Origin: Pirellulales bacterium | Lineage (GTDB): Bacteria > Planctomycetota > Planctomycetia > Pirellulales > JAIMBC01 | DNA: 39,260 nucleotides | Assembly: GCA_023511675.1 (NCBI GenBank) | Contig: JAIMBC010000019.1 | Span: forward strand, 1-39,260 | Direction: 5' to 3' | Part shown: one piece after another, positions 1 to 39,260 of the stretch | How positions within the stretch are numbered: position 1 is the stretch's first letter | Layout: each line of letters starts with the position of its first letter | The notes under the pieces: generated by a model | What the model saw: the letters and a program-made list of their open reading frames with translations, nothing else | Databases searched by the model: none | Told to the model about the DNA's origin: nothing | Program-made: the position numbers and the translations under genes

Positions 1-1
1 A

Positions 2-253
2 AAAAACAATCGGGAGTGGACCGTGTGCCAGGTGCGGCACGCGACCGATGCGCTGGTTCGTGGGCTGCAGCTTGACCCACAGCAACGCCAGCGGCTGTAT
101 CACCGGGTTGCCCAGCGCATCGCCTATTGCCAGCGTTGCGGCGCCCTGGCCCGCCACTACCACCGGCAACGCACGAGCACGCGCCCTGAACCGGTGAGCC
201 ATTCACATCGGCGCCCTCCGCCGCTGCGAGAAGGATCTGAGCTAGCGCTGTAG
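2..253 (+). CDS. C-terminal end of a CDS entering from the left edge; unknown function
   Basis: Frame open from the window edge: KNNREWTVCQVRHATDALVRGLQLDPQQRQRLYHRVAQRIAYCQRCGALARHYHRQRT..., stop at 251-253. Basic/aromatic composition looks protein-like, but no family is confidently recognised. Confidence 0.4.
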   Translation, partial: KNNREWTVCQVRHATDALVRGLQLDPQQRQRLYHRVAQRIAYCQRCGALARHYHRQRTSTRPEPVSHSHRRPPPLREGSELAL

Positions 254-328
254 TACTAGGCGTCTCGCCGTGCTTTGCCAGAAGTACACGGCCGGATAGC
301 CTACGTGGCGGATGTTGCGTGGCGGCAG

Positions 329-1321
329 CTACGCGTCTGGCCGGCGTTGCAGCAACTCAGGCGGCAAGAAGGAGAGCGAGGCCACAAACATGGCCGCGGC
401 GAATGCCTCCAGCCCGGATGCCAGGCCCAACAGCAGCCAGTGGATGGCACCCAGGCCCAACAGCAGGGGCCGGGCACGCCGCACCCAGAGCAAGATCGGA
501 GCCGCCAGTTCGTACAGAACAACGGCGTGCGTCCAGAAGTTGACGGTGTAGACGTGCCCTCGCAGCCAGGACCAGTCGAGCAGGGCGGATTCCGGCCGCA
601 GGGCGATGAACCACATGGCCGAGCCGTTCAGCCACGCGTCGCTCTCCAGGCTATAGAGCTGCCCCATCGCCATCATCAGGCAAACCAGCGCGAAGTGAAT
701 CTGAAGTAGGCGTGTTGCTACGGTAGCGCTCCAGCGCGGGGGGGGCGGTGGGGTCTGCTCATCGGCCCATCGGCCGCTGCGGCGGCGGGCCAGCCAGCAA
801 TCGAGCGACCAGCTTGCCCCGCTGGGCCCGAGGGCCAGATAGAACAGCATGAAAGCAAGCACCGGCTCGAACTCAGAACTGAGCATGGGGGCACGGTGGA
901 AATAAGCAAGGGCCGCCGCCAGCGTGAGCCAGCCGGTAATACGGGTCCACAGCCCACAGGCAAAGGCCGCGGTCACCATCATGGCTGCGCCGTGTGCTGC
1001 CCAGAGCAGCCCGACGGAGTCGATGTAGTCCAGGTAGGACCAGCGGACGCGCGGCCGGATCAGTTCGGGCTGGTTGCGCGAGGTAGGTTCGGGCGCGCCG
1101 TTGAGCTGCCGCACGGTAGAGACCGGGAACATGCTCTGGGGGCCGAAGAAGCGTTGCAGGTCGGGCGTGAATGTTGCCAGGTTGTAGAGCGCAAGCAAAC
1201 CGGCCAGCAGGCGGAGCAAACCCAGCGTGGTCGTCTGGGTGGGGGTGTACCAGAAGCGGTTCCACCCCTGCCCCCAGGCCGTGATCAGATCACGGAAGTA
1301 AGAAGAAACGGCGCGCCACAT
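329..1321 (-). CDS. HTTM-domain (vitamin K-dependent gamma-carboxylase-like) integral membrane protein
   Basis: 330 aa ORF with ATG start; multiple hydrophobic helices; LGLLRLLAGLLALYNLATFTPDLQRFFGP..., typical N-terminal layout of HTTM proteins. Confidence 0.75.
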   Translation of the reverse strand: MWRAVSSYFRDLITAWGQGWNRFWYTPTQTTTLGLLRLLAGLLALYNLATFTPDLQRFFGPQSMFPVSTVRQLNGAPEPTSRNQPELIRPRVRWSYLDYIDSVGLLWAAHGAAMMVTAAFACGLWTRITGWLTLAAALAYFHRAPMLSSEFEPVLAFMLFYLALGPSGASWSLDCWLARRRSGRWADEQTPPPPPRWSATVATRLLQIHFALVCLMMAMGQLYSLESDAWLNGSAMWFIALRPESALLDWSWLRGHVYTVNFWTHAVVLYELAAPILLWVRRARPLLLGLGAIHWLLLGLASGLEAFAAAMFVASLSFLPPELLQRRPDA

Positions 1322-1325
1322 GGGG

Positions 1326-2033
1326 TCAAGGCTCCTGGCTGGCGGGCGCTACATCCTGTGCCGACTCGCGTTTGAGCACCTCGACCTGGCCTGGCTGCAC
1401 AATCAGGTCGTATTCGACCACGGTGCGGAGGTAGGCACTGCCGTAAGGGTCGAGATCCTGGGGATTGTTCGATTGCCAGGCATCCATGGGGCGAGGGTAG
1501 ACGCGGCGGCAGGCAATGCGGCCGGAATCGGCACCCGTTTCATGGACCAACCTGGCGGCGACGGCGCGCGGAATCAGCCCCGCCAGCGTATCGTCTTCCA
1601 CGAGCAGGGCGGTGTTTACCGCCAGCCGCTGGTAGCGCTTGCGGCGCAAGGGCGGCTGCATGCCCCGCGGCGGGAGCCGCACCTGAAGCGGCGGGCCGTC
1701 GCCGCGGCCCAATTCGAGTTCAAAGAAGTGGTCGGTATCCTCCGGGGCGGCCTCCAGCAAGGCAGGCGGCCCCACGCGGGCCGGCTGGTAGTAGCTGATC
1801 TGGTACTGGTAAGAGAGGTCCATGGCCAGCATCTGCAAGTAGGGCCTGATGCCGGGCACGGCGCGAAGCTGGAACGCGAGGGGCGAGGGAGATGCGTTGC
1901 GCGAGGCCACGCCGATCGCCAGGGCGCACAGGTGCAGAAAGAGCAAGAAGGTCACCGTCGTGCGGACGGCCTGGTTGGGCGCGCCTGTGGGCGTGACACT
2001 GCTGCCGCTGGGAGGGGAAGCTGGGCTGGACAC
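1326..2033 (-). CDS. Conserved-looking hypothetical protein with one N-terminal TM segment, probably co-transcribed with the HTTM gene
   Basis: GTG start; stop lies 4 bp from the downstream HTTM start; hydrophobic VTFLLFLHLCALAIGVA segment. Confidence 0.6.
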   Translation of the reverse strand: MSSPASPPSGSSVTPTGAPNQAVRTTVTFLLFLHLCALAIGVASRNASPSPLAFQLRAVPGIRPYLQMLAMDLSYQYQISYYQPARVGPPALLEAAPEDTDHFFELELGRGDGPPLQVRLPPRGMQPPLRRKRYQRLAVNTALLVEDDTLAGLIPRAVAARLVHETGADSGRIACRRVYPRPMDAWQSNNPQDLDPYGSAYLRTVVEYDLIVQPGQVEVLKRESAQDVAPASQEP

Positions 2034-2132
2034 GTTTGGCGTCTTCCGTGTGCTGGGAGGGCGAGGCCGCTTTCAGGCAGGTTGCCTGCACCTTCGCCCC
2101 CGCTGGTAAAGCTTAGCCGACAATTTGCGGCG

Positions 2133-2172
2133 CGCAAAAACAGAGCCGGGCAGCCATGGGGCAGCCCGGCTC
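2133..2172 (-). terminator. Rho-independent terminator of the Cys-rich protein gene
   Basis: Minus strand GAGCCGGGC-tgccccatggct-GCCCGGCTC (9-bp perfect stem) followed by TGTTTTTG. Confidence 0.75.
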
Positions 2173-2236
2173 GTGTCAGTGCTCGGGCAGGTGGTGCACC
2201 CGCCCGGGCAGTTTGCCTTTGGGTCGAGGCTAAGCT

Positions 2237-2656
2237 CTACCGGCGGAAGGCCACCGTGTGGAAGCCGACCGGGTTGCGGTCCAGGCTCGCACCGGTGGGA
2301 GCCGGGGCGCCCACGCTGCCGCCACCGCTCTCGCCACCCTGCTGGCCGCCGTCACCACCGCCGCAGGCGGGGGCGCAGCAGGCCGGAGCGCAGCAGGCGG
2401 GGGCACAGCAGTCGTGGCAGCCACGGCAACGGCGAGCACGCCGGCCGCGGCAGCCATGGCACCGATCGCCACGGCAACGCCGGCCGCGGCAATCATGGCA
2501 AGCCGAGTCGCAAGCGCAGCCGCCGTCGCAAGCGCAGGCAGCATGGCAGCCGTGGCAGCCATGGCCAGCAACGGCCGTCTTCCCCTCGCCGCCCAACAGC
2601 GCGAGACCAACCACCGCGAAGAAGATCGCGATGCCAAACACCAATGCACGATTCAT
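2237..2656 (-). CDS. Small secreted or membrane-anchored cysteine-rich protein
   Basis: MNRALVFGIAIFFAVVGLALL signal/anchor; then GHGCHGCHAACACDGGC... and a tandem CCAPACCAPACCAPAC; GGAGGAG Shine-Dalgarno 6 nt before ATG at 2656. Confidence 0.75.
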   Translation of the reverse strand: MNRALVFGIAIFFAVVGLALLGGEGKTAVAGHGCHGCHAACACDGGCACDSACHDCRGRRCRGDRCHGCRGRRARRCRGCHDCCAPACCAPACCAPACGGGDGGQQGGESGGGSVGAPAPTGASLDRNPVGFHTVAFRR

Positions 2657-2854
2657 TCCGCACTCCTCCAAAAACAGGTACCGTACCGGTAAGGGAATCC
2701 CATGCTGCCGTCCGTTACTGTTCCCCCATTTGGGACGGCGGCCAGACGGGGGAGAGGTTCAACCTCCAAAAACTTGCACTCTTGCTCGGCCTGGCGCCGC
2801 CAGAGATGCTTGCCTCTAGCGACTGCACAAGCTCCGCAAGATCACGTTGTTTAG

Positions 2855-2889
2855 GATGCATAAGTTATCATTGCCGATTCCGATGTCAA
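2855..2889 (-). promoter_or_regulatory. Candidate sigma70-like promoter region for the Cys-rich gene
   Basis: TTGACA on the minus strand (plus tgtcaa, 2884-2889) followed by AT-rich sequence GATAACTTATGCAT inside an AT-rich island; the -10 assignment is ambiguous. Confidence 0.25.
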
Positions 2890-2987
2890 GCGGCAACTGG
2901 ATAATTTGCATCTAATGAGTGAACTGGGTCGAATGGCAAAGCTGCGTTGATTCTCGTGCAAATGTAGCTTGAAATCAACCGCTTTGC

Positions 2988-3026
2988 ACAAAAAAGAAAG
3001 CGGCCCCCGAGCTCCCCGGAGGCCGC
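2988..3026 (-). terminator. Rho-independent terminator of the lipoprotein gene
   Basis: Minus strand GCGGCCTCCG-gggagct-CGGGGGCCGC followed by TTTCTTTTTTG. Confidence 0.75.
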
Positions 3027-3064
3027 CTCGCCAGAATCGACAGAAGTTCTTACGCCGTAGATAC

Positions 3065-3673
3065 TTAGCGGCGAGTTCCCCTCGTGCTGCCCTTGTTGCC
3101 TGAGCCACCTCGCGGCGGCTTCGCCGCCTCCCCGGATCGCTCCGCCTCGCGACGCGCCAGCTCGCGCTCCGCTTCCGCCTGCTTGCGCTCCATCTCTTCC
3201 GGCCGCTCAAAGTTGAGTTCGATCGGCTCCAGGTCTTCATAGACGCGGGTCACCAGCCCCCAGATCCGCCAGCCGGCTTTCTCGCGCTTCAGCAGCCATT
3301 CGATCCGATCCGTGTGCGGCGCGCCCTGGGCGTTGATGTCGGTCCAGGTGCTTTGCACCCGCGCACGATCCTTCCCCAGCCGCGTCACCTCGCCGACTTT
3401 GAAGCTGGCCGTGTCGCTGCCGGGGGGGGCCACCACCATGCCGTACTCGGTCGTACGCTTCCGTGCCAGGGTGGTCAACATGGCGGCCGCTGCATCGTCG
3501 TCTCCCACGCGGACCGCTTCGAGAAACTGGTAAACCACACGATCAGGGCCGGGCTGCGGATCGGCAGCCTGGACTGGCCCCTTCGCTGCGTGCTGTTCCG
3601 TGCCGGTACGGCTGCATCCAGCCAGCAAACCTGCCAGAAACCCCATGACCAGTAGAGGTCGCGTGCGCACCAT
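3065..3673 (-). CDS. Putative lipoprotein, hypothetical
   Basis: MVRTRPLLVMGFLAGLLAGC lipobox (LAGC); GGAGG SD 6 nt upstream of ATG at 3673; charged low-complexity C-terminus. Confidence 0.7.
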   Translation of the reverse strand: MVRTRPLLVMGFLAGLLAGCSRTGTEQHAAKGPVQAADPQPGPDRVVYQFLEAVRVGDDDAAAAMLTTLARKRTTEYGMVVAPPGSDTASFKVGEVTRLGKDRARVQSTWTDINAQGAPHTDRIEWLLKREKAGWRIWGLVTRVYEDLEPIELNFERPEEMERKQAEAERELARREAERSGEAAKPPRGGSGNKGSTRGTRR

Positions 3674-3942
3674 CGCCATCCTCCATGCAGGCATTCATGT
3701 TGCCGGCCGCGACGCGGCCGCGGCACTGCGGGTCACGGTGCCGGATCTGCGCGTGCGGCTGCCGGGCTGTTGAGTGGCAGAGTGTGGCAAGATCGGGTCA
3801 GCAGGTCAAGCGTGATTCTCCTGGCAGCATGCCAGCACGCGGCGACAGCGCGGCCTACCAAATGTGCTTGTGAACACGCCAAGGTCGCCATACAATTTTC
3901 CACTTTTCCGCACCATGCCAGGTTGCCAGGGAGGTTGCGTTC

Positions 3943-4407
3943 ATGGAGCGCACGCTGATTCTGTTCAAGCCCGATTGTGTCCAGCGGCGTCTGGTGGGCC
4001 GCATCCTTGCTCGCTTCGAAGACAAGGGCTTCAACCTCGTGGCGATGAAGATGATGCAAGTGACTCCCGAGCTGGCCCGCCGGCATTACGCTGAGCACGT
4101 AGACAAGCCCTTCTACCCGTCTCTGGAGGCCTTCATCACCGGCGGGCCGCTCATCGCTGCCATCCTTGAAGGCCCGGAGGCCATCCGTGTGGTTCGTGAG
4201 ATGCTGGGGCCCACCTCTGGCTTGAAGGCTCCCGCCGGTACGATTCGAGGAGACTTCAGTTCCAGCCGCCAGATGAACCTCATCCACGCCTCGGACGGCC
4301 CGGCTGCCGCCGAGCGAGAGATCCAGCTCTATTTCCGCAGCGACGAGATCGTGTCCTCCCGCCCCACGCTGGCACCTTGGCTGCAAGCCCCAGACGAGCA
4401 GAACTGA
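3943..4407 (+). CDS. ndk: Nucleoside diphosphate kinase
   Basis: MERTLILFKPDCVQRRLVGRILARFEDKGF... and active-site region RQMNLIHASDGPAAAEREI; full-length 154 aa; SD gggagg. Confidence 0.95.
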   Translation: MERTLILFKPDCVQRRLVGRILARFEDKGFNLVAMKMMQVTPELARRHYAEHVDKPFYPSLEAFITGGPLIAAILEGPEAIRVVREMLGPTSGLKAPAGTIRGDFSSSRQMNLIHASDGPAAAEREIQLYFRSDEIVSSRPTLAPWLQAPDEQN

Positions 4408-4689
4408 AGCGGCCAGCCGCGCGCGGCCGTCCTTGAGGAGGCACGCTTGACCAAGCATCTCCTCTTTAAGGTGCAGCCCACGTCCGAAACCTACTCCCGC
4501 CGAGCGCTACAGCAGAACAACTCGGCCGGCAGAAATGGCCCAACCGCCGCTGGCGTGCCACCGTGGTGGCTGCTTCAACGCCACGGTTCGCGCTCATCCT
4601 TGAGACGCGGTCCGGCGAAGCGTGCTCTGCCGGGCGACGCAGCGCCAGCCGAGGCGTTCGGCGGGCACGTGCTCGCCAGGCACCGCGCT

Positions 4690-4841
4690 GGGGTAGCCTG
4701 AACGCCTAAATCTAGCGCCTTCTTGGGCAAAAGGAATGACGACGATGACGGGGCTACCCCGAACGCCTGGATGTAGCACGATCACACGCCTCCGCGACTT
4801 GCTTGGCATTGGGGCTACGTTTAACGTCTGGAGGTAGCATC
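4690..4841. repeat. Three degenerate direct repeats at 60/61-bp period with CTA/TAG-containing ends
   Basis: Copies start at 4690 (GGGGTAGCCTGAACGCCTAAATCTAGC), 4750 (GGGGCTACCCCGAACGCCTGGATGTAGC) and 4811 (GGGGCTACGTTTAACGTCTGGAGGTAGC). An inverted CCGAACGCCT lies at 4652-4661. Confidence 0.7.
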
Positions 4842-4882
4842 GCCGCAAGCCTGTCTCCTGATGCAGCAAGGAACTGCCAGAG

Positions 4883-5374
4883 ATGCCCGAAGAGCACGGC
4901 CCGCCACTGCACGCACTGAGAATCTTCATTGCGGGCATCATGCAAGGCTCCCATGTGGGCGCTGTGATTCATCACCAGGGCTACCGCCAGCGGTTGGCAG
5001 CGCTGTTGGCGGCCGCGTTTCCTCATGCCGAAATCTACGACCCGCTGGCAGACCACCAGCGGTCGCTCACATACGAGGACGCTTTGGCTCGCCAGGTGTT
5101 CTTTCACCACATTCGGCTTTGCAGCGAGGTGGACGTGGTGGTGGCCTATCTGCCCGAAGCCTCGCTGGGCACAGCCATCGAGATGTGGGAAGCGCGCCGC
5201 CATGGCCGCCGCGTGCTGACGATCAGCCCGCTGAAGCACAACTGGGCGGTGAAGTTCCTCAGCGACCAGGTGTACGGCGATCTGGAGGAGTTTGCCGCTG
5301 CCCTGGCTGCCGGCCGTGTGCAGCGATTGCTCTGGCCGGAGGAAGGCAGCCGGACTCAGGATGTTGAGACATAG
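4883..5374 (+). CDS. Nucleoside 2-deoxyribosyltransferase-like protein
   Basis: 163 aa; LRIFIAGIMQGS N-terminal Rossmann-like motif; YLPEASLGTAIEMWEA resembles the GTA-x-E catalytic segment of the nucleoside 2-deoxyribosyltransferase superfamily. Confidence 0.65.
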   Translation: MPEEHGPPLHALRIFIAGIMQGSHVGAVIHHQGYRQRLAALLAAAFPHAEIYDPLADHQRSLTYEDALARQVFFHHIRLCSEVDVVVAYLPEASLGTAIEMWEARRHGRRVLTISPLKHNWAVKFLSDQVYGDLEEFAAALAAGRVQRLLWPEEGSRTQDVET

Positions 5375-5504
5375 CCGCGGCCAGTTTGCCGGGCGGTCCG
5401 GCCGTTGCGCGGCTACCGCGCACCGCCGTCCCGCGACGTTGCCGACAGTGGTGCCTACCGTCGCATCACGGATGGCAAGGGGCTAGCGTCCTGCGATCTT
5501 GCCG

Positions 5505-5690
5505 GCCCGCGCCGTGGCTGGGGGCGTTGACGGCGCACGCCATGCGTTGACGAGTTCGCGGCAGAGTCGGTGCGCCGGGGCGTTTACGGCCCAGGGCGTA
5601 GGCGGGCGCATACGTCGTCCACGCCGTGCGTTGGCGCGTAGGCCGCCCACGCCGTGGGTTGGTCGCGCACGCTGTGCCATGCTGCCGCGG
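5505..5690. repeat. Degenerate GC-rich tandem repeat block (CACGCCGTGCGTTGGCG-like units)
   Basis: CACGCCATGCGTTGACG (5536), CACGCCGTGCGTTGGCG (5620), CACGCCGTGGGTTGGTC (5648), CACGCTGTGCC (5668); less clear units between. Located between convergent genes. Confidence 0.55.
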
Positions 5691-5865
5691 CCGAGGAGCA
5701 GTCGCTGGCGCTTCTGGCGGGGCGGGCTGCTTTGCCGGAGATCGCGTTTGGGCATGCGCGGCGTCGATCACACGGGTGTCGGGGCGGGCTGGCTTCAATG
5801 CCGGGAGGATGCTCCACCTCGTTGGGCGGGCCGTCGCGCCGCCAGCGGGATCAACGAGCCCGGGC

Positions 5866-8118
5866 TCAATCTGTTTCCGGTTCGATCAGGAAGCACTCGC
5901 CGTCCAGATTGATCAGCACAGGCTCATCGAACACCAGGTACTGGGAGAGGCGTTTGCCGTGGCGAGCGGCGAGGTCGAAGTACTCGTCGCTGAACTGGGC
6001 CACGCGCTTGGCATGACGTTGCATCTCCTCGGTGACCGTGGCATCGACCCACTGGCTGTTCTTGCGGTAGAACGCCTTGTTGCCGATGTTGCGCACGGTA
6101 TCGACCACCACATCCCTGTCCGAGGCGGCATCGCGATACACGGCCTGGCCTCCGGGTCCGGCGGGAGCAGCAGCCAGGTTCTGACCGCGCAGCAGTTCGG
6201 CCTTGGCGCGGCGCTGCGAGAAGCCGCCCTGCCCCTCCGCCATCTTCAGTTGGTCCACCTCCCTGGCGGCCCGTGGCAGATTCGCTGCCACGCTCAGAGG
6301 CGCGCTCTCGTCCGCCAGGAAGGAGGTGTAGGGCGTGAGAATGCCATGCCGCGTGGAAAGGCCCACCAGCTCCTTCACCAATTCCTCGTTGGGGCCGTTC
6401 AGGTCCAGTTCGTCGATGATCTCGCCAATGCGGCGAATGGCCCACAGTTTCTCCACAAAGGCAAACGTCTCGTCCTTGCTCTCGCCGGCAAACTCCGCCG
6501 GAAAGTCGAACGCCTGCGGCTGCCCTTGCATCATCCCCCTGATCACCACCCGCGCCGCGCCCGCCTGCCGGTAACGGCCCACGACCACAAGCTGCTCGCC
6601 GGCAAACAAGTCGAACGCCCCTCTCGGATAGACACGATTGACCGCAGCCCCAGCCCCTCCGTCCAGCGTGATTTCCACCTGCACGTCCGTCAGCACCGGC
6701 GCCTCGATTTTGCGGTACAGCGATGCCACGCGCTCCTCGAGATTCTCCTTCGGGCGCACATACTCGCTCTGGCCGAAGTGTGCCCGGGCCAGCCGGTCCA
6801 ACAGGCGGCTGTTGACGTCGTAGCCCACGCCAAACACGATCATGCGGGCACGCACCTGGTTCTGCGCCTTGCTGTTGGCGACGATGCGCATCTCGTTGGT
6901 CTCACCGGCGGTGGGCAAACCGTCGGTGAGAAACAGCACGTAGTTGGGACGGCTGGAATCCTTGAGTTGCGCCAGGGCCGTGGCCAGGGCGCCGTCGATG
7001 TTGGTGCTGCCGCCGGCGTAAATGCCCTCGACAAAGGCCAGCGCCTGGCTGCGGCTTTCTTCCGTGTAGCGCTGCAGTTCGGGGCGGAAGGACTCGACCC
7101 CGCTGTCGTAGGTGATGATGTTGAACAGATCCCCCTCCCGGAGGTTGTTGAGCACGAACTTGAGCGCCCCCCGGGCCTGCTCGATCTTCTCGCCGCTCAT
7201 GCTGCCGGAGCGATCGAGCACGAACAGCACGGTCTTGGCTGCCGGCTCTGCCATGGCGGCACGCACGTCCGGGCTGGCGAGAATGAGAAAGTACCCCTCG
7301 TCATTCGCCGGCTTGTAGCTCATCACGCTAGCGCCCACGGGTCCCTCGCCCACGTCGTAGAAGAGGCGAAAGTCGCTGCTGGGGATCACGCGTTCCGCCT
7401 TGTACGTCACGGTGGCCGTGCGTGCCTCGCGCACCACGTCGACCGTGTGCGTCGGACTGTACACGTTCTTGATCTCGGCCTGAGACTCAATGGTCAGGCG
7501 AAGATTCAGCCGCTCCAGCGGCTCCGAGGTGTATCGCGCGGTGGCCAGGGGGAAGAGAAAATCGGTCAGGCCGCGGTCCTTCCGGCAGAGCTGCGTGTAG
7601 CGCAGGGAGACCTTCCGCTCGGCGCCGGGTGGGACCGGAAACACGCTGGTCTGGAACAGGCCCGTCCCCATCCACTCCAGCAGCGCCGGATCGCGGTTCT
7701 TGCGCACGATCTCCTCATACAGGCGGCGGGCCTCTTCCTTGCCCAGCAGCTTGGCGGGGTACTCCTTCCCATCGATCAGCAGCGTAAGCTGGTCGATAGC
7801 CCCATCGTACGGCAGCGGGAAGACGAAACACACTTCCATGACCACGCTGCCGGTGTTCACAAACGACTGCGAAACCTGCACACGCGCCACCTGTTCTTGC
7901 AGCCGCACCTGCACGTCCAGCTCCTTGATCTTGTAGCTGGCCGTCGGTACCGGCGGCGGCACAATAATGATGGGCCGCGGCAACCTCATCTGCTGATCCG
8001 GCTGCACATTCACCAGCAGCCCCTGCCCCCACGCCGCCGAGGCTGCCAGCATCAGCATGCAATTCATCAACCCTGCTGCCCACACGACGCGGCCAGCCCG
8101 AACAAGCTGCCTGAACAT
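5866..8118 (-). CDS. Secreted VIT domain plus von Willebrand factor A domain protein (inter-alpha-trypsin inhibitor heavy-chain-like)
   Basis: Signal peptide; VIT-like VQVSQSFVNTGSVVMEVCFVFPLPYDGAIDQLTLLIDGK...AKLLGKEEARRLYEEIV; VWA MIDAS VLFVLDRSGSMSGEKIEQAR. Confidence 0.9.
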   Translation of the reverse strand: MFRQLVRAGRVVWAAGLMNCMLMLAASAAWGQGLLVNVQPDQQMRLPRPIIIVPPPVPTASYKIKELDVQVRLQEQVARVQVSQSFVNTGSVVMEVCFVFPLPYDGAIDQLTLLIDGKEYPAKLLGKEEARRLYEEIVRKNRDPALLEWMGTGLFQTSVFPVPPGAERKVSLRYTQLCRKDRGLTDFLFPLATARYTSEPLERLNLRLTIESQAEIKNVYSPTHTVDVVREARTATVTYKAERVIPSSDFRLFYDVGEGPVGASVMSYKPANDEGYFLILASPDVRAAMAEPAAKTVLFVLDRSGSMSGEKIEQARGALKFVLNNLREGDLFNIITYDSGVESFRPELQRYTEESRSQALAFVEGIYAGGSTNIDGALATALAQLKDSSRPNYVLFLTDGLPTAGETNEMRIVANSKAQNQVRARMIVFGVGYDVNSRLLDRLARAHFGQSEYVRPKENLEERVASLYRKIEAPVLTDVQVEITLDGGAGAAVNRVYPRGAFDLFAGEQLVVVGRYRQAGAARVVIRGMMQGQPQAFDFPAEFAGESKDETFAFVEKLWAIRRIGEIIDELDLNGPNEELVKELVGLSTRHGILTPYTSFLADESAPLSVAANLPRAAREVDQLKMAEGQGGFSQRRAKAELLRGQNLAAAPAGPGGQAVYRDAASDRDVVVDTVRNIGNKAFYRKNSQWVDATVTEEMQRHAKRVAQFSDEYFDLAARHGKRLSQYLVFDEPVLINLDGECFLIEPETD

Positions 8119-8594
8119 GGCGCATGTCTCCTCAAAACAGAACCATTCGCTCTCGACACATTAGACGTGTACCTGACCACCCAAGTTCCCTTCGCCTGAG
8201 AGGCTGCACAAGCTGGCAAGACCAGGCGGTCCCACGAGCGCGAGGATGCGAAAAAGATCGTTGCCGCTGGGACAAAGCGGCCGTACGCCGCTCGCCCCGG
8301 ATGCAAGCTGGCATCGTTCCGGGAGCAACACCGTGTGATGACCGGTTCGCATGACGGCAAATCGCGCTCAGCGTGGGATGGGCCGCTCATTCTACGCCGC
8401 GCATGGTATGGCTGTTTGCCCCCTTGCGCAACGCGGGTGTAACGTGCAGGCTGCGGGCAGGGGATGTGGCGGGGCGGTGTGTATGTTCCACGGGTACAGC
8501 GGGCATGGCGGCCACCTACGTGGGCCACAGGCACCGGGCGATACGGCGGTCATGCTAGCACGGATCCTCGCCCTTGGCAGGTTTTGCTAACTGG

Positions 8595-8743
8595 CCCGAC
8601 ACGCCTGCCGCGTGTGAAGGAGACCAGCGGCAATGCGAGCTGCTCCCCGGCAGCAGCTAGCATGATTGCCAGGCGTGTCGGGGACGCCCGCGGCGAGCAG
8701 GTGCGAGTGGTGCGAGCAGCCCATGATTGCCAGGCATGTCGGG
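8595..8743. repeat. Direct and inverted repeats sharing CAGGCRTGTCGGG
   Basis: CATGATTGCCAGGCGTGTCGGG (8661) and CATGATTGCCAGGCATGTCGGG (8722), 61 bp apart; inverted perfect 13-mer CCCGACACGCCTG at 8595-8607. Confidence 0.65.
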
Positions 8744-9040
8744 CACGTCCCCATGGCCGCCGTCATCAAAGGGCAAGGGCCGCCCCCGCGCACGGCTAGC
8801 GGGCTAGCGGGCAGCGGCCGTTCCTCGGGCCGCACTTGTGTGGGGGACGAGCGCATGGCCCGGCAGCCTGAGAGTCTGAGCAGCGGATGAAAGCCATCGG
8901 TCTCGCCTGCGGAGGCCTCAGCCTATACAATGCCGCCCCGTGGCAGGTCGATGCATGCCGCACACGGTGTGGCCGTTGGTGATGCGTACCACCGGCAACC
9001 TAAAGGGGGGCAGGTTTCCTCGGTCAGGGAAGACCCACCT

Positions 9041-10192
9041 ATGAGCACTCAGGCAGCCGGGCCGGTTGACACGCCCCTGGCCCAGGTGAAGCTGGGCCGC
9101 GATGTGCTGTTGCACGAGGCGCAAGCGATTGAGCGATTGGCCCGCAGGCTGGGCAACAGCTTTGCCGAGGCGGTGGCCCTGCTTGCCGGATGTCGGGGCC
9201 TGGTGGTGGTGACGGGCATGGGCAAGGCCGGACACATCGGCAAGAAGGTCTCTGCCACACTGGCCTCGACGGGCACGCGCAGCATCTACCTCCACCCTGC
9301 CGAGGCCGTGCATGGAGATCTGGGCCGCCTCAGGCCGGACGACGTGGTGTTGGCCTTCTCTCAGAGCGGTGAAACGGAAGAACTCTTGGCCCTGCTGCCG
9401 GCCCTCGCCCAACTGGCCGTGCCGCTGGTGGCCGTGACCTGCCGTGCGGAGAGCAGCCTGGCCCGCGCGGCTGCCGAGGTGCTGGACCTGGGCGTCAGCG
9501 AGGAGGCATGCCCCCTGGGGTTGGCCCCCACCAGCAGCACCACGGCCATGCTGGCACTGGGAGATGCCCTGGCCGTGGTGGCAAGCAGGATGCAAGGGTT
9601 CGACCGCAGCGATTTTGCCCGGCTTCATCCGGGAGGCAGTCTGGGCCGGCGTCTCGCCAAGGTAGAAAGCCGCATGCGGCCGCTGACCGTCTGCCGCGTG
9701 GCCAGCGAGGCGTTGGCGGTGCGAGAGGTGTTTGCGGCCGTCAGCCGGCCAGGCCGGCGCAGCGGGGCAATCTTGCTGGTGGCCCCAGACGGCCGCCTCA
9801 GCGGCATTTTCACCGACAGCGATCTGGCCCGCCTGTTTGAAGCCCGCCGCGACGCCGATCTGGACCTCCCTATCCGCCTGCTCATGTCTCCCCACCCCGT
9901 ATCCGTTCCCCAGGGAACCTTGCTCACCGAAGCGATCAACCTGATGGCCGAACGTAAAATCAGCGAGCTGCCCGTGGTAGACCCCCAAGGCCGTCCCCTC
10001 GGCTTGCTCGACATTACGGATGTGCTGGGTATGATTCCACCAGAGCCGCTGGCGGCCAGGGCAGGTTCGGCGCAAACCAGACGCGATTTGCCCGCCCCCC
10101 ACACGCTTCGCAGGAACCCCAGTAGCACCATCCCGGAAACCAGCACCGATCTGCCGCTGCTCGACGCCGATGCCGGCTTGCCCAGCCCATGA
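9041..10192 (+). CDS. kdsD: Arabinose-5-phosphate isomerase (KpsF/GutQ/KdsD family, SIS domain plus CBS pair)
   Basis: GLVVVTGMGKAGHIGKKVSATLASTGTRSIYLHPAEAVHGDLG, FSQSGETEEL, LHPGGSLGRRL; C-terminal CBS repeats. Start ATG 9041 chosen over the upstream in-frame ATG at 8930. Confidence 0.93.
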   Translation: MSTQAAGPVDTPLAQVKLGRDVLLHEAQAIERLARRLGNSFAEAVALLAGCRGLVVVTGMGKAGHIGKKVSATLASTGTRSIYLHPAEAVHGDLGRLRPDDVVLAFSQSGETEELLALLPALAQLAVPLVAVTCRAESSLARAAAEVLDLGVSEEACPLGLAPTSSTTAMLALGDALAVVASRMQGFDRSDFARLHPGGSLGRRLAKVESRMRPLTVCRVASEALAVREVFAAVSRPGRRSGAILLVAPDGRLSGIFTDSDLARLFEARRDADLDLPIRLLMSPHPVSVPQGTLLTEAINLMAERKISELPVVDPQGRPLGLLDITDVLGMIPPEPLAARAGSAQTRRDLPAPHTLRRNPSSTIPETSTDLPLLDADAGLPSP

Positions 10193-10269
10193 CCGTGCGG
10201 CCCTCTCATTACAACCCCTACTAACCGCAACAGCCAACGCGGCGGCAATCCCGCCCGCAGGATGCCTCC

Positions 10270-10791
10270 ATGACACTGGTACGCCGCTGCCAGCGAATCG
10301 AGCTGATTCTGGCCGATGTGGACGGCGTGTTGACCGACGGCACGCTGATCCTCAGCAACGAAGGGATCGAGACAAAGCTGTTTCACATCCGTGACGGGTT
10401 GGGGATCAAGCTTTGGCAGCGTGCGGGCGGCAAGTTTGGTCTGATCACCGGCCGGAGTTCCCACAGCGTGAACCTGCGGGCAGCCGAGCTGGGCATTGAG
10501 CTGGTGCGGCAGGGCACGGAGAACAAGCTGGCGGCGGCGCGGGAGATCTTGGCGACGTTAGGGCTGGTACCGGAGCAGTTGTGCTTTATCGGAGACGATC
10601 TGCCGGATCTGGCCGTGGTGCGCTGGGCCGGGCTGGGCGTGGCCGTGGCAGATGCCTGCGAGGAGGTACGAGCGGCGGCACACTATGTGACCTCGCTTTC
10701 CGGGGGGCATGGGGCCGTGCGCGAGGTGGTTGAGCAAGTCCTCAAGTCTCAGGGCCGCTGGGACGACGTGGTACAGTTGTTTCAGGGCTGA
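10270..10791 (+). CDS. kdsC: 3-deoxy-D-manno-octulosonate 8-phosphate phosphatase
   Basis: HAD motif ILADVDGVLTDG, FHIRDGLGIKL, FGLITGRSS, CFIGDDLPDL; immediately downstream of kdsD. Confidence 0.93.
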   Translation: MTLVRRCQRIELILADVDGVLTDGTLILSNEGIETKLFHIRDGLGIKLWQRAGGKFGLITGRSSHSVNLRAAELGIELVRQGTENKLAAAREILATLGLVPEQLCFIGDDLPDLAVVRWAGLGVAVADACEEVRAAAHYVTSLSGGHGAVREVVEQVLKSQGRWDDVVQLFQG

Positions 10792-10812
10792 CCCAGTAAC
10801 TCAGGCCACACC

Positions 10813-13800
10813 GTGTTGCACCGCCTGATTCGCACCACACTCAGCCTGTTGCTGCTGCTGGCGGCGTACGGGCTGTACAGCCGGCTGGTCGTGCCATGGA
10901 TCGAGCCCGCTGCCCGCCGTCCTCAGGGCCGCGCCTCAACGGAAGCCGAACGTGCGGCCGCGCGCAACGCCGTGCGGGCCGCGCGCGAGGAACTATCTGC
11001 CTGGTTCGCTCCCGGCGATTGGGAGCTGCACTCCTCCAAGATCCTTGAAACGCCCCAGGGCAAGCTCCTGCTCGAGCAGTACCAGAATGTTGGCCGGGGC
11101 CAGATTCGCGTCCGCCCCTGCACCATGGTGCTCTGGCCCCAAGGCCAGTTCGAAGACGAGCGCGAGCGGCAGCGCCGGGCCATCGTGGTGCAAGCTCCGT
11201 CCGGCGCCATCCTGCAATTCGACAGCGAGTTCGATCTGAAACAGGGCCGTGTCGGCAAGCTGGTGGGGGGCAAACTGGTCGGCCGCGTGATCCTGCGCAG
11301 CGACTGCAAACACCCCGGGCCAGCAGACGACCTGTGGGTCACTGCTCGCGAACTGTACCTTACCGAAGAGCGCCTCACCTCCGCGCACGAGGTGCGCTTC
11401 CGCCTGGGAGAGAACCGGGGCCAGGGCCGGGAACTCGTGGTGCGGCTGGCCCGCACGTCCGGTGCCGGGGACCAGCCAGCCAGCGGCGCGGTACGTACCG
11501 TGGAATTGCTGCAAGACGTGCGGCTCGAAGTGCAGCAAACAGGCGCAGGCCTGTTTGCCGGCCTGTCACCCCTCGGCAAAGTGCCAGGGTCGCCGCGAAT
11601 GGCAGCCGCCCCGGCAGGAAGCCAGTTGCCACCCGGCGCGCCTGCGGCGGATGTCTTGCCCCAGCCGCCCACGCCGGCAGCCGACGCCACGGCGCGGCCC
11701 GGCCCCGTGGAAGTGGCTTGCGATGGGCCGTTCCGCTTCGATCTGGAGCAACAGGTGGCGACCTTCGAACGGCGCGTCACCGTGCGGCGGCGCCTGCCCC
11801 AGATGGCGCCTGACGCCCTCGATTGTGAGCTGCTGGCCATTCACTTTCGCCGCGAGCCAGCGTTGTCGGGCCAACAAGAGGGTGCCGCGACGGACGCGTC
11901 TGGACCGCGTGGTGCGTCTGACCCGACCGATGCGGGGGCCGGGCGGCTGGTACCAACCCGCATTGTGGCCACAGGTGATCCCGTGGTGGTCGAGTCTCCG
12001 CTGTATGGCGTCTCTGCGCGGGCCAGCCGCGTCGAATACGATTTGCAGTCGGGAATGGTACGCCTGCACGACCGCAAGCAGGCCCTACTGCGCCGGCTGG
12101 ATGCTGTGACAGGGGAGCAGCGCGAGATCCGCTGCCTGAGGCTGGAGTACACGCCGGACCCGCAGGGAGGCTGGGGCACGCTGCTGGCGGAGGGACCCGG
12201 CTGGATGCGCGGCTGGCTGCCCACCGAGGACCCGGCCCAGGCGGCCGGCGCCTCGGGGGAGGTGCAGCGTGCCGCAAGCGCCGCCGCACTCTCAGACGCA
12301 CAGACCGACGTGAGTTGGGAGCGGCACCTGCACTTTCGCCTGCACGAGGGATTGCGCGTGCTGTCGCTGATGGGCCCTGCGCGGATGGCCCTGCCGGGCC
12401 AGGCCAGTCTGGCCGCAGCCGAGATCCATGTGTGGTTGCGCGAGGACCAGGCTCCGCCCCCCCCAGCAGGCAACCCCGGCCGGCTGATCCCCGAACGCCT
12501 GCTGGCACGCGGCAACGTCGAGATCGATTCTCCCCAGTTCCTCGGCAGCGTCTCCGACCTGCAAGTGTGGTTTGAACGCCCACCCTCTGTGCCCAGTCTC
12601 CAGCCTGGGGCCCATGCCCTAGGGGCTGCATCGCCGGTCACGGCAGGCGAGGAACCGGCAACGGCCCTCCACGAGGCCGCTGCTCTGCCCGCCGGCGCGC
12701 ACGATGACGCGGGGCCGCGATTGTTCCCAGCCGAAGGCGACTCCGAGCAGCAAGCGGGCAGCTACGACATCTCGGCCCAACTGCTCCAGGTGCGCTTGCT
12801 GCTGCGGGAAGGGCAGGCCCTGGTGCCGGTGGAACTGCGGGCACAGGGCGCCGTGCGGCTGCGCGAGCTGGCCGGCGATGGTGGGCGTGCGCCGCTTGGG
12901 CTGGACGGCGAGCTGATGCATGTGCTGCAACAGAACGGCGTGCTCACGTTGACGGCTGCTGGCGCGCCCTCCACGCTGTTCGGGCCTGGCGTCACGCTGG
13001 TGGGCGAGCAGATCGTCGTCGAGCAAGCTGCCGAGTTGCGGGTGACGATCGACGGCGCCGGGCAGATGCAGATCGACGCACCGGCGGCCAGCGTCGGGCA
13101 GGCGCCCGGCTGGCAAGCAGACGCCGGCCCGGACCGCCTGCTCATTCGTTGGGACAGGGCCTTCCAGCTCCGGGGGCGTACGGCCCGCTTCACGGGGTCC
13201 GTGGCGGCCAGCCGCGCGCACGAGGAGCTGAAGACCAACGAGCTGCTGGTCGAGTTCACCGCTCCGCTCCGTCTGGATCTCCACGATGACAGGCGGCCGG
13301 GTCTGGCTCGGCTCACCTGCCCGGGGCAGGCACACCTCAAGCGGCGAAGCCTCCAGCTCGGCCAGACACGCTCCCTCGATCGGCTGCTAGTGAAGGACCT
13401 GCGGTGGGACATGCAGACGGGGCGCCTGTGGTGCCAGGGTCCCGGCTGGCTGCGGACCACCTCGATGGGAAGCAGCGTCTTGCCCCCCCCTGGCAAGACA
13501 GCACCGCAGCCCGCGGTCCCCCCCTCCGGCGGCGTGGATGGCCCAGCCCAGGACGCCGCCGCAATGGTGCGGCAGGGTGCGTTGCTCATGGCGAGCGGCG
13601 GCCGGGCGGCAGAGGGCACGCCTGCCGCGGCACTCCTCGGCCCAGCCGAGGCCGACGCTGGCGGCTCCTCGGGCCTGACCTTTCTGGGCGTGGAGTTCCA
13701 GCAGTCCCTGGAGGGCAATCTGCAACAGCGCGAGCTGGCGTTCGTCGGCGGAGTGCGTGCCGTGTACCGACGGGTGTCTCGCTGGGACGAAGAGCTGCCT

Positions 13801-14172
13801 GCCGATGAACCCGACTTGCGGGGAACAGAGGGCTTTGCCCTGCAGTGCGAGCGGCTGCTGGCCGCCGAGATGGGCCAGTTGGCCGACGGCGGGCCTGCCT
13901 ATGACCTCGAGGCCAGCGGAACCACCATCGTGGAAGGAGCTGACTTCACCGCGCAGGCGCATCGCATGAGCTACTCCCAGAGCAAGGACCTGCTGCTATT
14001 AGAAGGAGGCGGCCGCGACGATGCCAGGTTGCTGCGCCGCGCGGCAGACGGCTCTCGCCTGGGCGAAACACAGGCACGCAGAATCTACTACTGGCGCTCG
14101 CGCAACCGGGTGCGGGTAGAGGATATCCGCGGCTTCGACGTCAACGACCTTGGCCTGCGCCAGCGGCACTAG
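10813..14172 (+). CDS. Very large LptC/LptA-like (OstA-type) periplasmic LPS-transport-related protein
   Basis: 1119 aa; N-terminal TM anchor MLHRLIRTTLSLLLLLAAYGLYSRLVVPWIEP; repeated beta-type segments such as VEVACDGPFRFDLEQQVATFERRVTVRR and PTRIVATGDPVVVESPLYGVSARASRVEYDLQSGMVRLHDRKQALL; position after kdsD-kdsC matches lptC-lptA in proteobacteria. Confidence 0.65.
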   Translation: MLHRLIRTTLSLLLLLAAYGLYSRLVVPWIEPAARRPQGRASTEAERAAARNAVRAAREELSAWFAPGDWELHSSKILETPQGKLLLEQYQNVGRGQIRVRPCTMVLWPQGQFEDERERQRRAIVVQAPSGAILQFDSEFDLKQGRVGKLVGGKLVGRVILRSDCKHPGPADDLWVTARELYLTEERLTSAHEVRFRLGENRGQGRELVVRLARTSGAGDQPASGAVRTVELLQDVRLEVQQTGAGLFAGLSPLGKVPGSPRMAAAPAGSQLPPGAPAADVLPQPPTPAADATARPGPVEVACDGPFRFDLEQQVATFERRVTVRRRLPQMAPDALDCELLAIHFRREPALSGQQEGAATDASGPRGASDPTDAGAGRLVPTRIVATGDPVVVESPLYGVSARASRVEYDLQSGMVRLHDRKQALLRRLDAVTGEQREIRCLRLEYTPDPQGGWGTLLAEGPGWMRGWLPTEDPAQAAGASGEVQRAASAAALSDAQTDVSWERHLHFRLHEGLRVLSLMGPARMALPGQASLAAAEIHVWLREDQAPPPPAGNPGRLIPERLLARGNVEIDSPQFLGSVSDLQVWFERPPSVPSLQPGAHALGAASPVTAGEEPATALHEAAALPAGAHDDAGPRLFPAEGDSEQQAGSYDISAQLLQVRLLLREGQALVPVELRAQGAVRLRELAGDGGRAPLGLDGELMHVLQQNGVLTLTAAGAPSTLFGPGVTLVGEQIVVEQAAELRVTIDGAGQMQIDAPAASVGQAPGWQADAGPDRLLIRWDRAFQLRGRTARFTGSVAASRAHEELKTNELLVEFTAPLRLDLHDDRRPGLARLTCPGQAHLKRRSLQLGQTRSLDRLLVKDLRWDMQTGRLWCQGPGWLRTTSMGSSVLPPPGKTAPQPAVPPSGGVDGPAQDAAAMVRQGALLMASGGRAAEGTPAAALLGPAEADAGGSSGLTFLGVEFQQSLEGNLQQRELAFVGGVRAVYRRVSRWDEELPADEPDLRGTEGFALQCERLLAAEMGQLADGGPAYDLEASGTTIVEGADFTAQAHRMSYSQSKDLLLLEGGGRDDARLLRRAADGSRLGETQARRIYYWRSRNRVRVEDIRGFDVNDLGLRQRH

Positions 14173-14388
14173 CCGCGGGCCGGCCGGGACTCGCTGCCGC
14201 TGGCTCGCGTGGGCCCCCACTGTTGCCGCCGCTGCCCGGCCTGCTGCGCCCGCGGCCGCTGTTGCTGCTGCCCCGCCTGCTGCTGCTCTGGCTCGCCCTG
14301 GCCGCATTGCGGGCGCCTGGCTCCCCCCTGCTGCTGCGGCCCCGCTACAATACCGCAAGGCAATCCTCTGTTTTTCAGGGAAGCGCAC

Positions 14389-14826
14389 ATGGCTTGGCTG
14401 AGACACTTGGCATTGCGGTGCCGCGACATGGAACGCTCGCGCGCGTTCTACGAGCAGGTGATCGGCCTGCGCTTTGTGGGCTACCGGCCCCATGGCCGGG
14501 GCCTGGACCTGAGCGATGGCGTCAACAACATCACGCTCATCCAGCAGCCCGAGACGTGCCGCCGACAACCATTGCCCGAGGGCGAGGAGTTCATTCACTT
14601 CGGCCTGGTGGTGGATGATCCCGACCAGGTCTGGCAGCGGTTGCGCGCCTGGGGGGCAACCTTTGTACGTGAAGACGTCAAGCAGCGGCTGCCGATCCAG
14701 CCGGGCGACCGCCCCCCCGCCTCGTACAAGGTGCTCGACCCGGACGACAACGTGGTGGATATCACCTCCAACCGCCAGGAGTGGCGCGGCGTGGAACTGC
14801 CTGCCGTCCGCACCACGGCTGACTGA
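14389..14826 (+). CDS. VOC (glyoxalase/bleomycin resistance) family protein
   Basis: MAWLRHLALRCRDMERSRAFYEQVIGLRFVGYRP..., EEFIHFGLVVDDPDQVWQRLRAWGA, YKVLDPDDNVVDIT. Confidence 0.88.
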   Translation: MAWLRHLALRCRDMERSRAFYEQVIGLRFVGYRPHGRGLDLSDGVNNITLIQQPETCRRQPLPEGEEFIHFGLVVDDPDQVWQRLRAWGATFVREDVKQRLPIQPGDRPPASYKVLDPDDNVVDITSNRQEWRGVELPAVRTTAD

Positions 14827-14960
14827 ATGCCGTTGCTTCGCTCGCCTGCCTTCCCTTCTTGTCCCCCCCCTGAGGCGGCCGGCGCGGCGGCCAACGGCCC
14901 TCCGACCTGATCGTTTACCGTGGCGGTCAGCGAGGAGGAATGGTTCCGCGATCATCATGC

Positions 14961-15022
14961 AACGCCAGGACGCAAAGACGCAAAGGCGCCATGGAAACGA
15001 TCCAACTCCTTGCGTCTTCGCG
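14961..15022. repeat. Imperfect inverted repeat of the CGCAAAGACGCAAAGG type (short intergenic repetitive element)
   Basis: GACGCAAAGACGCAAAGG (14969-14986) facing CCTTGCGTCTTCGCG (15008-15022). Confidence 0.6.
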
Positions 15023-15195
15023 CGATGGCCACCTAGCGATTGCCGCATCAGCGTGCGGGCTGAGCAATGTTTTCTGCGGGGCCCGTCCGCGGACATTGGG
15101 CCAGCGTTTCACACAAGAGGAGGCCTGCTGATGCCGCTGGTCAGGCCTCATCGAGTTGCTGTACGGTTACGATCACGCGGCAAGGAGTTGCAGAG

Positions 15196-17174
15196 ATGAC
15201 GTGGAAACCGCGGCTGGGGGCGTTTCCCCTCGATGGAGGCTATTGCTTTCGCGTCTGGGCACCGCAGGCACGCACCGTCGAGGTGGTGATCCAGCGGACA
15301 GCCGATGACGCCGCGCGGGGGCAAACGTCTGGTACCCCCGCACAGGCTGAGTGCCCACACGGGGCGCACGCGCGAGTCGAGCAGGCACACGGCGCGCAGG
15401 AAGGGGGCGACGAGTTGGTGCTGCCCATGGAGCGGGTCGAAGGAGGCTACTTCACGGCCTTTTCCACTGCCCTCCGCGCGGCAGACCGCTACCGCTACCG
15501 CGTCGACGGTGCGGGGCCGTTTCCCGATCCTGCTTCGCGATTTCAGCCGGAGGGGGTACACGGGCCGTCGGAACTGGTAGATCCCAGCCTTTTTTGCTGG
15601 ACGGATGCCGGGTGGGGCGGCGTGGCGCTGTCTGATGCCATCTTCTACGAGCTGCACGTGGGCACTTTTTCGGCGGAAGGCACATTTGCCGGCGTGGTCG
15701 AGCGATTGCCCAAGTTAGTGGAGTTGGGGGTCACGGTGTTGGAGCTGATGCCGTTGGCCGATTTTGCCGGGCAGCGGAACTGGGGTTACGACGGCGTGAG
15801 CCTGTTTGCGCCCGCGCGCTGCTATGGCCGCCCCGACGATCTGCGGCGGCTGGTGAACGAGGCGCACCGGCTTGGCCTGGGGGTGATCCTGGACGTGGTC
15901 TACAACCACCTGGGCCCGGATGGGAACTACCTGGCCGCCTACAGCCCCTACTACTTCTCGCGAGAGCGGCACACGGCCTGGGGCGCCGGACCGGATTTCG
16001 ATGGTCCACACAGCAGCGCGGTGCGGGAGTTCTTCATCGAGAACGCCCTGTACTGGCTGCACGAATTCCATCTGGACGGACTGCGGCTGGACGCCACGCA
16101 CACGATCGTGGACACCAGCCGCCTGCACATTCTGGCAGAACTGGCTGAGCGTGTGCACGCGGCCTGCGCGCCGCGCCGCGTGTTGCTGATCGCCGAGGAC
16201 AATCGCAACCTGGCACAACTGGTGCGGCCGCGCAGTGCCGGCGGTTGGGGACTGGATGCCGTCTGGGCCGACGACTGGCACCATCAGATGCGGCGCCTGC
16301 TGGCGCAAGACCACGAGGGCTACTACCGAGACTACCGCGGCACGGTGGAGGACCTGGCCGCCACCATTCGCCAGGGCTGGCTCTACACGGGCCAGCATTC
16401 GCGGCATTGGGGCGCGCCGCGAGGGACGGACCCGGCCGGTCTGGCACCGAGGCAGTTCGTGGTGTGCTTGCAGAATCACGACCAGGTGGGCAACCGGGCC
16501 CTGGGCGAGCGGTTGCATCACCAGATCGATCTGGCGGCGTGGCGTGCCGCCTCGGCGCTCCTGATGTGCCTGCCGCAGACGCCGCTGCTGTTCATGGGCC
16601 AGGAGTGGGCAGCCACGTCTCCCTTCCTGTTTTTCACCGACCACGACGAGGAACTGGGACGCCAGGTTACCGCCGGCCGCCGGCGGGAGTTCCGGCATTT
16701 CTCGGCCTTTGCCGATCCCGAGGCCCAGCGGCGGATTCCCGATCCGCAGGCCGAAGCCACCTTCCGCGCCAGCCAGCTCGACTGGGATGAAATCCGCCGC
16801 GAGCCTCACGCCTCGATCCGCCGGCTGTACCAGACGCTGCTCTCCCTGCGGCGCCGCGAGCCGGCCCTGCGTTCGGCCCAGCTTGCCGTGCATCAGGTCG
16901 AGGCCGCGGGAGCAGACTCGCTCGTGCTACGCAGGCCTGGCGATGGCGAGGGAGATTGGCTGATCGTCGTCCGCCTGCGCGGCAGGGGTGCGGTCGACCT
17001 CCGCGGCCACGCCGTGGCAGAGCCTGGAACCGGCCGCCGCTGGGCGATATGTTTGACCACAGAGGATGCCGCATTCAGCCCTCAGCCGAATCCCCCGCAA
17101 GTCGATCTGACCACGGGCGGACCCCTGCTGCACTTTGCCGTCCCGGCCGCGGTCCTCTTGCGGGAACGCCACGC

Positions 17175-17178
<4 letters not shown>
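15196..17178 (+). CDS. treZ: Malto-oligosyltrehalose trehalohydrolase
   Basis: DAIFYELHVGTFSAEGTFAGVVERLPKLVELGVTVLELMPLADFAGQRNWGYDGV, HEFHLDGLRLDATHTI, LLFMGQEWAATSPFLFFTDH; AAGGAG SD before ATG 15196. Confidence 0.94.
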
Positions 17179-20234
<3,056 letters not shown>

Positions 20235-20236
20235 GC

Positions 20237-20480
20237 GATTTTGGATTGTTCCGCCGCCGCATGTTGCGCGAGAGCAGAGTTTTCCGGTGTGCCAAGGGAG
20301 CCGCTCCGAGAAGTTCGGATTACTCCTGTACCCCCGCGATCGGCCAGCCGCCATCCGCTTCGCGCAATCCAAAATCGGGCCATTTTGGATTTTCGATTTT
20401 GGATTGTTGTGCTGCAGCGTTTTGTGCCAGGGCAGGCTTTTCCTGCGTGCCTCATAGCCTTCCCGTGACTCATATCTGTA
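20237..20480. repeat. Two degenerate direct copies (~120 bp each) of an element starting GATTTTGGATTGTT
   Basis: GATTTTGGATTGTT at 20237 and GATTTTGGATTGTT at 20395; both continue through GTTTTCC/CTTTTCC..GTGTGCC/GCGTGCC to ACTCcTGTACCCC / ACTCATATCTGTACCCC. Confidence 0.6.
20365..20406. repeat. Nested inverted repeats allowing two alternative hairpins
   Basis: CAATCCAAAATC (20365-20376) / GATTTTGGATTG (20395-20406), and AATCCAAAAT (20366-20375) / ATTTTGGATT (20382-20391). Confidence 0.65.
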
Positions 20481-20840
20481 CCCCGCCATGGGCCAGACGC
20501 CATCCGCCGACGTGCCCGTTGGCCCAAATCTCTTGCCCGCGTCGCCGCGGGCCCAGCACACACGGAGAGCTGATCGGAATGAACATGCCCACTTCCTCAG
20601 CCAGCTTCGCCGTGGAGTACCTGCCAGTGCGTCTCCGTCGCCGCACCTGCTCGAGCCAGTTCTCGATCTCCAGGGAGCGTTGGTTCCGAATGCCCTCCTC
20701 TCTTTGGTGCTTGCTGCCTGTATATCGCCTTCAGGTAGCGTCATCGAGCTTCGGCGCGACCTGCCGGCGGCGTTCTCCGCACCGCACTGTCGGCCACACT
20801 CAGCCTCCGGCCGGGTTGTGATTCAAGCAGCGCCGGCCCG

Positions 20841-20954
20841 CCTGGCCAGGCCGGCAAGGACCTGGCCAGGCCGGCAAGGAGGGGGGGGCTGCCTCTGCGG
20901 TCAATAGCCCACGCCAGGATCAGCCGCCGGCGTTGACGTCAGCCGCCGGCGTTG
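20841..20954. repeat. Two short tandem duplications downstream of wecB
   Basis: CCTGGCCAGGCCGGCAAGGA x2 exact (20841-20860, 20861-20880); TCAGCCGCCGGCGTTG x2 exact (20920-20935, 20939-20954). The second extends into the wecB 3' end. Confidence 0.8.
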
Positions 20955-22150
20955 CCAGAGGCGCCGTGGGCGGGGCATAAGGGGGCATGGTCCTCGCAGC
21001 GCGCGGCAGCTCGGCCGTTTTCGCTGGGGTCGAACTCCCACGCCCGCCCCACCATGAGGTCTACAATGCGTCGCGCGGCGCGGCCGTCGCCAAAGGGATT
21101 GGGGCGGGCGCTGTTCGATTCGCCTCGCGGCATCTGTAAATGTTTGGAAACGGCAGCAACGATGCGCTCGACATTGGTGCCGACCAGCGTGGCGAGGCCG
21201 GCGTGAACGGCCTCGGGACGTTCCGTGGTCTCGCGCATCACGACCACCGGCTTGCCCAGAGAAGGGGCTTCCTCCTGCACGCCGCCGGAGTCGGTGAGGA
21301 CCACCGTGGCGCGATCCATCAGCCAGACAAACTCCGGATAGGGGAGCGGTGGCAGCAGGTGGATGTTGGCACGGCCGCGCAGCAGGGCCTGCACGGTGTG
21401 GCAGACGCGTGGATTGAGATGCACGGGATAGACGTACTCGACCTCGGGGTGGGCGGCGGCCAGGCGGGAGATGGCAGTGCAGATCCGCTCCATGCCGGGG
21501 CCGAAGCTTTCGCGGCGGTGGCCGGTAATCAGCACCAGCGGCCGTTCGCCGAGGAAGGCATACTTGTCTCTCCAGTAGGCCTGGCGGCAGCGTTCGCGCT
21601 GAAGGGTCCACAGCAGGGCATCGACCACGGTGTTGCCTGTCACGTGCACGCGAGCGGGCACGGCTCCCTCGCGGATGAGGTTCTGGGCGGCCCAGGCCGT
21701 GGGGGCGCAGTGCAGGGCAGCAGCCAGGGAGGCCACGCGGCGGTTGAATTCTTCGGGAAATGGCGCGGCGAGATTGCCCGTTCTCAACCCCGCCTCGACG
21801 TGCACGAACGGCACGCGCCGGTAAAAGGCCGCCAGGCTGGCGGCCAGTACCGTGGTCGTATCGCCCTGCGCCGCCACACAGTGCGGTTGATAGTGGTGCA
21901 ACACGTCGTCCAGGGCTGCCAGCGCGCGTGCCGCCACCTCCGCGGGCGACTGATCGGGGCGCATCACGTGCAGCTCCACCTCGCAGCGCAGCTCAAAATA
22001 CTGGGTTGCTTGAAACAGCAACTCGCGGTGCTGGCCGGTGCAGCAAACCACCGGCTCGATCTCAGCGGGCCGCCGCATGCATTCATGCACGATGGGCGCC
22101 ATCTTGACCGCCTCCGGCCGCGTACCGACCACTAGCAGCGCTCGTAACAT
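20939..22150 (-). CDS. wecB: UDP-N-acetylglucosamine 2-epimerase (non-hydrolysing)
   Basis: MLRALLVVGTRPEAVKMAPIVHE, VAAQGDTTTVLAASLAAFY, VEAGLRTGN, PEEFNRR, LITGHRRESFG, TDSGGVQEEAPSLGKPVVVMRETTERPEAV; SD AAGGAGGG. Confidence 0.95.
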   Translation of the reverse strand: MLRALLVVGTRPEAVKMAPIVHECMRRPAEIEPVVCCTGQHRELLFQATQYFELRCEVELHVMRPDQSPAEVAARALAALDDVLHHYQPHCVAAQGDTTTVLAASLAAFYRRVPFVHVEAGLRTGNLAAPFPEEFNRRVASLAAALHCAPTAWAAQNLIREGAVPARVHVTGNTVVDALLWTLQRERCRQAYWRDKYAFLGERPLVLITGHRRESFGPGMERICTAISRLAAAHPEVEYVYPVHLNPRVCHTVQALLRGRANIHLLPPLPYPEFVWLMDRATVVLTDSGGVQEEAPSLGKPVVVMRETTERPEAVHAGLATLVGTNVERIVAAVSKHLQMPRGESNSARPNPFGDGRAARRIVDLMVGRAWEFDPSENGRAAARCEDHAPLCPAHGASGNAGG

Positions 22151-22310
22151 GGCTCCCTCCTTGCCTGCGGCGATGGTGGCTATCCTGAGATCACGCGGTG
22201 GGCGGGGCCGCTTGCCTCCTTGGTAGGCGCTGCTGCGATGGTCTGGTGGTCTGCATCGCCGCCACGCTGGACCGTTCGTCTGGGCAAGCATTTGGCCCGG
22301 CCGCCTGGCC

Positions 22311-22331
22311 GGCCGCGCCACCGGCGCGGCC
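22311..22331. other. Strong perfect hairpin between dus and wecB
   Basis: GGCCGCGCC-acc-GGCGCGGCC 9-bp stem; no following T-tract. Confidence 0.5.
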
Positions 22332-22366
22332 GGGCCGCCCTCTGCTTGCGCGGCAAGGCAGGTATG

Positions 22367-23431
22367 TCACACGGCCTGGCACGTCTCGTACTCCTGCCCC
22401 TCGGGCAGGGCCGGGGCGTAGCAGCCGGGAAGATCCTCCGCATAAAACCTTTCGAGCACGGCGTGCCAGTCGGCCGGCCGGGAAACCGAGACAAAGGCTT
22501 CTCGCACCTCGTGGTAGTGCGGGTGCAGGCGTGCGTACTTGATGCCGAACTTGCGCATCTGTCTGCCGCATCGTTCGGGCCCATACAGCTCTTCGGCCAG
22601 GCGAAAATGTTCGCGCAGCACCTCCCGTTGCTCGAACACGCTTGGCGGCGGCGGCAGCGGAAGGCCGGCCGCCAGGGCGCGCGCCTGGGCGAAGATCCAG
22701 GGATTGCCGATGGCGCCGCGGGCCACGGTGACGCCGTCCACGCCCGTTCCGCGCAACATGTCCAGGCAGGCCTGGGCAGTGAACAGGTCTCCGCTGCCCA
22801 GCACGGTGCGCCTGCCCGCGGCACGCTTTACCTCTGCCAGAAACGTCCAGTCGCTGGGCCCCAGGTAGCGCTGCACAACCGTACGGCCATGCACCGTGAT
22901 CGCCGAGACGCCGCGCTGCCATGCGCCCTCGAAGATCTGAAAGAAGCGGTCGCGGCTGGCGGCCGAATCGTCCAGCCCGCGGCGCATCTTCAACGTCACC
23001 GGCACGTGCGGCGGCACGGCATCCCGCACGCGCGACACCACCTCCAGCGCCGCCTGCGGCTGGCTCAAATACCAGCCGCCGCGGCAGCGGCCCAGCACCT
23101 TCTTCACCGGACAGCCGAAGTTGATGTCGATGACATCAAATCCCAGGCCGGCCAGCTCGGCGGCCGCCGCGGCAAACTCGGCGGGCTCGCTCCCCATGAG
23201 CTGCGCCGCCACGGGATGGTCTGCGTCGTCCACACGCACGTGCCGGCGCAGCCGCTTGCCGGCTTGCAAGACCATGCGATCCAGCACCACCTCGCACAGC
23301 GCGTACGAGGCGCCCATCCGCCGCGACACCAACCGCATGGCCAGGTCGCTGTAGCCCGAGAGCGCCGCCTGCACCACGGGGAATCCCACGTGCAGCGTGC
23401 CGATGCGCAGTACGGGCAGGGCGTGTTCCAT
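22367..23431 (-). CDS. tRNA-dihydrouridine synthase family protein
   Basis: PVVQAALSGYSDLAMRLVSRRMGASYALCEVV, VIDINFGCPVKKVLGRCRGG, VTLKMRRGLDD, ITVHGRTVVQRYLGPSDW, VTVARGAIGNPWIF. Confidence 0.92.
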   Translation of the reverse strand: MEHALPVLRIGTLHVGFPVVQAALSGYSDLAMRLVSRRMGASYALCEVVLDRMVLQAGKRLRRHVRVDDADHPVAAQLMGSEPAEFAAAAAELAGLGFDVIDINFGCPVKKVLGRCRGGWYLSQPQAALEVVSRVRDAVPPHVPVTLKMRRGLDDSAASRDRFFQIFEGAWQRGVSAITVHGRTVVQRYLGPSDWTFLAEVKRAAGRRTVLGSGDLFTAQACLDMLRGTGVDGVTVARGAIGNPWIFAQARALAAGLPLPPPPSVFEQREVLREHFRLAEELYGPERCGRQMRKFGIKYARLHPHYHEVREAFVSVSRPADWHAVLERFYAEDLPGCYAPALPEGQEYETCQAV

Positions 23432-23655
23432 GCCTGCGATTCTGGGTCCGGCCCATTCAGCAGGTCAAGGCCAACCTGCGCAAAAGCGGCCGGGGCCGGA
23501 AGGGGCCAGGCCATATGGCGGGTCGATCATCGCCAGGTCGGCGCAGCGGGCAGGGGTGCCAGTGGGCCAGGGCCGTCATGGGGCCGAGGGGGACAGGAGC
23601 GCGGACTGGAACCTCGGGGCGGCAGGGCGCACGCCTCGGCCGGCAGGGGCGGCGG

Positions 23656-24846
23656 TCACGCCTCGGGAAGCGGCTGGATTTCCAGCGGTGTGTCCGAGCG
23701 TGGGTCGCGGACGCGGATGGCGAGCTTGCCGGCCAGCAGGTCGTCGAGAACGCGCCCGACGACCTGAGCGCGCCAGCCCTGGGTGAGCAGGGGAGGGGGG
23801 TATTGAGGATCACTTTCACCAAGCCGCCAGGCGATGAAGGCACGCACGTCGTTGGCCGTACCGACCAGGGAGGGAGCGATCTGCGCATTGCGGCAGACGC
23901 TTCCCAGAGCAGACGAGAGCAACTGGCTGAGCAAGGTGAACTGGCTGTTGTCGAAGCGTGGGGGGGGGTGGGGCAAGTCGGTTTGGGGCAGCAGCAGGGC
24001 CCGTTCGATGGCGGCGGCCAGATCCGGGATCAGCGGCCGCAGGTCCCTGCGTTCCATGCCCCGCAGGGTCTGGATCTGGCGTGGGTCTGCGGTGCCGCGG
24101 CGGGCCAACTCCACAATCAGGTCGTCGCGGAGGACTGTTTTTGCGGGCCGGTTGCGAGCGGCGGCCTCCGCTTCTCGCCAGCGCCACAGCTCGCGGACAA
24201 TAGCCTGGGCACGGGGAGAAAGCCCCGCACCGCCGGTCAGGCGCCGCCAGCGTTCTCGGCCGCGAGCCTCGGCCAGCTCGGCCAGCCAGGCAGTAGTCTC
24301 TTCCTCCAACCAGGCTACTCTCTCCAAACGCACCAGCCGCTCGTGCAACAAATTGCGTAGCGGGATCAGGTAGCGTACATCCTCCGCCGCGTAGGCGAGT
24401 TGGTGGCTGGTGAGCGGCCGCTGGGACCAGTCGCTGCGTGTTTCGCCCTTGCGCGGTGAAACTTCCAGCAACTGCGTTACCAGATTGCGATAGCCCGCCG
24501 GATACTGCATGCCGATCATGCCCGCGGCAAGCTGGACATCGAACAGCCGCGCCGGCGGCCGGCCCACCGCCTCCAGTGAGAACATCACCTCCTCGCGGCC
24601 GGCGTGGACCACCGTCTCGTGCCCCCCGTCGGCCAGCAGCTCCCATAATGGCCGCAGATCGCCGATCGCCAGCGGATCGACCAGCACCGCCGTGCCATCA
24701 GGCAGGGCCAACTGCACGAGGCACAACTGCGTGCGGTACGTCCGCTCGGAGATGAACTCCGTATCCAGCGCAATCTGGGTGCTGGCAGCCAGTTTGCCGC
24801 ACCAGCGTTCAAGCTGCGGGCGGGTCTGCACAAGCTCCGGGCGCAC
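23656..24846 (-). CDS. rnd: Ribonuclease D (DnaQ-like 3'-5' exonuclease plus HRDC)
   Basis: IALDTEFISERTYRTQLCLVQLA, VVHAGREEVMF, FDVQLAAGMIG, LAYAAEDVRYLIPL; GTG start. Confidence 0.9.
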   Translation of the reverse strand: MRPELVQTRPQLERWCGKLAASTQIALDTEFISERTYRTQLCLVQLALPDGTAVLVDPLAIGDLRPLWELLADGGHETVVHAGREEVMFSLEAVGRPPARLFDVQLAAGMIGMQYPAGYRNLVTQLLEVSPRKGETRSDWSQRPLTSHQLAYAAEDVRYLIPLRNLLHERLVRLERVAWLEEETTAWLAELAEARGRERWRRLTGGAGLSPRAQAIVRELWRWREAEAAARNRPAKTVLRDDLIVELARRGTADPRQIQTLRGMERRDLRPLIPDLAAAIERALLLPQTDLPHPPPRFDNSQFTLLSQLLSSALGSVCRNAQIAPSLVGTANDVRAFIAWRLGESDPQYPPPLLTQGWRAQVVGRVLDDLLAGKLAIRVRDPRSDTPLEIQPLPEA

Positions 24847-24850
24847 GGCG

Positions 24851-26440
24851 TTAGAAAAAGATCAGCGTTACCAGGATGAACAACGGCAGCAGCACGCCGC
24901 CACTGTAGAGCAAATAGCCGAAGAAGCTGGGCATGCGCACGCCCGCCTTCTCGGCAATGGTCTTGACCATGAAGTTCGGACCGTTGCCGATGTAGGTGTT
25001 GGCACCCATGAACACGGCTCCCAGGCTGACCGCTGCGAGCAGATTACCGCGGGCGCCCTCGACGGCCACACCGGCCACCGTGGCGGCACCCTGCACATCG
25101 AGGGCGCGGGCCGTCTCCAGGAACACGAGGTAGGTGGGGGCATTGTCCAGCACGCTTGAGAGCGTACCGGTTGCCCAGAAGAAATGCCAAGCTGTGGCCA
25201 GGGGCAAGCGGTCTCCGTAGGCATTGAGCATCTGCAAGGCCGGCTGCATGCAGATGAAGATCCCTGCAAACAGGGCCGCCACCTCGAGAATGGCGCCGTA
25301 GCTGAACTTGTTGGCGGCGCGCACGGCGGGATTGCCTAGCCACAGCGAAAGTCCTACCAGCCCCAGCAGCACCACCTCACGCAGATACAGCCAGGGATGC
25401 CAGTGCGTCCCCGGAAATGCCTTGCTCGGATCCAGCAGGGCCACAGCCAGGATCACGCCGGCCAACAGCGGCACATTCGGCAGCAGCCCGGAGAACTGCA
25501 ATCGCCGGGTCAACCGCTCATCCCGCGTGATGTCGCGCGCTGTCTCCCGCGGATAGGCAATCCAGCGATCCCAAACATAATAGATCGCCAGCAGGCAGGC
25601 ATTCACCACGAGCCACTCCTGCCACAGGGACATGGTCCAGAGGAAATCGACCCCCTGCAAGTAGCCGAGGAACAGGGGCGGATCGCCGATGGGCAGCAGG
25701 CAGCCGCCGCAGTTGCACACGATGAAGATGAAGAAGATCACCGTGTGCTGCACGTGCTTGCGTTCGCTGTTGGTTTCCAGCAGTGGCCGGATCAGCAGCA
25801 TCGCCGCACCGGTGGTGCCCACAAAACTCGCCAGCAGACCGCCAATGGTCAGAAAGGCCGTGTTCACGGCGGGATGGGCGCGCAGGTCGCCCTCCACGCG
25901 AATGCCGCCGGTAATGGTGTACAGCGCGAACAGCAGCGTGATGAACGGAACGAAGTCAGCCAGAATGGCGTTTTGCAACACGGTCCAGGCGAGCTGCCAG
26001 GAGATGCCCGTGGCTGCCGGCTCCACCTCGGCGTGCCCCAGGAAGTGCCGCTCGATGGGATGGCTGTGCCAGAACGCGTAATACGCCAGGGTGATCAGCC
26101 CCAAGCCTGCCGCCACGTAGAACTTGTGCAGGTTGCTCTCCCACCAATGTTCTGTGCGGTGGATCAGGGGCAGCACGGCAATCGCCCCCAGCAGCAGGGC
26201 GAAGGGCAGCACCATGGCCAACGGCGGCGGCTCGTAGACGTGTGCGGCCGCCGCGTGCTCCGAGGCCACGATCAGCCGAGTGGCCGTCTGGGGCCAGTTC
26301 ATCGCCAGCGCTGCCACATAGGCCGCCACCACCGCGGCAACGGCCAGCACCAACGGCGACACCGCCGTACGCTGCCACAAACGACTCACCCTCCCGGCGC
26401 GCATCTCCCTCCCTTCCAGCATGGTGACCAGTTGCGACAT
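24851..26440 (-). CDS. Sodium:proton antiporter / citrate-transporter-like (NhaD/CitMHS-type) membrane protein
   Basis: Many TM helices; [108 protein letters not shown]. Confidence 0.85.
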
Positions 26441-26893
26441 GTCGTATCTCCACATGTGCAGCCCCGGCCGACCAGCCGGGGCACTGCGTTTATAACCGAT
26501 TTGCTCGCGGCCATGAGCGCCCATGTACAGCCAGTGGCACAAGTCTGGCGGTGCATGGCCCCACGGCCCGGCCCTGACCGCGGCGCCGAGGCGGCACCTT
26601 GCCTGCGGCGGGCGACACGTACAAATCTCGCTTACAGTTTGCGCCTTGCGCCCGAATTCGCCCGCCTGCGGCCTGAACGTCCCCCAGGCACTCACACACC
26701 CCTGGCCTGTCCCAGCGGGCAGGCCCTGCCGTCCAGCGCGGGTCAGGCGAACTTCAATATGTGTACGGCCCGGCCCCCCGGGCAGGTTCTGCCGAGTGCA
26801 GGAGCCGTAGCGGCCCCGCCACATGCGGGCGGCGTGCCCGGCCCAGCGGCTGCACGCGGGGAGTGCCTGCCAGCCACCTGACGGACGGCCGCC

Positions 26894-28108
26894 CTATGGC
26901 CCTGTGTACGCCGGCGGCCTGATCAGCGCGTCCAGCGCCACCAGCCCTCCCGCATCGGCCTGCAACGTGGCTCGCATCCCCTCGGGCACGCCGAAATGGT
27001 CATGGGCCTGCACGCCCCTGCGAATTCCCTCGATCTCCACGCTGCCGCGCCCCCGCACAATCGACACAATCCGAAAACTGTCCAGCGGATAGGCAAAGCT
27101 GCCCTGAGCCACGCGGCTGATGGCCAGCTCCAGCCCGCCGCTGCCCTGGCGGTTGGTGACTGCATGGGGGATCAGTATCTGCCGGCGGGTAGCAGATGCC
27201 ATCTCGGCGTGGCGGATGTGCCGTTCGAGATAGATCATCTGCTTGAAGGGAGGGCTGTCTCGGTCGACCAGCGTGGTCAGCTCTTCCCAGGGCCTCGGCT
27301 GCGGCTCGACATCCAGAAACACGCCCCAGCCGCCGTGACGCAGCGATCCGAAGACGAACGGGACGTGGTGGACTTCATCTGCGGTGTTCACCCAGCCATG
27401 ATCGGTCTGCGGCGGGATGGGCATGGCATAGCCCTCGTCCACCGCTGCGCGATGCTTGCCCAGCACCGTCAGGCCATGCGTGGGGTGAAATCCCAGATGG
27501 ATCTCCACTCCGTGATGGTGGCGATGGATGGGTACATGCCGATGTTCCTCGCCCAGCCAGGCCAGATTCCAGGAGTGATGGTCTCCGTACACCAGTGGCA
27601 CGATCACAATCCCCAGCCCCGGCACCACAAAGCTGGCCTGCGGCGGGGCAAGCGTATCTTGTGTGAGGTCGAAGCCTGGCGAGCCGGTGATGCTGGACAT
27701 GATCTCGGCAAACCGCAGGCCGACCGACTCGACGCGCCGGTCTTGCGCCGCCTCACGGCTCAGGCTGTCCAGTGCCCGCGCAATGTACTGGTGGTAGCGA
27801 TGCAACGTGGCCACCACCACGCGAAAGTCGCTGGGAACAGCTTCCATGGCCAGATTTGCCGCGTCTGCCAGGGCCTCGCAGGCACGCAGCCGCCACGACT
27901 CGGCCGCGGCCGTGGCGGGCGGCAGGGGCTCCAGCGCCCTGCGCGTGGCGTCGAAGGCCCCGATGGTGTGCTTGCGAAAGGCGTAGCAGTAGAGGCGGGC
28001 GCGCGTGATATCGTCGACAGAGATGTCTGCAGGGCTGCGATGGCGGGCATGGCTGTGGCGGGCCCGATCGAGCAGGTGCTCATAGGCTGGGTGCAGGGCC
28101 AGTTCCAC
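26894..28108 (-). CDS. Cupin-like hypothetical protein
   Basis: 404 aa from GTG at 28108; HVPIHRHHHGVEIHLGFHPTHG and DHGWVNTADEVHHVPFVFGSL His clusters; second C-terminal cupin-like segment. Confidence 0.6.
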   Translation of the reverse strand: MELALHPAYEHLLDRARHSHARHRSPADISVDDITRARLYCYAFRKHTIGAFDATRRALEPLPPATAAAESWRLRACEALADAANLAMEAVPSDFRVVVATLHRYHQYIARALDSLSREAAQDRRVESVGLRFAEIMSSITGSPGFDLTQDTLAPPQASFVVPGLGIVIVPLVYGDHHSWNLAWLGEEHRHVPIHRHHHGVEIHLGFHPTHGLTVLGKHRAAVDEGYAMPIPPQTDHGWVNTADEVHHVPFVFGSLRHGGWGVFLDVEPQPRPWEELTTLVDRDSPPFKQMIYLERHIRHAEMASATRRQILIPHAVTNRQGSGGLELAISRVAQGSFAYPLDSFRIVSIVRGRGSVEIEGIRRGVQAHDHFGVPEGMRATLQADAGGLVALDALIRPPAYTGP

Positions 28109-29036
28109 GGGCAAGCTCCTCCAGCATGTGGTCCGCCAGCCGGTCCAGATCGAATTGAGGTTGCCAGCCCCAGTCGCGGCGGGCCGAGGCATCCACCACC
28201 CGGCTGGGCCAGCCTTCCAGCAGCCGAACCACATCGGGCTGGGGAGCGAACTCCAACCGCGCGTGCGGCAGCCGCTGGCGGATGCACGCGGCCACGTCGG
28301 CCGCTGTCGGCGACAGGGCATGGATGTTGTACACGCGGCGGCTGAGCTGCCCCGCAGGCGCCTCCAGCAGCGAGACGAATGCGGCCGCTACGTCGTAAAC
28401 ATAGATCAGGGCCGGCGCCGTCTCGGGCCGCACGCGAAAGGTATACCTTCCGGTGCGGGCAGCTTCGATGAATGCACGCGAGACATAGGCGCTGGCCGCC
28501 CCGATGTTCGCGCGCGGCGAAACCACAATCGGAACGCGCAGGCAGCGGAAGTCCAGCCCGTATCGCGCGTGGTAGTAAGCTCCCAGCCGCTCCACTGCGA
28601 CCTTGGTGACGCCATACAACGACTCGGGCCACTGCGAGAAGTCCTCCGGCAGCGGCCGCGGCAGCGTCCCGCCATAGGAGGCCACCGAGCTGGGGAACAG
28701 CACCCGCGATATGCCCCGTTCCAGGCATAACTCCAGCAGGTCGAATGCCGCGTCCACGTTCAGCCGCCAGGCGGCGGAACGCAGCTCCTCGCTGCGGGCA
28801 GACAGCAGCGAGGCAAAGTGCAGCACAGCCTGGGGCCGGAGCTGCTCGAGCAGGGCGCGTAGCAGATCGGGCCTGGTGAGGTCGCAGGAGCGATACCGAC
28901 AGCCCTCGGGCATTCCGGCGGGCGGCTGAGGCGGCAGATCCGCCAGCACCACCTGTTTGCCCAGCTCGAGCAGGGTGTGCGCGGTGTACCATGCCAGGTT
29001 GCCGGCGCCGCCCGTGATCAGGTATGGGGAGTTCAT
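28080..29036 (-). CDS. NAD-dependent epimerase/dehydratase (extended SDR)
   Basis: MNSPYLITGGAGNLAWYTAHTLLELGKQVVLADL; SSVASYGG; SLYGVTKVAVERLGAYY. Confidence 0.9.
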   Translation of the reverse strand: MNSPYLITGGAGNLAWYTAHTLLELGKQVVLADLPPQPPAGMPEGCRYRSCDLTRPDLLRALLEQLRPQAVLHFASLLSARSEELRSAAWRLNVDAAFDLLELCLERGISRVLFPSSVASYGGTLPRPLPEDFSQWPESLYGVTKVAVERLGAYYHARYGLDFRCLRVPIVVSPRANIGAASAYVSRAFIEAARTGRYTFRVRPETAPALIYVYDVAAAFVSLLEAPAGQLSRRVYNIHALSPTAADVAACIRQRLPHARLEFAPQPDVVRLLEGWPSRVVDASARRDWGWQPQFDLDRLADHMLEELARGTGPAPSL

Positions 29037-29370
29037 GAGCCGCGTGTGGGAGTGGGACCTTGGAAGCTGCCTGAGCATAGCGCCCTGGCCCGCCTCATTT
29101 CAAGGATTCGCCGGCGCCGCGCGCAGCGGCGGGCGGCGCGCAGACTGCTTGGCATACATACGGCTGCGATCAGCGGCGTGGCCATTGGGCCGTGTGCGTC
29201 GGTCTGCCGCAGCAGCTCAACAGTACGTGGGGCGCCTTTGCGGCTGGTGCATGGCCAATGGCAAGTAGCCAGGGTGAGCAGCAGCGCCACAGCGCTAGCG
29301 ACGCATGTGCGGGGCGGGGCCGCGGATCAGAGAGCCGCAGCCCGAAGGCTGCAAGGCTGTGGATGCAGCC

Positions 29371-29461
29371 GGACTGCGCACGGGGTTCAGGCCAGGGCCA
29401 TTGCCCTATCTGCCCGCGCCGGTGGCGCAAGCGGACTGCGCAAGGTGTGCAGGCTGCGTGG
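29371..29461. repeat. Short direct repeat at 62-bp spacing
   Basis: GGACTGCGCACGGGGTTCAGGC (29371) and GGACTGCGCAAGGTGTGCAGGC (29433). Confidence 0.4.
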
Positions 29462-29589
29462 GTTTGGGTCGGAGGATCGCTGCCGGGCCTACGGCACAGC
29501 GGGCCGGCCGCTTGAGGAAGGTCCACGAAGGCGTGCCGCATGGCCAACCGCGCTGTGCACAGACGGGCCGGTGCGGTTTCCAGGCGGCG

Positions 29590-29820
29590 TCATGGCAGCC
29601 AGCGGCGTGCCAGCCAGGCGAGCGCTGTCAGCAGCAGACTGATCAACAGGCAGCTCGTCAGCGGCACATACAGCTTGAAGCCAGGCCGTTCGATACGGAT
29701 GTCTCCCGGCAGCCTGCCCAGCCAGGAGGGCCAGGCACCTGCCAGCCAGACCAGTCCAGCCAGCACGAGCAGCAGGCCAAGTAGGATCAAGAGCCACGCG
29801 ATGCGGGTATCGGGCGGCAT
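29590..29820 (-). CDS. DUF2905 family membrane protein
   Basis: MPPDTRIAWLLILLGLLLVLAGLVWLAGAWPSWLGRLPGDIRIERPGFKLYVPLTSCLLISLLLTAL; canonical LGRLPGDI-R. Confidence 0.88.
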   Translation of the reverse strand: MPPDTRIAWLLILLGLLLVLAGLVWLAGAWPSWLGRLPGDIRIERPGFKLYVPLTSCLLISLLLTALAWLARRWLP

Positions 29821-29854
29821 GAGGAGAGCTGGGCGGGCATCCGCCAGGATGCGG

Positions 29855-30778
29855 TCAGGGCGGCGTGGCGGCAAGTTCGGCGGCGGCTGCCGCCGTTTCG
29901 ACATGCACTTGATTGCGGCCTCGCCGCTTGGACTGATAGAGCTGCTCGTCGGCGCGTGCGATCAGGGTTTCTTCCGTGTCGCCGCGGCGGACGGCGGCCA
30001 CGCCCATGCTCAGGGTGACGGCCGTTTGTTCGGTCTCGCTGGTCACGCCGAAATTCATACGTGCGGCATCGCCCAGCAAGCGTTCTGCCACCTGCGCGGC
30101 CGTATCCAGGCTGGTGCGCGGCATGAGGATGGCGAACTCGTCGCCGCCGTAGCGGGCCACGAAGTCTCCTTCGCGTACCTTGCGCCGCAGGAACTCTCCC
30201 AACTGCTTCAGCACGCGGTCGCCGGCGGTGTGGCCGTGCGTGTCGTTGACCCATTTGAAGTGGTCCAGGTCGGCCAGGATGAACGCGAACGGCACACCCT
30301 CGCGGCGGAAATCCCCCAGAAGCAGGGTGAGCTTATCGTCAAAGGCCTTGCGGTTGGCCACGCCGGTGAGGGCATCTGTATGTGCGGCCTGCCGGGTACG
30401 GTCCAGTTCCTCGGCCTGCTCTTCCAGGCGGCAGCGCGCGTAGCCCAGGTCGTCCGCCAGCCGTTGGTTCGACTTGAGCACCGTGGCGATCTGCTCCAGG
30501 AGTGCCTGGCGCACCCCTTCCAGCTCGCCGGTGGCGCGGAGGTCTACCACATGCCGCTGCACGGCCTGCATTTCCGTGTTGTGCAATCCCATCTCCACGG
30601 CCAGAGATTGCACCGACCGCAGCAACTCCGTGAGCGCCTGGATGGCCGCCTGCTTCTCCCGCTCGGCCACACGCTGCTGCTCTCCCTGCACGGCGGCCCG
30701 ACCCACGTAAAAGCCGGCCACAATGCCGATCAGCACACTGGCCAGCACCCAGATCGCAATATGCGTAAAATCTGCCAC
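29855..30778 (-). CDS. Membrane-anchored diguanylate cyclase (GGDEF)
   Basis: N-terminal TM; coiled coil; [47 protein letters not shown]-site five residues before GGDEF. Confidence 0.93.
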
Positions 30779-30828
30779 GACCGGAAGATCCCGTAACCGA
30801 CAGCCCCGTCGTCTGTGGCAATTCTACG

Positions 30829-32130
30829 TCACAAATCCCTTCGCGTACCAGCAGGCAGGGCCTGATACTTGATCTTGCCGCCCACGATCACCGTCTCTGC
30901 TCGGCCCCGCAACTGCCACCCCACAAACGGCGTGTTGGTGCTCTTGGACCTAAATTGCATTGGATCCACGGTCCAGGCATAACCGGGATCGATAATGGTC
31001 ACATCGGCGTCCGCCCCGGGGGCGAGCGTACCCTTGGGAAGTCCCAGTATCCGAGCCGGGTTGGTGGACATTTTCTCGATCGCCTGGCTCCAGGTCAGCC
31101 AGCCGGGCTCGATGAGCTGGGTGATCACCAGTCCCAGCGCGGTTTCCAGCCCCACGATGCCGAAGGGGGCTTGATCGAGTTCTTGCATCTTCTTTTCGCG
31201 GGCATGCGGTGCATGGTCGGTGACGATGCAGTCGATGGTGCCGTCTGCCAGGCCCGCCAGGCAGGCTTCGACATCGCTGCGGCAGCGCAGCGGAGGATTC
31301 ATCTTGAAGTTGGCATCGAAGCTGCGGAGGCACTCGTCGGTGAGGGTGAAATGATGGGGGCAGACCTCGGTGGTGACGCGTACGCCGCGCCGCTTGGCAC
31401 GGCGGATGATCTCGACGCTGCCGGCCGAGGAGACGTGCATGATGTGGATGCGGCCGCCGGTGGCTTCTGCTAGCGCGATGTCTCGGCTGGTCATTACGTC
31501 TTCGGCAGCGGAGGGCATGCCCGGCAGGCCCAGCACAAGGGAGACCAGGCCTTCGTGCATCACACCGCCGCGGGTCAGTTCCAGCACTTCGGCATGGTTG
31601 AGGATGGGCTTGTCAAACATCAGGCAGTATTCGAAGGCGCGCCGCATCAGCTCAGCGTCGTACACGGGGCTGCCATCGTCGCTGAAGGCCACGGCGCCGG
31701 CGCGGACCAGCAGGCCAAGTTCGGCCAGTTCCCGGCCCTCCCGGTTCTTGCTCACGCAGGCTACCACGTACACGTTGCAGTTGTCCGCCAGGGCTGCCTG
31801 GTGCTGGACGAACTCCACGGCGGCCTGCGTGTCGATGGGCGGTTCCGTATTGGGGATGCAGGCCACGCTGGTGAACCCGCCGGCGAGCGCGGCCGCGGTT
31901 CCCGTGGCGATCGTTTCGTCCTCCTCGCGGCCCGGCTCGCGCAGATGCACGTGCATGTCGATCAGGCCGGGAGCGACGATCCGCCCCGTGGCATCGAGCA
32001 CCTGTTCGTCTCCCCTGGGCGGCTGGTCGTAGGGCTGGATCCGCCCATCCGCCAGCAGCAGATTCATCACGCGATCCAGCCCCTGACTGGGGTCGATCAC
32101 ACGTCCGTTCGCAATCAGGATCCGAGTCAT
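30829..32130 (-). CDS. pyrC: Dihydroorotase (class I)
   Basis: GLIDMHVHLREPGREEDET, FSDDGSPVYD, HIMHVSSAGSVEII, EVCPHHFTL, DCIVTDHAPH. Confidence 0.95.
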   Translation of the reverse strand: MTRILIANGRVIDPSQGLDRVMNLLLADGRIQPYDQPPRGDEQVLDATGRIVAPGLIDMHVHLREPGREEDETIATGTAAALAGGFTSVACIPNTEPPIDTQAAVEFVQHQAALADNCNVYVVACVSKNREGRELAELGLLVRAGAVAFSDDGSPVYDAELMRRAFEYCLMFDKPILNHAEVLELTRGGVMHEGLVSLVLGLPGMPSAAEDVMTSRDIALAEATGGRIHIMHVSSAGSVEIIRRAKRRGVRVTTEVCPHHFTLTDECLRSFDANFKMNPPLRCRSDVEACLAGLADGTIDCIVTDHAPHAREKKMQELDQAPFGIVGLETALGLVITQLIEPGWLTWSQAIEKMSTNPARILGLPKGTLAPGADADVTIIDPGYAWTVDPMQFRSKSTNTPFVGWQLRGRAETVIVGGKIKYQALPAGTRRDL

Positions 32131-32271
32131 GGCAACCTCGCGCAAAGCAAGCTGCAAGCCCGCAGCGGCATTTTAGCGCAACGGGGGAGGTTCTCCGCCC
32201 TGTGGGAACGCGCCGGAGGCGTTACACGATCCCCCACGGCATGCCGCGCAGCCAACTGCGGGCCGAGCCGA

Positions 32272-33279
32272 TCAGCTACCATCGCGGTCCGCCGCTCCGC
32301 ACACCAGCCACAGCACGGCCATCCGCACGGCCAGGCCGTTGGTGACCTGCCGCAGGATGGCCGAGTGGGGCCCATCTGCCACATCCGGCGTCACCTCCAC
32401 GCCCCGGTTGATCGGGCCCGGCGCAAGGATCAGGATGTCCGCCCTGGTCCGCGCCAGCCGCTCCCGATTCATGGCATACAAGTGTGCGTATTCCCGCACG
32501 CTGGGAAAGGGACGCATCGTTTGCCGCTCGAATTGAATTCGCAGCAGGTTCAACACGTCGCACTCCGGCAAGATGGCGTCCAGGTCGTGAGAGACTTCCA
32601 CTCCCAGCTCGCGCCACCGCTGCGAAACCAGGGTCGAGGGCCCGCAAAGAATCACCCGTGCCCCAAGCTTCTTCAGCCCCCAAATGTTCGAGCGGGCCGT
32701 GCGGCTGTGATTGATATCTCCCACCAGGGCCACCGTCAGGCCGGCAATGCTCCCGCGCAGCTCCCGGATGGTAAAGATGTCTAGCAGGCCCTGGGTGGGA
32801 TGCTCGTGCGCCCCATCTCCCGCATTGATCACTGAACAGGCCAGGTTCTGTGCCAGCAGGTGCGGCGTGCCCGGCGTGCGGTGCCGTACCACCACCACAT
32901 CGATCCCCATGGCCTCGATGTTCTTGGCCGTATCGATGAACGTCTCCCCCTTGGAAAGACTGGAGCCGCTGGGAGAGAAGTCCAGCGTGTCAGCCCCCAG
33001 CCGCCGCGCCGCCAATGAGAAGCTGGTACGCGTCCGCGTCGAGTTCTCGAAAAACAGGTTGGCGCACGTCTTGCCGCGCAGAACGTTCAGCTTCTCCTGA
33101 CAGCCCTCCGTCACCTCCTTGAACATCGCCGCCGCATCCAGCACCGCCGTCAGCTCCTCTGCCGAGAGTTCCTCTAACCCCAGCAGATGGTTGCGAACCC
33201 ATACCGCCGGCAGCGGGCCCAGGTACGTGCGGTCACCCACCTCGACGCTCATCTCCTCCCTCGCCAACGCTGCGACCAT
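32272..33279 (-). CDS. pyrB: Aspartate carbamoyltransferase catalytic subunit
   Basis: [81 protein letters not shown]. Confidence 0.95.
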
Positions 33280-33349
33280 TGCTCCATGCAGCCCGGCAGC
33301 GATTCTAGCACATGCCCAGGCGGTGGGAAGAGGCGACAGCAGGCAGCGG

Positions 33350-33540
33350 TACCCCCCTCTGGCGAGGGGGCCTCGACGTGATGCCGGCCTCTGGCGCAGG
33401 GGGCTTCGAGGTCCTACCCCCCTCTGGCGAGGGGAACTCGAAGTGATACCAGCCTCTGGCGCAGGGGGCTCGAAGTGGGGCTTGCGACGCCCCCTTTTTG
33501 GCAAGGGAGTCTCGCACTCTGGCCAAGGTGGCTTGATGGT
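33350..33540. repeat. Tandem 32/33-bp hairpin-forming repeats (4 good plus about 2 decayed units) in the pyrB leader
   Basis: CCTCTGGCG at 33356, 33388, 33421, 33453, alternating CCTCTGGCGAGGGG and CCTCTGGCGCAGGGGGC; decayed CCTTTTTGGCAAGGGAG (~33493) and ACTCTGGCCAAGG (33516). Confidence 0.8.
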
Positions 33541-33662
33541 GCCCAGAGCAGCCGTTTGCCCCTGCCGTGTCAGATCCGAGTTCCTCAAACGTCCAGATAA
33601 TATGAAGCACATTTGCCGCCCAAGGAGTTCGCCCGTGTTGCTTTGGCCCGTCCCACCTTGGT

Positions 33663-33680
33663 CCTGCGGGGGACCGCAGG
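33663..33680. other. Perfect short hairpin between the pyrB leader repeats and the helicase gene
   Basis: CCTGCGG-ggga-CCGCAGG. Confidence 0.45.
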
Positions 33681-33923
33681 CATACCCTTGTTTTGCACCG
33701 CAGGCGGCCTGCCTGTATCATGGCGATCGCCTGGCGCCACAGCCCCAGGAGTTGCAGTGGCGTGCCATGCCTTGTGGCGAGGAAGCGATCGACGCCGTTG
33801 CACGTGCGGCGGGCCGGTGCTGGGGGCATCGAGCGCGGCCTTGTCGACGGCCGCGCGGAACATGGAGCATTGCCGCGTCGTGGAGCGGCCAGGGACAAGC
33901 AGGTTCGTAGCAGGGGAGCCATC

Positions 33924-36701
33924 ATGTCGGGCGAACCCAACCAGAACGTGTTTGTCCTCTCCTCCCAGCAGCAACAGGCTGTGGAGCACGTCAGCGGCCA
34001 CTTGCAGATTCTGGCGTGCGCAGGTTCCGGCAAGACCGAGACCATGGCCTGGCGGATCTGCCGGCTGCTGGAACGAGGAACGAAGCCGGAGCAGATCGTG
34101 GCGTTTACCTTTACGGAGCGGGCTGCGGAGAGCTTGCGGGCCAGGATCGAGCGGCGCGTGTCCGAAGCGCTTGGCAGGACGTGGCTTGACCGCCTGACAC
34201 CGCTGCACGTGGGCACCATCCACTCCTATTGCTGGCATCTGTTGCAGACCCACGTGGCTAAGTATGGCAACTACGAGGTGCTGGACGAGCATCGCCTGGC
34301 CGCGCTGGTGAGCCACCGCTTTCGTGAGCTGGAGCTGGATCGGCTCGGCGACGGGCACTGGCGGACCATCCAAAACTTCCTGCGCAACGTCGATGCTGTG
34401 GAGAACGAGTTGATCGCCCCGGATCGCTTGAAGGGGACCGTGTTTGGGGACTGCCTGGCACGTTACTACGACATGCTCCGCCGGCGCAGGTATGTGAGCT
34501 TCGGGCTGATCATCGCCACGGCGGTCCGGATGCTGGAGACAGACGAAGGCGTGTACCGCAGCGTCCACGACGGCTTGCGCCACGTGCTGGTGGACGAGTA
34601 TCAGGACATCAACCCAGCGCAAGAGCGGCTGATCGAGTTGCTGGCACGCCCCCCGGTCACGCTTTGTGTGGTGGGCGACGACGATCAAGCCATCTATCAG
34701 TGGCGCGGTTCGGACGTCAACAACATCCTGCACTTTGCCCAGCGTTACCAGGCCGCCCAGGTTTCGCTGTCCCAGAATCGTCGTTCGCGGCCACGGATCA
34801 TCGCCGTGGCGAATGCATTTGCCCAGTCGGGCATTTCCCCCCGGCTTGCCAAGCAGATGCAGCCGCAGCGGCCGGGCGGGGGGCCAGAGGTCTGCTGCTT
34901 TTGCGCCGATACGCCCGACGAGGAGGCCGACGCTCTGGCACATACCATGCAGCGGCTGCACGAGCGCGGCTATCGCTGGCGCGACATGGCGGTGTTATTC
35001 CGCTCGGTGCGCACGTCGTCTCCGCCGCTGGTGCCGGCACTTGCCGCAGCAGGTATCCCTTTTCGCTGCGTGGGGCGCACAGGCCTGTTCCAGCAGCCCG
35101 AGGCCGCTGCGCTGGGCAGGCTCTATGCGTGGCTCGTGCAAGGCGAATGGCGCCAGGAACCCTACGGGGAGGCACAGCCCGTCAATGACGCTTCCCTGCT
35201 GACGGCGCTACGCGAGGCCTTTGCCCCCACGCAGCCGGAGACAGCGCTAAAAGGCTATCTCGAAGCATGGCGTCAACGGGTGCAGAGCGAGGATGCCGCC
35301 GCCAACCTGCTGCTGGAGTATTACCGGCTGTTGCACATGCTGGATGTGCATCGCTGGAACCCCGAGGAGCCCGCCCAGATCCGCCGCCTGGGTACGCTGG
35401 CACGTCTTTCGCAAATCCTGGCAGACTACGAACACGTGGCGCGCCGCGGCCAGCGCGGCGACACGCCAGAGGATCAGAGCTATCGAGGGGGGCGGAATCG
35501 TGGTCCGTGGTACTATCGCGGGCTGTTCAACTACCTTCAGTTTTACGCGCTCGATGCTTATGAGGACTTCGCCGGCGAAGAATCTCATGAGGTGGACGAG
35601 GTCCAGATCCTGACTGTACACCAGGCCAAGGGGCTCGAGTGGCCCGTGGTGTTCGTGCCGTCACTCACGGACCGCCGCTTTCCGTCCTGCCTCACCGGCC
35701 GGCCGCAGACGTGGTATCTGCCTGAGTCTTGCTTCCCTGCGCAGGTACGGCAGCGCTACGAGGGAGACCTCGTGGATGAACGCCGGCTGTTTTACGTGGC
35801 CATGACCCGCGCCCGGGATATGCTGTACCTGAGCTGCTTTGCACGCATCAAGCGATCGGTACGGCCCTCTCCCTTCTTTTCACATGTAAGCCAGGGCCAC
35901 CTGGCCGATGTGCAGAAAGTACCTCTGCCCCCCCCCTTTGAGCCGCCCACCAGCGAACCTCAACCCCTACCTGTGCTGGCCGTGAGCGAGTTGCTGCGTT
36001 ACCACGAGTGTCCCCGACAGTACCGGTTGCGCCACGAGCTTGGCTTCGAGCCCCAGATCGCCCTGCAACTCGGCTACGGACGCTCCATCCACCAGGTGCT
36101 GCGCCGCCTGGCAGAACTCACCCGCGAGCAAGGGGCGCTTCCCTCGCCGGCGCAGATCGATGCCGTGTTTCACAGCGAATTCTACCTCCCCTTCGCCAAT
36201 GCGGCTGTCTATCCGGAGCTAGCCGCCTTCGCCCGGCGCCTGATCGATCGCTACCTGACACACTACGGCCAGGACCTGCTGCGCACTTGGGCCGTCGAGC
36301 GGCCGCTGGCACTGCGGCTTGCCGAAGGCACCTTGACGGGCCGAGCCGACGTGCTGTTCGATGATACGCAACAGCCGCCCGGCTTGGCACTTGTGGAGTA
36401 CAAATCTGCCAGTGCCAACCGCCCTGACCAACTCTTCGCCTTGCAGCTCGTGGTCTATGCGGCGGCGGCCCAGTCCGAAGGCCTGCCCGTGCGGGCGGCT
36501 TACCTGCACCGCCTGAAGGAATCGAAGCGGGCTCAGGTGGTGGTGGATAAATCCTCGGTGGAGCGCGCCGTGCGATGGGCACGGCATACCCTCTCCGACC
36601 TGGCAGCGCGGCGCTATGTCCCCAGGCCGCATCCCCGCACCTGCAGCGAGTGCGATGTGCATTTCGTGTGCGCGGATGCCGTGGTGCGCGCACCCGTATG
36701 A
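33924..36701 (+). CDS. UvrD/PcrA-like SF1 helicase fused to a C-terminal PD-(D/E)XK (Cas4/AddB-like) Fe-S nuclease domain
   Basis: LQILACAGSGKTETMAWRI (Walker A), VLVDEYQDINPAQ, VGDDDQAIYQWRGS, LTVHQAKGLEWPVVFVPSL; C-terminal RYHECPRQY, GRADVLFDD...LALVEYKS, TCSECDVHFVC. Confidence 0.93.
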   Translation: MSGEPNQNVFVLSSQQQQAVEHVSGHLQILACAGSGKTETMAWRICRLLERGTKPEQIVAFTFTERAAESLRARIERRVSEALGRTWLDRLTPLHVGTIHSYCWHLLQTHVAKYGNYEVLDEHRLAALVSHRFRELELDRLGDGHWRTIQNFLRNVDAVENELIAPDRLKGTVFGDCLARYYDMLRRRRYVSFGLIIATAVRMLETDEGVYRSVHDGLRHVLVDEYQDINPAQERLIELLARPPVTLCVVGDDDQAIYQWRGSDVNNILHFAQRYQAAQVSLSQNRRSRPRIIAVANAFAQSGISPRLAKQMQPQRPGGGPEVCCFCADTPDEEADALAHTMQRLHERGYRWRDMAVLFRSVRTSSPPLVPALAAAGIPFRCVGRTGLFQQPEAAALGRLYAWLVQGEWRQEPYGEAQPVNDASLLTALREAFAPTQPETALKGYLEAWRQRVQSEDAAANLLLEYYRLLHMLDVHRWNPEEPAQIRRLGTLARLSQILADYEHVARRGQRGDTPEDQSYRGGRNRGPWYYRGLFNYLQFYALDAYEDFAGEESHEVDEVQILTVHQAKGLEWPVVFVPSLTDRRFPSCLTGRPQTWYLPESCFPAQVRQRYEGDLVDERRLFYVAMTRARDMLYLSCFARIKRSVRPSPFFSHVSQGHLADVQKVPLPPPFEPPTSEPQPLPVLAVSELLRYHECPRQYRLRHELGFEPQIALQLGYGRSIHQVLRRLAELTREQGALPSPAQIDAVFHSEFYLPFANAAVYPELAAFARRLIDRYLTHYGQDLLRTWAVERPLALRLAEGTLTGRADVLFDDTQQPPGLALVEYKSASANRPDQLFALQLVVYAAAAQSEGLPVRAAYLHRLKESKRAQVVVDKSSVERAVRWARHTLSDLAARRYVPRPHPRTCSECDVHFVCADAVVRAPV

Positions 36702-36967
36702 TCGGCGGCAGCCGCGTCCCTGGCCTGCTCGTCCACCGCTTGGCAATCCGCAACCTTACCGGCTGTGGGCAGAGAGAGGAGGCATGGAGGTATCGCCGGG
36801 TGGTAGTGACGATCGAGGCGTAGCCTCGCTGAGTGTACGTTCCCAGCCAAGAGCCTGGACACGAGGGCAGGACGAGATTGCATCGGAAGCTGGGCGGCAG
36901 CCTGGATACACCGGCGTGCCAAGCACGGTAGCGGGAGATGGCGGCGGGACACGGCGCATGTGGAGTG

Positions 36968-37954
36968 TCAACGGCGGCTGCGGGGGCCCAGGACCGTGGT
37001 GACGGCGTCCGCGGTCCCGATCACGATCAGCTCATCGTCGGGCCGGAGCTGCGTCTCAGCGGGAGGAGGCAGGATCAGTTCTCCCGAGGCGCGGCGTACG
37101 CCTACCACGAGCAGGCCTTTTTGCCTGAGGTCCGTTTGCGCCAGCGTACGGCCCACATAGGGGCTGTCGGCACCGAGACGCAGTTCGGCAAGGTCCAGTG
37201 CTCGCCCGTGCGAGGTAAAGACCTCGATAAAATCCTCCAGATTTGGGCTGGCCAGCAGTTGGGCCATCTTGACGGCGCTTGTCTCATAGAGGCTGATCAC
37301 CCGGTTGGCGCCTGCCTTCTGCATCTTTACCACGCTTTTCTCGTCGTCGGCCCGTGTGATGATCCGCAACTGAGGCGCAAGCAGCCGCGCGGAGAGGATC
37401 ACGTACAGATTGTCCGCATCGCTGGAGAGCACGGCGGCCAGGCTGCTGGCCCGTGCAATGCCCGCTGCGAGAAGATTGGTGTCGTCCGTCGCATCGCCCT
37501 GGACACACACCAAGCCCTCATCTCGGCAAGCGGCGGCAGCCGCGGCATCTCGCTCGACCACCACCACCGACAGGTCCTGTGCGACAAGCTGCCGGCACAG
37601 GCTACGACCCATACGTCCAAAGCCGCAGACAATGACGTGTCCCTGAATCGACTTCAACTGCTCGCTCATGTGGCGTCTTCCCAGCCAGGTGCGCAGCTCG
37701 GCACGCACTACCATTTCTCCCAACCGCACCACCCCAAACAAGAATACGCCCAGCCCGAGCACCAGGTAGAGCATCACGAACACCTGCCCGGGGCGCGACA
37801 GGGGATGCACCTCTCTGTAGCCGACCGTGGTGAGCGTGATCATCGACATGTAGAGCGCATCCAGAAATCCCCACCCCTCCACGCCCATGAAGCCCAGCGT
37901 GCCGATGACGGGCAACAGCGCAAGCAGCAGGACGATCCGCGCGAGATCTTTCAT
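36968..37954 (-). CDS. Two-TM potassium-channel-like protein with RCK (TrkA-N/TrkA-C) domains
   Basis: ALYMSMITLTTVGYREVHPLSRPGQ pore; VIVCGFGRMGRSLCRQLVAQDLSVVVVERD Rossmann; C-terminal TrkA-C-like domain. Confidence 0.9.
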   Translation of the reverse strand: MKDLARIVLLLALLPVIGTLGFMGVEGWGFLDALYMSMITLTTVGYREVHPLSRPGQVFVMLYLVLGLGVFLFGVVRLGEMVVRAELRTWLGRRHMSEQLKSIQGHVIVCGFGRMGRSLCRQLVAQDLSVVVVERDAAAAAACRDEGLVCVQGDATDDTNLLAAGIARASSLAAVLSSDADNLYVILSARLLAPQLRIITRADDEKSVVKMQKAGANRVISLYETSAVKMAQLLASPNLEDFIEVFTSHGRALDLAELRLGADSPYVGRTLAQTDLRQKGLLVVGVRRASGELILPPPAETQLRPDDELIVIGTADAVTTVLGPRSRR

Positions 37955-37990
37955 GCGGCCGGCCTTTCTCCAGCGGCCGGGCGGCCGCTG

Positions 37991-39260
37991 CTAGTGGGGC
38001 TGGTGCTCGACCTGCAACACACTGGAGGGGGCCGACTCGTCGAGGCGCAAGGGGATGAGCCAGGCTGCCGTGCCCTCTTTACAGGTTCCTGTCTGCTGGT
38101 CGCAATAATACCAGGAGAGAGACAGCCGCACACGGTCGCTACCCCGTGACGCGGCAAGCGGGAGAGAGACGCGGAAGCGATCTGCGGGAGGTTGGACGCG
38201 TTGCGGCTGTCCCAGCCGCTGCCGATCGAGGGGGCCGGCTTCGGCTACTGCTTCGAGCAGATAGCGCATGGGGGCGTGGGGGTTGAGTTCCTGGCCGTCT
38301 GGCAGGGCGAGATGCACGTCCAAAATCAGCATGCCGTCGCTGGGCCGCACCACGGCCTCCGGCAGGGCGATTTCCTTGGCGGCAGGCCGGAGGGGTGGAA
38401 GGGGACGATAGGCGGGCGGGGCCAGCCCCTCGATGGCTAGCGTAGCCACGGCACTGTCGTCCAGGTTGATGGTGCGGATGACGTGGTTGTTCGTATCGGC
38501 CACGTACAGCTTGCCGGCGGCGGCGGACAGGCCCCCTGGTTCGTAGAAGCGTGCAGGGCTGTCGGCGGCACCCGGCTGGCCATCGCCTGCCAGAGTGCGG
38601 CAGGTACGCCGTTCGACATCCACCACCTTGATCTTGTGATTGTAGGTATCGGCCACATAGAGCTGTCCCTGGTACCAGGCTACTCCCAATGGGTGTTGCA
38701 GGCGTGCACGGCGTGCGGGACCATCGACATCGCCAAACGTGAACAGTCTGCGGCCGGCATCGAGGTGCGCCGTGCCGATGATCGTCTGCACCTCTTGCTG
38801 TGCATCGAAGGGCACGGCGCGGAGGGAGCTGCCCTCGCTGTCTGCCACGTACAGCCAGGTGCCGTCGGAAGCAAGGCCGCTGGGCTGGGCAAAGGAGGCA
38901 AAGCCGAGGTCATACGGGCGGTTCGGCAGCAGCGGGCCATCGACAATGTCCTCACGCCCATTGCCGGCATAGGGCCCGATCTCGGTCTCCGTCAGGTCCA
39001 TGAACCAGATCTGGTGGGGACCCGCCATGGCGATGTACAGGCGATCGCCGTGGATCCAGAGGTCCCAGGGGCTGTTGAGGGCTGTGGCCCGCGGTGGCCC
39101 AACGAACCGCTCGGGAAGCCGCGTGCGGCCAGTTTGCTCGTCGAACTGCACTCCCGGCCACAAGCCCCGTGCCTGCGTACCAACGCCTGCCACCGTACGC
39201 ACTGTGCGCCGGTCAAGATCCACAGCACGCAACAGGTGGTTCTCGGTATCCGCCACGTAC
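37991..39260 (-). CDS. NHL-repeat beta-propeller protein (NHLRC2-like), N-terminus beyond the window
   Basis: Repeated VADTYNHKIKVVDVERRTCRTLAGDGQPG, VADTNNHVIRTINL, VADSEGSSLRAV; open at the right edge. Confidence 0.85.
   Translation of the reverse strand, partial: YVADTENHLLRAVDLDRRTVRTVAGVGTQARGLWPGVQFDEQTGRTRLPERFVGPPRATALNSPWDLWIHGDRLYIAMAGPHQIWFMDLTETEIGPYAGNGREDIVDGPLLPNRPYDLGFASFAQPSGLASDGTWLYVADSEGSSLRAVPFDAQQEVQTIIGTAHLDAGRRLFTFGDVDGPARRARLQHPLGVAWYQGQLYVADTYNHKIKVVDVERRTCRTLAGDGQPGAADSPARFYEPGGLSAAAGKLYVADTNNHVIRTINLDDSAVATLAIEGLAPPAYRPLPPLRPAAKEIALPEAVVRPSDGMLILDVHLALPDGQELNPHAPMRYLLEAVAEAGPLDRQRLGQPQRVQPPADRFRVSLPLAASRGSDRVRLSLSWYYCDQQTGTCKEGTAAWLIPLRLDESAPSSVLQVEHQPH

Follow-up and report, generated by a model that had tools for sequence, protein, structure and literature searches.

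The 1119-aa protein encoded just downstream of kdsC in a Pirellulales genome is very probably a naturally occurring chain in which LptC is fused to about four beta-jellyroll units of LptA type, most likely forming the whole periplasmic bridge of lipopolysaccharide (LPS) export. An earlier note on this DNA had suggested a fused or greatly expanded LptC-LptA bridge, and that suggestion is supported by the predicted fold, by the repeats within the chain and by relatives in which LptC and two to three LptA domains occur in one protein. The components are of known kinds; the fused architecture of fixed length would be new. We infer that LPS is the cargo, that the protein docks to LptF/G and LptD, and that it occupies the bridge alone.

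The kdsD-kdsC locus and its third gene

The DNA analysed, which we call the window, is a 39,260-nucleotide stretch of a Pirellulales contig. An ORF check found kdsD, kdsC and the 1119-aa frame in a row, as had been read from the letters (Table 1). The KdsD-like protein lies above the TIGR00393 cut-off of 203.7, and the third frame begins with a GTG codon 21 nt downstream of the kdsC stop. The corresponding slot in E. coli reads kdsD-kdsC-lptC-lptA-lptB. No lptB adjoins the fusion gene, consistent with the earlier note: it is absent from the first ORFs downstream in the window and in relatives, in which the genes 3' of the fusion gene vary, and the genome's own lptB lies on another contig.

Table 1 Features of the kdsD-kdsC-fusion locus in the window, with the evidence for each
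Feature	Position (nt)	Strand	Evidence
kdsD-like arabinose-5-phosphate isomerase gene, KpsF/GutQ family, SIS and two CBS domains	9041..10192	+	TIGR00393, 268 bits
kdsC, Kdo-8-phosphate phosphatase gene, YrbI family	10270..10791	+	TIGR01670, 157.7 bits (cut-off 107)
Probable LptC-(LptA)n fusion gene, 1119 aa; proposed single-chain LPS bridge	10813..14172	+	Conservation, synteny, fold, domains of relatives
Predicted N-terminal membrane anchor helix, residues 2-30	10816..10902	+	AF2; conserved juxtamembrane VP-x-IEP motif
Predicted LptC-fold domain, residues 62-240	10996..11532	+	AF2 of residues 1-250, Foldseek
LptA-type repeat R1, residues 296-468	11698..12216	+	hhalign against R3, E 1e-9; against R4, 2e-8
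LptA-type repeat R2, residues 498-760	12304..13092	+	hhalign of R1 against R2, 4e-5
LptA-type repeat R3, residues 772-888	13126..13476	+	Alignment with E. coli LptA; LptA matches of the PDB profile search
LptA-type repeat R4, residues 953-1110, C-terminal; proposed LptD-docking end	13669..14142	+	LptD_N match, 1031-1065

A search with a nine-sequence profile led to eight loci, its named matches being Pirellulales, Pirellula and other planctomycetes. Orthologues of the fusion, 963 to 1309 aa long, were found in 57 of 58 Pirellulales genomes, and the sole genome without one is 73% complete. The kdsD-kdsC-fusion order is kept in 32 of the 33 other loci examined in the order; in the single exception kdsD adjoins the fusion gene and kdsC is missing between them. 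This conservation and the kept gene order led us to reject a chance or spurious ORF as an explanation of the 1119-aa frame. Four genomes of the same class and another order (L144-L147) likewise have the fusion gene directly after kdsD, without kdsC between.

Several other features of the window were recorded. A gene on the minus strand (5866-8118), divergent from the kds-lpt cluster, encodes VIT and von Willebrand A domains and an apparent signal sequence. The fusion gene is followed by a small plus-strand ORF (14391-14826) with the look, by eye, of the glyoxalase/VOC family; no conserved counterpart of it was seen beside the fusion gene in relatives. Beyond it stand two tandem plus-strand genes of GH13 type (15067-17178 and about 17169-20234) with alpha-amylase Pfam matches, which we take to resemble treZ and treY of the maltooligosyl-trehalose pathway. 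Very long antisense ORFs lie opposite real genes (for example, 857 aa at 5626-8199 on the plus strand and 1220 aa at 17082-20744 on the minus strand); such frames are typical of high-GC DNA and are no evidence of genes.

The window protein falls below the standard family thresholds, scoring 16.8 bits against LptD_N (PF03968; cut-off 20.4) and 13.6 bits against LptA (TIGR03002; cut-off 71.7), and Pfam LptC (PF06835) found no match in it. When 34 orthologues were scanned as single sequences, LptD_N matched 28 of them (best 1.1e-9) and LptC matched 6 weakly; several orthologues exceed the PF03968 cut-off. A profile of the 34 orthologues, searched against all PDB sequences, gave nine matches, eight of them LptA (best E 0.0026). 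Profile comparisons against E. coli LptA and against E. coli LptC, each as a single sequence, were weak, and a PDB sequence search with the N-terminal domain returned nothing; the LptC identity of this domain came from fold comparison only. Judged by sequence, the window protein is a diverged member of a fusion family that is visible in its relatives, and the fusion would have been overlooked because it lies below the standard family cut-offs.

Predicted fold and LptA-type repeats

The full-length AF2 model, built from 9 sequences (mean pLDDT 69.6, pTM 0.53; folded parts mostly 75-94), shows a single membrane helix at the N-terminus, a second, short helix, about 55 strands and five disordered linkers. 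The single anchor described earlier is thus present in the model, and the chain after it is predicted to be all-beta. The juxtamembrane VP-x-IEP region is conserved, with P28 and P32 invariant in 34 orthologues; the orthologue N-termini have no obvious cleavage site by eye, and the anchor is predicted to remain uncleaved. The earlier note had staked its reading on beta-jellyroll repeats, and Foldseek comparison of the full model with the PDB matched LptD (E 2.6e-8, prob 1.00), LptA (2r19_A, prob 1.00, TM by target 0.73, rmsd 3.1), LptC (6mit_C, prob 1.00) and LptH (prob 1.00). The long LptD alignments have an rmsd of around 40 and support the jellyroll part only. An LptD fragment was considered and rejected, the protein having no barrel and the genome a separate full LptD orthologue. 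For a separate AF2 model of residues 1-250 (pLDDT 77.8), the best 5 of 350,542 PDB chains were all LptC (E 0.001 to 0.05; four at prob 1.00; TM by target 0.53-0.72).

A long, anchored and mostly beta protein could also be an AsmA/TamB-type bridge-like lipid transfer protein that moves phospholipids and sits beside kdsC incidentally, and Foldseek did weakly match ApoB and bridge proteins of eukaryotes (LPD-3, prob 0.57). However, Pfam AsmA/TamB models matched none of the 34 members, nor did such proteins appear among the top 50 Foldseek matches, whereas homologues carry Pfam LptC and LptA domains. The fold matches at prob 1.00 are Lpt proteins, and the N-terminus is specifically LptC. If the protein were of the AsmA/TamB type, the genomes of the order would also miss LptC and LptA despite having LptB, LptF/G and LptD. 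We regard this explanation as extremely improbable.

Blocks taken out of the alignment were set against one another as profiles, with 30 column shuffles as a control (best control E 0.015-0.063). Four homologous repeats were found, which upholds the earlier description of repeated OstA-like beta segments and refines it: the repeats are of LptA type, and the folded domain ahead of them, residues 62-240, is of LptC type and lies outside the repeat family. The order from the membrane outward is LptC and then the LptA units. R3 aligned with E. coli LptA residues 34-75 (P 2e-4), and R4 also matched E. coli LptA (P 3.5e-4). R2 has the weakest repeat support because a disordered linker (592-647) splits it; its two blocks, 498-590 and 648-760, matched R1 at 5e-7 and 2e-6.

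Across the 34 orthologues the folded blocks are mostly near-constant in length and the linkers are variable; as exceptions, some orthologues are shorter in the later half of R1 and the earlier half of R2. The five linkers, rich in A, G, P and S, together with the pTM of the full model, leave some room for an inner-membrane scaffold or regulator, in which degenerate Lpt-like repeats would be strung on long disordered linkers without a continuous groove. We consider this very unlikely: the conserved folded blocks would suit linkers that loop out of a conserved groove, and its retention by 57 of the 58 genomes points to an essential part of a transport system. For the LptC-LptA fusion itself, the low pTM, the small number of sequences behind the model and the five linkers mean that the relative placement of the units and the continuity of the groove are put forward as a proposal only. 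Conservation is highest in the anchor with its juxtamembrane segment, in the LptC domain, in the opening part of R1 and in R4; strong conservation of both ends would fit docking of the ends on partners.

LptH/LptA has 16 strands (PMC7347655). The earlier note had ventured that the length might be matched to an unusual envelope. About 55 strands would amount to some 3.4 LptA lengths, the LptC domain included, and an unusually wide periplasm need not follow. By our own estimate, at 4.8 A per strand and with two sheets, the bridge would be very roughly 130 A long.

Putative export partners and the search for separate LptC and LptA

The genome that carries the fusion also encodes LptB (322 bits, above cut-off), LpxC (282 bits) and one LptF/G protein (164 bits; C60:4108-5259). 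Most relatives show at least two LptF/G proteins, and the single match here probably reflects a gap in the assembly, which is 94.6% complete in 422 contigs, a single-gene state being the other option. The standard LptD model, PF04453, matches in no more than 6 of the 58 genomes, and we therefore started from one member that passes it and followed LptD by orthology. The LptD orthologue of this genome scores 947 bits against a relative above the Pfam LptD cut-off. Both lptB and lptD, which the earlier note had asked to be looked for, are thus present, away from the fusion locus. At the lptB loci L093-L100 of genomes of the order, lptB mostly stands, by eye, beside one or two signal-peptidase-like (lepB) genes and not beside other lpt genes.

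The earlier note had set its reading against normal-sized LptC and LptA encoded elsewhere, and none was found in the order. Pfam LptC gave no match in any of the 58 genomes. LptD_N, searched in the same genomes at E up to 0.1, gave 47 matches, 46 of which, judged by contig and coordinates, lie in the fusion or in the LptD orthologue; the remaining one is inside an 8787-aa frame. These results bear on the alternative that the protein is an enlarged LptC/LptA-like component which spans the periplasm only partly, with a small soluble LptA that escaped detection completing the bridge. The LptD_N model is insensitive, missing both the fusion and the LptD orthologue of this very genome, so that a divergent small LptA could escape it; the incomplete, fragmented assembly leans the same way, as do lineages elsewhere in the phylum that keep a separate LptA-like ORF. 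Against this stand the near-complete accounting of LptD_N matches, the empty LptC search and the short kdsC-linked protein of those lineages, described below. We therefore hold a partial bridge to be unlikely, although it is the strongest of the alternatives considered.

In known systems, LptF and LptG hold the LptC helix between them, the jellyroll of LptC extends the one of LptF, and LptA connects LptC to LptD (PMC9972910). By analogy, the N-terminal helix of the fusion would sit, like the LptC helix, in the inner-membrane transporter LptB2FG, and its LptC domain would accept LPS from LptF. The four LptA-type units would extend the hydrophobic groove across the periplasm, and the organism's own LptD would receive the last of them at its N-terminal jellyroll. 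The bridge would then be one covalent chain with a fixed number of units, as opposed to LptC plus an LptA oligomer.

Like LptC (E. coli 3my2; Enterobacter cloacae LptB2FGC 6mit), the window protein has a single N-terminal helix followed by a jellyroll and is encoded directly after kdsC. LptC, however, is a single domain of about 190 aa, whereas the window protein continues into four LptA-type repeats and lies below the Pfam LptC cut-off. With LptA/LptH (2r19, 4uu4) it has the repeat fold and sequence pattern in common. LptA is small and soluble, is secreted with a cleaved signal peptide and polymerises, whereas the window protein is predicted to be anchored and has its units chained in fixed number. 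The elongated transenvelope MlaD of Veillonella parvula (PMC10665443) is similar in that one enlarged anchored protein replaces the separate periplasmic and outer-membrane components of a lipid transporter, but it has an unrelated fold (MCE plus barrel) and handles phospholipid, and the window protein lacks a barrel.

Fused and split states across the phylum

A profile search of 120 genomes across the phylum found proteins between 343 and 1182 aa long, the majority encoded directly after kdsC or kdsD. Four homologues from other classes (L150, L151, L158 and L189; 660, 793, 1112 and 654 aa), linked to the family by its HMM (E 6e-17 to 4e-20), contain Pfam LptC (E 1e-17 to 7e-11) followed by two to three LptD_N/LptA stretches (E 1e-19 to 7e-24), all above cut-off. 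They are thus homologous to the window protein by profile and have LptC and then LptA in one chain; three of the four are encoded directly after kdsC, and all are much closer to the standard Pfam models than the window protein is.

Six genomes of the phylum (L178-L183) have an LptA-like ORF of its own, 167-228 aa long, which in none of them adjoins kdsC within the stretches read. Two split lineages showed both genes; their kdsC-linked proteins are short, at 343 and 359 aa, which argues against a full-length fusion being completed by a separate LptA. Where the kdsC-linked protein is at least 650 aa, no small LptA match was seen, within the sensitivity of the model. This pattern fits a putative stepwise absorption of LptA into the kdsC-linked gene. 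In one genome placed in the phylum (G075, locus L184, 3-5026), kdsD, a 301-aa LptA-like ORF, an lptB-like ABC gene and an rpoN-like gene stand in a row. This order is the proteobacterial one, and the genome is possibly early-branching, transferred or misplaced.

On balance, we favour the view that most Planctomycetota would export LPS across the periplasm on one covalent chain, an LptC head with fixed LptA units, whose length is set by the gene and which does without LptA oligomerisation. The phylum would then form a series from a split state (a short kdsC-linked protein and a separate LptA) to a fused one (650-1300 aa, no separate LptA).

In the literature searched we found no report of a natural LptC-LptA fusion, which is no proof that none has been described. 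According to an HMM survey (2022), Lpt is 'largely reduced' in Planctomycetes (PMC8871954); the outer-membrane survey of Speth et al. (2012) listed LptD and BamA in Planctomycetes and left LptA and LptC unmentioned (PMC3422733). In verrucomicrobial methanotrophs, LptC and LptA are reported to be encoded separately, by consecutively numbered genes (PMC10542722). With the fusion, the apparent gap in the Lpt system of Planctomycetes is removed: the missing parts exist as a fusion that standard models miss. The number of LptA units in the bridge is still debated (PMC7347655), and a unit number fixed by the gene makes that question directly testable by adding or deleting units in one chain. Structural studies of a continuous LPS bridge would gain from the fusion, too, as a single-chain reagent that occurs in nature.
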